From: an uncultured Lachnospiraceae bacterium
GTDB lineage: Bacteria; Bacillota; Clostridia; Lachnospirales; Lachnospiraceae
DNA: 64,000 bases
NCBI GenBank assembly: GCA_947631625.1
Contig: CANRMA010000001.1
Coordinates: 175,942 to 239,941, forward strand
Direction: 5' to 3'
Shown: in pieces, positions 1-64,000 of the stretch
Layout: the number at the start of each line of letters is the position of its first letter
How positions within the stretch are numbered: the first letter of the stretch is position 1
Program-made: the position numbers and the translations under genes
Notes under the pieces: model-generated
Told to the model about the DNA's origin: nothing
Databases searched by the model: none
The model's input: only the letters and a program-made list of their open reading frames with translations

Positions 1-360
1 GCAAAAAAGAGTCTCCGAAGTAGGTCTGACACACAGTCTTTCCTGCAGCGGCTGCTGACCGCCATGCGTCACCCATGCAACCTCCGGCGCAAAACCTTCT
101 ACATGATCTTTTTCTTTATTAAGTAAACTTTCCGGTATAAACATAGGAAGGTATACGTTCCGAACGTCAACCGCTTTAAACATTGCGTCAAGCTGCTGCT
201 GTATAAGCTCCCAGATCGCATAGCCGTCGGGCCGTATCACCATGCAGCCTTTTACGCTTGTATAATCGATAAGCTCAGCTTTTTTTACTACGTCCGTATA
301 CCATTGTGCAAAATCTTCTTCCATTGATGTAATAGCTTCCACTAACTTTTTGTCTGCCAT
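1..360 (-). CDS. proS: prolyl-tRNA synthetase, N-terminal part (runs off window start)
   Basis: Minus-strand translation from ATG at 360: [62 protein letters not shown]...[34 protein letters not shown], typical ProS class II N-terminus. Confidence 0.9.
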
Positions 361-501
361 AACTTATTTCCTTTCCCTGATGTTTGATACCGACATATCC
401 TAAATGCAATCTTAGGCTTTTACCATACTATATAAACATAACCTGACATAACATTAGCATAATATTAGCATATATTGTAAAAAAAATAAAGTGCGCTGCC
501 A

Positions 502-3500
502 TCATTTCTCAAGTAAACTAAGTATATTCTCTTTATCGCGGTTAGCCTGCGTAAGCATGGCAGCTCCTACATTTTCCAAAATATTAGCTTTTGACATGCG
601 TAAGACCTCCGCTGATAAATCCGTATCCCTGATGGCCGATTCTGCGGCCTGCGTATTTTCTGATGTATTTTCATTAATGTTGATCGTATGCTCCAGGCGG
701 TTCTGCTTTACGCCAAAATCGCTTCTGACATTTGACACTTTGGTTATCGCAGCTTTTATACGGTTCAGCGCCTTATCGCCATATTTTTGTTTGGTCACGA
801 CTATAGAGTTAAGCCCAAGCGATACCGTATTCAAAACCGGTCTGTCTATAGTTATCCCGTCTCCGGATTCGCTGCCGACACGTATCCATATATCCTTTTC
901 TCCCTCGGTAGCTCCGTTTTCCTGCATGAACAGATAACGCTTGCCTTTCCCGGATATATTCGTAATATGGTGCTCCCCGTATTTTGTGTGATTAAGCCTT
1001 ATACTTCCGTTTGTAATATCGGCATGAAGCGGCGCTCCCGCGGCAGTAAACAATTCATTCAATTTTCTAAGGATACCATCCGCCGTATAATTTCCCTTCG
1101 GAATCGTAAGATCATAATGCACGCCGTCCACATCAAATGAAAAGTCGCTGTCTGTCGGTATCGATACTCCGTCTTTAACATATTTCGTTCCGGTAACATA
1201 TGCGATATTCATATCCCCATCAGTCTGGTAAAATACACTGAATGCCGCTTTACCGCCAATTCCGTCAATTTTATATTCTACGTCATCCGCAGGCAGTTTA
1301 ACGTGTTGCGCCAATTTAAACACCAACGCGTTGTTGTCATTGTTGCCGCTGACGCCGGTATTTATCCCGCCTACCTGCGCTTCTATAAGACCTGCGGGAA
1401 GCCCCAGTGCCGTAAGCTGTTCATTCAGCTTTTTCTGTATATGTTTTACAAGATCACTGCCGCTGTATACACCCGGATCAAGCGTCATTGACAGCTTAAC
1501 AACTTTATCGCCATATGTAAAATCCATGCTTAAAGTATCATTGACGTTTTTGGTGATTTCCGTTTTTTTATTTCTTATATCTTTTCTTCCTACAGCATAT
1601 ACAGCCGATTCATATCCGCCGTCCCTTACCGTTGTTTTTGTATCTGTCCTTTTTTCACGCGTTTTACGCAGCACATTATAATAAAATCCGCCCGACAGAC
1701 CGCCTTCCGGAAAATAATTATTTTTTCCTGCCTGTCCTGCTATTATATTCACTCCATCTTTTGTTACTTCGACTTTTATCATGCCGGGCGTTCCCGTCGC
1801 GGCGTCCAACTTCTCCTGCAGCGCTTTCTTAAGCTCATCATAGGTATACTCTTTGTCGTCCAAAGTTATATCTATATATTTAACGGTAGAGCCCATAATA
1901 TATCTCAGACTCAGATCATGATTCCACCTGTTGATCAAAACTGTCGATTCATCCAACGACGCGCCGTTTATCATGGAACATTTATCGGAATGATAACCTT
2001 CATACGACGTACCCGGTACAGTTACGGGATTGCTCTTTATAGCTTTCTGGAATATACTGCCATAAGTAGAGTATACGGTTACTCCGCTTGAAGTCACGGT
2101 ACTGCCGTCTTCACCTTTTGCGGTAAGCACAAGTTTATTGTTACTGTTAAAAGAAGCCTCCAGTCCCGGTTTTTTCTGCGTAGTCTTACCGAAAATCTTT
2201 GTCATGGAGCTGCCTCCCTTATCATAAGACATACTTAATGATGCGGAAGTTCCGGTTTCAACTGTTGTAAATACAAGTCTGGTGCCTGAAGGATTAAGTT
2301 TAACATTGACCCCTGCCCCCGCGGCGTTTAACTTCTTATTCAGTTCCTCTGCAAAACTCTGCCTTGTATAAGTTTTGGAATCCAACGTAACCGTATAATT
2401 ATGATTGTTTACATTTATCGTAAATGTATTGCTGTCCTTATCAATTTCGATCGAGCTTTGAATATCCTTATCCAACGTGATCTCAGCGGGCTGTTTATTT
2501 AAACCTGAGAACATGGAATTAGCTATGGTTCCGCCGTTTGCAGAATCATAATGAAGTTCATAACCGGCTCCCCTTGTGGTCGCTGTCAGCTTAAGGACCG
2601 AACCTGACAGTTCCGCCTTAACGCCGATATTCTGTTCTTTCAATTTATTATTGATCTCATCGACCAACTGACTTCTTGAATAAGTTCCTGCTTTCAGCTT
2701 CAGACTGACTTTTTTTGAGACTCCGCTTTCCACATATGTGAACTCAAAGGTGTCATTTACATTGCTCTGTACCGTAACGGAAGAATTCACAATGTATGAA
2801 GATGTGATGGAGGCCGCTTCTTTTCTTGTATTCATTTCCTTTAAAAAGCTGGAAGTATTCGTATCACACCTTATATTGGTCCCGCTTCCGTCCTGCTCTA
2901 CGCCTTTATCATACAGCCTTGCAGTCAATGTAAGCATATTTGAAGAATAAGTAACATTGGCGCCCCCAAAGCCATCCCCAAAACCGGTATTGGGATCATC
3001 CAGACAGGTCTGGAGCATCTGGGCCAGATCGCTGATACTGTTATATGTCCCGTTTTTTAAAGTTATTGTTTTAACTTTATTATTAATCTCGATCTGAAGC
3101 TTATTGTTGGTATCATTGATTTCATACGGAGCGGTCGCAGTCAGATTTATCTTTATCTGCGCCGCCACATTATTATTGAAATCTCCTACCTGCCCCTGAT
3201 TAAGATCGCTGCTTCCCCTGCTCTCATATGTCACAGTCTTAGTAGGTCCTACAGTAGTTCCCACACCGTCTTTTTTAAAATCACCTCCGCTGCCTGCGCG
3301 GGTTACATCAGTAAATTTTATATCTATTTCTATGTTTTCCGCCTTCGGCAGCTGCCTGTTAATCTCATCCAGAATATCCTGATAACTGTTATAAGTTCCC
3401 TCCGTAAGATATACCGAATATACCTGACCGTCAAGATATACATCCAGTCTCCTGTTAGCAGACGAGATATTGGCAGGAATATCTACTTCCGTATTGGTAG

Positions 3501-5436
3501 TAGCGCTTCCCATACCGGAGGCCGGTGTGTTGGTGTATGTTACGCTTGTTGTAAACAGATCCGAAAAACCGTCATTGACTTTGCCCTTTTCCGTATATGA
3601 CTCTGCGCTCACCCGCTTCGCGCCCGCGCTGTCAATAAGCATTATGCGGTTACCGCTGGAGCTTGCCCTTATCCCCTTTAACGCAGCCTGTTTGACCGTG
3701 TCGGTCAACGCGCCGGCAGCTCTGTTTATCGCGGCATTGATGGCGTCGGTGATCTCATCTACGGTATTATAATTGCCCCTTGCAAGCGTGATAAGATACG
3801 ACTCACCGTCTACATTTATTTTAAATTTATCATTTACACCGGTCTCCACGGTAAAAGGCATACCTGAAGAACTGAAGGTTTTACCTCCAATATAGTAGGC
3901 GTCCACATCCGACCTGCTGTCCCTTTCAAAAACCGCGGGTTCCTCATGATTATTATATGCGCGTGTCACAAACAGCGTATTGTAGGCGCTGCTCTTTGGA
4001 TCTATGCCGACCTTGCTTTCCAGGCCTTTGACGGTGGATGTTATGATCAATCCGCTATATCCGTCTTTATCGGTGTATACATCGGCTTTCAGCCCAAGAT
4101 TATTATCGCCAAAAAGTCTGTTCAATTCATTCTTCATACTGTCGGCGTCATAATAACCTTCAGGGATCTCCAACTTAGTTACGGCAGAACTTCCGTTTGG
4201 CTGTACATATAAAACATTGTTAGTAGAAGTAATATTAAAAAGACTGTGCTCTTTATCTCTGTAATCGGAAGTTAAAACTCCGCCTCCCGTCAGGCTTGCA
4301 GGATAAACTGTTGCCGTGCCGTAACCTATATTATCATAGAAAACGGACGTAGAAACTATTTCCCCTTTCTCCGGGTCGTCCACCTTAAACATATTTCCCT
4401 TCAGACCTGTTATAATACTGTCATCGCTTGCCAGCTTAATGCCATGACCATATTCCACGGCTTTGACGGAGGTATCCTTGAGATTATCGTTCAGCCATGT
4501 AATAAGTTCTGACCTTGTATAACTGCCTTCAGGTATGGTCAGATCCACGTGCTCGGTAGTTCCGTCAAGACTTTCCACATCAAACTCTATATGATCGTTT
4601 ATACCGTTACGGATAGGCAGTCTCGCGGTTTCTGACAGAAACTCTGTCGTTCCTATGAGCGCTCCCGCGCTGCCGCCCGTATAAACATCGTACAAAAGAT
4701 ATGCCAGACCGCCCGTAGCCTCATCTATATGAACGCCGCCGTCCAGATTTAAGTTACAGGTTCCCTGCTGCGTATACTCAAACGAAAAGCCTATGTCTTT
4801 AAGCCCCGCATTTTCAAGCGCAGTATCTATTTCGTCCATTAACTCTTTGGTAGTATACTGCCCCGGAGGCACACTTATAGAAGCCGTCTGCGGCGGCATG
4901 CCTTCAGTCAGTCTGTAAGTTACAGTCAATGTATTCGTATCTTCCGTGATATAGTGCTTCTGGTTCGGAAGCCATTTAAGATTGCCTTCAAATTGATAAT
5001 AAGGGATATCATGTTCGGCAAAAATATGTTTCTCATTAAAAGTTGCCTCATCCGTAAGCCTGTCGATCTCTGACTTTAAATGCTCGATCTCTACCTGTAT
5101 GATCTCCTTATCCGTATCGGACATGGTTCCATTAAGCGCTTTAACGGTCAGTTCATTCATTCTGTGCAAGATGGCATGAGCTTCCTCTAAAGCGCCGTCG
5201 CCGGTCTTAACCCATGAAATACCGTCCTGAGCATTCTCGCTTCCCTGATTTAATCCGCGGATCATTCTTCGCATCTTTTCCGATATGGCTAATCCCGCAG
5301 CGTCGTCACTGCCGCGGTTTACCTTATATCCTGAAGAAAGCTTCTCCATGGACTTGGCCTTGTCGCCGGAACTGACTCCAAGCATTCTTTGGGTATTCAT
5401 GGCAGATAAATTATGTTTTACGATATTAATACTCAA
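502..5436 (-). CDS. giant flagellin (1644 aa) with large modular central domain
   Basis: N-terminus MSINIVKHNLSAMNTQRMLG...KLSSGYKVNRGSDDAAGLAISEKMR and C-terminus AESAIRDTDLSAEVLRMSKANILENVGAAMLTQANRDKENILSLLEK are canonical flagellin D0/D1; about 1350 aa of repeated modules lie between. Confidence 0.92.
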   Translation of the reverse strand: MSINIVKHNLSAMNTQRMLGVSSGDKAKSMEKLSSGYKVNRGSDDAAGLAISEKMRRMIRGLNQGSENAQDGISWVKTGDGALEEAHAILHRMNELTVKALNGTMSDTDKEIIQVEIEHLKSEIDRLTDEATFNEKHIFAEHDIPYYQFEGNLKWLPNQKHYITEDTNTLTVTYRLTEGMPPQTASISVPPGQYTTKELMDEIDTALENAGLKDIGFSFEYTQQGTCNLNLDGGVHIDEATGGLAYLLYDVYTGGSAGALIGTTEFLSETARLPIRNGINDHIEFDVESLDGTTEHVDLTIPEGSYTRSELITWLNDNLKDTSVKAVEYGHGIKLASDDSIITGLKGNMFKVDDPEKGEIVSTSVFYDNIGYGTATVYPASLTGGGVLTSDYRDKEHSLFNITSTNNVLYVQPNGSSAVTKLEIPEGYYDADSMKNELNRLFGDNNLGLKADVYTDKDGYSGLIITSTVKGLESKVGIDPKSSAYNTLFVTRAYNNHEEPAVFERDSRSDVDAYYIGGKTFSSSGMPFTVETGVNDKFKINVDGESYLITLARGNYNTVDEITDAINAAINRAAGALTDTVKQAALKGIRASSSGNRIMLIDSAGAKRVSAESYTEKGKVNDGFSDLFTTSVTYTNTPASGMGSATTNTEVDIPANISSANRRLDVYLDGQVYSVYLTEGTYNSYQDILDEINRQLPKAENIEIDIKFTDVTRAGSGGDFKKDGVGTTVGPTKTVTYESRGSSDLNQGQVGDFNNNVAAQIKINLTATAPYEINDTNNKLQIEINNKVKTITLKNGTYNSISDLAQMLQTCLDDPNTGFGDGFGGANVTYSSNMLTLTARLYDKGVEQDGSGTNIRCDTNTSSFLKEMNTRKEAASITSSYIVNSSVTVQSNVNDTFEFTYVESGVSKKVSLKLKAGTYSRSQLVDEINNKLKEQNIGVKAELSGSVLKLTATTRGAGYELHYDSANGGTIANSMFSGLNKQPAEITLDKDIQSSIEIDKDSNTFTINVNNHNYTVTLDSKTYTRQSFAEELNKKLNAAGAGVNVKLNPSGTRLVFTTVETGTSASLSMSYDKGGSSMTKIFGKTTQKKPGLEASFNSNNKLVLTAKGEDGSTVTSSGVTVYSTYGSIFQKAIKSNPVTVPGTSYEGYHSDKCSMINGASLDESTVLINRWNHDLSLRYIMGSTVKYIDITLDDKEYTYDELKKALQEKLDAATGTPGMIKVEVTKDGVNIIAGQAGKNNYFPEGGLSGGFYYNVLRKTREKRTDTKTTVRDGGYESAVYAVGRKDIRNKKTEITKNVNDTLSMDFTYGDKVVKLSMTLDPGVYSGSDLVKHIQKKLNEQLTALGLPAGLIEAQVGGINTGVSGNNDNNALVFKLAQHVKLPADDVEYKIDGIGGKAAFSVFYQTDGDMNIAYVTGTKYVKDGVSIPTDSDFSFDVDGVHYDLTIPKGNYTADGILRKLNELFTAAGAPLHADITNGSIRLNHTKYGEHHITNISGKGKRYLFMQENGATEGEKDIWIRVGSESGDGITIDRPVLNTVSLGLNSIVVTKQKYGDKALNRIKAAITKVSNVRSDFGVKQNRLEHTININENTSENTQAAESAIRDTDLSAEVLRMSKANILENVGAAMLTQANRDKENILSLLEK

Positions 5437-7024
5437 TATGATCCCTCCGTATCCCCTCGCCTATTCCCAGAAGCATAAAAGCAAAAGGCGCGTTCAATAC
5501 CTGTTGAAAACTTACGATATTATGTATTGTATAAAGTAAAATACACGCCGCAAAAAGGTATAAATCAGGTTTTCTGACAGCTTTTTTCATAAAACCGATA
5601 AATGCGGAAATAAAAATCCCGGCATAACTTATAAGACCTGCAAGCCCATTATTTACCAACACTGTAAGCCATTCATTGTGCGCATTGGTAAGCATGGAAT
5701 TCCCAAACCTTGCATATGCGCGCGCTGCCAGATCCGGCTGTGAATAAATATAAGGAGCAAAACAATCCGGACCTGCGCCTATTAATTTATATGGCAAAGG
5801 CATACTAATATATGCGCCTGCGCCGATACTCCATGTAGCGCCCCTGCAACTTGCCCATTCGTCGTTAAAAGTCAATGCGCTGACGCCGGCAAGCCCCGGT
5901 ATGCCACCGTCAATACTGCTGTTCAAAATTAAAAGAATGGCATATACTGCGATTATTACCGGCACAACGCCTATAACGATATTGCGTATATTTTTACTCT
6001 TTGAAACATCGAAACCTTTCTGCCTGTCTCCATAATAAAATAAAGCATACAATAAAACTACAACGACAGCTATGTATATGGAAGCATTTGACTTTGTCAG
6101 AAAAGTTGACAGCGGATTTTCATAATTCATGCTAAAGTTCGGAATATACCGCATGGCCCTTGCAATCTGACACGCCGACAGAAAAAGCAAACACAACTGC
6201 AAAAACCTGTACATAGAGCGATTTTCATCAAATGAAATACCAAACAGATAAACAAACATTCCTGCAAAGACAAGATACGCGCTGCTGCTGCCTTGTACAA
6301 TTCCGATAATGATCCCCGTCACAACATAAATACCGGCAATTGCCTGCTGCGCTCCGGCTTTGCTCTTCCAATAAAACACGATTCCAAGAGGGCATAAAAC
6401 AGCCCAATAACCACAAAACCAATTTATATTTCCAAGAGTTGAAATAAACCCGGGCGCATAACCGCTCATCCGTATCGGATAAACCGAATACCTGTTTAAA
6501 ATCCCAAGCAAAAACACTATTTCCGATGACATTAATATAGCATACAGCCATTTATCCTTCCACATAAAATATCTGGAAAAGATCAGATAAATACCCACAA
6601 GCAAAAACTGGCTCACAAAACCCATATACCAACCTTCAGCGCCCCAAAACGCTTCTCTGTGGTAAGGGGTAAAAATATATGAGAGCAGAACGGACGCCAT
6701 ATAGCAATATACAAAACCATCAGTAAGCGATAAATCTTTATAAAAAGCCCTTATGGGAAAATAATTCTTTTGCTGACGCCGCCGCAATGATACGGCAGCT
6801 ATTACCGACAAGATAAATACAATTCCCGCGCTGCGGAAAAAAATATATTTTACTTCACCGATCCTGTAGTAACCGTTACGTATAAAAAACGGATATATAA
6901 ACATCATTATCAGAAAATACAGCACCGCTAATGCATTTTCAGCTTTTGGAACAGATTCTTTCGAACTTTCAATGAGATCGCTGCCAATATTATCTGATTT
7001 ATTCTTTTTGGACCTTTTTGACAT
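5426..7024 (-). CDS. O-antigen ligase/polymerase-like (Wzy_C family) polytopic membrane protein
   Basis: 532 aa, many TM segments; loop with GAGPDCFAPYIYSQPDLAARAYARFGNSMLTNAHNEWLTVLVNNGLAGLISY characteristic of the WaaL/Wzy family; overlaps flagellin start by 11 nt. Confidence 0.8.
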   Translation of the reverse strand: MSKRSKKNKSDNIGSDLIESSKESVPKAENALAVLYFLIMMFIYPFFIRNGYYRIGEVKYIFFRSAGIVFILSVIAAVSLRRRQQKNYFPIRAFYKDLSLTDGFVYCYMASVLLSYIFTPYHREAFWGAEGWYMGFVSQFLLVGIYLIFSRYFMWKDKWLYAILMSSEIVFLLGILNRYSVYPIRMSGYAPGFISTLGNINWFCGYWAVLCPLGIVFYWKSKAGAQQAIAGIYVVTGIIIGIVQGSSSAYLVFAGMFVYLFGISFDENRSMYRFLQLCLLFLSACQIARAMRYIPNFSMNYENPLSTFLTKSNASIYIAVVVVLLYALFYYGDRQKGFDVSKSKNIRNIVIGVVPVIIAVYAILLILNSSIDGGIPGLAGVSALTFNDEWASCRGATWSIGAGAYISMPLPYKLIGAGPDCFAPYIYSQPDLAARAYARFGNSMLTNAHNEWLTVLVNNGLAGLISYAGIFISAFIGFMKKAVRKPDLYLFAACILLYTIHNIVSFQQVLNAPFAFMLLGIGEGIRRDHIEY

Positions 7025-7152
7025 AACCTTACCCGGTATTTCAATATATTTTAGAACTGTGTGGATAAATCAATTCTATAATAAAACCCTATATCTTATT
7101 TTGTCAAGGTTATGCGGTTATTCATCGTCCGTCCTGACGTCTGTCATATTTA

Positions 7153-8214
7153 TTAACCGTAAGGCTTTTCATCTTTCATCAGTTCACAGATAACAATCAG
7201 CGCCAAAGGTCCTTCTACAATACCCGCCACGCCAAATAGTTTTATACCCGCATATATGCCAAGCAGCATTAAAACCGGAGCGATCCCAAGCTGTTCGCCG
7301 ATCAGTTTAGGCTCCAAAAATTCCCGTATACATATGCAGCCTATATAAAGCAGCAGACAGACGATCATGGAGATATAATAACCGTTTAAAAGCTGCCATA
7401 ACGCCGTCGGCACCAACACTATGCCGGTGCCTATAAACGGAAGTACGTCCATAAAACCTGCAAGTATCCCGAGAAATAAACTTCCGTCAACTCCCGCCGC
7501 CCACAGGACCGCACAACAAACAGCGCTTATTATGAGAAAAAGTATACCCTGCGCTTTTAAAAACGTAAGTATATAACTTAAAACTCCTTCAAAAGTCTTA
7601 CGGATAAAAGACATGTCTTTTGAAGCTTTGAGCCAATCCATAAAAACCGAATAGTCTTTTTCAAGCAAGACCGCGGAAATAAGCGTGATAAAAATGAATG
7701 CCGCAAATGCAAACACCGCTTTGAAACAGCTGCATGATGACGACAATACTCTTGGCATGACCTGTACCTGTACGTTCTCCATCATAACAGTCATTTTTTC
7801 CACAATATATGTTTCTATTTCCTCTCCGTCCCATCCGAATTTTCCGTCCAGACTATAACAGCAGTTATGCAGAGTAAGCTTCAGTCTGTCATAGGTTTTC
7901 CGGAAAAAGTCCGTAACCTTATCCAGTTCAATGCTGCTGTTAAGCCCAAACAGCCATATGACCGCCGCAATAAATAACAGTGCCAAAAACATTACGCCAA
8001 CCGCAATAAACTTCTTTTTCATCGGTATAATCTTCTGTATGCGCTGCAATAACGGATAAAACATGGTAATAAGAAGAAATGCAAGAAAAAATGGAGCTAT
8101 TAAAGTAAAGATATAACGGAAAAAAAGATAAACAAACAAGGTTGTGACCACAAACCTTACCAGTCTGTTCCTCTTAAATATTAAGCTGTATATCTCATTT
8201 CCCCAATCCCTCAT
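7153..8214 (-). CDS. AI-2E transporter family / YtvI-like membrane protein
   Basis: 353 aa polytopic; GILAGFMDVLPFIGTGIVLVPTALWQLLNG...EPKLIGEQLGIAPVLMLLGIYAGIKLFGVAGIVEGPLALIV is diagnostic of PF01594. Confidence 0.85.
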   Translation of the reverse strand: MRDWGNEIYSLIFKRNRLVRFVVTTLFVYLFFRYIFTLIAPFFLAFLLITMFYPLLQRIQKIIPMKKKFIAVGVMFLALLFIAAVIWLFGLNSSIELDKVTDFFRKTYDRLKLTLHNCCYSLDGKFGWDGEEIETYIVEKMTVMMENVQVQVMPRVLSSSCSCFKAVFAFAAFIFITLISAVLLEKDYSVFMDWLKASKDMSFIRKTFEGVLSYILTFLKAQGILFLIISAVCCAVLWAAGVDGSLFLGILAGFMDVLPFIGTGIVLVPTALWQLLNGYYISMIVCLLLYIGCICIREFLEPKLIGEQLGIAPVLMLLGIYAGIKLFGVAGIVEGPLALIVICELMKDEKPYG

Positions 8215-8360
8215 AATAATATTGATCCGATCTCTCTTTCCGTTACCTGACTTTGGCAGCGGCGCTATGCCATTATGCCTATATCTTCCTTACAGCATTT
8301 TTACGTCCCGGCATAACGGCATATTGCCGCCATAATTTATTATGAAGGATTTATGAAAAT

Positions 8361-9188
8361 TTATAATGAAAAGTTCTGGAAAGATAATTTACTGAAAATA
8401 CCGTTTTCGGGCTGCCTGCAAAAAGATAATTTTGCCCCGGAGCGCGGGTGATAAAATATAAGCCCGTAAGCGCACAAAGCTATCTGTTTAATCCCTATCA
8501 TTTCAGAGATTTCTTTAGTTTTCTCATCTGCATATTTATAATCTCCCAAAAGGCTCATACCGGCATGGCTCATCTGTACCCGTATTTGATGGTGTCTGCC
8601 TGTAATAAGCTTTATCCTTGCCAACGCAAGACAGGTCCTGTCCCCCAAATCAGCAGCGGTCACAGACGCAGGAATGACCTCTGCAAGCGGACGCTTATCC
8701 AATAATGTATATTGAAGTTTTGCTATCCTGGCGCCGCTTTTTTCCTTACAGACTACGTGGGAAATATTTGTTTTATTATCTTTAAACAGATAATTTGTCA
8801 ACGTTATTGCGTCTGTATCGTGTTCTTTTTCTTTTCCGTCTAAATCATACGGATCGCCCGGAATATCTATATTATATCGATTACTTATATTATCTTCTTT
8901 TTGGAAATTATCATTAATGCAGACTACCGCGCAGTAATATTTCTCCATGCGGTTGTCCGCAATCTGCCTGCTAAGTTCTGCTGCCGCTTTGCCTGTCTTC
9001 GCAAACACAAGTATACCCTCAACAGGCTGATCCAGACGATGGACCAACCTGATGGGGGCTTTTATATGATTACTTACTTCACTTACCATATCCTTCCGCC
9101 CGATCCCGGCAGTCTGTGTGGCTATCCCCGCCGGCTTATGGCAGACTATTATATCATTATCTTCATACAATATCTGTTCTTTATTCAT
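8361..9188 (-). CDS. RluA-family pseudouridine synthase
   Basis: LVHRLDQPVEGILVFAKTGKAAAELS and GRHHQIRVQMSHAGMSLLGDYKY motifs. Confidence 0.9.
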   Translation of the reverse strand: MNKEQILYEDNDIIVCHKPAGIATQTAGIGRKDMVSEVSNHIKAPIRLVHRLDQPVEGILVFAKTGKAAAELSRQIADNRMEKYYCAVVCINDNFQKEDNISNRYNIDIPGDPYDLDGKEKEHDTDAITLTNYLFKDNKTNISHVVCKEKSGARIAKLQYTLLDKRPLAEVIPASVTAADLGDRTCLALARIKLITGRHHQIRVQMSHAGMSLLGDYKYADEKTKEISEMIGIKQIALCAYGLIFYHPRSGAKLSFCRQPENGIFSKLSFQNFSL

Positions 9189-9232
9189 ATTTTAATCCCG
9201 ATTTACGGCTCAGATAACCGGACCTGAGCATA

Positions 9233-9922
9233 TTATATTTTAAAGCGATACCCTACGCCCCATATTGTTTCTATATACTGCGGTTTTGTTGTATCGAATT
9301 CTATCTTTTCACGAATCTTTTTGATATGGACCGTAACCGTCGCTATGTCTCCGATGGAATCCATATCCCATATCTCTCTAAAAAGTTCTTCCTTAGTATA
9401 TACATGATTAGGGTTTTCCGCAAGGAAAGTCAGAAGATCAAATTCCTTGGTCGTAAAATTCTTCTCTTCTCCGTCAATATATACACGCCTGGCCGTTTTA
9501 TCTATCTTAAGACCCCTTATCTCTATTATGTCATTGGTCTTCTGATTACTTCCCACAAGCCTGTCATATCGCGCCATATGAGCCTTAACTCTGGCAACAA
9601 GCTCTGACGGACTGAATGGTTTGGTCATATAATCATCCGCTCCAAGACCCAAACCTCTTATTTTATCAATATCGTCTTTTTTGGCAGATACCATAATGAT
9701 CGGTATGTCTTTTTCTTCACGGATATTTTTACATACGTCGAAACCATCCATACCCGGCAGCATCAGGTCCAGTATCAGAAGATCAAATTCCTCAGAAAGC
9801 GCTCTTTTTAACCCCGCATCACCCGTGTTTTCGATCACTACTTCAAAATCACTCAGCTCCAAATAGTCTTTCTCCAGATCAGCTATGGCTTCTTCATCTT
9901 CAATAATTAATATCCTGCTCAT
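9233..9922 (-). CDS. OmpR/PhoB-family response regulator
   Basis: Receiver (DLLILDLMLPGMDGFDVCKNIR) plus winged-helix C-terminus (TVTVHIKKIREKIEFD...IWGVGYRFKI). Confidence 0.93.
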   Translation of the reverse strand: MSRILIIEDEEAIADLEKDYLELSDFEVVIENTGDAGLKRALSEEFDLLILDLMLPGMDGFDVCKNIREEKDIPIIMVSAKKDDIDKIRGLGLGADDYMTKPFSPSELVARVKAHMARYDRLVGSNQKTNDIIEIRGLKIDKTARRVYIDGEEKNFTTKEFDLLTFLAENPNHVYTKEELFREIWDMDSIGDIATVTVHIKKIREKIEFDTTKPQYIETIWGVGYRFKI

Positions 9923-11412
9923 ACATCTTTTACCTCCTCTTTTTCAGGCTCCTTATACTTTCTTATTACAAAATGCATACAGGTTCCTTCCTGCTCTTTG
10001 CTTGTCGCCCAGATATAACCGCCGTGGTCTTCTATTATCTTCTTCACTATGGAAAGTCCTATCCCGCTGCCGCCCTGCGACGAATTTCTTGAGGCGTCCG
10101 TTCTGTAAAAACGTTCAAAAATATTCGGCAGATCTTTTGCCGCTATCCCTTTTCCGTTGTCCTCTATCTCAACCCTTATCGAATCTACCTCATCCAATAT
10201 ACGGATATCTATCACTCCGTTCTCCTTATCCATATATTTAACGCTGTTCCCTATAATATTATCAATGACTCTCTTAAGCTGCTCCGGGTCAGCTATGATC
10301 TGCGTGTCCGGCGAAACCAGATCTTCATAATTAAGCTTAATATTCTTAGACTCCAGATCCAGTCCGACATCTTCAACACAGTCGCTGAAATATTCGGCTA
10401 CGTTAATACGATGAAAATTATACGGTATCCTGTTATTGTCAATTCTGGAATAAAGCGTAAGCTCATTGATGAGCCTATCCATATCATTAGCCTTATTATA
10501 GATAGTCTTGATATACTTATCCATTTTCTCAGGAGTATCGGCCACACCGTCCATAATTCCTTCGACATAACCTTTTACTGCAGTAATAGGGGTTTTTAAA
10601 TCATGCGAAATATTACTTATAAGCTCCCTGTTCTGCTTCTCATGCTCTATCTTTTCATCAATGGACTCTTTTAAGCGAAGCCTCATATCCTCATAATTTC
10701 TGTAAAGCTCTCCGATCTCACCCTTGCCGTCGCTTGAAAGACGATATTCAAAATTACCCTCCGCTATATTCTGCATAGCCTTGTTTAACTCGTCGATCGG
10801 TATAAAAACGCCTTTCTGTATCCACTGTGTAAGTATGATGCTTGTAATTATCAGTATCAAAATAACTGCCAACATCATATCCCAAAGCATCTTCTTGGAT
10901 ATAAGCGAACTTACTTTGGTAACTATGAAAAAACTGCCTTCCGACCCGTCAACAAAATTAAAATCAAGCTGCTTAACCAGTTTCTTCAGATCATTGTAAT
11001 AATAGCCCCGCTTGGAACCGGATACATCGCTTCTGTATTCCGGAAGCTGAGTAAATATCTTCTTCGCCGCTTCCGGATTTCCGGCATAGTAGATCTTATC
11101 ATTTTTTCTTATTATGATATAAGAAGAATTACCTGCCAGATTACTGTTTATCTCTTCCAGATAATCAGCATCCTCTATGATCGCCGGATTGATGCGAAGC
11201 TGCTCTTTTACTTCCGTAATGATATCTTCGGTAATCTCATTGTAAGTCTCCAACGTATAGGTAAAAGAAGCATAATCCTTGCCGGAAATCTCAAATTCCT
11301 GCTCCGAATTGACCATATAGATCCCTATTCCCATAAAAGTCGCGGCCATAAGCAGTAAAGGCACTATAATGATCATAATAGACGTAATAAGTAAACGTGT
11401 TCTAAATTTCAA
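9919..11412 (-). CDS. sensor histidine kinase (HAMP, HisKA, HATPase)
   Basis: NISHDLKTPITAVKGYVEGIMDG H-box, DNGKGIAAKDLPNIFERFYRTDASR, GGSGIGLSIVKKIIEDHGG; overlaps response regulator by 4 nt (ATGA). Confidence 0.93.
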   Translation of the reverse strand: MKFRTRLLITSIMIIIVPLLLMAATFMGIGIYMVNSEQEFEISGKDYASFTYTLETYNEITEDIITEVKEQLRINPAIIEDADYLEEINSNLAGNSSYIIIRKNDKIYYAGNPEAAKKIFTQLPEYRSDVSGSKRGYYYNDLKKLVKQLDFNFVDGSEGSFFIVTKVSSLISKKMLWDMMLAVILILIITSIILTQWIQKGVFIPIDELNKAMQNIAEGNFEYRLSSDGKGEIGELYRNYEDMRLRLKESIDEKIEHEKQNRELISNISHDLKTPITAVKGYVEGIMDGVADTPEKMDKYIKTIYNKANDMDRLINELTLYSRIDNNRIPYNFHRINVAEYFSDCVEDVGLDLESKNIKLNYEDLVSPDTQIIADPEQLKRVIDNIIGNSVKYMDKENGVIDIRILDEVDSIRVEIEDNGKGIAAKDLPNIFERFYRTDASRNSSQGGSGIGLSIVKKIIEDHGGYIWATSKEQEGTCMHFVIRKYKEPEKEEVKDV

Positions 11413-11603
11413 AACTTCATCTCCCTGCCTGATATCCGCTCACCGCCGATATTCATCCTGACAGTTTTTAATGGTATCATAATTAATATACCACAAAATA
11501 GGAAAATAAAAATAAACCTATTCATATAATCTTATTAAAAATTTGTAAATTTTCTTTTTGAAGACCTTTAAATATTGACAATTCTATTTATTCTGATATA
11601 CTA

Positions 11604-11626
11604 AAATCAGTAATCATTACTGATTT
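11604..11626. promoter_or_regulatory. perfect 23-bp palindrome, candidate PerR/Fur operator
   Basis: aaatcagtaat-c-attactgattt, just upstream of a Fur/PerR-family gene. Confidence 0.65.
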
Positions 11627-11638
11627 GGGGTGATCAAT

Positions 11639-12031
11639 GTGGCGATTAAATACAGCAGACAGCGACAGGAAATTAAAAATTTTTTAATGACAAGAAAAGA
11701 TCATCCTACCGCAGATGTCGTATATATGAATGTGAGGCAGCAATTCCCTAATATCAGCCTTGGCACAGTATACAGAAATCTGACGCTTCTGGCGGATATG
11801 GGTGAAATTACAAGACTGCGTCTTGGCGACGGCGTGGATCATTTTGATGCGGACACTTCCCCGCACTATCACTTCATCTGTTCAAAATGCGGTCAGGTAA
11901 TAGATCTGAAAATGAATAACATTGACAGTATAGTCGATATAGCAGGCATGGATTTCAATGGTGAGATCCAGGGCCATATCACTTATTTTTACGGTATATG
12001 CGGCGACTGCCGTGAAACCGTAACCCAATAA
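11639..12031 (+). CDS. perR: Fur/PerR-family transcriptional repressor (GTG start likely)
   Basis: RQEIKNFLMTRKDHPTADVVYMNVRQQFPNISLGTVYRNLTLLADMGEI; HYHFICSKCGQVIDL; CGDC zinc site; followed by rubrerythrin. Confidence 0.85.
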   Translation: MAIKYSRQRQEIKNFLMTRKDHPTADVVYMNVRQQFPNISLGTVYRNLTLLADMGEITRLRLGDGVDHFDADTSPHYHFICSKCGQVIDLKMNNIDSIVDIAGMDFNGEIQGHITYFYGICGDCRETVTQ

Positions 12032-12104
12032 TGAACTTAAGATGTTACCCTATGCTTTACGCAAAACATCTTAAAATATAACATAATTAAAGGAGAATTT
12101 AACT

Positions 12105-12644
12105 ATGAAGTATGTATGTCAGGTATGCGGTTATGTACATGAAGGAGATTCCGCTCCGGAGAAATGTCCGCAGTGTAACGCTCCGGCTTCCAAATTCACG
12201 GCTCAGAGCGAAGAAAGAACATGGGCTGCAGAACATGTAGTCGGCGTTGCCCAGGGCGTAAGCGAAGATATCCTTGCCGATTTAAGAGCAAACTTCACCG
12301 GCGAATGTACGGAAGTAGGCATGTACCTTGCAATGGCAAGAGTTGCCCACAGAGAAGGATACCCGGAAATCGGTTTATATTGGGAAAAGGCTGCATGGGA
12401 AGAGGCAGAACACGCTGCTAAATTTGCAGAACTTCTCGGAGAAGTTGTAACGGATTCCACCAAGAAAAATCTTGAGATGAGAGTAGAAGCTGAAAACGGC
12501 GCAACCGCAGGTAAATTCGACCTTGCAAAACGCGCTAAAGCCGCCAACCTTGACGCTATCCATGATACCGTTCATGAAATGGCGAGAGACGAGGCAAGAC
12601 ACGGCAAGGCGTTTGAGGGACTGCTCAAGAGATACTTTGGTTAA
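12105..12644 (+). CDS. reverse rubrerythrin-type protein (N-terminal rubredoxin-like, C-terminal ferritin-like)
   Basis: [27 protein letters not shown] precedes ferritin-like ExxH helices ([29 protein letters not shown]). Confidence 0.93.
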
Positions 12645-12653
12645 AAACCCTGC

Positions 12654-12688
12654 AGTCGCCGCCACCCGTAAAACGGATGGCGGCGACT
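12654..12688. terminator. hairpin between convergent rubrerythrin and surface-protein genes
   Basis: agtcgccgcca ... tggcggcgact, 11-bp perfect stem. Confidence 0.7.
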
Positions 12689-12698
12689 TAGTTATAAA

Positions 12699-15600
12699 TT
12701 ACTTAACTTTAAGCCTTTTGGTAATTGTATTCTTTGCAGGTTTTGTGGAGGGATCTATATTCTTACCGTTTTCAACATAGGTAAAGGTTAATGTATAAGT
12801 ATCTTTCTTAACTATTTCATCAACATCTTCCCCATTGCTGTTCTTTACACTTAATGTGTAATCTGCATATTCATTATTATCTTGTTCTTTATATTCCTTT
12901 AATATGTTCTTTCCGATCTTTGCTGCAATCTTATTACTTGCTTTTAACTCTGCAAGCAAATCCGAACCGGTAGCTTTCACGGAAGACGGGCAGACGATTT
13001 TTACTTTATCAAAAGTTGTCTTAGTAATTTCAAATGTCTTTGGATCTTTGTTTACGTTAGCTGTATCAAGATTATAATTATTTCCTTTAATAGTAACTAA
13101 ATATGTTCCTGCTTCTTTAGGAAGGTCTTCTTTATAGTCTGATTCGGTTACTTCCTGACCATCTGCTGTTTTAACCTTCTTATACAACAAAACATAGTCG
13201 CTGCCTGCTTTTAATGTTTTCTTTCCTACTTTGACTTTAGTCTTAGGCTGCTGACCTGCGCCGTTATATTTAGCTGACGGCGTACAAGAAATGAACTGAA
13301 GCTCACCCTCCGGAGCAGCGATTTTGTTAATATTAAAAGTCTTTTCAACGGTTCCTGCAAAATTACCGGTACCGGTAATCTTGACCGTGGCAGTTCCTGC
13401 ATTCTTATTATTCACATAAGTAACTTTATATTTTACTTTTACGGCATTACCGGCGCTGGTTTTAGATACTTTAGGTTTGATCGCCTTTCCTGTATAAGAA
13501 TAACCGCCATCTTGTATATCACATGAGAACCAGTCTTCTTGTAAAGAATACTTTACATTTATCGTATAAGACGCGCTCTTTCCTCCGAACTTAACGGTAA
13601 TTTTACTCTTACCAATACTATACGGTAGTAATGAAAATTTAATAGTATTACCTTCCACTATGGGATCAGAGACAGCTACCACCGATGTTTTAGGCAATGT
13701 AATGGTAGGACTGACACCCGCATACTTCTGAAGCTCTTCCGCATTGATATCCGGATCACCTTGATTTACAGAGATCGTAATATCAAAGGAATTATAATTA
13801 ATTTTTTCGTCTTCCGTCAAATATTTATAATTATTATCAAGTTCTGCTTTCGTGTAATCTTTTGTCTCTGTATAAGATGTCTTCCCGTTTGAGAATACAA
13901 GTTTGCTGACCTTATAGTTACTTACGCGAACACTGATATTACAGGAAGAACCATTCCTTAACTTTGCCTTAATTGTGACATTTCCGGGATTCTTGCCTGC
14001 TGTCAACTGACCGTCTTTATCTACCGCAACTATGTTAGAATCGCTGCTACTCCATTCTGTTACCATCTTACTATAATAAGAATCTTTAACTGACATACTA
14101 TACTTCTGCTTAGGTTTTAAGATAATAGCCGAACCTTCCGGAATTGGATAATCGGTTGTGGAAAGTTTTTCGAACTTAAATTTCTTTCCCTCATTAAAAC
14201 GCTTCCCTGTAGCCATATGCATACCGTCATCACTTTTTAGCAGCCACATCTTATTTGATTTGTTTTCGGAATCGTTCCATGTAGAATCCAATAAATACCA
14301 CTTATTATCCGGCATCTGTACATAATTCCATGCATGACCACCAACTCCATCGCCTGTATCGGCATCTCCGACAACATACAGATTTTTTATACCAGCCCTA
14401 TCCAACAAACGCGTCATTGCCAGTGCATAACTTTCGCATACACCGTATCCTTTTAATAAAATACCATATGCGCTATGACAATAAAAGTACGTATCAGTGT
14501 CCATTTTGTTTGAGTCAGTTCCATCCCAGTTATATTCATTGTTTTCACATATCCAGTTATCGAAATATTCAATTATGCCATAAGTAGGATTAGCAGGATA
14601 ATTAGCTACTGCATAAGATACTGCCGCATCTACAAGTGATTGTACCTTCTGGTCTGCCTGTGTTTCCAAACCGGATTGATAATATGGAGATTTTGCCAAA
14701 TATGTTTCATATGTTCCATTACCGTTTTTATATTCCATATGTGCTTGAAGCGGTTGAGGATAACATCCTAAATCCATCCAGTTAAAACTGTTAGGATATG
14801 AATCTACCAATGCCGATATTGAATTGACCAACGCATTCTCCCACGCTGTTCCATAGATAAGCATCTTCGATGGAAATATATAACCCACATATTCATCTGT
14901 AGATGTATCTGCTGCCTTCTCGTCAACCCATATTTTTTCCCCGGCTTCATAAAATACTTGTTCTTTACTGCTTAACTGTTTCTTAAAATAATTTTGATTT
15001 GAGTGAAGAGTATCCAGTTCATTTAATGAAATTTCCCTTGCATCTGCCGCTGCAGTATATGACTCAGCCAACTCAACATTTTCCGAAACAAAACCATTCT
15101 CTTCAACTACTTCTTCAAATTTATCGGATACTTCCGTTTCTCCGAATCCCTCTGTATCTGAAACATCATCGGACTCTGCGCCCTTATCATCTGAATCAGC
15201 ATTATTGCCAGAAGCCGAAATAGCCCCCCCCTCTGTTTCTGAATCACTGTCTGCATCGTTCTTATTTCCCACTTCGACATCAGTATCGTTACTTTGTTTA
15301 TCTTCTTCATCGGAATCTGTTACAGTGCCCTCTTTGTCTCCTGTGTTGGCATCAGAATCAGTACCTTCTTTGTCCTCTGCATCAGCATCTGTTCCAATAC
15401 TTTCTTTATCCTCTGCATTAGTATCTGTTCCGATACTTTCTTTATTCCCGGTATTGGCATCATTTTCGATACCAACCTTGTTTTCTGTATCTGTTTCGTT
15501 CACATCTGAACCGTCTTTGATCTCAGAATCTTTTTCTGTCTCAGAAGTGTCTTCCTGTTCATCTGCTTCAACGGTTTCCTCTTTATCAATGCTTACTTCT

Positions 15601-16283
15601 GACTGTGTATCAGCTGTAAAAAGATTTTTAACAGGTATTGATATATCCATTCCCAACGCGCCGTTTTCATCAAGTGAAATGACTATATTGTGAACATCGT
15701 CACCATTTTCCTTCCACTCAATAACTGACTCACACATATCTTTGTATACATCTTTAGCATCATCCGGCAGGCTGTTATATGCCCTCATAGACAGATATGC
15801 TACATCATCATATTGAACTCCGTTTGAACCTACTACTTTAACGTCTGCGCTAAATGTGTCCGATAATTCCTGAGATTCTTCAACTGCTACAGCCGTTGTT
15901 TCTTCTTCCGTAATGGCTTCAACAGTAGTTTCTTCTGCTTCGGACTTTTCGGCTGCAGGCTCTTTAACTGCATTTTCTTCAAGATCGGTCTCTTCTGATT
16001 CGGATTTTTCAGCTGTATCCTCTTCCGAACCGACCTCTTCCGGCTCAGCCCCTTCATTTACATTACCATTTTCGGAGACAGCTTCATCAACATCTTTCCC
16101 CTCCGCTTCCGGTTCCAGAACTGACTGCTCCGAATCATTAAAATCAACTGGCGAAAATTCGTTTTCAACTGTCACTTCTTCATTTTCTGCCGCCGTAACC
16201 GGCACTGCCGGAAACGAAGTGACCGTCATAGCTGCAGCCAATAGTATCGGAAATACCCTTCTCTTCATTTTTTTAAACTTCAT
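12699..16283 (-). CDS. secreted surface protein with transglutaminase-like domain, BIG2/Ig-like repeats and acidic N-terminal repeats
   Basis: Signal peptide MKFKKMKRRVFPILLAAAMTVTSFPAVPVTAAE; transglutaminase core GVCESYALAMTRLLDRAGIKNLYVVGDAD...GGHAWNYVQMPDNKWYLLDSTWND; YTGKAIKPKVSKTSAGNAVKVKYKVTYVNNKNAGTATVKITGTGNFAG repeat. Confidence 0.88.
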   Translation of the reverse strand: MKFKKMKRRVFPILLAAAMTVTSFPAVPVTAAENEEVTVENEFSPVDFNDSEQSVLEPEAEGKDVDEAVSENGNVNEGAEPEEVGSEEDTAEKSESEETDLEENAVKEPAAEKSEAEETTVEAITEEETTAVAVEESQELSDTFSADVKVVGSNGVQYDDVAYLSMRAYNSLPDDAKDVYKDMCESVIEWKENGDDVHNIVISLDENGALGMDISIPVKNLFTADTQSEVSIDKEETVEADEQEDTSETEKDSEIKDGSDVNETDTENKVGIENDANTGNKESIGTDTNAEDKESIGTDADAEDKEGTDSDANTGDKEGTVTDSDEEDKQSNDTDVEVGNKNDADSDSETEGGAISASGNNADSDDKGAESDDVSDTEGFGETEVSDKFEEVVEENGFVSENVELAESYTAAADAREISLNELDTLHSNQNYFKKQLSSKEQVFYEAGEKIWVDEKAADTSTDEYVGYIFPSKMLIYGTAWENALVNSISALVDSYPNSFNWMDLGCYPQPLQAHMEYKNGNGTYETYLAKSPYYQSGLETQADQKVQSLVDAAVSYAVANYPANPTYGIIEYFDNWICENNEYNWDGTDSNKMDTDTYFYCHSAYGILLKGYGVCESYALAMTRLLDRAGIKNLYVVGDADTGDGVGGHAWNYVQMPDNKWYLLDSTWNDSENKSNKMWLLKSDDGMHMATGKRFNEGKKFKFEKLSTTDYPIPEGSAIILKPKQKYSMSVKDSYYSKMVTEWSSSDSNIVAVDKDGQLTAGKNPGNVTIKAKLRNGSSCNISVRVSNYKVSKLVFSNGKTSYTETKDYTKAELDNNYKYLTEDEKINYNSFDITISVNQGDPDINAEELQKYAGVSPTITLPKTSVVAVSDPIVEGNTIKFSLLPYSIGKSKITVKFGGKSASYTINVKYSLQEDWFSCDIQDGGYSYTGKAIKPKVSKTSAGNAVKVKYKVTYVNNKNAGTATVKITGTGNFAGTVEKTFNINKIAAPEGELQFISCTPSAKYNGAGQQPKTKVKVGKKTLKAGSDYVLLYKKVKTADGQEVTESDYKEDLPKEAGTYLVTIKGNNYNLDTANVNKDPKTFEITKTTFDKVKIVCPSSVKATGSDLLAELKASNKIAAKIGKNILKEYKEQDNNEYADYTLSVKNSNGEDVDEIVKKDTYTLTFTYVENGKNIDPSTKPAKNTITKRLKVK

Positions 16284-16302
16284 TTTTATCTCTCCTTTTC
16301 TA

Positions 16303-16311
16303 CCCCCCCCC
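16303..16311 (-). repeat. homopolymer G9 (C9 on + strand) directly upstream of RBS of the surface protein
   Basis: tctaCCCCCCCCCggtaat; SD aggag at about 16293-16297, ATG at 16283. Confidence 0.95.
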
Positions 16312-16537
16312 GGTAATATTCGCGATACATCGCTTTAGGGAAGCTAATTTTAATTCTATCAAAAATAATGGGATTGTAAATAGAATATTAAGAAAATAAA
16401 TAGATAAAAATTTAAAACTATTACGATATAACAGATATTGAATGGTCTTTTATAATATAGTATATTTAGTATATCATATATAATAAAGGTTTTACAAAAT
16501 AAAATATGGTCTAACAGACAAGGAGACGCATCAAAAT

Positions 16538-16954
16538 ATGAAAAAATTTTTATCAGTATTAATTTTATTTGTCCCTGTTTTACTTTGCGGCTGCGCCGGT
16601 TCAGACAATCCAAATGAAGACGGTATACATGAATCTTTTACAACTTCTATCAAACCTGCCAGCCCCATTACAACGCCCACCCATGAAGAAACGGCAGAAA
16701 ACGCGGCGTCGCTGCTAGGCTCCGCGCAGGACTCTTTTAACCGCATGAACGAAGCCGCGCACAATGAAAATGCCCCGGAAAAGGGCGTCAAAGCTGCGGA
16801 CGCAGTGGCCGAAAAATATAAAGACCGTCTTGAAGAACTTGCCGAAACGGATTTTTCAGCATGTTCGGACGAAGAACTTTCGGACATCATGCAGGAAATA
16901 AGCAATATTATTACCGCAATAAGAGAAGCCAGGGATTTAATCAATAACATATAA
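16538..16954 (+). CDS. small lipoprotein, unknown function
   Basis: Signal peptide with lipobox MKKFLSVLILFVPVLLCGC; SD caaggag upstream. Confidence 0.7.
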   Translation: MKKFLSVLILFVPVLLCGCAGSDNPNEDGIHESFTTSIKPASPITTPTHEETAENAASLLGSAQDSFNRMNEAAHNENAPEKGVKAADAVAEKYKDRLEELAETDFSACSDEELSDIMQEISNIITAIREARDLINNI

Positions 16955-17038
16955 TATGCTGTACGCAACTCAATGTTAATGTCAAGAATAAATGCCACAA
17001 TAGTATAGATATGGTAGATTGGTTGGACAAAGAGAAAT

Positions 17039-17857
17039 TTATCTTATATAACCATTTTTCCTTGCATAATCTCCAATGATAAAAGCGACTGCTATAATAA
17101 ACAGAATAAATACAGATAATATATCCCAAATATCAATTACAGGCTCTCCAATCATTTTTGACAATGTACTGTTTATCAAAAATGTAAATGGGATTGCAAA
17201 CAAGAATGTAATTCCTGTTGCCAATAGTTTTCGCTCTTTAAGTCGATAATACATAATATAAATTATCCACAAAAATACAAGTGAAATAATCGACATAATC
17301 GCACCAATGTGAAATACTTCATTGACTTTTATCAAAATACTTAATATGTACATAAATGGTACAATAAGAATACTAATAGCGATCATTGCTACCAACACAC
17401 CCTTCTTTCCCAACAATATAACCGGAAAAGATGCTATCCATGTAATCAAGACAGAGCTAAGCACAATAAGTGACCATGTCAGGGTTCCCGAAATAGCAAT
17501 ATCACATATACAACATACCATAATACCAATAACCATAGCGATTGTGTATATTGTTGATATTATGGCGTTCTTGTTCATATTATTCTCATCTTTTCTTTTT
17601 AATTCGATGAGGTTTTCATTTACTTTTTCTTCATAATTATTCATTTCTATCCTCTCCCCGGTTAATAGTTCGTTGACAGTAACATCTAAAATATTGCAAA
17701 GTTCCAACATAATAGATGAATCGGGCATACTTTTTCCCGTTTCCCATTTAGAAACAGCTCTGTCGGTAATGTTTAACTTTTCTGCTAATTGAGCTTGCGT
17801 CAATCCTTTTTCTTTTCTGCAACCAGCAATAAACTTTCCTGTGTCAATTTGATTCAT
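17039..17857 (-). CDS. XRE-family HTH regulator with C-terminal membrane domain
   Basis: MNQIDTGKFIAGCRKEKGLTQAQLAEKLNITDRAVSKWETGKSMPDSSIMLELCNILDVTVNELLTGE followed by TM helices. Confidence 0.9.
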   Translation of the reverse strand: MNQIDTGKFIAGCRKEKGLTQAQLAEKLNITDRAVSKWETGKSMPDSSIMLELCNILDVTVNELLTGERIEMNNYEEKVNENLIELKRKDENNMNKNAIISTIYTIAMVIGIMVCCICDIAISGTLTWSLIVLSSVLITWIASFPVILLGKKGVLVAMIAISILIVPFMYILSILIKVNEVFHIGAIMSIISLVFLWIIYIMYYRLKERKLLATGITFLFAIPFTFLINSTLSKMIGEPVIDIWDILSVFILFIIAVAFIIGDYARKNGYIR

Positions 17858-17977
17858 TACAATATGCCTCCTTTCATGCTACACTTTACAATATTTATCT
17901 GTTTCTGTACACGAACTGTAAGTAGAATTATCAAACTCAACCATTGGTTGGGAAAGGATAAGTGTCCTTCAAATTAT

Positions 17978-18017
17978 AATTGTCTGGTCATCTTACTCGA
18001 CAAACGACCAGACAATT
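17978..18017. terminator. hairpin immediately after the 18021..18239 ORF
   Basis: aattgtctggtc ... gaccagacaatt, 12-bp perfect arms. Confidence 0.6.
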
Positions 18018-18020
18018 CAA

Positions 18021-18239
18021 TTAAAAATCTGTCAAAAACATTTTTGCAATACGGCTTAATCCAAAGCTATCAGAAACATTTTCAAGACCTAATTTGATTT
18101 CATCTCTGCTGAAGTCATTTTCTTCTTTGTTTTCCAATAATTCTACTGTCGGTGACTCCGTATCAATATGAAATAATAGCTTTAGAATAGCTCGCACCAT
18201 CTCTTTAATGAGCCTCATTACATAATCTTGCTCAAACAC
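18021..18239 (-). CDS. short protein, DUF6483-like (possibly internally deleted)
   Basis: MFEQDYVMRLIKEMVRAILKLLFHIDTESPTVELLENKEENDFSRDEIKLGLENVSDSFGLSRIAKMFLTDF; family assignment from memory only. Confidence 0.45.
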   Translation of the reverse strand: MFEQDYVMRLIKEMVRAILKLLFHIDTESPTVELLENKEENDFSRDEIKLGLENVSDSFGLSRIAKMFLTDF

Positions 18240-18649
18240 AATATTTCTCCTTTAATTTCAAGGTTTCTATTCCCTATAAAATTAATTTATCAGGATTTAC
18301 CAAATCACCAAATCCCGATTTATTTCTTTGATATTATATCATACCACAAGCGATTCTACAATCAACTGGTAAAGGCGCATAAAACCGGGAAAGTTCAAAA
18401 TATGCCCCATAATTTGATGACATTGGTATGCAACTTTAGATTTTTTTCATTTTTTCTTAATATTTCCATAATTGACCGTCTGTTATAGATGTTGTATAAC
18501 AAGTATAGACAAAGGGAACGGAAATAAATCTTCTTATCCGGACATATACAAAGGACATTTTAAAAGTTACAATAATTTTTGTCTGAGATGAAAAATTTTA
18601 ACTGTTTCCGGTAATAATAAATAAACAATATTAAGAAGGAGTGATTTTT

Positions 18650-19102
18650 ATGTTAAGACCTGCAATTTTTGACAACCGTAATTATAAACCTATGTATTTT
18701 GATGATGCTTTTGATAAAATGTTTGATGATGCTTTCAAGAATTTCTGGGGCGATAATGAACTGGAACGTCATGACGCTTTCAGAACAGATGTTATTGAAA
18801 GGGATGACAGCTATCTTTTAGAGGCCGAACTTCCGGGCTTTAATAAGGAAGATATCAATATTGATCTGAAAAACGATCTGCTCACGATTTCCGCGTCTCA
18901 CAAGGAGGAAAACGAAGAAAAAGACAAGCATAAATATATACGCAAGGAACGGTATTACAGTTCCTACTCAAGAAGCTTCCGCGTAAATAACGTTGAAGCC
19001 AATGATATAGACGCTTCCTATAATAACGGTATTCTTGAGGTGGTCATTCCCAAGAAGGAGCCGGAGACCAGAGAGTCCGTACAGAGAATCGAAGTTAAAT
19101 AG
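18650..19102 (+). CDS. Hsp20/alpha-crystallin small heat shock protein
   Basis: DVIERDDSYLLEAELPGFNKEDINIDLKNDLLTISASHKEE ... YNNGILEVVIPKKE. Confidence 0.95.
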   Translation: MLRPAIFDNRNYKPMYFDDAFDKMFDDAFKNFWGDNELERHDAFRTDVIERDDSYLLEAELPGFNKEDINIDLKNDLLTISASHKEENEEKDKHKYIRKERYYSSYSRSFRVNNVEANDIDASYNNGILEVVIPKKEPETRESVQRIEVK

Positions 19103-19159
19103 TGTAGGCAGTCGGTTTGTCGATCCGACACTTACAACATTATAGTTAAATATAAATAC

Positions 19160-19200
19160 AACAAAAAAGCGTATGGAACAAAACCATACGCTTTTTTGTT
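19160..19200. terminator. Rho-independent terminator after hsp20
   Basis: aacaaaaaagcgtatgg aacaaaa ccatacgcttttttgtt, 17-bp stem with T tract. Confidence 0.92.
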
Positions 19201-19368
19201 ATATACATTTCCCACCGTTTTCGTCACAGATTTTTCATAAATTTTACACAAACCTTACAAATTTTTAATTTAGAATAAATCCCATGCTGATAGTGCAAAT
19301 AAAAATTCTACTTACTAATGGACGGATTTCTTCATCAAAATTAGGGATTGCTTAAAGGGGGTGAAAGT

Positions 19369-20097
19369 GTGGCAAATAAAGAACAAAACTGCAAAATCCA
19401 TTTTCGGCATGAATGGAAACACGAAATAAATATATCGGATATGATATGTCTGCGTCAGCGTCTATCGGCAGTTGCCTTTCCCGATCCTCATGCAATGGAC
19501 GGAAAATATGAGATAAGAAGCCTTTACTTCGATAATCTCTCAGACAAGGCTTTGCGCAAGAAGCTTGACGGAGTAAAAAACCGTGAAAAATTCCGTCTGC
19601 GTTATTATAACGGCGATACTTCAAGTATTTTTCTGGAAAAAAAATCCAAGATAAACAATCTTTCCAATAAGGAAACGGCTATGATAAGCGAAAAAACGGC
19701 TAAAGCGATACTTAGCGGCAATATGTCCACCGAAAATTTATTTAACGAAATTGACAATCCGCCGTCCGACGGTTCTTTACCGCTTATCGCAGAGCTTTAT
19801 GAAAAAATGAAATCGCAGGGCTTAAGGCCTAAAACGATAGTCGATTATACCAGAGAGCCATATGTATTTCCGGCCGGTAATGTAAGGATCACTATTGATT
19901 ACAACATCCGTACCGGTTTATTTTATACAAATTTTCTGGACTATGACTGTCCCACAATTCCGATTGCGGACTCTCCGATAATCCTTGAAGTGAAATGGGA
20001 TGAATGGCTGCCGGACATAATCCGCGATGCCGTTCGTTTATCGGGACGACGCAGCAGCGCATTTTCCAAATACGCCGCCTGCCGGATGTACGACTGA
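19369..20097 (+). CDS. VTC-domain polyphosphate polymerase-like protein (GTG start likely)
   Basis: FRHEWKHEINISDMICLRQRL...YEIRSLYFDNLSDKALRKKLDGVKNREKFRLRYYNGDTSSIFLEKKSK...ILEVKWDEWLPDIIR. Confidence 0.88.
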   Translation: MANKEQNCKIHFRHEWKHEINISDMICLRQRLSAVAFPDPHAMDGKYEIRSLYFDNLSDKALRKKLDGVKNREKFRLRYYNGDTSSIFLEKKSKINNLSNKETAMISEKTAKAILSGNMSTENLFNEIDNPPSDGSLPLIAELYEKMKSQGLRPKTIVDYTREPYVFPAGNVRITIDYNIRTGLFYTNFLDYDCPTIPIADSPIILEVKWDEWLPDIIRDAVRLSGRRSSAFSKYAACRMYD

Positions 20098-20119
20098 CGC
20101 GCTTAGTGCCGCTACTGCG

Positions 20120-20216
20120 CTCAACGCAGCGAAAGCGGCTTGCAAGGGTTTTGTTAAATCTGCACAATTTCAAAAACATAAATCAGAGTTTCGCAATCGC
20201 TAAAAAAATATTATAG
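20120..20216 (-). repeat. partial copy of a dispersed inverted-repeat element (see 53307-53537)
   Basis: gcagcgaaagcg..ttgcaagggttttgttaaatctgcacaattt..aacataaatcagagtttcgcaatcgc aligns with the reverse complement of the left half of the 53.3 kb element. Confidence 0.75.
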
Positions 20217-20235
20217 TAGAAAAGGAGTTACATCA

Positions 20236-20907
20236 ATGACTTTTAATGACATTTTTAAATCCAATTTCCTCGAAAACATTTCAAGCGTAAGCATTTTTGA
20301 TATGCTGCTTGCTTTATTCCTCGCCTTCGGTATCGGGCTATTCATATTTTTTGTCTATAAAAAGACCTTTTCCGGAGTCATGTATTCCTCAAGCTTTGCG
20401 GTGTCGTTGGTGGCGATAACGATGATAACGACGTTAGTAATTCTTGCGGTAACTTCCAATGTAGTTCTTTCACTTGGTATGGTCGGCGCATTGTCTATCG
20501 TTCGTTTCCGTACCGCAATAAAAGAGCCTCTTGACATAGCTTTTCTGTTCTGGTCTATTGCAACCGGTATCGTACTTGCGGCCGGTATGATCGTGCTTGC
20601 GGTTATCGGCAGTGTTTTTATCGGTGTATTTCTTCTGCTGTTCGTCAACAGAAAAACTCACGCCAATCCATACATAATCGTACTTAGCTGCTCCGATCAC
20701 GAGAGTGAAACAAAAGCTATGGACTTTTTGAATAATGAAGTAAAACGTGTAACCGTAAAAAGCAAAACCGCCAGAAAAGGCGCCGTTGAACTCAATCTGG
20801 AAGTACGTATGAAAAACGATAACACTGATTTTATCAACGAGCTCTCCGCAATGGAAGGTATCAATAATGCGGTACTGGTCAGCTATAACGGAGATTACAT
20901 GGGATAA
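20236..20907 (+). CDS. DUF4956 membrane protein
   Basis: 223 aa; TM helices, SLGMVGALSIVRFRTAIKEPLDIAFLFWSIATGIVLAAG typical of DUF4956; between VTC and CotH genes. Confidence 0.88.
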   Translation: MTFNDIFKSNFLENISSVSIFDMLLALFLAFGIGLFIFFVYKKTFSGVMYSSSFAVSLVAITMITTLVILAVTSNVVLSLGMVGALSIVRFRTAIKEPLDIAFLFWSIATGIVLAAGMIVLAVIGSVFIGVFLLLFVNRKTHANPYIIVLSCSDHESETKAMDFLNNEVKRVTVKSKTARKGAVELNLEVRMKNDNTDFINELSAMEGINNAVLVSYNGDYMG

Positions 20908-20919
20908 AGGAGGTTTGTT

Positions 20920-22701
20920 ATGTCAACCAGTAAACGTATTGACCAAATCTGTATCGGAGTGCTTATTTTCGTATTAATACTTACCACTCTTTTTATCAAT
21001 GCGGAAAAACTCGGCGTTCAGGCTGTCAGCGCGCCCGTCGGTTATGCGTCGAGGCTTTTTGATACGGCCACAGTCCATACCATTGATATAGTTATGGACG
21101 ATTGGGATACTTTTATTGAAAACTGCACTGATGAGACCTACGAAACCTGTGCGGTGGTAATTGACGGTGAAGCGTACAAAAATGTCGCAATCCGCGCAAA
21201 GGGAAATACTTCACTTTCATCGGTTGAGTCCTATGGAAATAATCGATACAGTTTTAAGATAGAGTTTGACCATTATGACAATTCCAACTCTTATTACGGA
21301 CTTGATAAGCTATGCCTTAATAATATAATTCAGGACAATACTTATATGAAGGATTATCTCGCTTATCAGATGATGTCGGCCGCCGGAGCCGACGCGCCTT
21401 TATGCAGTTATGCATATATTACCGTAAACGGTGAGGACTGGGGTTTGTATCTTGCTGTTGAAGCTGTCGAAGATTCGTTTCTGCAGAGAAATTATGGCAG
21501 CGACTATGGTAAACTGTATAAACCCGACAGCTCCAATTTAGGCGGCGGCCGCGGCAACGGACGGCATTTTGAAATGCCGGAGGACTTAGATGCCGATAAT
21601 AATGCTGATAGTGCCAACAACGACGCTAATTCAGATTCCCCCAATAACAATATCGATAAGGAAACCACTGACAGCAGTAATCTGAACGGGAAACCGCCGG
21701 AAAACAGCCGCAACGGCATGCGTGGCAATATGAACGGCAATATGCGCGATAATATGGGCGGCGGCATGCACGATAATATGAACGGCGGCATGCGCGGAAG
21801 CGAAGATGTTTTGCTGAAATACAGTGATGACGAACCTGACAGCTACTCCAACATATTTGACAATGCCAAAACCGATATATCCGACAGTGACAAGGCCAGA
21901 CTCATCTCCTCGCTTAAACAGTTAAACGAAGGTAAAAGTCTTGAAGAAGTCGTAGATATTGACGAAGTTTTACATTATTTTGTTGTACACAATTTTGTAC
22001 TGAACTTTGACAGTTATACCGGCTCCATGATACACAATTATTATCTGTATGAAAAGGACGGACGCCTTTCAATGATACCTTGGGATTACAACCTGTCGTT
22101 CAGCGGTTTTACTTCCGGCGATGATGCATCGACGCTCATAAATTATCCAATCGATACTCCGGTTTCCGGCGGCAGTGTCGAAGACAGGCCCATGTTGGCA
22201 TGGATATTTAATAATGAAGAATATACAAACCTTTATCATCAATATTTTAAGGAATTTATCTCGGAATATTTCGACAGCGGATATTTTACGGAAATGGCAG
22301 ACTCCGTATCGGAAATGATTTCGCCTTATGTGGAAAAAGATCCGACTAAATTCTGCAGCTATGAAGAATTTGAGTTAGCGGTGACTAACCTCAAAAAGTT
22401 CTGTCTGCTGCGCGCCGAAAGCGTATCCGCACAGTTAGACGGCACAATAGCGTCTACTTCTGACGGACAGGCCGCCGATTCTTCTTCTTTTATAGATGCA
22501 GGCGATCTTAAAGTTTCCTCCATGGGTTCTATGGGAATGGGTAAAGGCGGAGCGCATGACAGGGGGCCGGCAGATTTCCAAAACTTCCAAAAGGACGGTT
22601 TAAGCCCTGAGGGTTTTGGTTCTGACAGCTTTGGCCCGCCTGTCTTAGATCCGGACGGCTCAGATCGTCCGGACTTCCCGACAGATCCCGTCGAGAATTA
22701 A
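20920..22701 (+). CDS. CotH-family kinase-like surface/spore coat protein
   Basis: VAIRAKGNTSLSSVESYGNNRYSFKIEFDHYDNSNSYYGLDKLCLNNIIQDNTYMKDYLAYQMM; YLAVEAVEDSFLQRNYG; SMIPWDYNLSFSGF. Confidence 0.9.
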   Translation: MSTSKRIDQICIGVLIFVLILTTLFINAEKLGVQAVSAPVGYASRLFDTATVHTIDIVMDDWDTFIENCTDETYETCAVVIDGEAYKNVAIRAKGNTSLSSVESYGNNRYSFKIEFDHYDNSNSYYGLDKLCLNNIIQDNTYMKDYLAYQMMSAAGADAPLCSYAYITVNGEDWGLYLAVEAVEDSFLQRNYGSDYGKLYKPDSSNLGGGRGNGRHFEMPEDLDADNNADSANNDANSDSPNNNIDKETTDSSNLNGKPPENSRNGMRGNMNGNMRDNMGGGMHDNMNGGMRGSEDVLLKYSDDEPDSYSNIFDNAKTDISDSDKARLISSLKQLNEGKSLEEVVDIDEVLHYFVVHNFVLNFDSYTGSMIHNYYLYEKDGRLSMIPWDYNLSFSGFTSGDDASTLINYPIDTPVSGGSVEDRPMLAWIFNNEEYTNLYHQYFKEFISEYFDSGYFTEMADSVSEMISPYVEKDPTKFCSYEEFELAVTNLKKFCLLRAESVSAQLDGTIASTSDGQAADSSSFIDAGDLKVSSMGSMGMGKGGAHDRGPADFQNFQKDGLSPEGFGSDSFGPPVLDPDGSDRPDFPTDPVEN

Positions 22702-23283
22702 GGCGCGCATAGAGTTTCTGCGGGTTATATCTTCATACTTGCTTTCATTAAGCACCATGACCCAGCATATGATTTTTGAATAGATATCAAGAACCAGATA
22801 TTCCATTTCATCTTTGGAGGGTGTTTTTCCGTCGCGAAATTCATCCTCCAGAATATTTCTGACAAATTCCACGATACCTTCTTTGGCGCAGAACACTTCT
22901 TTAAAAAGCTCCTGCAACCGCCTGCTTATCTCGGTATTGTCAGACAGCATATTCATCAGCCGCAGCAGGCATTTGGCCTTCGGAACCTCCTGCTCTATCT
23001 TGCGCATCATATAATCGACTTTATCATGCAGGTTTTTCTCTTTGCAGACGCCTTTATAAAGCTGTCTGCAAAAACTTTCGCTGTTATAAAAAAGCGCCTT
23101 AGCTATCATTTCTTCTTTATTAGAAAAATATTCGTAGGCCGTACCCTTGCCTATACCTGCTTTTCCGGTTATCTCCGCTACGGTCAGATTGTTTAGATCC
23201 GCGCCTTCTTCGAGAAGCTCGATCACCGCTTCATAAATGGCTTTTTCTTTAGGTGAATATTCCTTACTCATTATCTCCTGCAT
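22660..23283 (-). CDS. TetR-family transcriptional regulator
   Basis: AIYEAVIELLEEGADLNNLTVAEITGKAGIGKGTAYEYFSNKEEMIAKAL. Confidence 0.93.
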   Translation of the reverse strand: MQEIMSKEYSPKEKAIYEAVIELLEEGADLNNLTVAEITGKAGIGKGTAYEYFSNKEEMIAKALFYNSESFCRQLYKGVCKEKNLHDKVDYMMRKIEQEVPKAKCLLRLMNMLSDNTEISRRLQELFKEVFCAKEGIVEFVRNILEDEFRDGKTPSKDEMEYLVLDIYSKIICWVMVLNESKYEDITRRNSMRALILDGICREVRTI

Positions 23284-26200
23284 CCTCCCCCTCTGTAATG
23301 CCGGAATCCTCTTTTACTTTTGAAAATAATCTCTTGAACAGACCTTTTCTTTCTTTATTTTTATCCGAACGAATAAATATATCATATATGCACGGAATTA
23401 CGACAAGCGTAAGCAGTGTTCCGTAAATAAGTCCACCGATCGTAACTACCGACATAGGTTTCGACATATCCGCGCCCATATCGTCGCTGAATGCCATAGT
23501 GCTAAGTGCAAGTATAGTTGTAAGCGCGGTCATCATAACAGGTCTTATTCTGGTCCTGCCTGCAGTCATTATGGCTTCTTTTTTCTCCATACCGCTTTCT
23601 CTGAGCTGATTGATATAATCCACAAGCACGATACCGTTATTGACTATGATACCCGACAGCATAACGAAACCGATAAGTGCGATAACGCTCACTTCGCTTC
23701 CGCTTATGGCAAGCCCCATAAAACCGCCGGTAAACGCAAGCGGAATGGTAAACATTATGATAAACGGCGAAAGCAGCGACTGGAACTGTGCCACCATTAT
23801 CAGATACATAAATATGAGCGCAAGCGCAAGCATCAGATATACCTGCCCCATAGCTTCCGTTATCGTTTCGTTTTCACCGCTCATCTCATAACTGTAACCG
23901 TTTGGCATCTCATAATCTTCAAGGGCTTCCTTCACGTCCGCCGAAACGAAGCCGACATTATAACCGTCGGCAACGCCCGCGCTGACAGTAATATATCTGG
24001 TCTGATCTATACGGTTTACGGACTTAGGCGCTTTGGTACTCTCAAATTCCGCTATATCCGAAAGCTTTATCTTCTCTTTGGTTCCGTCCTGTTTGGTCCT
24101 GTCAAGTTCCAGATCTTTTATCAGATCTCTTGTAAGCTCCATGTCTTTGGCGTTCTTAACGTATACGTCATATTCTTGGATTTCCGTCTCCAAAGTAGTC
24201 GCGCTGGCTGCGTCGGCAAGTTTTGCCTGTAACTGCTGATATACCTGCGCAACCGTCAAACCATGCTCAATCGCTTTGTTTCTGTCGATAATTACTCTCA
24301 TTTCTCCTGTTGAATCTTCCAGACCGTCCGACACATCAACGGTTCCTTCGACCGTCTCCACTATGGCCGCTATATCCTGAGCGATTTCTTGAAGAGTATC
24401 AAGTTCACGTCCTTTTATCTGAACGGAAATCCCTGACCCGCCCAGCGCGCTCATATCCATAGTAGAAGTTTCTATTGCGGCTTCCGCATTATTTTGCTCC
24501 AGAATATCCGCAATACTTTCCTCTATCTCGTCCGCGATCACAGTATTATCCCGCGTTTTATCTTCGCTTAGCGATATATAGATAGAAGTTTCGTTCGTGC
24601 TCGAATTGCCGCCTCCTGATATCATACCGAGAGACGACGAGCTTGCCATAGCGCCCACATCCACTACTTCCTCTACTTCCATAAGTTTCTCAACGACTTC
24701 GTCCGTTACCTGCGCGGTATCTGCAAGCGGCGTATCCTTAGGCATCGTAAGCGTCATGCTTATCTGGGTACTGTCCATCTCAGGCATAAACGCTATACCT
24801 CTCGAAAAAGCCGCCGCCATACTTGCAACTAACAGTACAACTACCAGTATTAACACTACCGGTTTAAATCTTAAAGAAAAACCAAGCAGTTTTTCATATA
24901 CTTTCATCAGTCCTTTAAAGAATCTGCCTTCTTTCGCGGACTGCGTTCTTGACAACAGCCCCGCGCCCATAGCAGGAACCACGGTAAGCGCTATAAGCAG
25001 ACTCGCCAGAAGGGAATAAGCTATCGTAAGCCCCATATCCACAAAAAGCTGTCTCGTAATACCTTCAGTAAATACTATAGGTAAGAATACGCAGACCGTT
25101 GTGAGCGTAGATGCTAAAATAGCTCCCGCCACTTCGCCCGCGCCTTCAACCGCCGCTTCTTTCGCCGAATAACCTTCATTCCTTAGTCTGTATATATTTT
25201 CGATAACAACTATTGAGTTATCTACAAGCATACCTACGCCAAGCGCCAGACCGGAAAGCGAAATAACATTCAGCGTGATCCCGCTGAAATACATACATAC
25301 TATTGCGGTAATAAGACTTATAGGTATGGAGCAGGCTACTACCGCGGTAGGACGCCAGTCTTTTAGAAAGACTATCAATATTAATATTGCGAGGATCGCG
25401 CCAAAGACCACATTGTTCATAATGGAATCCATAACCAGATCTATATAGATTCCCTGATCCATCAATGTGATCAGGATCAGATCGCTGTTTTCTTTTTTGA
25501 GTTCTTCAAATTTATCCAGTATCTTATCGGACACATCACCCGTTGAATAACCGGTCTGCTTCTGCAGCGTGATCATAATACCGGCTTCGCCGTTTACGTT
25601 AGTATAAATGTCGGCGGAATTATCCGTCATAAACACATCCGCGACGTCTTCCAGAGTGATTATATCCACTCCGTCCATTTCCGGATTCATAATAGGCATT
25701 TTCTTAAGTTTCTCGATATCTTCGGGCTTGTCGCCGACTCTTACCAGATAGTCTATGCCGTCCTCGGTCACATAGCCTGCCGGCATTGAGAAGTTCTGGG
25801 CTGCCAAAAGCGATTTAACTGTATCAACGGTAAGAATGCCGTTCATATCGGCCTGATCATAGGCATCCTGCCTTGACTCCTCCAATTCCTCCTCTCCGTC
25901 GGCTATCTCCTGTAACGCATCTTTCATCTGCTGAACGGAATCGTTAAGCTGTTCTTCGGCATCCGTGATCTGTTCCCAACCGGAATCTATCTGCTCCTGC
26001 CCGCTCTCAAGCTGTTCTTCACCGGCTTCTAGCTGAGCTTCGCTGCTGTCGAGCTGCGTTTCTGCGGAAGTTATCTGCATCTCACCTATCGTTATGGCCG
26101 ATTGTGCATTGGCAAACTCGATCGCTGCGGTAAGATTGCCTTTATATAATTCCATAAGGGCTTTGTCTATCTTGGCAATGTTATTGTCTATTTCAGGAAG

Positions 26201-27505
26201 CTGTTCTTGCCCTTTCGCTATATTTTCTTCCATAAGTGCAATATTCTTATTAAGCTCATCTTTTTGCGCTTTGAGCGCTTCGATCCCTGCATCACCGCCC
26301 ATTGCCTCTATGGCCGACTGCATAGCCGTCTTCATAGCAGAAAGCTGCGTTCTTATCTGATCGTCGCTCATAGCGCTTACATCTGTCTGAAGTATCTGTG
26401 ACGCCATTGCTCTTGCTGCCGTATCCAGAGCGCCTTCCGCCGGTATTGCATCTATCGCGTTTATGACTGCAACCGCATCTTCATACTGTTTCAAGGCTTC
26501 ATCAAGCTTGGCCAGCCCTTCTTTAGCAGTATCTAACGCGGCTGGCATTGTTGCGATAATAGATGTTTTGAGCGCTTCCAGATCCGCCTTACCCTTAAGA
26601 AGCTGTTTTTCAAGCTTGTCAAGCTGGGCTGCGGTTTCGTCTTTTTTCCTATTAAGCTCGCTTTTACCGTTTTCCAGTTCGGATTTGCTGTTCTCTATCT
26701 CGGCTTTACCGTCGGCAAGCTTTTGTTTGTTTTCTTCAAATTCTTTTTTACTGTCGTCCAGCTCCTTCTGGCTGTCAACAAGTTTCTGCTTATTATCCTC
26801 GATCTCGGTTCTGGCTTCATCAATATCGTCCTGACCGTCATAAATTTCCTGTCTTGCGTCAGCAAGCTCCTGCTCGGCGTCCTTCATCTCATCATCTATA
26901 TATCCGAACACCTGTTCGTTAATCTTATCTATCTTTTCCTGTCTGATTATGACATTGACGCTTTCTTCAAGCAGTCCCGTCGCATTGGCGGAAGCGACGC
27001 CCTCTATGCTTTCAAGCTCCGGTATAATCGTATCCTGCGTCATATCGCTGACCTGCGCGTTAGTCATTCCGACTCCGCCGACAGCAGCTATCATGACCGG
27101 CAGCATATCCGGATTAAGCTTCATAATAATAGGATTTCCTATGGAATCGTCCCAGTAGCTTTTGATCTGATCCAGATTTTCCCTTATTTCAAGCGATACG
27201 GCGTTCATATCTGTTGACTGCGCAAATTCCATAATGACCACCGAATAATTTTCGCTGGAAACGGAGCTTATATTTTCAATATTGCTGACCGTCGCCATTG
27301 ATGACTCCACAGGCTTGGTAACTGCCATTTCCACAGTCTCCGGACTCGCTCCCGGATAAGTAGTCATTACAATCACATATGGCAGGCTTATGCTCGGCAG
27401 CAGATCCGTTGACATCTTAGTAAACGACACTATTCCAAGCACGATCACAAGGATCACTCCCACCAAAACAGTGTAGGGCTTTTTAACGCTGAATTTTCCT
27501 AACAT
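23264..27505 (-). CDS. RND-family efflux permease with long coiled-coil insertion (1413 aa)
   Basis: DLLPSISLPYVIVMTTYPGASPETVE, GLALGVGMLVDNSIVVIENIYR, GEVAGAILASTLTTVCVFLPIVF, MLSGIIVNNGIVLVDYINQLR; residues ~200-550 are Glu/Lys/Gln/Ala-rich heptad-like. Confidence 0.93.
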   Translation of the reverse strand: MLGKFSVKKPYTVLVGVILVIVLGIVSFTKMSTDLLPSISLPYVIVMTTYPGASPETVEMAVTKPVESSMATVSNIENISSVSSENYSVVIMEFAQSTDMNAVSLEIRENLDQIKSYWDDSIGNPIIMKLNPDMLPVMIAAVGGVGMTNAQVSDMTQDTIIPELESIEGVASANATGLLEESVNVIIRQEKIDKINEQVFGYIDDEMKDAEQELADARQEIYDGQDDIDEARTEIEDNKQKLVDSQKELDDSKKEFEENKQKLADGKAEIENSKSELENGKSELNRKKDETAAQLDKLEKQLLKGKADLEALKTSIIATMPAALDTAKEGLAKLDEALKQYEDAVAVINAIDAIPAEGALDTAARAMASQILQTDVSAMSDDQIRTQLSAMKTAMQSAIEAMGGDAGIEALKAQKDELNKNIALMEENIAKGQEQLPEIDNNIAKIDKALMELYKGNLTAAIEFANAQSAITIGEMQITSAETQLDSSEAQLEAGEEQLESGQEQIDSGWEQITDAEEQLNDSVQQMKDALQEIADGEEELEESRQDAYDQADMNGILTVDTVKSLLAAQNFSMPAGYVTEDGIDYLVRVGDKPEDIEKLKKMPIMNPEMDGVDIITLEDVADVFMTDNSADIYTNVNGEAGIMITLQKQTGYSTGDVSDKILDKFEELKKENSDLILITLMDQGIYIDLVMDSIMNNVVFGAILAILILIVFLKDWRPTAVVACSIPISLITAIVCMYFSGITLNVISLSGLALGVGMLVDNSIVVIENIYRLRNEGYSAKEAAVEGAGEVAGAILASTLTTVCVFLPIVFTEGITRQLFVDMGLTIAYSLLASLLIALTVVPAMGAGLLSRTQSAKEGRFFKGLMKVYEKLLGFSLRFKPVVLILVVVLLVASMAAAFSRGIAFMPEMDSTQISMTLTMPKDTPLADTAQVTDEVVEKLMEVEEVVDVGAMASSSSLGMISGGGNSSTNETSIYISLSEDKTRDNTVIADEIEESIADILEQNNAEAAIETSTMDMSALGGSGISVQIKGRELDTLQEIAQDIAAIVETVEGTVDVSDGLEDSTGEMRVIIDRNKAIEHGLTVAQVYQQLQAKLADAASATTLETEIQEYDVYVKNAKDMELTRDLIKDLELDRTKQDGTKEKIKLSDIAEFESTKAPKSVNRIDQTRYITVSAGVADGYNVGFVSADVKEALEDYEMPNGYSYEMSGENETITEAMGQVYLMLALALIFMYLIMVAQFQSLLSPFIIMFTIPLAFTGGFMGLAISGSEVSVIALIGFVMLSGIIVNNGIVLVDYINQLRESGMEKKEAIMTAGRTRIRPVMMTALTTILALSTMAFSDDMGADMSKPMSVVTIGGLIYGTLLTLVVIPCIYDIFIRSDKNKERKGLFKRLFSKVKEDSGITEGEDAGDNE

Positions 27506-27558
27506 TTATGTACGCTCCTCTTTAAAAATTTAAGTCCTTTGCTTATTTCCGCTTCCGT

Positions 27559-27574
27559 CCGACCAGTCGGTCGG
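27559..27574. promoter_or_regulatory. candidate TetR operator upstream of RND-tetR operon
   Basis: ccgaccagtcggtcgg, imperfect palindrome (arms ccgac/gtcgg), 54-69 nt upstream of the RND start codon. Confidence 0.6.
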
Positions 27575-27650
27575 CGCAGTTTAAAAAAATATATACAACC
27601 GCAAATATTCAAGTGCAAAATAACCCCTAATAATATCAGAGGTTATCAAA

Positions 27651-27736
27651 TGCCGCAGACCGGGGTCGAACCGGTACGGGTATCGCTACCCACGGGATTT
27701 TAAGTCCCGGGCGTCTGCCAATTCCGCCACTGCGGC
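27651..27736 (-). tRNA. tRNA-Leu (anticodon TAA)
   Basis: GCCGCAGTGGCGGAATTGGCAGACGCCCGGGACTTAAAATCCCGTGGGTAGCGATACCCGTACCGGTTCGACCCCGGTCTGCGGCA; class II with long variable arm. Confidence 0.95.
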
Positions 27737-27786
27737 TGATGGTAGCCATGTTCATAAAGCTCACAACTACCATTTATATCATAATA

Positions 27787-29961
27787 TTAACTGAATTGCA
27801 AGAAATTTTTAACGGGAGCCGCCTCATCCCTTCCGGATGCAGGGCTCTCTTTATCGCTGCGATACTGTAATACGATTGCGGACTTTGGCGGCAGCGTAAT
27901 GTGTAATTTACCGGATATCACAGGATACTCCTTTAACTTCGTTGTATATCCTTCAAAAGTTGTGAATATCAACTGTTTAAGCATACATTGTTTGGGTATG
28001 CCAAGATGCCATACCGTCAGATCCTTTGTAACCTCATAATCATTATTATTTACAAGTATCACCGACTGATGTTCCTTTGTAAAACGTCCATATCCTATAA
28101 AATTGTAGTCTGCATCAATATACTTCAGAGAACCGGTTAAAAATTCCTTATTCTGCTTGTGCATCCTGATTATATCTCTGTGGAATTCTATCAATTCCTT
28201 ATCTTCATGCCCCCACGGATATGTCCGGCGGTTATCCGGATCGGTAAACCCGCATACCCCTGCTTCGTCGCCGTAATAAATCGTAGGCGCCCCGATCCAT
28301 GTCATCTGAACTACTACTGCTTCCCTCAAGACAGCCTTATTAATTCCGGTTTCGGCCGCTTCAGGTCCGAGAGTATTGGTACGTCCGACTTTATAATTAG
28401 TTCTTGTCAAAAATCTCGAATGGTCATGATTTGACAATTCGTTCATGGCAGTCAAAAGAGACGGCGCGGTAAAACTCGCGCTGTGATGTTTCATCGCCTC
28501 CCAGAAACTGTCCGCATTCCCTTTTAAATCCTCACGATAATCGTCACTGTGTTTTTCCATTCCGGTTAAAAACCAGGTGAGTGGTTCCATGAAAGCATCA
28601 TAGTTCATGACCGTATCCCATTCATCGCCCTGAAGCCAGTCCCTGGGACTTCCGTAATGCTCAGCCAATATTATGGCATCCGGATTAGCGCTCTTAACCG
28701 CTTTACGGAAATCTTTCCAGAAACGATGGTTAAATTCGGCGCCGTGCCCCAGATCAGCCGCCACGTCAAGACGCCAACCGTCAGCATTATAAGGTGGAGA
28801 AACCCATTTTTTACCTATTTCAAGTATATAGTTTACAAGCTCCACAGACTGCTCATAATTCAGCTTAGGCAGCGTGTCATTTCCCCACCAGCCGTCATAC
28901 GCCGCATTATAAGGCCATCTGTTATCATTAAACTGAAAATAATTCCGATAAGGACTGTCCTGTGAAATAAATGCGCCTTTTTCATATCCCGGAGCATTTT
29001 CATAAATCTTCTCACGATCCATCCACTTATTAAAAGAGCCGCAGTGATTAAACACTCCGTCCAGAATAACTTTCATGCCGCGCCTGTGGGCTTCTTTCAC
29101 CACCTCGGCAAACAGTTTATTACTGGCCTCAAGATTTAATTTATTTGAAACACGATCGATATATTTGGTTGCATACCGGTTTTCCTGCTGCCACGGCTGC
29201 AGCGCTTCACCCTCATCACTGATTATCTTTCCAAAATGCGGATCTATATAATCATAATCCTGTATATCGTATTTATGATTGGACGGCGACACAAAAAGCG
29301 GATTAAAATATATCACGTCCACTCCTAAATCCTGCAGATAATCCATCTTATCCAAAACGCCCTGCAGATCTCCGCCGTAAAATTCCCTTACGCCCATTGA
29401 CGCCGGATATTTGTTCCAATCGTCTACCTTAACGGTTCCCTCACCTATATAACGATATTCATTCGTAAGAACATCATTGGACGGATCGCCATTGTAAAAT
29501 CTGTCCACGAATATCTGATAAAATACCGCGCCTTTCGCCCAATCGGGAGTTTTAAATCCCGGTATCACCTGAAAATGATAATATGCGTTTATATCTTTGA
29601 CAACCCCGCGAGTATCATAGTAACAGAAGATCTTTCCGGCGTATATCTCAAAATAATAACTTAACTTTTCATTGTCAAGCTGTTCCGTATGCGTATAATA
29701 ATCGAAATAATCGTCCGTCTCGCTTTTAAACATCAGATACTTTTCGCCTTTGCTGACGAAAAATACTTTATCTATATTATTTCTTGCCGTACGGAATTTA
29801 ATCGTTATCTCACTATATGCGTTAGGCTCCGCAGGGGAAATAAAGTTTTCAGTGGTATCCGTGAACAATGCTCTTTTATTAAAAACCGGCCTCATGGACG
29901 CTATATACTGATAACTCTGTTCCGCCTTCCAATAATGGTTTATATCCATATGATCCCCCAT
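27787..29961 (-). CDS. GH13 alpha-amylase-family glycosidase (neopullulanase/maltogenic-type)
   Basis: GVDVIYFNPLFVSPSNHKYDIQDY; GMKVILDGVFNHCG; GWRLDVAADLGHGAEFNHRFWKDF; ILAEHYG; LSNHDHSR. Confidence 0.92.
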   Translation of the reverse strand: MGDHMDINHYWKAEQSYQYIASMRPVFNKRALFTDTTENFISPAEPNAYSEITIKFRTARNNIDKVFFVSKGEKYLMFKSETDDYFDYYTHTEQLDNEKLSYYFEIYAGKIFCYYDTRGVVKDINAYYHFQVIPGFKTPDWAKGAVFYQIFVDRFYNGDPSNDVLTNEYRYIGEGTVKVDDWNKYPASMGVREFYGGDLQGVLDKMDYLQDLGVDVIYFNPLFVSPSNHKYDIQDYDYIDPHFGKIISDEGEALQPWQQENRYATKYIDRVSNKLNLEASNKLFAEVVKEAHRRGMKVILDGVFNHCGSFNKWMDREKIYENAPGYEKGAFISQDSPYRNYFQFNDNRWPYNAAYDGWWGNDTLPKLNYEQSVELVNYILEIGKKWVSPPYNADGWRLDVAADLGHGAEFNHRFWKDFRKAVKSANPDAIILAEHYGSPRDWLQGDEWDTVMNYDAFMEPLTWFLTGMEKHSDDYREDLKGNADSFWEAMKHHSASFTAPSLLTAMNELSNHDHSRFLTRTNYKVGRTNTLGPEAAETGINKAVLREAVVVQMTWIGAPTIYYGDEAGVCGFTDPDNRRTYPWGHEDKELIEFHRDIIRMHKQNKEFLTGSLKYIDADYNFIGYGRFTKEHQSVILVNNNDYEVTKDLTVWHLGIPKQCMLKQLIFTTFEGYTTKLKEYPVISGKLHITLPPKSAIVLQYRSDKESPASGRDEAAPVKNFLQFS

Positions 29962-30065
29962 TCTTTATCTGACTGATATAATACATTTTATACTATATGT
30001 TGTAGGTATTCAAGTAATTCCGTACAAGAATAAAATAAGCCCCGGCGAAATCTGCCATATAACGT

Positions 30066-30097
30066 AAAAAAGACAGCTTTTAATGGCTGTCCTTTTT
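30066..30097. terminator. hairpin downstream of ftsH
   Basis: aaaaagacagc ttttaatg gctgtccttttt. Confidence 0.7.
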
Positions 30098-30253
30098 AGA
30101 GAAGGTATTTCTTCTTATGGGGTATAGCAAAAAACTATATAATGTATTGGGGGTTACAAGTGTATAATAGCACAGCCTTATAAACTCTACAATACCAAGT
30201 TTTCACAAATATTACAAAATCAAATTCAAAAAACTATGCAAATTGCACAAATA

Positions 30254-32068
30254 TCATTCTCCGTCAAACAAAGCTTCGAATTCCGCTCTGTTGATCCTTT
30301 CTTTTTCAAGCAGCAATTCCGCGCATTTATGGAGGATATTTTCATATTTTAAAATGATCTCTTTAGCCTCTTTATAGCACTCGTCTATTATTGATTTAAC
30401 CTCTTTATCAATCTCACCTGAAATGATCTCGCTGTGGTTCTTGGCATGCGCAAGGTCGCGGCCGATAAACACTTCGTCATCGTCGTCATCATAATTGATA
30501 ACGCCTATATTATCAGACATTCCGTATCTTGTGACCATTCTTCGGGCCGCTTTAGTAGCCTTCTTAATATCGCTGAAGGCGCCTGTAGTCACATCATCAA
30601 AAATGATCTCTTCAGCGATACGTCCGCCTAAAGATACCATTATGTCTTCTTTCATCTTGCCTTTAGTAATAAACATTTCATCTTTTTCCGGCAGCGGCAT
30701 GGTATATCCTGCGGCGCCTATTCCTGTGGGAATAATGGACACCGTATATACCGGGCCCACATCCGGAAGCACATGGAACAAAATGGCATGACCGGCTTCA
30801 TGGTATGCCGTGATACGTTTCTCCTTGTCAGATATGACACGGCTCTTTTTCTCGGAACCTATACCGACTTTGATAAATGCTTTCTTTATATCTTCCTGCT
30901 TTATAAAAACGCGTTGATCCATAGCCGCATTTATCGCCGCTTCATTCAGGAGATTTTCCAGGTCCGCTCCCGTAAAGCCGGCCGTAGTCTGCGCGATCTG
31001 TTCAAGATCCACATCATCCGCCAACGGCTTATTCTGCGCGTGAACTTTTAAGATATCCTGCCTGCCTCTTACATCCGGAGCGGATACGCTTATCTTTCTG
31101 TCAAACCGTCCCGGTCTCAGGATAGCGGGATCGAGAATATCCACCCGGTTAGTTGCGGCTAACACTATTATTCCTTCGTTTACTCCAAAACCGTCCATTT
31201 CTACCAACAGCTGATTCAGCGTCTGCTCTCTTTCATCATGACCGCCGCCCATACCGGTCCCTCTTCGTCTTGCTACCGCATCTATCTCATCTATAAAGAT
31301 TATACACGGCGCATGACGCTTAGCTTCCGCAAACATATCGCGCACGCGTGAAGCTCCGACGCCGACAAACATCTCCACAAAATCCGAACCGGATATACTG
31401 AAAAACGGTACGTTTGCTTCACCCGCTATAGCCTTGGCAAGAAGCGTCTTTCCGGTGCCGGGCGCGCCTTCAAGCAGGACGCCTTTGGGTATTCTCGCGC
31501 CTACCCTCGTAAACTTGGCCGGCTCCTTTAAAAACTCCACTATCTCTTCAAGTTCTTCTTTTTCTTCTTTTAAACCGGCGACGCCGTCCAATGTCACTTT
31601 ATTATCACCTATGGACAGTCTCGCTCTGCTTTTTCCGAAATTCATCATCTTGCCGCCGTTTCCGCCGGACGCATTCTGTGAATTAAACATTACAAAGAAA
31701 AAGACGCATATTATTGTAACAAGCAATATCGGAAATACACTGTTTAAAAACCAGTTTTCCTCAGGCACCGCCTCTACCGTAGGATCAAGTCCGTAACTTC
31801 TGATAAAACTTTCTATCTCTCTTACGTCAGTTACATAAAACCTTCTCTCTTCCCCGCTCTTTAATGTAACTCTTACAGAGCCGGTAGGAGTTTCTTTGTC
31901 AGGGCTTATCGTAACCATCGCCACGTTGTTCTCTTTTAACTGACTCTCAAACTCTCCTCTGGTATAGTTATTGCCCTGAACTCTGAATGTTCCAAGCCAT
32001 ACTGTAACAAACAGCAGACCTGCGATAATTATAAAATATAAATAAAAACTTTTGTTATTCTTACTCAA
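30254..32068 (-). CDS. ftsH: ATP-dependent zinc metalloprotease FtsH
   Basis: [57 protein letters not shown] zinc site; 2 N-terminal TM. Confidence 0.97.
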
Positions 32069-32163
32069 AGTAAACCTCTTTCTCCATAATCACTTAGTAT
32101 GTTATGTATACTTACTTTTATTATCTTGGCCGTTGCATATATTCTGTCCGCATCGTTTTCTGT

Positions 32164-32736
32164 TTAATCAAACTTCACCGCGCCTATATACGGCAGATTT
32201 CTGTAACGCTGATCATAATCAAGGCCGTAACCCACAACAAATTCATCGGGGATCTTAAAACCTATGTAATCCGCCTCTACATCTACCACTCTGCGGTCAG
32301 GCTTATCCAACAGCGCACACAATTTGACGTCGGCAGCTCCTCTGTCTTTTAAAAGCTCTTTAAGATATTTTAAAGTCCTTCCGGTATCCACTATATCTTC
32401 TACCACGATCACATGCCGCCCGTCCAAAGGTTCTTCAATATCTTTTTTGATACTGACCACTCCTGCAGATTCCGTGCTGCTTCCGTAACTTGAAAGCGAC
32501 ATAAAATCAATCGACACAGGCACCGTTATTCTCTTGGCAAGCTCACACATGAAAAAACTGGCGCCTTTTAAAATACATATTAAATGTACGCTCTTCCCTT
32601 CATAATCTTTGCTTATACGTTCTCCTATCTTACGGATTCTCTGACCGATCTCGTCCTCAGACAGCATAACCTCTACATGTTCAGCCATTTTCATCTTCCT
32701 CCAGACATACCTGCAAGATATGTTTCGTATTTTCAT
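32164..32736 (-). CDS. hpt: hypoxanthine phosphoribosyltransferase (true start probably ~32688)
   Basis: VHLICILKGASFFMCELAKRI; VIVVEDIVDTGRTLKYLKELL. Confidence 0.95.
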   Translation of the reverse strand: MKIRNISCRYVWRKMKMAEHVEVMLSEDEIGQRIRKIGERISKDYEGKSVHLICILKGASFFMCELAKRITVPVSIDFMSLSSYGSSTESAGVVSIKKDIEEPLDGRHVIVVEDIVDTGRTLKYLKELLKDRGAADVKLCALLDKPDRRVVDVEADYIGFKIPDEFVVGYGLDYDQRYRNLPYIGAVKFD

Positions 32737-34135
32737 CGACCTTATAGTATTGGCTTATCCTATATCCCGGAACCCACAAAATATGCATTCCGTCCGCCAA
32801 CAGATAAAGATTTTCCCTCTTAGACACGGGAATTTTTTCATTTATCATATATTCTTTAATGCTTTTCTTCCTAAATCCGCTGTCTATCGTAAGAAAATCT
32901 CCCGTTTTACGCGTCCTCAAGACTAAAGCCCTAGTTATTTTATCACAATCAAACCATTTAGTATATGTTTTTTCCGGAATAATTTGACCTTTTTTATAAA
33001 AAAATTCCTCTCTGTCCATATATCTAAAACTAAATATCCCCATATCGCCCGCCCTGACTCTGCATGGCGCGGATATCTGTATCTGCGGATATTCTTCATG
33101 TTCCGGGGATCTTTTATCATTCTCCTTTCGGGGTTTAAATATGACAAGTGTGTCATATTCTTTGCGCGCCGCAAGCCCGTATGGAAGGGAAAGCTCTTTG
33201 CTTCCTTCTTTAAAACTGATATTATGCAAAGCCGTTATATGCTCCTTTGTTATATCCTTTCTGTATGGAGTAAGCGCTTCCATACAGTGAAGCAGTATAA
33301 GCTTCTGCAGAAATTCTTCTTCTTTTCGAAAAACTTTAAGGTCTATCTCAAGTCTTTTATCCTGCCCTGAACCTTTTACACAACGCCCATAGGCCAGATC
33401 GGCCTGCTTTTGTACAAAAACCTGCGTCTGCGCAAGCACATCGGCCGCGTCCGAAATATGTACGGTCGCATTTTGGCAGATTTGCTCATTGGCATAAGCC
33501 AATATGTGGTGACGTATCTTATTTCTCGTATAAGTATCATCATCATTGGTTTTATCTATGCAAAATCCGGTTTTTTCCTGTTCAAGATAAGCTTCTATCT
33601 CTGAACGTTCCAGACAAAGCAACGGCCTTATGATATTATCCCTGACCGGCCTTATGCTTCCCAGTCCTTTTAACCCGCTGCCGCGGAAAAGATTGAATAG
33701 AAATGTTTCAGCCTTATCGTTGCAGTTGTGCGCGACTGCTATTTTATATTTATCCTCATTTTGCTTATCAAGCGCTTCCTCAAAAGCGCGGTATCTCAGC
33801 TTCCTTCCCGCCTCTTCCAATGAAAGCCCGTTTTCTTTGGCGTAGCCGGGCATGTCCACTTTTTTCAGAAAAAAAGCGACCCCCAGTTTTTTACAAAGTT
33901 CTTCGACATAGGCCGCGTCTTTATCCGCGTCCTCTCTCATTCCGTGGTGCACATGAACCACCTTAAGGTCAAAACCAATTTCCCCGGACAATTTAGCTAA
34001 TATAAGCAGCAGACATACCGAATCCGCCCCTCCGGACACTCCCGCCAAAACAACATCATCTTTGGCGATCATATCATATTTCTTTATAAAAGTTCTGACT
34101 TTATTATAAATATCGTCTGTTATTTTATTTCCCAT
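32681..34135 (-). CDS. tilS: tRNA(Ile)-lysidine synthetase
   Basis: VLAGVSGGADSVCLLLIL PP-loop; KIAVAHNCNDKAETFLFNLFRGSGLKGLGSIRP. Confidence 0.95.
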   Translation of the reverse strand: MGNKITDDIYNKVRTFIKKYDMIAKDDVVLAGVSGGADSVCLLLILAKLSGEIGFDLKVVHVHHGMREDADKDAAYVEELCKKLGVAFFLKKVDMPGYAKENGLSLEEAGRKLRYRAFEEALDKQNEDKYKIAVAHNCNDKAETFLFNLFRGSGLKGLGSIRPVRDNIIRPLLCLERSEIEAYLEQEKTGFCIDKTNDDDTYTRNKIRHHILAYANEQICQNATVHISDAADVLAQTQVFVQKQADLAYGRCVKGSGQDKRLEIDLKVFRKEEEFLQKLILLHCMEALTPYRKDITKEHITALHNISFKEGSKELSLPYGLAARKEYDTLVIFKPRKENDKRSPEHEEYPQIQISAPCRVRAGDMGIFSFRYMDREEFFYKKGQIIPEKTYTKWFDCDKITRALVLRTRKTGDFLTIDSGFRKKSIKEYMINEKIPVSKRENLYLLADGMHILWVPGYRISQYYKVDENTKHILQVCLEEDENG

Positions 34136-34181
34136 CTTTACGCTTCCTGAAGTTTTACGATTTATCCGGCAAACCCTTTAT

Positions 34182-35372
34182 CTATTGCCATATTCCTATT
34201 ACCAACACTGTCATATCGTCCGGGATCTTACCTTTACTGTACCGGAGGCAGCTCCCCAGGATCTGATTGGCTATCTCCGTAGGATTGGTATGATATATCC
34301 TTGCTATTATTTCCGGTAAAAGCTCTTCCTGCCCTTCTTTTGCAAGCGCATCGGAAATACCGTCGGAAAGCATTATAACATAATCTCCGTCCTGCAGTTT
34401 TCTATGCATTACTTCCGGTTCTATATGCTGAAAGATCCCAAGCGGCAGATTTCCGACCGACAGCCTGTCCACCATAAGATCGCGCTTTATGTATGTAGCC
34501 GCCGCGCCTGCTTTAACAAAATCACAGTCTCCGGTATAAAGATTCAGTTCGCATATATCCATTGTGGACATATTCTTTTCCTGTTCTCCTGCTGCCAACG
34601 CGCCGTTTATGATACGGACCGCCGCCTCTTTTTTAAAACCTGCGCCCAAAAGCATTTCCATCATTTCAATAACCCGCTCTGATTCTTCGCAGGCCGATTC
34701 ACCTGAACCCATGCCGTCGGATATGATCGCTGCAAGCCGTCCCGACTCTATTTCACATACGGAATAATTATCTCCCGAAATTTTTTCCGTCTCCTTAACA
34801 GCTTTTGCAAAGCCCGTAAGAATGTGGAACTTCGGCTCCTCTATAAAGTGATATGCCGTCCATTCTTTAGCCATAAACAACGGTTGGCTTACGGACGGCT
34901 GCAGACGCAGATTCATAGCAACGGAAAGCAGATTTGCAATGTCTTCCGTTAAGAGCCCTTCTTTGCCGTGAGCTTTCATTGTAAGATTGAGCTCGATATG
35001 TCCGTCATTATTTTCAAGTATCAGGAAATTTTTAAGAAGGATACCGGACTCCTTCAGATATCTTGATATCTGCCTGTATTTCCGCTCACCCACCGGATGA
35101 TATCTGTATGACTCAAGCGCAACCTCCGACATAATACCTGATATTTCTTTAAGATGTTCCGCTAAAAGTTCTTTACTTTCATACAGCTTTTTATTCCAGA
35201 AATATTCCTGACGGCTGCTTTCTTTTTCAGAATACTCATCAGGCTCATTTTTCTGCTCAAAAAGACCTGCAAGCTCCTTAAAAGACTCTGCATAGCCTAA
35301 AAGTTTCTGCTTTCCGTATTCCGGCAGCACGGATACAACATTTTCTTCTTTTAACCCTGACAGCCTTCTCAT
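34182..35372 (-). CDS. SpoIIE-type PP2C phosphatase lacking an N-terminal membrane domain
   Basis: AAIISDGMGSGESACEESERVIEMMEMLL; LPLGIF; GDYVIMLSDGISDAL; DDMTVLVIGIW; synteny with divIC and tilS; only 396 aa, no predicted TM. Confidence 0.85.
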   Translation of the reverse strand: MRRLSGLKEENVVSVLPEYGKQKLLGYAESFKELAGLFEQKNEPDEYSEKESSRQEYFWNKKLYESKELLAEHLKEISGIMSEVALESYRYHPVGERKYRQISRYLKESGILLKNFLILENNDGHIELNLTMKAHGKEGLLTEDIANLLSVAMNLRLQPSVSQPLFMAKEWTAYHFIEEPKFHILTGFAKAVKETEKISGDNYSVCEIESGRLAAIISDGMGSGESACEESERVIEMMEMLLGAGFKKEAAVRIINGALAAGEQEKNMSTMDICELNLYTGDCDFVKAGAAATYIKRDLMVDRLSVGNLPLGIFQHIEPEVMHRKLQDGDYVIMLSDGISDALAKEGQEELLPEIIARIYHTNPTEIANQILGSCLRYSKGKIPDDMTVLVIGIWQ

Positions 35373-35578
35373 ATATCATTCACCATGCCTTTCACCCCGC
35401 GTCATCATACATATTATTCATAAGAGCAATATATCCTGTATATGACAATACGCGCGTGGAAAATTATTTAACTATCTATTAAATCAATATATGTGAAGGT
35501 TGTCCATATTATTCTAATAAGTTTTAAGCCGCAATATTCCATTAACGATAAATAAGCGCGTTGATCCGGTCTGTTTGG

Positions 35579-35617
35579 ACAAAAAACAGATTTCGGATAC
35601 CCGGCTATCCAAAATCT
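35579..35617 (-). terminator. Rho-independent terminator after divIC
   Basis: Minus strand: agattttggata gccggg tatccgaaatct followed by gttttttg. Confidence 0.75.
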
Positions 35618-35619
35618 GC

Positions 35620-35925
35620 TTAATTTTCATCTTTAAAAATAATCTCGCCTTCATACACAAGGCCCAGTTTTTCTTTGGCTACTTCTTCCACGTACTTCTT
35701 GGTCTGCGTATATTTTCCATACTCTTCTATCTCTTCGGCGCGCTCTTTCTCCGCAGCTATCTCCTGCTGTAACTGAGCAACTTTTACATCATAAGACTCT
35801 TTTTTATTCCGAAGCTCTACGCTTTTAACCGCTACCACAATCAGCATCATCAATACTACTGTTGTGACAAGCATCATCGCCAGCCTGTTTTGTCGTCGTT
35901 TGCGAAATGCAGCTTTCCTTGCCAT
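35620..35925 (-). CDS. divIC: septum formation initiator (DivIC/FtsL-like)
   Basis: Single TM followed by coiled coil VAQLQQEIAAEKERAEEIEEYGKYTQTKKYVEEVAKEKLGLVYEGEIIFK. Confidence 0.88.
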   Translation of the reverse strand: MARKAAFRKRRQNRLAMMLVTTVVLMMLIVVAVKSVELRNKKESYDVKVAQLQQEIAAEKERAEEIEEYGKYTQTKKYVEEVAKEKLGLVYEGEIIFKDEN

Positions 35926-35966
35926 TGTATTTCTCCACTACATAAATTTCAGTTTACAATAACTGA

Positions 35967-36455
35967 TTACTGTTTACATAAAATAATTCTAAACATTTTT
36001 ATGCAAACCGTCAACTTATTTTTGATGAAATTTCGCAATTTTTTTAATTTCTTTTTAATAAAATCCGCAAGCTTCTTTAGCTTTAAAAACAGCCATTTGA
36101 GCGGTTTTACTACAATTTGTATGAATTTAAAAATTAACCACATTATCTTGTATATGCAGGTTGACATAATATGTACAAACTTGCCGCCTATCAAAATTTT
36201 ATAACACAGCATGCCAATGACCGCGCCTATCACCGTAAACCATCTCAGCACTCCGTTATTTTCTCTGTACAGCATATAGAACACGCCTATACCGCATGCA
36301 AACCAGAAGACCATATCCTCTAAGGATATCCATAACATATTGTGCTTTATAAGTTTACGTATGATCAGGAACCAGTCGTATACAAAAGTGATCACTATCC
36401 CCATTATCATGGAATGCGAAAAAAAGGAAACTTCCTGTATTATATCCCGGCTCAT
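35967..36455 (-). CDS. yabQ: spore cortex biosynthesis protein YabQ
   Basis: 162 aa polytopic, MGIVITFVYDWFLIIRKLIKHNMLWISLEDMVFWFACGIGVFYMLYRENNGVLRWF; next to yabP. Confidence 0.85.
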   Translation of the reverse strand: MSRDIIQEVSFFSHSMIMGIVITFVYDWFLIIRKLIKHNMLWISLEDMVFWFACGIGVFYMLYRENNGVLRWFTVIGAVIGMLCYKILIGGKFVHIMSTCIYKIMWLIFKFIQIVVKPLKWLFLKLKKLADFIKKKLKKLRNFIKNKLTVCIKMFRIILCKQ

Positions 36456-36462
36456 ATATCAC

Positions 36463-36753
36463 CTACTTAAAGAGTCTGGACAGCAGAGACTCTCCTTTTG
36501 ATCCATAACCGGCATTCTCTGAATAAGTGAGGCTGTCGATCCTTCCGTCTATGTCCACTTCCCCTTTATCCAAAGATAATCTGCTTACATGCAGTTCGTT
36601 CCCTTTTATCATTAACATCCCCTGTTCCGTCTCCAACAGAATTTCATTAACGTCGAACGACAGCACGTCGTTTACGCCGCTTATAGTACATGTCCTTCTA
36701 TTGGTAAGCATTAACTTATGGGGCCTTTTATTAATATTGTTTAAATCCTCCAT
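36463..36753 (-). CDS. yabP: sporulation protein YabP
   Basis: MEDLNNINKRPHKLMLTNRRTCTISGVNDVLSFDVNEILLETEQGMLMIKGNELHVSRLSLDKGEVDIDGRIDSLTYSE; longer ORF reaches 36816 but internal ATG fits family start. Confidence 0.9.
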   Translation of the reverse strand: MEDLNNINKRPHKLMLTNRRTCTISGVNDVLSFDVNEILLETEQGMLMIKGNELHVSRLSLDKGEVDIDGRIDSLTYSENAGYGSKGESLLSRLFK

Positions 36754-36816
36754 ACATACCTCCCTTAAAACTCTTCCAGTTAAGTGTATGCATGGTATTT
36801 GGCATTTATCACACAT

Positions 36817-37065
36817 TTATGATAAATAACGGAACAATTCCTTAGCTTCTTCCTTTCGAACAGTTTCCTGCACATCCAATACTTCTACTTTTACTTCTTT
36901 ATTTCCAAACTGAATGGTAATAACGTCTCCTTCTTTTACATTTGCGGAAGCTTTAGCCGGTTTGTCATTAATAAATACCCTGCCCGCATCACAAGCCTCG
37001 TTTGCGACAGTACGCCGTTTAATAAGGCGTGAAACTTTTAAATATTTATCCAATCTCATGATCAT
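36817..37065 (-). CDS. S4-domain RNA-binding protein (RqcP/YabO-HslR-like)
   Basis: MRLDKYLKVSRLIKRRTVANEACDAGRVFINDKPAKASANVKEGDVITIQFGNKEVKVEVL; ORF extends to 37170. Confidence 0.92.
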   Translation of the reverse strand: MIMRLDKYLKVSRLIKRRTVANEACDAGRVFINDKPAKASANVKEGDVITIQFGNKEVKVEVLDVQETVRKEEAKELFRYLS

Positions 37066-37143
37066 TACCATCTCTTTCTTTTTTTCGCAATTACCTGTTA
37101 AAACAACGGCCGACACGCTTATGCGGGCCGCCCTTACGTTAAT

Positions 37144-37179
37144 GAAAAAGACCTGTATATGCATATGCATGTACAGGTC
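37144..37179 (-). terminator. 30-bp near-perfect palindrome plus T tract, hup terminator
   Basis: gacctgtatatgcatatgcatgtacaggtc (28/30 palindromic); minus strand continues tttttcatt. Confidence 0.7.
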
Positions 37180-37208
37180 AATGTTTTCCAGCCGTTTAAA
37201 ACCGCAAA

Positions 37209-37481
37209 TTAGTTAAGGGAATCCTTTAAAGCTTTACCTGCTTTGAATTTAGGAGCCTTAGATGCAGGAATCTTCATAACTGCGCCGCTCTGAGGATTTC
37301 TTCCTTCTCTTGCTGCTCTCTGAGAAACTTCAAAAGTACCGAAACCTACTAACTGTACTTTCTCACCCTTCTTAAGTTCTTCAGCAACAACATCCGTAAA
37401 TGCTTTTAATGCTTTCTCTGCGTCTTTTTTTGATAAGCCTGCCTGATCAGCCATAGCTGCAACTAATTCTGCCTTATTCAT
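37209..37481 (-). CDS. hup: HU-family DNA-binding protein
   Basis: MNKAELVAAMADQAGLSKKDAEKALKAFTDVVAEELKKGEKVQLVGFGTFEVSQRAAREGRNPQSG. Confidence 0.97.
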   Translation of the reverse strand: MNKAELVAAMADQAGLSKKDAEKALKAFTDVVAEELKKGEKVQLVGFGTFEVSQRAAREGRNPQSGAVMKIPASKAPKFKAGKALKDSLN

Positions 37482-37658
37482 TTTACTCCTCCTCTTGATA
37501 TGAGTTTACAATTTTTAGAAGTTTCTCTTTTGAAACAACTATATATAGTTATAAGGTTTTTTTCACTGCTTGTCAAGGTAAAAATGCCCATTTTATCTAA
37601 ATTGAGAACATTTTTTTACAGAAATAATACTATTTTACGTTTATGTAAACTAAATGGC

Positions 37659-39164
37659 CTATTTCTTTCTCACCCTGATATTTTCAATACTGCTGTTTTC
37701 GCTTACCGTACTATGAGAAGAACCTGTTTTGGATGAGTCATTCGAAGAGTACCCTTTCGTTCCGCTGCTGCCTTCACTCTTTGAACGGGTGCTTTTTGAC
37801 GAGGTCGTTTTATTCGTACTGCCGGACTTTTCTTTTTCCAGATCCGCAAACGAATAAGTGATATCTTCACCATCGTCATATAAGTAGATTGTGTAACTCT
37901 TGGACTGATATCCGGATTTTCTTAAAGCGATCGTATGGCTTCCGATAGTTTTGGCAAAATTTACCGGAGAAATACCCATATAATTTCCGTCCATATATAC
38001 TTCAACTCCGGCAGGCGCATCGATATAAACCTGATTTTCGGTCGTTACGTTCTGGACATCTTCGTCTTCAGCGTCGTCATCTTTACTTTGTTCATTGTCT
38101 TCTTCGGTATCTTCCGTCTGTTCATCACTGCTTTTTTCCATAGTAAAGCTTATGCTTGCATATTCTGAACCCACCTGAATATATTTAGCCATGCTTTCAT
38201 ACCCTTCCGCTTCCAACTCAACACGATGAATTCCGTATGAAAGTTCCACCTCTTCGCTTATATCCGTCTCTTCCCCGTCAATGCGCACTACTGCGTCCGC
38301 CGGTTCTACAGAAAATATTACTTTTCCGACCTTGTCCTGCACTATATCAAGTTCCCCTACATTAAGGACCACTTCTTTGTCTCTTTCGATCAGAACATCC
38401 TTTACGGTATTCGCATCTCCCAGGGAAATCATGACCTGATAACTGCCTTCCGGTACCGTAAGCATCATATTTTCCGTAATCTGAGTTACCACGGCATTTC
38501 CGACTTCGATCCAACCGCCCGCCAAAGCCTGACTGTTGGCAAGCCGCAGATAACCATGACCTTTTTCAACCTTAATGCTGCAGATCTTATGATCTATTCC
38601 CCTTATCGTAAGCATGTCCTTATTTACTACGTCCATGACCTCCGTGCGTTCTCCGTTGGATATTACGACAACATCATCCGGCAGAGAATATGTATTGGAA
38701 CCTATTGTTGCGGTTTTATTGGCACCGCCCAGATCATAATTTTCTACGTTATCATATTCCCATGACTTGGGGGATATCTGCATACTTGCAAGTTTTTTCT
38801 TACTCTTTAAAAAAGTAATATCAACTATATCCCCCGCCTCTATCTGGGACATGGACATTGTGCCGTCATATTTATCTTTTACATATGTAGTTCCGTCATA
38901 AGATAACGTATATTGTTTTCCCGTGGCAATGTTCATAAATGTCACATAACCGATGTCTTCCGCCACGGAAAGCACCACGGCCGTGTCGGCGGAATCATAG
39001 CTGCCTACTTCGGCAACCACAAAATCCGAACCTACGGTTTTATTTTCTTCCTCCTTGGCCATACCAATATTGCTTGCCTGGGAAGTACAACCCGTAATAA
39101 GCAGCGTTAATATCATAACAAGTGTTATGGTTGATGCTGATCTCTTGTACATTTTAATAACCAT
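37659..39164 (-). CDS. PEGA-domain lipoprotein
   Basis: Lipobox LLITGCTSQ; repeats VVRIDGEETDISEEVELSYGIHRVELEAEGYE and VEVYMDGNYMGISPVNFAKTIGSHTIALRKSGYQ; Ser-rich C-terminus. Confidence 0.85.
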   Translation of the reverse strand: MVIKMYKRSASTITLVMILTLLITGCTSQASNIGMAKEEENKTVGSDFVVAEVGSYDSADTAVVLSVAEDIGYVTFMNIATGKQYTLSYDGTTYVKDKYDGTMSMSQIEAGDIVDITFLKSKKKLASMQISPKSWEYDNVENYDLGGANKTATIGSNTYSLPDDVVVISNGERTEVMDVVNKDMLTIRGIDHKICSIKVEKGHGYLRLANSQALAGGWIEVGNAVVTQITENMMLTVPEGSYQVMISLGDANTVKDVLIERDKEVVLNVGELDIVQDKVGKVIFSVEPADAVVRIDGEETDISEEVELSYGIHRVELEAEGYESMAKYIQVGSEYASISFTMEKSSDEQTEDTEEDNEQSKDDDAEDEDVQNVTTENQVYIDAPAGVEVYMDGNYMGISPVNFAKTIGSHTIALRKSGYQSKSYTIYLYDDGEDITYSFADLEKEKSGSTNKTTSSKSTRSKSEGSSGTKGYSSNDSSKTGSSHSTVSENSSIENIRVRKK

Positions 39165-39172
39165 ACCTTTCT

Positions 39173-40174
39173 CTATTTATGAAAAACCGTTTCCAGAAAT
39201 TCAGCTTTTTCTTTTTCCTGTGCAAGAAGCTTCTCAAGTTTCTCCATATTGCGGCCCGGTATCCATGCTTTTCCGGAATTATAATAAAAATTGACTATCT
39301 TCCAGAACTTCTCCGGATATGCAAACCGATAATACAGCATTATGTAGTCATTTTCAGTCAGAGTCCTCTCTTTAGAATATTCGTTTAAAAGATCGTCTCC
39401 CATTTTCTGCGACCAGTTATTTTTCTCAAGCAGCTTACGCATAAACAGGTACAGATCCCTGACCGTATCATCTCTTACACATTTTTCAAAATTGACGATC
39501 GCCATTCCTTCTGAGGTCTGTATAATATTATGATACTGGTAATCGCCGTGACATACAATAGGAAATTCATTCCGATTTATATTTTTTTCATTATCTATAT
39601 AATAACGCATTTCTTCCGTAATCTGCAAAGCGATATCAAAAAAATAATCAAAATTTTTGGTAAGATAGATCTCAAACGGTGTTTTCTGGCTCTTTGTACG
39701 AAGGAAACGCCTTACCTTTTTAAGCTCCCTGTTATGCTTTTCATATTCTTTCTCAATATGAAATACCGGTTGGGACGCAAAGCTTTCCCATCCTGACAGA
39801 TCGGAGCAGTTATGCAGCTTTGCGAGCAGGCTGACCGCCCGGGCACATTCCGCAGGCTCTTTGTTATTACATTCCCTTCCATCGAAATAACTTTTTAATA
39901 TATAAGGAACTTTATCCTGATCATATACGATAAGTTCGCTGTCCCTGGTTCTTAAAATATTTTCCGATAGGGGAAAACCCGCCTCTTTAATATGCTTTAA
40001 CAATGCATCTTGAAAATAGACCTTATTTAAAGGTCCGCTATATTCTTTTAATATTAACAAGCCCTTATCCGACTCACAAAGAATAGCCCCCCTGCCTTTC
40101 CAGGTACGGCTGACTTCTATATCATAATTGTCAAATAAACCGACAGCCCTGTCATTCACGAAAATACCTCCCAT
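39173..40174 (-). CDS. CotS-family spore coat / aminoglycoside-phosphotransferase-like protein
   Basis: FPIVCHGDYQYHNIIQTSEGMAIVNFEKCVRDDTVRDLYLFMRK APH-like catalytic region. Confidence 0.83.
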   Translation of the reverse strand: MGGIFVNDRAVGLFDNYDIEVSRTWKGRGAILCESDKGLLILKEYSGPLNKVYFQDALLKHIKEAGFPLSENILRTRDSELIVYDQDKVPYILKSYFDGRECNNKEPAECARAVSLLAKLHNCSDLSGWESFASQPVFHIEKEYEKHNRELKKVRRFLRTKSQKTPFEIYLTKNFDYFFDIALQITEEMRYYIDNEKNINRNEFPIVCHGDYQYHNIIQTSEGMAIVNFEKCVRDDTVRDLYLFMRKLLEKNNWSQKMGDDLLNEYSKERTLTENDYIMLYYRFAYPEKFWKIVNFYYNSGKAWIPGRNMEKLEKLLAQEKEKAEFLETVFHK

Positions 40175-40230
40175 AAGCCCATCTATCCTATATTATGATA
40201 GGCCATGGAAAAGTATGATTTTTTTGTCGG

Positions 40231-41559
40231 TCAATCTTTAAACGGCAGTCCTGAAAGCAGATAATCTTTATTATTAAATTCAGGATGCGCCAAAACAATA
40301 TCCAACAGTTTTGAAAGAGTTTCACCTATTTCCCTGCCGGATTTCATTCCCATTTCTATAAGGTCATTGCCTGTCACGGCAAGGTCCTTCAGGGAATAAC
40401 ACTCTTTTCTTTCAAGTATTTTTTTATATGCCGCTTTAAATTCTTCCAGTCTGTTAAGTTTCTCTTCTCTTTTAAAACTGCTCTGTGCCATTATATCGGC
40501 ATATTGAACGCAAAACAACAGGGGCATCAGTTCCCCGCCCATCTGATTCATCAGCCTTTTTACGCTCTCGGCGTCGGTTTTGCCTTTTCTGTCATGATAT
40601 TTTACCAAAGTCTTAACTTTATAAATAGTATCATTATCAAACTTAAGTCTTTTTAATACCCTGCCGGTAATTTCTTCACCCACCCGCGCATGTCCGTAAT
40701 TATGGGTGATCCCGTCTTCATCTGTTGAAAGTGTCTGCGGCTTGCCTATATCATGAAAAAGCATGGTAAGACGAAGCACTTTATCAGATCTTATATGATT
40801 AAGGCTATGTAATATATGCTCGCCCACGTTATAATCATGGTGCGGGTTATTCTGCCCGGTCTGCATACACTCGTCAAACTCCGGAATAAAATATGCGGTA
40901 AGCCCCGTTTCATATGCAATACGGAGATAATCAGGATGATCTGACATAAGCAGTTTAACCAGTTCAGTCTGTATACGCTCCACACTGATATTTTTTATTG
41001 CAGGTGCAAGCTCTTTTATAGCGTCCCCGGTTTTTTCTTCCATAACATAACCAAGCTGCGCGCAAAAACGGACGGCCCTCATCATTCTGAGCGCATCCTC
41101 GTTAAAACGTTCCTTTGCGTCTCCCACACAACGGATCACGCCTTTGTGAATATCTTCCATACCGCCAAACAAATCGATCAGCCCGGCCTTCTCATTATAA
41201 GCCATAGCATTAACGGTAAAATCCCTGCGCCGCAGATCTTCCGCCAAATCTGACACAAATGTCACATTTTCGGGGTGACGGCCGTCGGTATATTCACCGT
41301 CAATGCGATAGGTTGTAACCTCAAATCCTTCTTTTTCAAGCATTACCGTAACTGTTCCATGCTTTATGCCCGTGTCGATGGTTTTGTCAAAAAGTTCTTT
41401 TATCACTTCGGGCTCGGCGGATGTAGTAATGTCCCAGTCATCCGGTTTTTTTAAAAGAACACAATCCCTGATACAGCCGCCCACCGCATATGCTTCATAG
41501 CCTGCTGCCTGAATCGTCTCTATGATATAACATACTTTATGCGGTAACTGTATCTGCAT
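40231..41559 (-). CDS. cca: CCA tRNA nucleotidyltransferase
   Basis: YAVGGCIRDCVLLKKPDDWDITTSAEPEVIKELF; RRDFTVNAMAYNEKAGLIDLFGG; HD domain LFHDIGKP. Confidence 0.95.
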   Translation of the reverse strand: MQIQLPHKVCYIIETIQAAGYEAYAVGGCIRDCVLLKKPDDWDITTSAEPEVIKELFDKTIDTGIKHGTVTVMLEKEGFEVTTYRIDGEYTDGRHPENVTFVSDLAEDLRRRDFTVNAMAYNEKAGLIDLFGGMEDIHKGVIRCVGDAKERFNEDALRMMRAVRFCAQLGYVMEEKTGDAIKELAPAIKNISVERIQTELVKLLMSDHPDYLRIAYETGLTAYFIPEFDECMQTGQNNPHHDYNVGEHILHSLNHIRSDKVLRLTMLFHDIGKPQTLSTDEDGITHNYGHARVGEEITGRVLKRLKFDNDTIYKVKTLVKYHDRKGKTDAESVKRLMNQMGGELMPLLFCVQYADIMAQSSFKREEKLNRLEEFKAAYKKILERKECYSLKDLAVTGNDLIEMGMKSGREIGETLSKLLDIVLAHPEFNNKDYLLSGLPFKD

Positions 41560-41565
41560 ATAACT

Positions 41566-41763
41566 TTACCTTTCTTTGGGAGTCTCATCCTCTTCAATGA
41601 TCGCGGCGCTCATACGCTCAATCTCATCTTTGGACAGAACGCTTCGGTTTCTCTCCAGGTATTCCTTTTTCTCATCATCGGTCATATTGTAGAACCTGTC
41701 CTCTTTCATCTGGTTTTCCAGACCTAAAACCCCAATACTTAAGGGCAGCTCATTGTAATCCAT
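41566..41763 (-). CDS. small conserved-looking hypothetical protein
   Basis: MDYNELPLSIGVLGLENQMKEDRFYNMTDDEKKEYLERNRSVLSKDEIERMSAAIIEEDETPKER; SD-like gaaaggg upstream; ORF extends to 41853. Confidence 0.55.
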   Translation of the reverse strand: MDYNELPLSIGVLGLENQMKEDRFYNMTDDEKKEYLERNRSVLSKDEIERMSAAIIEEDETPKER

Positions 41764-41906
41764 ATCATTCATCCCTTTCCATATATTTAATTGCCGCTTA
41801 TGGCAATTTATATGGTATACAAAAGGGTTATGATTTATACAAAACAGGTTCATGAACAGTATATTTTATACTTTGCAAAATATTATATCCGCAAAAATAT
41901 ATAAAT

Positions 41907-42704
41907 TCAATCTTTATGTCGCCTTTTCATTGATTTTATGTACAATTTTTCATCGTCGGACACACAATGCGACTCTACGATCTTCTGAAGAGACTTATTA
42001 TATGTAAAATCATCGAGTATTGAAGGCTCTTCATACATATCCTCAAGATACTCTCTGCCTTTATCCCGATATTGCACATAAAAAACGGAGATTGCCCAGG
42101 CCAGGCCCATTTTAACATAATAGACGTCCAAATCCTCATGGGATCTATCGGCCCAACGTCTTCCTACATTGTTAAAAATATGACAAACTTCATCGATATG
42201 ATCATCATTTATATAATAATTAAGCAGCATTACCAAACCGAAACGAACGTCAAACGCTCTATCAGACTCAAAATACGGCTTTATAAACTCCCACATAAGC
42301 GCCGGCTCGTTCTTTGCTATCTTCAAACCCGCGCAGAAGCTGTCGCATACGGACCAGTTATTTATTCCGGGAATATAATCTCTGATATAACTTTTAATAT
42401 CGTCTGTAGAAACGCCATCTTCTACTTTAAGGTTTCCTATTATCATTCCCTGAAGCAAGGTCTCTTCCATGTATTCATTATAAGCCTGAATATCCAGATA
42501 CTTAGTCCCGTAGATTTTTTTAATTTCCTTTGCATATTTACGCAGTTTCGGAAGCCTCACACCCAGAATATTGTCTGTATTTGGCAGCAGTTTTGCGCAA
42601 AAGCGCTGATACTCCGGCTCTGACATTGAAATAAGGGCATCCCGGACAATATCACGGATATTCCCATCCTCAGCCATATAAACGATCCTGCCTTTCCCTG
42701 TCAA
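41907..42704 (-). CDS. DNA alkylation repair (AlkC/AlkD-like HEAT-repeat) protein
   Basis: LGVRLPKLRKYAKEIKK...NNWSVCDSFCAGLK...FDVRFGLVMLLNYYI. Confidence 0.85.
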   Translation of the reverse strand: MTGKGRIVYMAEDGNIRDIVRDALISMSEPEYQRFCAKLLPNTDNILGVRLPKLRKYAKEIKKIYGTKYLDIQAYNEYMEETLLQGMIIGNLKVEDGVSTDDIKSYIRDYIPGINNWSVCDSFCAGLKIAKNEPALMWEFIKPYFESDRAFDVRFGLVMLLNYYINDDHIDEVCHIFNNVGRRWADRSHEDLDVYYVKMGLAWAISVFYVQYRDKGREYLEDMYEEPSILDDFTYNKSLQKIVESHCVSDDEKLYIKSMKRRHKD

Positions 42705-42906
42705 TGACTTTCAAAAATTTTATAATGTGCTAATTATATCATTTTACATCATAAAAGGAGGCTTGGCAAATGCCTGTGCCTTCATTCTCATATCAATTCA
42801 AAAATATAAATTAAAAAAGACTATAAAAATAATAAAAAATATTATTATTATAATCATTGACAAACTGCCATATTATATTGTATTATCTTATTTGTCCTTA
42901 TGATAT

Positions 42907-42980
<74 letters not shown>

Positions 42981-43028
42981 TTTATCTGTGAACGCGGTTT
43001 TATTTCGGATAAAAACCGGAAACATAAT

Positions 43029-43057
43029 AAAAGGGAGCATTATTGTACTCCCTTTTA
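43029..43057. terminator. hairpin after tRNA-Pro
   Basis: aaaagggag ... ctcccttttaa with T run. Confidence 0.75.
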
Positions 43058-43343
43058 ATAGTTTTAGGAAAGACCGAATTAATTCTGCCACAGTATATTG
43101 TAATACTTTTTCTTAAATACATGTCTTTGAAACAGACAAATATTTTCTTTCCTAAAACATTCCCCTTTTACGAACTCTATTTTACAACATCAAACGCCAC
43201 CGAAGTGTTACTTTTGAAGTAAATTTTGCAGAATTTTAAATAAAATTAACATATTTTATAATTTTTTTTATAAAAGTTGACATTTGACGCGACTGAACGT
43301 ATAACTATATTGGATTAGTTATTTAATGGAGGTCTGAGTCATC

Positions 43344-44537
43344 ATGGAAGTATACGGTATTTTAAAAGATCTTGCAATAATCATATTTTTTGCAAAAATG
43401 TTTGCTATCGCCGCGCGTCATTTTAAAGCGCCTCAGGTAGTCGGAGAGATCATCGCAGGTCTGGTTCTGGGTCCCTGCATGTTGGGCATTTTAGAGCAGA
43501 CGGACTTTATAGCCCAGATGGCTGAAATAGGCGTCATCCTGCTTATGTTCGCGGCAGGTCTTGATACGGATCTGAAAGAACTGATAAAAACCGGTCCGGT
43601 TGCATTTTTAATAGCCGCCTTTGGGGTTTTTGTCCCGTTGATACTTGGAAGCATCTTACATATGTTATTTTACGGTTTTGCTCCGTGGGGCAGCGAAGAA
43701 TTCTATCAATCCGTATTTACCGGAACTATCATGACTGCCACCAGTGTGAGCATAACTGTTGCTTCGCTGCAGGAAATGGGTAAGATCAAAACCAAAGTCG
43801 GCACAACGATCGTAAGCGCGGCGATAATAGACGATGTCATAGGTATTATAGTTCTCACCTTCGTCATAGGCTTTAAAGATCCTTCATCACGCCCTGTTCT
43901 GGTTCTATGGAAAACAATTGTGTTCTTTGCAGTCGCTTTGGTCGGCGGATATATTGTATACAAACTCTTCTCCATGTTGGATAAACGATATCCGCATACA
44001 AGACGTATACCGATAGCCAGCCTTGCTTTTTGTTTTCTTTTATCTTATGTTGCGGAAGAATATTTCGGAATAGCGGATATAACCGGAGCCTATGTTGCCG
44101 GGATCGTACTTTGTAACTTAAGCGACAATGAATATATAGAAAGAAAGATGGACGTTAGTTCTTATATGATCTTCGGACCGATCTTCTTTGTAAGCATAGG
44201 ACTTAAAACATCGTTTAACGCCATGACCGGACAATTCCTTATATTCTGCATATGTTTCGTTATAGTAGCGCTGCTTGCCAAGATCATCGGCTGCGGACTC
44301 GCCGGGAAACTTTGCAAGTATAACCTGACAGATTCATTAAAGATCGGCGTGGGCATGATGACGAGGGGAGAGGTCGCGCTGATCGTATCCCAAAAAGGAC
44401 TGTCGGCGGGACTTATAACCCCTGACTATTTTACAGCTGTCATTCTGCTTATTTTGGTTTCTTCAATATCAACTCCGATCCTGCTTAAGTTTATCTATTC
44501 AAGAGACGATAAAAAACAGCAGGCTCCCGCTGCATGA
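43344..44537 (+). CDS. cation:proton antiporter (CPA2/KefB-type)
   Basis: VVGEIIAGLVLGPCMLGILEQTDFIAQMAEIGVILLMFAAGLDTDLKEL; MMTRGEVALIVSQKGLSAGLI. Confidence 0.93.
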   Translation: MEVYGILKDLAIIIFFAKMFAIAARHFKAPQVVGEIIAGLVLGPCMLGILEQTDFIAQMAEIGVILLMFAAGLDTDLKELIKTGPVAFLIAAFGVFVPLILGSILHMLFYGFAPWGSEEFYQSVFTGTIMTATSVSITVASLQEMGKIKTKVGTTIVSAAIIDDVIGIIVLTFVIGFKDPSSRPVLVLWKTIVFFAVALVGGYIVYKLFSMLDKRYPHTRRIPIASLAFCFLLSYVAEEYFGIADITGAYVAGIVLCNLSDNEYIERKMDVSSYMIFGPIFFVSIGLKTSFNAMTGQFLIFCICFVIVALLAKIIGCGLAGKLCKYNLTDSLKIGVGMMTRGEVALIVSQKGLSAGLITPDYFTAVILLILVSSISTPILLKFIYSRDDKKQQAPAA

Positions 44538-44571
44538 TTTCTGAATGATCTAAGCTTTTATATTCACTGCA

Positions 44572-44610
44572 ATAAATAAAGCGCCGGTATTACGCCAGTG
44601 CTTTATTTAT
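44572..44610. terminator. bidirectional terminator between convergent antiporter and trxA
   Basis: ataaataaagcgc ... gtgctttatttat. Confidence 0.65.
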
Positions 44611-44910
44611 TTTATCTTCAAGCTCGCTTTCAGATAATGCGCCTATTATTTTTTCCTTAATTTCTCCGCCCGCAAAGATCATCATTGTCGGTATCGACAT
44701 AATCTTATATCTTGCCGCAAGCCCGTTCTCTTCATCAATGTTACACTTTCCTACTTTAAGTTTTCCATCATATTTCTTCGCAAGCGCTTCAACTATCGGA
44801 GCCATCATTTTACAGGGACCGCACCAGTCCGCGTAAAAATCTACGAATACCGGAATTTCGGAAGAAAGCACTTCCTCTTCAAAATTTGTTGTTGTGATCT
44901 TATGTTCCAT
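44590..44910 (-). CDS. trxA: thioredoxin
   Basis: VFVDFYADWCGPCKMMAPIVEALAKKYDGKLKVGKCNIDEENGLAARYKIMSIPTMMIF. Confidence 0.97.
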   Translation of the reverse strand: MEHKITTTNFEEEVLSSEIPVFVDFYADWCGPCKMMAPIVEALAKKYDGKLKVGKCNIDEENGLAARYKIMSIPTMMIFAGGEIKEKIIGALSESELEDKINKALA

Positions 44911-44950
44911 TATAAAGCCCTCCTTTTATGATATTTTGTCTGTAATAATT

Positions 44951-45610
44951 TTATCTGCTTATAATATACTTAAAGATCGGATTTCCCATAGACGAAAACC
45001 TCTCTTCATATTCCGTCATAACATTACCCTCCATCATGGCAGCATCGTTGTGAAGGTCATAAGTAACCTTGTCCAAATGCCATCCCGCAGGATCTATCTG
45101 TTCAAGCGCAAATGTGAAAAGTTCTTTATTGTCGGTTTTAAATTCTATATTTCCTTTTTTATTTAGTATTACATTATATCTGTTTAAAAATTCATGGGAA
45201 GGAAGTCTTCTTTTCGCATGTCTTTCCTTTGGCCATGGATCGGAAAAGTTTAAATATATCTTCCCAACCTCTTCCTGTCCGAACACATCGGTAATCTCTT
45301 CGGCGTCCATTCTTATAAAATACAGATTGGGAAGTTCCTGCGTCTCCATCTTTTGAACGCCTCTTATCAGGACACTTGAAAATTTTTCAATGCCGATATA
45401 ATTAATATCCGGATTAAACATTGCCATATCCATTATAAAACGGCCTTTACCCATACCGATCTCTATATGTATAGGATTGGAATTTCCAAAAAGTTCATTC
45501 CAACGGTTTTTATATTCTTTCGGATTTTGAACTACAAAGCGGCTTTCGCTTATCGCTTCTTTTGAACCCGCAACATTGCGCAGTCTCATATCTGATCCCG
45601 TCTTTCTCAT
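44951..45610 (-). CDS. trmB: tRNA (guanine-N7-)-methyltransferase
   Basis: PIHIEIGMGKGRFIMDMAMFNPDINYIGIEKFSSVL; IYLNFSDPWPKERHAKRRLPSHEFLNRY. Confidence 0.96.
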   Translation of the reverse strand: MRKTGSDMRLRNVAGSKEAISESRFVVQNPKEYKNRWNELFGNSNPIHIEIGMGKGRFIMDMAMFNPDINYIGIEKFSSVLIRGVQKMETQELPNLYFIRMDAEEITDVFGQEEVGKIYLNFSDPWPKERHAKRRLPSHEFLNRYNVILNKKGNIEFKTDNKELFTFALEQIDPAGWHLDKVTYDLHNDAAMMEGNVMTEYEERFSSMGNPIFKYIISR

Positions 45611-45842
45611 AATTTTCCAACTTATTTTACACTATTTTGTAATTAATTAAAAGCAGATATTAAATATATTTGATTATTTCCTATAAGATTTTCTGAAAGA
45701 TATAACTTAAGTCATATTATCTTTAAATCGATCAGATAATTAAAAGATATGTAAAATTAAAGATTTATTAAAGATTTATAAATGTATTCCGTTTTTTTTA
45801 AATTTAGTGTATTATAGGTTATAAGTTATTAATAGAAAGGTT

Positions 45843-47354
45843 ATGTACAATATGTTGTACTTTTTATATAAAAATAATTCTTATAAAATAAGAACTGCCG
45901 TTTTATGTTTGATCATGTCAGTTCTTACTTTTGTTCTTTTTAATATTAATGCCATAACCGCATATGCCGCATCTTATGACGACCTGGCCATGCAGGCTGA
46001 GGCAAGAAAACAACTCCCCATACAGTCCAACGAAATAGAGAACTGGCCGGTAGGCCCTGAAATAAGCGCGGAATCGGCAATTTTAATGGACGCCGAAACC
46101 GGCGTAATTTTGTATGCCAAAAATATACATGAAAAAGTATATCCCGCCAGCATAACGAAAATCCTGACCTGTCTTCTTGCCATTAACAACGGCAATCTGG
46201 ACGATATGGTCACTTTTTCTCATGAAGCGGTTTTCAGTGTGCCTCCTGACGGTTCAACAATGGGTATGGATGAAGGCGAATCCATTACTCTGGAGGAATG
46301 TCTCTATGGCATTTTGGTAGCGTCGGCTAATGAAGTTGCCAATGCGGTTGCCGAATACGCGGGCGGCACCATTGATAATTTTATCGATATGATGAATGAT
46401 TATGCCAAAGAAATAGGCTGCGAGGATTCTCATTTTGCTAATACCAACGGGCTTTTTGACGAGAACCATTATACTTCAGCTTATGACCTTGCAACTATCG
46501 CAAGAAAATTTTTCCAGAATGAGATGTTGTGCAAGATAGGTAATACGGCAAGGTATCACTTTGAACCTTCAGCCGGGCAGCCGGACGATTTTTATGAAAA
46601 AAACAAGCACAAACTTATAACCGGGGAAATTCCCTATGATGGGATCATAGGCGGAAAAACAGGGTATACGGGTGAATCAAGACAGACTTTGGTAACCTGC
46701 GCAGAACAAAACGGAATGAAACTTATCTGTGTAGTTTTTAAAGAAGAATCCCCTGCGCAGTTTACCGATACGGTAGAATTGTTTGACTATGGTTTTCAGA
46801 ATTTTCAGGTACTGAATATTTCCGAAAACGAAGAAAAATTCAATATAGATAACGTAAATTTCTTTAAGGCTGACAATGACATCTTTGGCAGCTCCAAACC
46901 CATTTTATCAATTGATACGGACAGCTATGTGATAGTGCCGAATATGGCGGATTTTTCAGATCTGGATTCAACAATAAATTATGATGTCGCAGAAGAAAAT
47001 CATGTTGCGCAGATAAGTTACAGCTATAATGATACTTTCGTAGGAAGCACTTATGTAAACCTGGCTGAGATTGCCGATCCGGCCGATACTTTTAATTCCG
47101 ACACACAGACCGTAACAGACATCAGCGTTGAACGCGACAATGAAACCGAACCGACAAAAGAAAATATAATTTTTATAAATGTTAAAAAAGTGCTCATTGG
47201 TATTTTAATCTTTGCAATAGTTGTTATCTGTATATTCGTGTTAAGAGCATTTATAAATAATAATAACAGTTCCATGCATCGTAAAAACAGGTTAAAAAGA
47301 AGAAAGCGCCGCAGGGAACGTCTCAGATCTTCTTTCGATGATTTTGACTTTTAG
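45843..47354 (+). CDS. D-alanyl-D-alanine carboxypeptidase (DacF/PBP5 family)
   Basis: YPASITKILTCLLAI (SxxK); SANEVANAVAEY (SxN); GGKTGYTGESRQTLV (KTG); C-terminal TM and basic tail. Confidence 0.94.
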   Translation: MYNMLYFLYKNNSYKIRTAVLCLIMSVLTFVLFNINAITAYAASYDDLAMQAEARKQLPIQSNEIENWPVGPEISAESAILMDAETGVILYAKNIHEKVYPASITKILTCLLAINNGNLDDMVTFSHEAVFSVPPDGSTMGMDEGESITLEECLYGILVASANEVANAVAEYAGGTIDNFIDMMNDYAKEIGCEDSHFANTNGLFDENHYTSAYDLATIARKFFQNEMLCKIGNTARYHFEPSAGQPDDFYEKNKHKLITGEIPYDGIIGGKTGYTGESRQTLVTCAEQNGMKLICVVFKEESPAQFTDTVELFDYGFQNFQVLNISENEEKFNIDNVNFFKADNDIFGSSKPILSIDTDSYVIVPNMADFSDLDSTINYDVAEENHVAQISYSYNDTFVGSTYVNLAEIADPADTFNSDTQTVTDISVERDNETEPTKENIIFINVKKVLIGILIFAIVVICIFVLRAFINNNNSSMHRKNRLKRRKRRRERLRSSFDDFDF

Positions 47355-48309
47355 CCGCTCTCTTTTCTTTGCGGTGCTTCTTTGAATATTCCTGCTTCTC
47401 CTGAATATTTTTTACATCATCTTCGGATATGAACTTTTCCGTCTTAACTACATATGTAAGACCTTCTTCCGATTTACGGATACGTATCTTAGCTTTCATA
47501 TAACCGTGTTTATCGCAGTATGATACGCTATAATAATGCTTGTTATTCGGCGAAAACCATTTTATCTTTTTCCTAAGGTTTTTATTACACAAAAAACAGT
47601 TGGTAGCAGTTACGGTCTTATCACACATTGCTTTAATCTTATCATCAAAACCCCTCGAAATATATTTAAAATAAGGATCCTGATAACAAGTATCGAAAAT
47701 TACCCCGATCTCATCTTTTTTGCTTGCAGGAATATGAAAAACATCAAAAGAATAATTCTGAAGAACCTGTTTATCCAATCTCTGCAGTATCTTTGCCGTA
47801 TAATATGCATCACTTAAAGCTCTGTGAAAAGGAATGTCTTTCTCTATATTCATAAAATCTATGGCATATTCCAAAGATTTCCGGGATTTTTTATCTTCAC
47901 ACGCTATACTAAAAAGCTTTTGAACATCCAGAAACTTAAACGGCGCAATATCAATAGGCTCAAGTCCGTAATATCTTATATTTCTCTGAAGTTCTACCAG
48001 ATCCAAAGGCCCCCATGTACAGAAAATGTAATCCTCGCCCCACCATTTTCTGAAATTTTCCATCACTTCAATGAATGGTTTACCGCCTTCTAATTGCTCC
48101 ATCCGTATATGTATAAGCTTTCTCGTGATATTATGCAGTTCATGATATACCTGTGGCTTTATCAACTCGTTAAATTCATCGGTTTTTTCACGAAGGTCAT
48201 TTAACTTTATAGCGCCTATTTCTATAATTTCAAAAGGAAGTACTTTACATACCTCTTCTTCTCCCGTGCTGCTCTGATTCCATTCCAAATCCAAAATTAT
48301 ATAATCCAT
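47323..48309 (-). CDS. DnaQ-like 3'-5' exonuclease
   Basis: DYIILDLEWNQ; FCTWGPLDLVELQRNIRYY; PFHRALSDAYYTAKIL DEDDh motifs. Confidence 0.88.
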   Translation of the reverse strand: MDYIILDLEWNQSSTGEEEVCKVLPFEIIEIGAIKLNDLREKTDEFNELIKPQVYHELHNITRKLIHIRMEQLEGGKPFIEVMENFRKWWGEDYIFCTWGPLDLVELQRNIRYYGLEPIDIAPFKFLDVQKLFSIACEDKKSRKSLEYAIDFMNIEKDIPFHRALSDAYYTAKILQRLDKQVLQNYSFDVFHIPASKKDEIGVIFDTCYQDPYFKYISRGFDDKIKAMCDKTVTATNCFLCNKNLRKKIKWFSPNNKHYYSVSYCDKHGYMKAKIRIRKSEEGLTYVVKTEKFISEDDVKNIQEKQEYSKKHRKEKRAAKSQNHRKKI

Positions 48310-48374
48310 ATAGTATTTCCTGATCTTATAAACCGTTAAAGTGTATCAATGCCTTTACCCGGGCCTTTTATAAC

Positions 48375-48410
48375 GAAAAGCATTGAAAATCTAAATTTTC
48401 AATGCTTTTC
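48375..48410. terminator. 16-bp perfect hairpin downstream of tRNA-Arg
   Basis: gaaaagcattgaaaat ctaa attttcaatgcttttc. Confidence 0.75.
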
Positions 48411-48414
48411 AATA

Positions 48415-48488
48415 CGTTCCCGAGAGGATTTGAACCTCCGACCCCTCGCTTAGGAGGCGAGTGCTCTATCCAACTGAGCTACGAGAAC
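48415..48488 (-). tRNA. tRNA-Arg (anticodon CCT)
   Basis: GTTCTCGTAGCTCAGTTGGATAGAGCACTCGCCTCCTAAGCGAGGGGTCGGAGGTTCAAATCCTCTCGGGAACG. Confidence 0.95.
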
Positions 48489-48531
48489 ATTTATGTGAAG
48501 CCTGAAATAAACAGACATCCCACCTGTTTTA

Positions 48532-49422
48532 TCACATAGGGTAATTAATATAACCCTGCATCCAGATTATTCCCTTGAACCGGCGTCCCACCTGAGGTTC
48601 TCCGTACAGATCCAGAGCGTTTATGCAGACATCAAATTGTAAATCATTACAACTTAATTTCATAACATAAATTTGCTCTCCTGTCAACCTATTATTTATC
48701 ATTGAAAAATCTAAAATCTCACCAAGTATGGAATATTGGTCACATTCTACCCCATATGGCATAAAATAAGTATCTACAAGACTGAAAACATCTTCCTTTA
48801 AAATTTTTTTGGAGATCGTAGTATAAATATCCATATCTTCCAAAGTCAGACTTTCGTAAGCATCTTCGTCACCCTGCCTTGCCGCGGCAATGAGCTTGTT
48901 CCTGTTAATAGACGCTTTCTTTACTCTCTGAACTTCTTTTTCATTTTTAACAATAGGAAGTATGATATTTCCCTTAATTGACAAACCTGATAAAGTAAGT
49001 GTGGTTCCCCTTATGGGAAGCATTCCGGTATTCTGCGCTTTCACATATGGGATAATATTCTGCAGATAAAAAATAAGGCTCACTCCCACTTTTATATCGT
49101 CACAGATCCCGGCGTATGATTCTTTTTCTGCATGACGTTCCACAGAAACATCCTCGCAGGAACTTATGCCTCTTCCTCTTAAATAAGGATAAAAATAGTC
49201 ATATGTGAATTTATCTTCCGCATCAAATTCGCCACAGACGGCAATCCCTATATTTTCAGCAAAATCTTCACAAAATTCTGCAAGTATTGTATCATCACCG
49301 TTAGACGTATACGAACGATGCGTCGAATGCAAAATTATATCAGTAATAAGTTTTTGCTGTTCAATCCTGTCTGTCAGTTCACTAAAACCAATAGCCCGCA
49401 TATACTTATGCAAAGATTCCAC
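48532..49422 (-). CDS. DUF3881-like conserved hypothetical protein
   Basis: MESLHKYMRAIGFSELTDRIEQQKLITDIILHSTHRSYTSNGDDTILAEFCEDFAENIGIAVCGEFD; family recall only. Confidence 0.7.
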   Translation of the reverse strand: MESLHKYMRAIGFSELTDRIEQQKLITDIILHSTHRSYTSNGDDTILAEFCEDFAENIGIAVCGEFDAEDKFTYDYFYPYLRGRGISSCEDVSVERHAEKESYAGICDDIKVGVSLIFYLQNIIPYVKAQNTGMLPIRGTTLTLSGLSIKGNIILPIVKNEKEVQRVKKASINRNKLIAAARQGDEDAYESLTLEDMDIYTTISKKILKEDVFSLVDTYFMPYGVECDQYSILGEILDFSMINNRLTGEQIYVMKLSCNDLQFDVCINALDLYGEPQVGRRFKGIIWMQGYINYPM

Positions 49423-49474
49423 CCCCTGCCTTTTTATTGTATGTTATGACATTTATTTTGTCAGGTTTTACATA

Positions 49475-50752
49475 TTATCTTATCTCAGTCATTCCGCCCA
49501 TATATGGACGAAGCACTTCAGGTATACGTACCGATCCGTCTGCCTGTAAATTATTTTCCAAAAATGCGATGAGCATTCTCGGAGGAGCCACAACCGTATT
49601 ATTTAATGTGTGCGCAAAATATTTTCCGTCCTTGCCGTTTACACGGATCCTGAGTCTTCTTGCCTGAGCGTCGCCAAGATTGGAACAGCTTCCGACCTCA
49701 AAATATTTCTTCTGTCTGGGAGACCACGCTTCAACATCATAAGATTTTACTTTCAGATCCGCCAGATCGCCCGAACAACATTCTATCGTTCTTACCGGAA
49801 TATCCATGGAACGGAATAAATCAACAGTGTTCTGCCACAATTTATCAAACCACATCGGTGAATCTTCAGGCTTGCATACTACTATCATTTCCTGTTTTTC
49901 GAATTGATGGATACGGTAAACGCCGCGTTCCTCAATACCATGAGCTCCTTTTTCCTTTCTGAAACATGGAGAATAGCTTGTCAGCGTCTGCGGGAGTTTT
50001 TCCTCGGGAATAATGGTATCAATAAACTTTCCGATCATGGAATGTTCAGATGTTCCGATAAGATACAGGTCTTCACCTTCAATCTTATACATCATCGCAT
50101 CCATTTCCGCAAAACTCATAACCCCGTCAACTACTGCACTTCTGATCATAAACGGAGGCACACAGTAAGTAAAACCTCTGTCAATCATAAAATCTCTGGC
50201 ATAGGCTATAACTGCGGAATGCAGTCTCGCGATATCACCCATCAGGTAATAAAAACCGTTACCCGCAACTCTGCCTGCAGCATCCATATCTATTCCGTTG
50301 AACTTTTCCATTATTTCGGTATGATAAGGAATTTCAAAATCCGGAACAATCGGTTCGCCATACTTTTTGACCTCGACATTCTCCGTATCATCTTTTCCTA
50401 TAGGAACGGAAGGATCGATAATATTTGGAATTGTCATCATATCCTTTTTTATTTTTTCGCGAAGCTCATTTTCCTTTTCTTCCAATTCAGTAAGACGGGC
50501 TGCGTTTGCGGCAACTTCAGCTTTCTTATTTTCTGCTTCTGCTTTTTTGCCCTGAGCCATTAATGCCCCGATCTCTTTGGATATCCTATTACGGCTTGCT
50601 CTGATATCATCTGCTTCCTGCTGTATTTTTCTTACATTGGCGTCAAGTTCCATAACTTCATCAACCAGAGGTAATTTGGAGTCCTGAAATTTTTTTCTTA
50701 TATTTTCTTTTACAGCTTCGGGATTTTCTCTTAAAAATTTAATGTCGATCAT
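49475..50752 (-). CDS. serS: seryl-tRNA synthetase
   Basis: MIDIKFLRENPEAVKENIRKK; LPQTLTSYSPCFRKEKGAHGIEERGVYRIHQFEKQEMIV; LNNTVVAPPRMLIAFLENN. Confidence 0.97.
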   Translation of the reverse strand: MIDIKFLRENPEAVKENIRKKFQDSKLPLVDEVMELDANVRKIQQEADDIRASRNRISKEIGALMAQGKKAEAENKKAEVAANAARLTELEEKENELREKIKKDMMTIPNIIDPSVPIGKDDTENVEVKKYGEPIVPDFEIPYHTEIMEKFNGIDMDAAGRVAGNGFYYLMGDIARLHSAVIAYARDFMIDRGFTYCVPPFMIRSAVVDGVMSFAEMDAMMYKIEGEDLYLIGTSEHSMIGKFIDTIIPEEKLPQTLTSYSPCFRKEKGAHGIEERGVYRIHQFEKQEMIVVCKPEDSPMWFDKLWQNTVDLFRSMDIPVRTIECCSGDLADLKVKSYDVEAWSPRQKKYFEVGSCSNLGDAQARRLRIRVNGKDGKYFAHTLNNTVVAPPRMLIAFLENNLQADGSVRIPEVLRPYMGGMTEIR

Positions 50753-50774
50753 TTTTCGTAACCATGCCTTTCTT

Positions 50775-51821
50775 TTAGCCTATGACTTCTTTTATATAAA
50801 TATTGTTTATATCAAGCAGATCCTTAGTGATATTTACCGGTCTTCCGTTTTTATCCTGTGTTATAAGGATCACAGGTCTTCCTGGAAACTGTTTATTCTG
50901 TCGAAGAACCACTCCTATCTCGCCTTCATTTGTTTTAACATATGTGCCGGCCGGATATACTGCAGTAAACTCTAAAAATATATCGACAATCTTGGCATCA
51001 AATTTTACTTTTCTGTAAGCTTTAAGGTACTCCACGGCTTCATATACTTTAGCTTTTTCACAGCCTATACCGCATATCATTTCATCAAAAGCATCACAAA
51101 CCTGAATTATACGGCATTCTAACGGAATGTCCGTTGCTTTAAGAGGATATCCCGAACCGTCTATCCTTTCATGATGATATAATATCATATTCTTGCTCAC
51201 ATTGGAAATCCAATTTTCTCCTTGTAAGGCAGAATATCCATATACGGTATGTTTCTTATATTCGGCGCATTCTTTTTCCGGAAGCTTTTCTATATCCACA
51301 TTACTGTAATCCATGGTCAGATAAAGCATACCAAGATCATGAAGCAGACAGCCTACACATATATCGTGAATTAAATTCTGCGGCAATCCCATACGCAGAG
51401 CCACAACAGCAGCCAGACTGCATATACTTATGGAATGGTCGTAAATATCCGAGCTTCTTTCCCTTATGTCAAATACTTTATTTACTACTTCTTCTTCATT
51501 CAAAATATTTGTTATAATATTATCTGCCGTCTGATTTAATTCTATTAATTCTTCATTATGGTAGTAGGTATGTTTTTCCAATACGCTTTTTACTTCGGCT
51601 TTAAAAGTTTCTTCCAGTTCTTCTTTTAAAATAGCTACCGATTCCGTACCGTCTTCCCATATACAGACTTCCGTAATATTAAGTTTTTTTAATTTTTCAA
51701 TATATTCCTGTCTTAAGACCGTTCCTGAAGAAAGCAATATATTATAATCTTCGGCTACTATACTTTTTGCAAGCCTTTCTTTACCTGTCAGATCACTGAC
51801 ATTATATATTTTCTTAGTCAT
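50775..51821 (-). CDS. HD-GYP domain protein (putative c-di-GMP phosphodiesterase); likely start MTKKIYNVSDL
   Basis: VGCLLHDLGMLYL; ILYHHERIDGSGYPLKATDIPLECRIIQVCDAFDEM; ORF extends to 51917. Confidence 0.9.
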   Translation of the reverse strand: MTKKIYNVSDLTGKERLAKSIVAEDYNILLSSGTVLRQEYIEKLKKLNITEVCIWEDGTESVAILKEELEETFKAEVKSVLEKHTYYHNEELIELNQTADNIITNILNEEEVVNKVFDIRERSSDIYDHSISICSLAAVVALRMGLPQNLIHDICVGCLLHDLGMLYLTMDYSNVDIEKLPEKECAEYKKHTVYGYSALQGENWISNVSKNMILYHHERIDGSGYPLKATDIPLECRIIQVCDAFDEMICGIGCEKAKVYEAVEYLKAYRKVKFDAKIVDIFLEFTAVYPAGTYVKTNEGEIGVVLRQNKQFPGRPVILITQDKNGRPVNITKDLLDINNIYIKEVIG

Positions 51822-51843
51822 ATAATAAATACCAGCCGTTATT

Positions 51844-52365
51844 TTATATATTATTACCCATTGCGATATCCAGAGCTTTTTTCTCCTCATCACCAAGAGA
51901 TATATCACATTCGCCATTCTTTATTTCTTTGGTATAAGAATAACATCCGTCCGTACTGTGAACGGAATTTAATATAAATCCGTTATCATTTTCATCAAGC
52001 ATGGTAAGACAAAAACTTAACTGGCCGCCCATCTGATTGAAAGCATCATATTTTACAATACCTGCTTTCTGATATGCGCCTTCAAGCTTTTTATATAAAG
52101 TATGAATATCTTTATTGTTTTTTTCAAGAGAAATTTTAATAAATTTGTTGTCTTCAAACAAACCCATGATATCAGACTCTAAATCTTTTGCATCTTTTCC
52201 TGACATAAATTTACTGTATTTTTTATTCAATTTTCCCATTCTTACCATTTGAACAATAACTAACGTTATTAAAATAAGAATAAGGGCGGCCATTACAATA
52301 AAAATATATGTAATGTCAATATTTCCAAGGCCCATACTCTTTAGTAGATCATAATTCATCCCCAT
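51844..52365 (-). CDS. DUF4446 family protein
   Basis: N-terminal TM; YQKAGIVKYDAFNQMGGQLSFCLTMLDENDNGFILNSVHSTDGCYSYTKEIKNGEC. Confidence 0.85.
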   Translation of the reverse strand: MGMNYDLLKSMGLGNIDITYIFIVMAALILILITLVIVQMVRMGKLNKKYSKFMSGKDAKDLESDIMGLFEDNKFIKISLEKNNKDIHTLYKKLEGAYQKAGIVKYDAFNQMGGQLSFCLTMLDENDNGFILNSVHSTDGCYSYTKEIKNGECDISLGDEEKKALDIAMGNNI

Positions 52366-52388
52366 TATCCATCCTTACTTAACTAATC

Positions 52389-53285
52389 TTATGCTTTAGA
52401 CAACAGATCCGTAATTCTGTCCAAATCATCATGAGTATAAAACTCTATTTCTATTTTACCGGCGCCGTTACCTTTAGAATCAATAGATACCTTAGTACCA
52501 AGCGCGCGCTTCAATTTTTCCGCTACATCCTGATAGATAACATTCAGACCTTCATCGCCGACAGGCGCTTTTTTAGTTTTCTCAGGCTTATTCAGATTTT
52601 TAACTAATTTCTCGACTTCACGTACACTCAGCTTGTCATTGTAAATCTTCTGCGCGACTTCATACTGCTGCTCCGGATCTTCTATAGAAATAAGAGCCCT
52701 GGCATGTCCCGTGGAAATTTTATCTTCCACGATCATCTGCTGAACCTCATCACATAATTTCAATAGACGCATGGAATTAGTCACGGCAGTTCTGCTTTTT
52801 GAAACTTTCTCCGCCACTTCTTCCTGTTTTAAATTAAATTCTTCCAAAAGTTTCTTGTAAGCCAGAGCTTCTTCAATGGGATTCAGGTCTTCTCTCTGAA
52901 TATTTTCAATCAAAGAAATTTCAACGATTTCCTGTTCGGTATATTTGCGTATTATAACCGGAACTTCTTTTAAACCGGCAAGTTTTGCTGCGCGCCAACG
53001 ACGCTCCCCGGCAATGATTTCATAATAGGTTTCCCTATCCTGTACAAGAATGGGCTGCAGCAATCCGAACTGTTTAATTGAATCAGCCAGTTCCTGCAGA
53101 GCCTCTTCATCAAAATTTTTTCTCGGCTGTTCGCGGTTTGGTTCTATTTTTGTAATTTTAACTATAGTTTCCTGATCTTTTTCCGCTGAACTTTCAGCAG
53201 AATTATCATTGGTTTTACTATCACCGGTTTCATTCGGAGGAATAAGTGCATTTAAACCTTTTCCCAATCCTCTTTTTGGTGCCAT
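52389..53285 (-). CDS. parB: chromosome partitioning protein ParB/Spo0J
   Basis: MAPKRGLGKGLNALIPP; EIIAGERRWRAAKLAGLKEVPVIIRKYTEQEIVEISLIENIQREDLNPIEEALAY. Confidence 0.97.
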   Translation of the reverse strand: MAPKRGLGKGLNALIPPNETGDSKTNDNSAESSAEKDQETIVKITKIEPNREQPRKNFDEEALQELADSIKQFGLLQPILVQDRETYYEIIAGERRWRAAKLAGLKEVPVIIRKYTEQEIVEISLIENIQREDLNPIEEALAYKKLLEEFNLKQEEVAEKVSKSRTAVTNSMRLLKLCDEVQQMIVEDKISTGHARALISIEDPEQQYEVAQKIYNDKLSVREVEKLVKNLNKPEKTKKAPVGDEGLNVIYQDVAEKLKRALGTKVSIDSKGNGAGKIEIEFYTHDDLDRITDLLSKA

Positions 53286-53306
53286 AAATTTAACATCCTT
53301 TCATAT

Positions 53307-53537
53307 AATAATTTATTATAGATAATTGCGAAACTATGATTTACGTTATCGGGATTGTACAAATTTAACAAAACCTTGCAGGCACGCTTTCGCTGCATTG
53401 AGCCTTACAGCGGTACTAAGGCTGCAAAATACGCAGCCTAAGGACCGGTAGGCTCAGAGCGCCTGCATGGTGTTTGTTAAATCTGTACAATCAATATATG
53501 TTTAAAGAAAGTTTCACAATTGTCTAAATAATTTATA
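53307..53537. repeat. MITE-like/palindromic dispersed element between parB and parA
   Basis: Outer inverted repeat gataattgcgaaac / gtttcacaattgtc; inner 31/32-bp inverted repeat gattgtacaaatttaacaaaaccttgcaggc / gcctgcatggtgtttgttaaatctgtacaatc; nested hairpins in the centre. Confidence 0.8.
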
Positions 53538-53674
53538 ATAGGCGATTGCGAAACGTCTCCACAATGTACATTAATTGTACAGAAACAATTGAAACGCCGA
53601 TGGCAATTAAGTAAAAAATAGGCAAAGCTTTATACTAATCCCATAATTTTGAAAAAGGACTAAAATTATAGGTG

Positions 53675-54445
53675 TTATTTATAATTTTTATTATTTATTA
53701 CCTCATCGGCAAGCAGCATATATGCTTCCGCTCCGGCTGACTTTGGATCATATATATTGATCGGCATACCGTAACTTGGAGCTTCGGCCAATCTTATATT
53801 TCTTGGTATTAATGTACTGTATACGTTTTGCTTTAAATGGCTTTTTACGTTTTCAACTACCTGCATGGATAGATTTGTCCTGGAATCGTACATTGTAAAA
53901 ACTACGCCTTCCATATCCAGATTCGGGTTTAATCTTTCCTTTACAAGATTTACAGTATGGATCAGTTGACTTAAACCTTCAAGAGCATAATATTCACACT
54001 GAATTGGCACAAGCACCGTATCAGCCGTCGTCATAGAATTGATAGTAAGCATACTCAGTGAAGGAGGACAGTCAATTATTATAAAATCATATCTGTCTTT
54101 TACCCAGTCCACTTCATTCTTTAATATGTATTCTTTCTTATCAACTCCTATAAGTTCGATCTCCGCAGCTGCAAGATTTACATTTGAAGGTATGATCGAT
54201 ACTTCGGGTATAACATTTTTTAAAATACATTCTTCTATGGAACATTCTCCAAGTATTAATTCATAAATTGTATTATCCAGATCATTTTTTTCAACTCCAA
54301 AACCGCTTGTTGTATTTCCCTGCGGATCGGTATCTATAACCAGAACCTGTTTACCTTTTGCTGCAAGAGAGGCAGCAAGATTAATGGATGTCGTAGTTTT
54401 ACCGACCCCACCCTTCTGATTTGCTATCGCAATAGTTCTTCCCAT
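53675..54445 (-). CDS. parA: chromosome partitioning ATPase ParA/Soj
   Basis: MGRTIAIANQKGGVGKTTTSINLAASLAAKGKQVLVIDTDPQGN; DFIIIDCPPSLSMLTINSM. Confidence 0.97.
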   Translation of the reverse strand: MGRTIAIANQKGGVGKTTTSINLAASLAAKGKQVLVIDTDPQGNTTSGFGVEKNDLDNTIYELILGECSIEECILKNVIPEVSIIPSNVNLAAAEIELIGVDKKEYILKNEVDWVKDRYDFIIIDCPPSLSMLTINSMTTADTVLVPIQCEYYALEGLSQLIHTVNLVKERLNPNLDMEGVVFTMYDSRTNLSMQVVENVKSHLKQNVYSTLIPRNIRLAEAPSYGMPINIYDPKSAGAEAYMLLADEVINNKNYK

Positions 54446-54761
54446 ATTCTTATCTCCAATTCTTTCCCGATTCTTTCGCTTGTAAACGATTATAACACTA
54501 ATTAAAATTATAATCTATATAAAATTGTCCAAATTATATAAATTTATATAAAATTATATAAAACTAATTTTTAAAATGATTATATACTCATGCTTTTTTG
54601 TAGTTTGATCTTTTTTATTAGATATTTTTAAGCCGAATTTTGTATTTAATAAATTTTTATCCGCTAAATCTTAATAATAACCTTAAAAAATGTTTCACGG
54701 ATATATTTCTAGTGTTATTTTAAATGTTTCACAGATTTTTTTACAATATCTTGGGCAAAAT

Positions 54762-54777
54762 TGTTTCACGTGAAACA
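54762..54777. promoter_or_regulatory. parS site 1
   Basis: tgtttcacgtgaaaca, perfect 16-bp ParB-binding palindrome. Confidence 0.95.
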
Positions 54778-54811
54778 TTATCTTGTAGATGCAAAATAAT
54801 TACAATGTTAA

Positions 54812-54827
54812 TGTTTCACGTGAAACA
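54812..54827. promoter_or_regulatory. parS site 2
   Basis: tgtttcacgtgaaaca, second perfect copy 50 bp away. Confidence 0.95.
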
Positions 54828-55023
54828 TGATATTATTAGATAATTGTAAAACTATGTATCAACATATATAAATTATTTGAATTTAACAAATTTCAGTATT
54901 TTTTTAAAAAACATTTAAAGTGTTCTGAGCGTGTAATGCAAAGAATTTATGATTATACTCTAGAAAAGTATTTTCAAATAGACAAAAGACAAAATCCATA
55001 TTTATTAGATAAAATATCAGCAG

Positions 55024-55845
55024 TCAAATATATACAAGATGATTTTTTATTGCATATATAGCTGCCTGAGTTCTATCAGATACTTTTATTTTCTTAAAAA
55101 TACTGGAAATGTGATTTTTAACAGTTCGTTCACTTACGTTTAAAGCTATAGCAATTTCTTTATTTGACATTCCGTCTGCAATTTTTAATAATACTTCATT
55201 TTCACGTCTTGTTAAGTAATTTTTTTCTGACTTGATTGTCTTCTCTATATCCGGCTTAATCTTAGGCATTACATACAAAAATTTATCGTTAAGATCAACA
55301 CCAATACAATTTTTACTATTAATATTATTACTATTATCAGTATTATTAATGCTATTTATATTATTAAAACCATTAATATTATTGATACTATTAATATCAT
55401 TAAAACCATTAATATTATTAATACCATTATACTTATTAATATTATTAATATTATTAATATCATTAATAAGTATAAAAATTACTTCAAGCAATTCCGAAAT
55501 ATCACAGTTTTTCGACACAATACTATCAACAGAAGAGGATATCACATTAAAAGAAGGTTGAATTAAATTGTTATCTGATAATAGCAAGATTTTTATATTC
55601 GGATATTTATTCTTTATATTATCCAAGTCTTCAACAATTTTTTTTCCTCTAAATACATCAATATCCATAATTAATATATGGGGTGTTACTATTTTTAATT
55701 TTTCCAGACATTCATTAATATCAGCTGCTTCACTTATAATTTTTACATTTTCATTATACTCCAATAATACCTTAATTCCCTGACGCAGTAATACAAAATC
55801 TGATACAAGCGTGACTTTAATATAATCAAACATTTTTATTCTCAC
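55024..55845 (-). CDS. LuxR/NarL-family response regulator with Asn/Ile-rich repeat linker
   Basis: Receiver-like N-terminus (ILIMDIDVFRGKKIVEDL); HTH LTRRENEVLLKIADGMSNKEIAIALNVSERTVKNHISSIFKKIKVSDRTQAAIYAIKN. Confidence 0.88.
   Translation of the reverse strand: MRIKMFDYIKVTLVSDFVLLRQGIKVLLEYNENVKIISEAADINECLEKLKIVTPHILIMDIDVFRGKKIVEDLDNIKNKYPNIKILLLSDNNLIQPSFNVISSSVDSIVSKNCDISELLEVIFILINDINNINNINKYNGINNINGFNDINSINNINGFNNINSINNTDNSNNINSKNCIGVDLNDKFLYVMPKIKPDIEKTIKSEKNYLTRRENEVLLKIADGMSNKEIAIALNVSERTVKNHISSIFKKIKVSDRTQAAIYAIKNHLVYI
55310..55475. repeat. AT-rich microsatellite-like tract inside the LuxR gene linker
   Basis: Repeated attaatattatt/attaataccatt triplet-multiple units encoding NINNINGFN repeats. 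Confidence 0.9.
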
Positions 55846-56107
55846 TATTATTATTTAATCAAAGCAATTGCAAAACGCTATCTAAAACTTCCGAATTTAG
55901 CAATTACCTGCAAGTTTTAAATTAATCTTCTATTTGTAATCATTTCCATTATAAAGTATAATAAACATAATAATAAAAAATATAATAACGACAGGTTTTA
56001 AATATACAAAATAATATATAAATTAATATATAAAATAATATATAAAATAATTCAAATTAAAGTTAAATAGTTGCAGATGAAATGTCAATCATTTACCAAA
56101 ACCATTA

Positions 56108-57073
56108 ATGACTGGAGACAATAAAATAATGAAGAAAAAAATTCTTACTATTACCGCTTTATCTACATCATCAATAATTTCAATTCATATATTAAACAGA
56201 ATTAATACATTTTTACATACATCTAAAGATCTATTATCCTATTCCGAAAACCATTATTTTCAATGGAGGTTCGGAAAAATAAAATATAATAAAAAAGGCA
56301 GCGGTTCACCCTTGCTTTTTGTACACGATCTCACACCGGGAAGTTCAAGTTATGAATTTCACCGTATTATAAATGATCTCACAGATAAACATGAAGTCTA
56401 TACGTTGGATCTGTTAGGACACGGTCTGTCGGATAAACCGGAAATAACTTATACCAATAATATGTACGAACAACTGATAACAGATTTTATCAAAAATATA
56501 ATAGGTAAAAAAACAAGCGTTATTGCAACAGGTTATTCTGTACCTTTCATTATTATGGCCTGCCATAACAATCCCAATTTTTTTGATAAAATGATTTTCA
56601 TTAATCCTCAAAGTCTGTATATGCAGAATGAAATTCCTTCTAAGCAATTGAAATTTTTAAAATTATTGATTGAAATACCGATTTTAGGAACTTTTATTTA
56701 TAATATCTTAAATACAAAGCGTGATTTTGAAAAAGATTTTAAAAAAGAATATTTTTATGATAAAAACAAGATACATGAAAAATATATACTCAGCTATCTC
56801 GAAGCTTCACGAAAACACGGATATTCTGCAAAATTTGCTTTTGCCAGTTTTATTTCAAAATATATGAATACCAACATAATATATGCATTGAAAGAAATAA
56901 ATAACAGTATTCTTATGATAGGCGGAAGTAAAGAAGACGACATAGAAACAAATCTCGAAAATTATGCATATTATAATAATTCCATAGAGATTGAATACAT
57001 TCCGGAAACAAAACACCTGCCCCAGTTAGAAGCGCCGGAGAAATTACTGGAACTTATCAGATTATTTATTTAG
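56108..57073 (+). CDS. alpha/beta hydrolase
   Basis: GSPLLFVHDLTPGSSSYEFHRIINDLTDKHEVYTLDLLGHGLSDKPEITY; LPQLEAPEKLLELIRLFI. Confidence 0.88.
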   Translation: MTGDNKIMKKKILTITALSTSSIISIHILNRINTFLHTSKDLLSYSENHYFQWRFGKIKYNKKGSGSPLLFVHDLTPGSSSYEFHRIINDLTDKHEVYTLDLLGHGLSDKPEITYTNNMYEQLITDFIKNIIGKKTSVIATGYSVPFIIMACHNNPNFFDKMIFINPQSLYMQNEIPSKQLKFLKLLIEIPILGTFIYNILNTKRDFEKDFKKEYFYDKNKIHEKYILSYLEASRKHGYSAKFAFASFISKYMNTNIIYALKEINNSILMIGGSKEDDIETNLENYAYYNNSIEIEYIPETKHLPQLEAPEKLLELIRLFI

Positions 57074-57158
57074 TCATATCAGCTTTTTAGAATATAACAT
57101 GGCTAAAAAACATTTCTAAATAAAAATATAAATGAATAAATATATACAGATATAAACG

Positions 57159-57280
57159 AAAATATAAATATAAACGAAAATACAAATATAAATGAAAATA
57201 TAAATATAAGCGAAAATATAAATATAAGCGAAAATGCAAATATAAACGAAAATATAAATATAAACGAAAATATAAATACA
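57159..57280. repeat. 18-bp tandem repeat, ~6.8 copies
   Basis: Consensus aaaatataaatataaacg, units at 57159, 57177, 57195, 57213, 57231, 57249, 57267. Confidence 0.95.
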
Positions 57281-57304
57281 TATTAAAATTTAAACAGATA
57301 TATA

Positions 57305-58057
57305 TTATACAATCGGACTTTTTGCAGGAACACCTGCTTTTCTTGGATATTTATCCGGAGTCTTCTTAATTTTATTTATAACCGCAAGACTCCGATAAAT
57401 ATCAGAACCCGGTATCATAAATTCCACCGTTTCTTTGATTTCGCCGCCAAGAATTGATATTGCCGTACCGGCTTCTTTAATTTCTTCATTGATTTTACCT
57501 GATTTATAAGAAACAAAACAGCCGCCTACTTTTACATAGGGAAGACAATATTCGGAAAGTATTGAAAGATTAGCCACAGCTCTTGATACGCAAACATCAA
57601 AATTTTCCCTTAAATTTTTATCTCTGGAAAAATCTTCTGCTCTTCCATGAATAGCTTCTATATCCTCAAGTCCTAATTCAATTATAACAGTATTTAAAAA
57701 ATTTATCCTTTTATTTAAAGAATCGATCATTGTAACTTTTAATCCGGGAAAAGCAATTTTTAACGGAATAGCCGGAAATCCTGCGCCAGTTCCGATATCG
57801 ACGAGTGACTTATCGGAAAAATCATTGTATGCTTTTACCAAAGAAAGACTGTCTGTAAAATGCTTTTTCAAAACTTCATTAAAATCCGTGATTGCCGTAA
57901 GATTTACACGTTCATTCCATTCGATTAAAAGTTCATAGTATCTCATGAATTGGCACAGTTGGTCTTCACTCAACACTATGCCAAATTCTTTAAGATCACT
58001 TTTAAATGAAGAAAGTTCATAATCATTCAGATTTATATTAATCATATTTTGCTCCAA
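57305..58057 (-). CDS. rsmG: 16S rRNA (guanine527-N7)-methyltransferase
   Basis: LVDIGTGAGFPAIPLKIAFPGLKVTMIDSLNKRINFLN; NFDVCVSRAVANLSILSEYCLPYVKVGG. Confidence 0.96.
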   Translation of the reverse strand: MEQNMININLNDYELSSFKSDLKEFGIVLSEDQLCQFMRYYELLIEWNERVNLTAITDFNEVLKKHFTDSLSLVKAYNDFSDKSLVDIGTGAGFPAIPLKIAFPGLKVTMIDSLNKRINFLNTVIIELGLEDIEAIHGRAEDFSRDKNLRENFDVCVSRAVANLSILSEYCLPYVKVGGCFVSYKSGKINEEIKEAGTAISILGGEIKETVEFMIPGSDIYRSLAVINKIKKTPDKYPRKAGVPAKSPIV

Positions 58058-58069
58058 TAATTAACGATC

Positions 58070-58216
58070 AGTTAATAAACCATAATTAATAATTAGAAAT
58101 TAATAATTAATACTCCATAATTAATAATCCACAATTAATGATTCATAATTAATAATTCACAATTAATGATTCATAATTAATATCCAATAATTAATATCAG
58201 TAATTAATATCAATAA
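58070..58216. repeat. AT-rich tandem repeat between rsmG and mnmG
   Basis: Multiple copies of (t)aattaat with spacers ccataattaataatccacaattaatgattcataattaat... Confidence 0.85.
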
Positions 58217-60322
58217 TTAATTATCACTATTTTTAATTCTGTTATAATGCTCCAGATATACAAGCAGCACCGAAATATCAGCAGGAGAAACACCGGAAAT
58301 CCGTGAAGCCTGTCCTACGGAAACAGGCTTATAATCAATAAGCTTCTGTCTTGCTTCAAGACGCAGGCTTCCTATATCATTATAATCAATTTCCGGAGGG
58401 ATTAATTTTTTCTCCATTTTTTTATATTGTTCTACCTGTCTTAGCTGTCTTTCAATATATCCCTCATATTTAATCTCAATCTCGACCTGCTCGATCACAT
58501 CATTAGGAAGAGGTTTTCTCTCCGAATCGATATCGGATAAAATATCATAGTTAAGCTCAGGTCTGCACATTAATTCTGCAAGATTAGTTCCTGTCTTAAG
58601 TAAAGAACTTCCATGTGACTCAAGAAATTTCTGATTATCCTTAGAGGCGCCAACAGACGTATTTTTTAATCTTTCTATCTCTTCATCGATCAATTTTTTC
58701 TTTGTTAAAATTTTATCAAACTCTTCTTTTGATACAAGTCCCACTTCATATCCTATCTTACGAAGTCTTAAATCGGCATTGTCCTGTCTTAAAAGCAAAC
58801 GATATTCCGCCCTTGAAGTCATCATACGATAAGGTTCGAAATTTTCTTTTGTAACAAGATCGTCAATCAAAACTCCTATATATGCCTGCGACCGGTCAAG
58901 TATGACGGGTTCTTTTCCAAGAATAGTAAGCGCGGCATTTATTCCGGCTATCAGACCTTGGGCCGCAGCTTCTTCATAACCGCTGCTTCCGTTAAATTGC
59001 CCGCCGCTGAAAAGTCCTTTAACATTTTTAAACTCAAGAGTCGGATATAATTGCTTAGGATTTATGCAATCATATTCTATTGCGTAAGCATTTCTGACTA
59101 TTCTGCAATTTTCCAACCCTTTAACTGTTCTGTACATGGCAAGCTGCACATCTTCAGGCAAAGAAGAAGACATTCCACCGACATACATTTCATTTGTATG
59201 TAAACCTTCCGGCTCAATAAAAACCTGATGTCTGTCTTTATCCGCAAATTTTACGACTTTATCTTCTATGGAAGGACAGTATCTCGGACCTGTGCCTTCA
59301 ATAACTCCCGCATAGATTGGAGAACGATCAAGATTATTTCTGATAATTTCATGGGTTTTTTCATTAGTATAAGTAAGCCAACATGAAACCTGCTCTTTTT
59401 GTATATCGTCAGGATTAGTTGAAAAAGAAAAAGGAACTATCTTTTCATCGCCAAACTGTTCTTCCATTTTATCAAAATCTATCGAACGTTTATCCATCCT
59501 TGCCGGGGTCCCTGTTTTAAATCTACGCATTTCGATACCAATCTTTTTTAAAGAATCAGTAAGATAATTGGCAGGTTGGAGGCCATTCGGACCGGTGTAT
59601 GTAATGGCTTCACCGCATAAACATCTTGCTCTTAAATAAGTTCCGGTACACAAAATCACAGCCTTACACTCATATATTGTACCTGTATATGTTTTTACAC
59701 CAATTATATGTTTAATATTACTTTCTTTATTATTTTCTTTAATATTATTTTCTATAGTATCATTTTCTTTAGTATCATTTTCTATAGTATCATTTTCTAT
59801 AGTACCATTTCCTTTAGTATCATTTTCTATAGTACCATTTCCTTTAAAATTATTTTCTTTAATACCATTTTCTTTAACATAATTTTCTTTAATATTATTT
59901 TTTTTATCATCTTCACAGTAGATATCTTCAGTCAATAATTCGCAGACTTCTGCCTGTTTAATTATCAGATTGTCCTGATTTTCCAGAACTTTACGCATAG
60001 CTCTTGAATATTCTGCTTTATCAGCCTGAGCTCTTAAAGAATGTACCGCAGGGCCTTTAGATCTGTTAAGCATTTTTGACTGAATAAAAGTTTTGTCAAT
60101 ATTTTTGCCCATTTCACCGCCAAGCGCGTCGATCTCTCTTACAAGATGGCCTTTTGAAGTTCCGCCAACGTTCGGATTACATGGCATCATTGCAATACTG
60201 TCAATGCTTACGGTAAAAATAATTGTCTTTAAACCAAGTCTTGCGCACGCCAACGCAGCTTCACATCCGGCATGTCCGGCCCCTACTACACACACATCTG
60301 CCTGCTGTTTTATTTCAAGCAT
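58217..60322 (-). CDS. mnmG: tRNA uridine-5-carboxymethylaminomethyl synthesis enzyme MnmG/GidA, with low-complexity insert
   Basis: [84 protein letters not shown]. Confidence 0.97.
59710..59905. repeat. 15-bp tandem repeat inside mnmG
   Basis: Units attttctatagtatc/attttctttagtatc/atttcctttagtacc in tandem, encoding [15 protein letters not shown] repeats. Confidence 0.93.
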
Positions 60323-60356
60323 ATTAATCCTCCATTATCACTAAATCTTCGAGCAA

Positions 60357-61793
60357 CTATTTACCCATACAAAACTTGGAAAATATTTCATTGATCAGAT
60401 CTTCTTCAACTTCCTCACCGATTATTTTACCAAGAGCCGCATATGCACTCATAAGATCTATTGAATAAAAATCTTCCGGCATATTATTTTCAAGGCTTTT
60501 CCGGACATTTGTCATACTTTTATATGCTTCGTCTATTAATTCTTTATGTCTTATATTAGTAATAAAAATTTCATCATTATAAGACAACTGTCCTTTAAAA
60601 AACATATCTTTAAGCGACTCTGTAAGATCATCTATGCCACTGTTCTCTTTAGTAGAAGTTTTAATTATCTTAACAAAATTTTGAAAAAATTTTTCTTTAT
60701 CTTTACTTAAAATATCATCCGTTATTAAATTTGACATAACTTTTTTAAAATCATCTTCATTTACGCATGAGGGCAGATCAGACTTATTTAAAATAACAAT
60801 CGTTTTTTTATTTAAAACAGCTTTAATAATTTCACTGTCATTTTCATCAAAAGGAATGGAAGAATCAATCATATAAATAATAAGATCCGCATCTTCTATA
60901 GCTTTTTTAACTTTTTCAACTCCGATTTTTTCAACTACATCTTCAGTATTCCTGATACCTGCCGTATCCATAATATTTAAAGTAATGCCGTCAAGGTTTA
61001 TTGTCTCTTCCAATATATCTCTGGTCGTACCGGCAATTTCAGTTACTATGGCTTTATCTTCACCTACCAGAATATTTAATAAAGAAGATTTTCCTACGTT
61101 CGGCTTTCCTACTATTACCGTGTTTATTCCTTCTTTTAAGATTTTTCCGTTATCCGCGCTTTCAGACATTTTTTTAAGTTTCGCAAGAATTTCTTCAGTT
61201 TTAGCGGACAATTTTTCAGTATAACCGTCCAAACTTATATGTTCCGGATCATCAAGCGCCGACTCAATAAAAGCTATCTCATATATGATTTCTTTTCTCA
61301 ATTCTATGATAATATCAGACAATGAACCTTTAAGCTGCTTCATTGAAGCTTTTAGAGCAAATTCATTTTTGGAATTGATCATATCCATTACGGCTTCCGC
61401 CTCAGACAGATCTATCCTTCCGTTTAAAAAAGCTCTTTTAGTAAACTCTCCGGCCTGCGCCGCCCTTACTCCCATATTTAAAATAACACTCATTATTTTA
61501 TTAATAATAAATATTCCGCCGTGACAGTTAATTTCAACCGTATCTTCCGTTGTATAACTGTGAGGCGCTTTCATAACTGAAACCATAACTTCATCAATAA
61601 TATTATCTTCTTCATCTACTATAAATCCATAATGGATAGTATGAGAAGCATAAGATGACAGACATTTCCGGTTTTTTTTATTTATAAAAATATTATTTAT
61701 CGACGAAACAGCTTCATCTCCGCTCACACGTATTATTCCTATCCCTGAATCTGACATGGCAGTTGCTATGCCTGCTATAGTATCGGTTTTCAT
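60357..61793 (-). CDS. mnmE: tRNA modification GTPase MnmE/TrmE
   Basis: DTIAGIATAMSDSGIGIIRVSG; GKPNVGKSSLLNILVGEDKAIVTEIAGTTRDILEE; C-terminal FCMGK. Confidence 0.98.
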   Translation of the reverse strand: MKTDTIAGIATAMSDSGIGIIRVSGDEAVSSINNIFINKKNRKCLSSYASHTIHYGFIVDEEDNIIDEVMVSVMKAPHSYTTEDTVEINCHGGIFIINKIMSVILNMGVRAAQAGEFTKRAFLNGRIDLSEAEAVMDMINSKNEFALKASMKQLKGSLSDIIIELRKEIIYEIAFIESALDDPEHISLDGYTEKLSAKTEEILAKLKKMSESADNGKILKEGINTVIVGKPNVGKSSLLNILVGEDKAIVTEIAGTTRDILEETINLDGITLNIMDTAGIRNTEDVVEKIGVEKVKKAIEDADLIIYMIDSSIPFDENDSEIIKAVLNKKTIVILNKSDLPSCVNEDDFKKVMSNLITDDILSKDKEKFFQNFVKIIKTSTKENSGIDDLTESLKDMFFKGQLSYNDEIFITNIRHKELIDEAYKSMTNVRKSLENNMPEDFYSIDLMSAYAALGKIIGEEVEEDLINEIFSKFCMGK

Positions 61794-61949
61794 TTTAATA
61801 AGATCCCCTTAAAAGAATTTACTATAATTAAATATATCCTATAAAAATAATAATGTAAATTGGGAATGTAATTAATTTGCATTAATTTACATTCCCAATA
61901 ATCAAGTTAGCATATATAATATTAAATAACAATTGATATTAATATAAAA

Positions 61950-62609
61950 TCAAGCCTTATTATATTTCTTTAATACTACAACAACATGTCTGTAAGGTTC
62001 ATCACCTTCACTGTGAGTCGTAACATATTTATCATTCTGAAGCGCTGAATGAATGATCCTTCTTTCATAAGGATTCATTGGCTCTAAAGATACAGGCTTC
62101 TTTGTTCTTTTAACTTTGTAAGCAATATTTTTAGCAAGATTTTCAAGAGTATCTTTTCTTCTTTGCCTATAGTTTTCCGTGTCAACTTTTACATGAATAT
62201 AATTTTCAGCATCTTTATTAACTACAAGAGATACGAGATACTGGAGAGAATCAAGGGTTTGTCCTCTTTTACCTATTAAAATACCCATCTCGTCTCCGCT
62301 TAAATCTATATTCATGGAATTGTTTTCTTCATCAAACTTAATATCAACCACAACCGTAAGATTCATGGCAGCAAAAACAGAATTTAAAAAATCTTTTGCA
62401 GTATCTTCCACGGAAGATTTTATTCTTGCTTTTATTTTTGCAGGCTTCGAACCTATTCCAAGAAAACCTGAAGAACCTTCTTCAACTACCAAATAATCCA
62501 ATTTATCACTTGTTATAAGAAACTTCTGACAAGCTTCAGTAATCGCATCATTTACAGTTTTAGCCGAAAATTCAGTAAATTCCATTATTTTATACCTCCT
62601 GTTTAACAA
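61950..62609 (-). CDS. jag: Jag/KhpB RNA-binding protein (KH-R3H)
   Basis: Jag_N, IGKRGQTLDSLQYLVSLVVN KH motif, LEPMNPYERRIIHSALQND R3H motif; start probably the MEFTEFS methionine. Confidence 0.95.
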   Translation of the reverse strand: MLNRRYKIMEFTEFSAKTVNDAITEACQKFLITSDKLDYLVVEEGSSGFLGIGSKPAKIKARIKSSVEDTAKDFLNSVFAAMNLTVVVDIKFDEENNSMNIDLSGDEMGILIGKRGQTLDSLQYLVSLVVNKDAENYIHVKVDTENYRQRRKDTLENLAKNIAYKVKRTKKPVSLEPMNPYERRIIHSALQNDKYVTTHSEGDEPYRHVVVVLKKYNKA

Positions 62610-62624
62610 ATTAAATATTAACTG

Positions 62625-63920
62625 TTATTTATTATTTTTTTCGTTGTACTGTTTCACCATATTAGCTTTAGAAGCCAAACTTCCGGGTTTTGCATTTTTA
62701 CTGTAATATTCTGTTGATCTTTTGACTGCCTCTTCTTTTTCTTCCGCGCTCATGGAAGGTTTTGAAGAAACTTTGACATTTTTTGTATTCATGTTGGCAT
62801 AAGCATTTATCTTTTCAGCTCTTTCGCCGACTTTTTCCATTTTTTTCTTAGCTTTGGCTTCATTTTTCTTAATAAGTTCATCAAGATCGATCTTATCAAT
62901 ATGCTTATTGATAACAACCTGCTGAATACTTCTTACGACCGAACCTGCTACCCAGTAAAGTCCAAGACCTGCAGGAAGTGTGTAACAGAATATCGCGGAC
63001 ATTATAGGCATCGTCATATTCATCATTTTCATTGACTGCATCATTGTATCCTGCTGCTCATTTCCGCTTTCGCTTGTCTGCTGCTGAGGCATAAGTTTTA
63101 CATTTATCCATTGTGTCACCGCGGAAAGAACAGGTATTGCCAATGCTGCAACAACCATTCCGTAAGCTCCGACGCTTAAAGCTTCCTTTAATATATAGGA
63201 AGGTGAATTTCCTATATTGAGCCCCATAAAGTTGTTATATCTTTCAAGTAATGTAAGAGTATTATTAACGTCTGCGGATAAATTAGGAAACTTCTCAATT
63301 ATGCTATGCCATTCAGTGGTAGACGCCTTATTCAAAACATCTATAAATGTATTCTGAATATAGGTAACTACGCCGCTTGTATATGATTCATTGGTAAACT
63401 GCCTGGAATACATGGCAGCATTTTTGAAAGTCTGAATAAATTCAGCGCTGCCTTCCTGCGCGATGAGTTTGTCAACAAGCGGAAAAAATGCGTTTTTAAT
63501 ACTGCTTACGTATGCGGGCATATTATAAATTACTCTATACAAAGCCCACATAATAGGAAGCTGAATAAGCAGCTGAACACAGCTTCCGGAAGGAGAAACT
63601 CCATATTTTGCATAAACGGCTTGAGTTTCGGTATTCATGGCCATCATTGACTCGTTATCTTTTTTATTCTTGTATTTAGCCTGAATAGCCTGAAGTTCAG
63701 GATTCATCTTAGCAGATAATTTTGCATATTTCTGCTGTTTGATCGTAAGAGGCATCAAAAGCAGATATATAACAATAGTAAATAAAATAATAGCAAGTCC
63801 AATATTAGGGATTCCTATTTTATCAAGCATAAAAAAAATAGCTTCCATTATATAACCTAGCAATTTAGCGATAGGTCCTATAATTTTTCCGGAATCCTGA
63901 GTTAATAAAACACCTGTCAC
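62625..63920 (-). CDS. yidC: membrane protein insertase YidC/Oxa1 (GTG start)
   Basis: GLAIILFTIVIYLLLMPLTIKQQKYAKLSAKMNPELQAIQAKYKNK; YTLPAGLGLYWVAGSVVRSIQQVVINK; SD ggaggaaataaga-GTG. Confidence 0.96.
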   Translation of the reverse strand: MTGVLLTQDSGKIIGPIAKLLGYIMEAIFFMLDKIGIPNIGLAIILFTIVIYLLLMPLTIKQQKYAKLSAKMNPELQAIQAKYKNKKDNESMMAMNTETQAVYAKYGVSPSGSCVQLLIQLPIMWALYRVIYNMPAYVSSIKNAFFPLVDKLIAQEGSAEFIQTFKNAAMYSRQFTNESYTSGVVTYIQNTFIDVLNKASTTEWHSIIEKFPNLSADVNNTLTLLERYNNFMGLNIGNSPSYILKEALSVGAYGMVVAALAIPVLSAVTQWINVKLMPQQQTSESGNEQQDTMMQSMKMMNMTMPIMSAIFCYTLPAGLGLYWVAGSVVRSIQQVVINKHIDKIDLDELIKKNEAKAKKKMEKVGERAEKINAYANMNTKNVKVSSKPSMSAEEKEEAVKRSTEYYSKNAKPGSLASKANMVKQYNEKNNK

Positions 63921-63933
63921 TCTTATTTCCTCC

Positions 63934-64000
63934 CTATTCAGTCAAGTCTTTTTTCCTTTTTTTCAAGGAATTTTTCAATTCATATCTCAGATAAATGAGC
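63934..64000 (-). CDS. C-terminal end of an upstream gene (rnpA/yidD region, identity not determinable)
   Basis: In-frame ...LIYLRYELKNSLKKRKKDLTE-stop just upstream of yidC. Confidence 0.35.
   Translation of the reverse strand, partial: LIYLRYELKNSLKKRKKDLTE

Follow-up and report, generated by a model that had tools for sequence, protein, structure and literature searches.

A Poly-G Tract in a Secreted Transglutaminase-Like Gene as a Candidate Phase-Variable Site in a Lachnospiraceae Genus Rich in Such Tracts

The transglutaminase-like gene and its two tracts

The window, by which we mean the whole 64,000-nucleotide stretch of DNA that was analyzed, belongs to a Lachnospiraceae MAG of 2.67 Mb (G000; 30 contigs, 81% complete). 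On the minus strand, positions 12699..16283 encode a secreted protein of 1194 amino acids, identified from its open reading frame and Pfam. An N-terminal signal peptide, recognized by inspection, is followed by a long acidic low-complexity region, a transglutaminase-like domain (Transglut_core, PF01841, E 6.9e-9; residues 566-666, 14286..14588 on the minus strand) and a Big_2-like domain that scores below the Pfam cutoff. We identified no anchor motif in this protein, and its surface location is a prediction.

An earlier note on this DNA reported two poly-G tracts at the gene, and both exist as described. One is a G8 (C8 on the plus strand) at 15224..15231, inside the coding sequence at codons 351-353 (TEGGA), and the other is a G9 (C9 on the plus strand) at 16303..16311, upstream of the gene. 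The further observation that no other C/G run in the window is equally long also holds, as these are the only two runs above 6 and the next longest is one C6. The G9 does end 19 nt before the ATG at 16283, although calling it directly adjacent to the Shine-Dalgarno sequence was slightly loose: AAGGAG (16292..16297, minus strand) lies between tract and start codon as a separate element, 5 nt from the G9.

Translation of the sequence indicates what a change in the coding tract would do. With eight Gs, the frame runs through all 1194 amino acids (ON). With one G lost, it passes into ...EGGLFRLLAIMLIQMIRAQSPMMFQIQRDSEKRKYPINLKK-stop at 15109-15107 after 391 amino acids, precisely the off-frame that had been proposed, and with one G gained, it stops at 360 amino acids. 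Both stops precede the transglutaminase domain, which is lost in either off-frame. A change of one unit in either direction would thus alter expression, and the homopolymer is longer than its own genome would be expected to produce by chance.

Further upstream lies a likely promoter, TTTACA-16-TAGAAT (16353..16380, minus strand; 70-97 nt before the ATG), which matches 10 of 12 consensus positions. It has a counterpart in HAN047, a related MAG, in which a paralogue (L116) carries TTTACA-17-TAGTAT at the same place and no G tract between promoter and Shine-Dalgarno sequence. The G9 therefore appears to sit in the 5' untranslated region, downstream of this conserved promoter and ahead of the Shine-Dalgarno sequence, and not in a promoter, because no -35 fits the -10 that would follow it and a transcript starting there would lack the Shine-Dalgarno sequence. 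The tract is also spanned by a 14-codon upstream open reading frame (MYREYYRGGVEKER; 16286..16330, minus strand) that ends 2 nt before the ATG and has no clear Shine-Dalgarno sequence of its own. At G10 or G7, this frame would run in register into the main one, and at G8, it would be stopped early.

Poly-G excess and broken frames in the host genome

We compared the number of long G/C runs in the host genome with an expectation based on 464 kb of it, with 20 stretches (400 kb) taken as background. Run counts there drop by a factor of ~0.17 per added base, and geometric extrapolation to 2.67 Mb predicts 24 G7, 4.1 G8, 0.7 G9, and 0.1 G10 runs, or ~5 runs of G8 to G10 together. The whole genome holds 28 distinct tracts of at least eight Gs (18 G8, 8 G9, and 2 G10; Poisson P about 7e-13), of which about five would be chance products, and only 6 G7 runs (P about 4e-11 for the contrast between G7 and G8). 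Since the distribution dips at seven and then peaks at eight to nine, base composition cannot be the source of the excess. The longest A/T runs in the 464 kb are of 8 bases. Although 27 of the 28 tracts are in the sense orientation, this strand bias is weak evidence, because 79% of baseline G4-G5 runs are sense as well.

Several of these tracts stand in genes that are out of frame. Of 22 in-gene tracts on the coding strand, six mark the exact point at which the frame breaks: those of an epimerase (L037, G9), a methyltransferase (L040, G9), a radical-SAM-like protein (L042, G10), a sulfatase-like protein (L052, G8), and two paralogous acidic secreted repeat proteins (L062 at C13:46552 and L066 at C19:48925, both G9). 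These calls come from reading the frames, and for the sulfatase-like gene, an intact paralogue (L051) gives the expected reading across the site. The two acidic proteins are built like the window protein; in both, the G9 comes just after the signal peptide. Their signal-peptide frame, MKQMK(R/K)WTALMLA...AAENSAGYVQEAD..., meets a stop right after the tract, and the acidic downstream frame, open for at least 499 codons, is out of register with it. Each of the six broken genes would be in frame with one G removed (or two added). By the same frame reading, all five G9/G10 coding tracts are OFF and 16 of 17 coding-strand G8 tracts, that of the window included, are ON, as expected if G8 were the ON allele and additions of one or two Gs the OFF alleles. 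Three of the OFF assignments (L052, L062, and L066) replace those of an automatic classifier that had scored them ON through spurious frames; the classifier also scored 6 of 150 G5-G6 runs as OFF, so it carries some noise for G/C runs.

Errors in the consensus or the assembly could account for some of the OFF calls. As a control, we examined A/T runs of at least 7, and none of the 196 tested, 129 of them inside open reading frames, broke a frame, which argues against a general indel error. Loss of mismatch repair was rejected as a cause, as MutL was matched in 40 of 41 genomes and repair is therefore not obviously missing.

Two other places in this genome carry tracts of their own. A surface-sugar cluster (C2:15995-34236) with a NeuC-like epimerase, an NAD-dependent epimerase, an AMP-binding enzyme, and a methyltransferase holds four poly-G tracts within ~18 kb, two of them OFF. 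A large secreted protein gene (L057/L109, C11:46609-46639) has a G9 inside a TTGACA-19-TATAAT spacer and, judged by its sequence, is a cleaner candidate for a transcriptional switch than the window gene.

Tracts across the genus and family

Runs of G9 or longer are present in 57 of 61 congeners, and many occupy promoters. In 78 genomes, we counted 17 occurrences of the arrangement TTGACA-N-G7+-N-TATAAT and 0 of the reversed pattern, and G9-TANAAT occurs ~120 times in 52 of the 78, compared with 0 for its control, a few of these matches being start-codon contexts instead. TTGAC stands at a spacing of 16-20 from the -10 in 24 of 67 distinct loci, compared with about one per ten positions elsewhere. 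Among the other genera of the family, each sampled by one genome, G9-TANAAT was found in 32 of 298 genomes, with 1 control hit. The genes downstream of spacer tracts often encode large secreted proteins of the same type as the window's.

A small lipoprotein gene indicates how one such tract arose. Species without the tract have TTGACA-17-TAGAAT, and in seven species the spacer is TTGACA-N1-3-G9-N6-TATATAAT-like; the plain 17-nt spacer implies that a promoter was already present when the tract evolved within it. The spacer tract is exactly G9 in all seven species (family loci L103-L107, L110, L111, and L217-L246), and in five of the seven another G9 directly follows the lipobox cysteine. Tracts are also found at start codons: flagellin genes of three species (L046, at G000:C3:62843-62852, L167, and L172) read G10-TAAA-ATG, with the tract where the Shine-Dalgarno sequence should be. 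Of the coding tracts of G10 or longer in eight congeners, some divide acyltransferase-3 and YfhO genes between two frames, with halves that match contiguous Pfam coordinates (Acyl_transf_3 2-171 + 175-325 and 3-171 + 176-320; YfhO 4-114 + 124-356).

We also compared tract lengths between species, each represented by one genome, at tracts analogous to those of the window. Orthologous tracts with flanks 91-95% identical differ by one G, as G9/G10 (L287, L310, and L323; L280, L294, and L177). In a surface protein, the tract that directly follows the signal peptide (AAENEVGGGKT) has nine Gs and an open frame in two species; in a third it is G8 and the frame is stopped. Many other orthologous tracts, the lipoprotein promoter tracts among them, are equal in length, so selection also maintains tract lengths.

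The window's own tract site is not conserved, as neither tract is present in the closest orthologue (HAN047, 51% identical). In the stretches compared, the orthologues in HAN047, G009, G003, and G017 contain no G run of at least 6 (L004 begins inside the gene). The orthologue in G015 has, instead of tracts of the window's type, an upstream G11 in a possible TTGACT-18-TAAGAT spacer. In the same assembly, N runs at two loci (L149 on C54 and L132 on C24) are bordered by G13-G20, and the one at L149 falls within a TTGACA...TAGAAT promoter. Since assemblers stall at poly-G tracts, the number of tracts may be underestimated.

Taken over the genus, several tracts per genome, their enrichment at positions where a change in length would switch expression, and the presence of OFF alleles give us good confidence that these MutL-positive Gram-positive gut anaerobes run a Campylobacter-like poly-G phasome. 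It would comprise coding, promoter-spacer, and start-codon tracts and affect surface proteins, flagellins, and surface-glycan genes, and promoter tracts suggest that it extends to ~10% of the other genera sampled in the family.

Interpretation of the window's tracts

We consider it probable that the coding G8 is a slipped-strand contingency site and one member of this phasome. Replication slippage would add or remove one G at the tract. At G8, the full secreted transglutaminase-like protein would be made, and at G9 or G7, translation would end ahead of the catalytic domain. The phasome would also include further acidic surface proteins, enzymes for cell-surface glycans and sugar modification, and promoters that carry a tract in the -35/-10 spacer. 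ON/OFF switching through the G8 is likely because of the set of tracts in the genome and genus, the frame-broken paralogues, and the ON/OFF orthologues within the genus, and we infer that the tract at 15224-15231 itself switches in living populations. The earlier proposal of a candidate phase-variable gene is thus borne out, for a stronger reason than the two tracts on which it had been based.

Could the G8 instead be nothing more than ordinary Gly-Gly codons (GGG GGG with flanking G) within acidic sequence of low complexity, slipping rarely and not maintained as a switch? Eight Gs are at the short end of switching tract lengths, which counts against a switch, as does the presence of MutL; about four G8 runs are expected in the genome by chance, and the site is missing from the closest orthologue. 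In addition, nearly all G8 coding tracts of this genome are in frame, which low mutability would fit as well. Against these points, G8 runs are 4.4 times more frequent than expected and three times commoner than G7, and several other secreted proteins carry tracts in a similar acidic region after the signal peptide, two of them OFF. On balance, we regard the Gly-Gly explanation as unlikely, although it deserves to be kept in mind. Much less credible is the idea that tract lengths and broken frames are artefacts of MAG assembly or sequencing. Poly-G runs do border the N gaps of a congener assembly (L132 and L149), but the intact A/T runs speak against such artefacts, and read errors cannot explain 67 distinct tracts beside -10-like hexamers, many with an in-register -35, that come from many separate assemblies.

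For the upstream G9, dual transcriptional and translational switching had been suggested, and this part of the earlier note is not supported: the tract lies downstream of the TTTACA-16-TAGAAT promoter, and the predicted folding of the 5' untranslated region does not depend on its length. A promoter-spacer switch, as in congeners, in L057, and possibly in L032 of the same genome, would be in keeping with the frequency of spacer tracts and of TTGAC at 16-20 in the genus and with the TAGAAA that follows the G9. However, a porA-type spacer, with -35 and -10 around the tract at a spacing of 16-20, is absent at 16303-16311, where no -35 is in register; a start after the tract would cost the gene its Shine-Dalgarno sequence; and the promoter 42 nt further upstream has its counterpart ahead of the tract-free HAN047 paralogue. 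We rejected this reading for the window's G9 and consider it improbable. It is somewhat easier to imagine, though still doubtful, that the G9 tunes translation, either through the upstream frame that crosses it (fused at G10 and G7, stopped early at G8) or by way of a UUCCC that pairs with the G run beside the Shine-Dalgarno sequence. The dependence of that frame on tract length and the genus tracts right at start codons, flagellin genes included, are consistent with such tuning, whereas the upstream frame's want of a Shine-Dalgarno sequence and a folding energy that is equal from G8 to G10 and no better than that of shuffles (z -0.68) are not. The same folding result lends no support to an RNA-structure switch at the G9. 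As an element of the 5' untranslated region, the G9 is probably slippery too, the second such tract of the gene, with modest or no effect on translation.

The mechanism and targets proposed here match those of simple sequence repeat (SSR) contingency loci, and the closest match is the Campylobacter poly-G phasome. In that system, as analyzed with PhasomeIt, tract lengths peak at 9-10 and are mostly G8-G11, 5% of tracts in open reading frames have C on the coding strand, and tracts of at least 8 have been shown to switch (PMC6321876). The resemblance extends to a high number of poly-G tracts in each genome, their orientation with G on the coding strand, their location mostly in surface and glycan genes, and frameshifts of one unit; the differences are that our organisms are Gram-positive Lachnospiraceae, have many tracts in promoter spacers, and possess MutL. 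To our knowledge, Campylobacter lacks MutSL. In Neisseria porA and opc, a poly-G/C homopolymer between -35 and -10 alters their spacing and switches the promoter, as the spacer tracts of congeners and of L057 may do, unlike the window gene with its upstream tract in the 5' untranslated region. Among Firmicutes, C8/C7 slippage in mga of Streptococcus pyogenes reversibly controls a surface protein (PMC10330708); this too is a frameshift switch in an 8-base tract, although it acts through a regulator and at a single locus. SSR phase variation is likewise known from Gardnerella (PMC11287997), with a sialidase as an example cited in a review (PMC11868660), in a Gram-positive of another phylum and in other genes. 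Our open-access search found no report of poly-G phase variation in Lachnospiraceae, which leaves novelty unproven; the kind of switch is known, and its lineage and scale are apparently new.

Discussions of phase variation in gut Firmicutes mostly concern DNA inversion. If our reading is correct, slippage by one base would let single cells of common gut anaerobes switch their surface proteins, flagellin, and glycans, and this would bear on phage sensitivity and immune recognition. It would also bear on strain-level annotation, where genes with such tracts are likely to be called pseudogenes.
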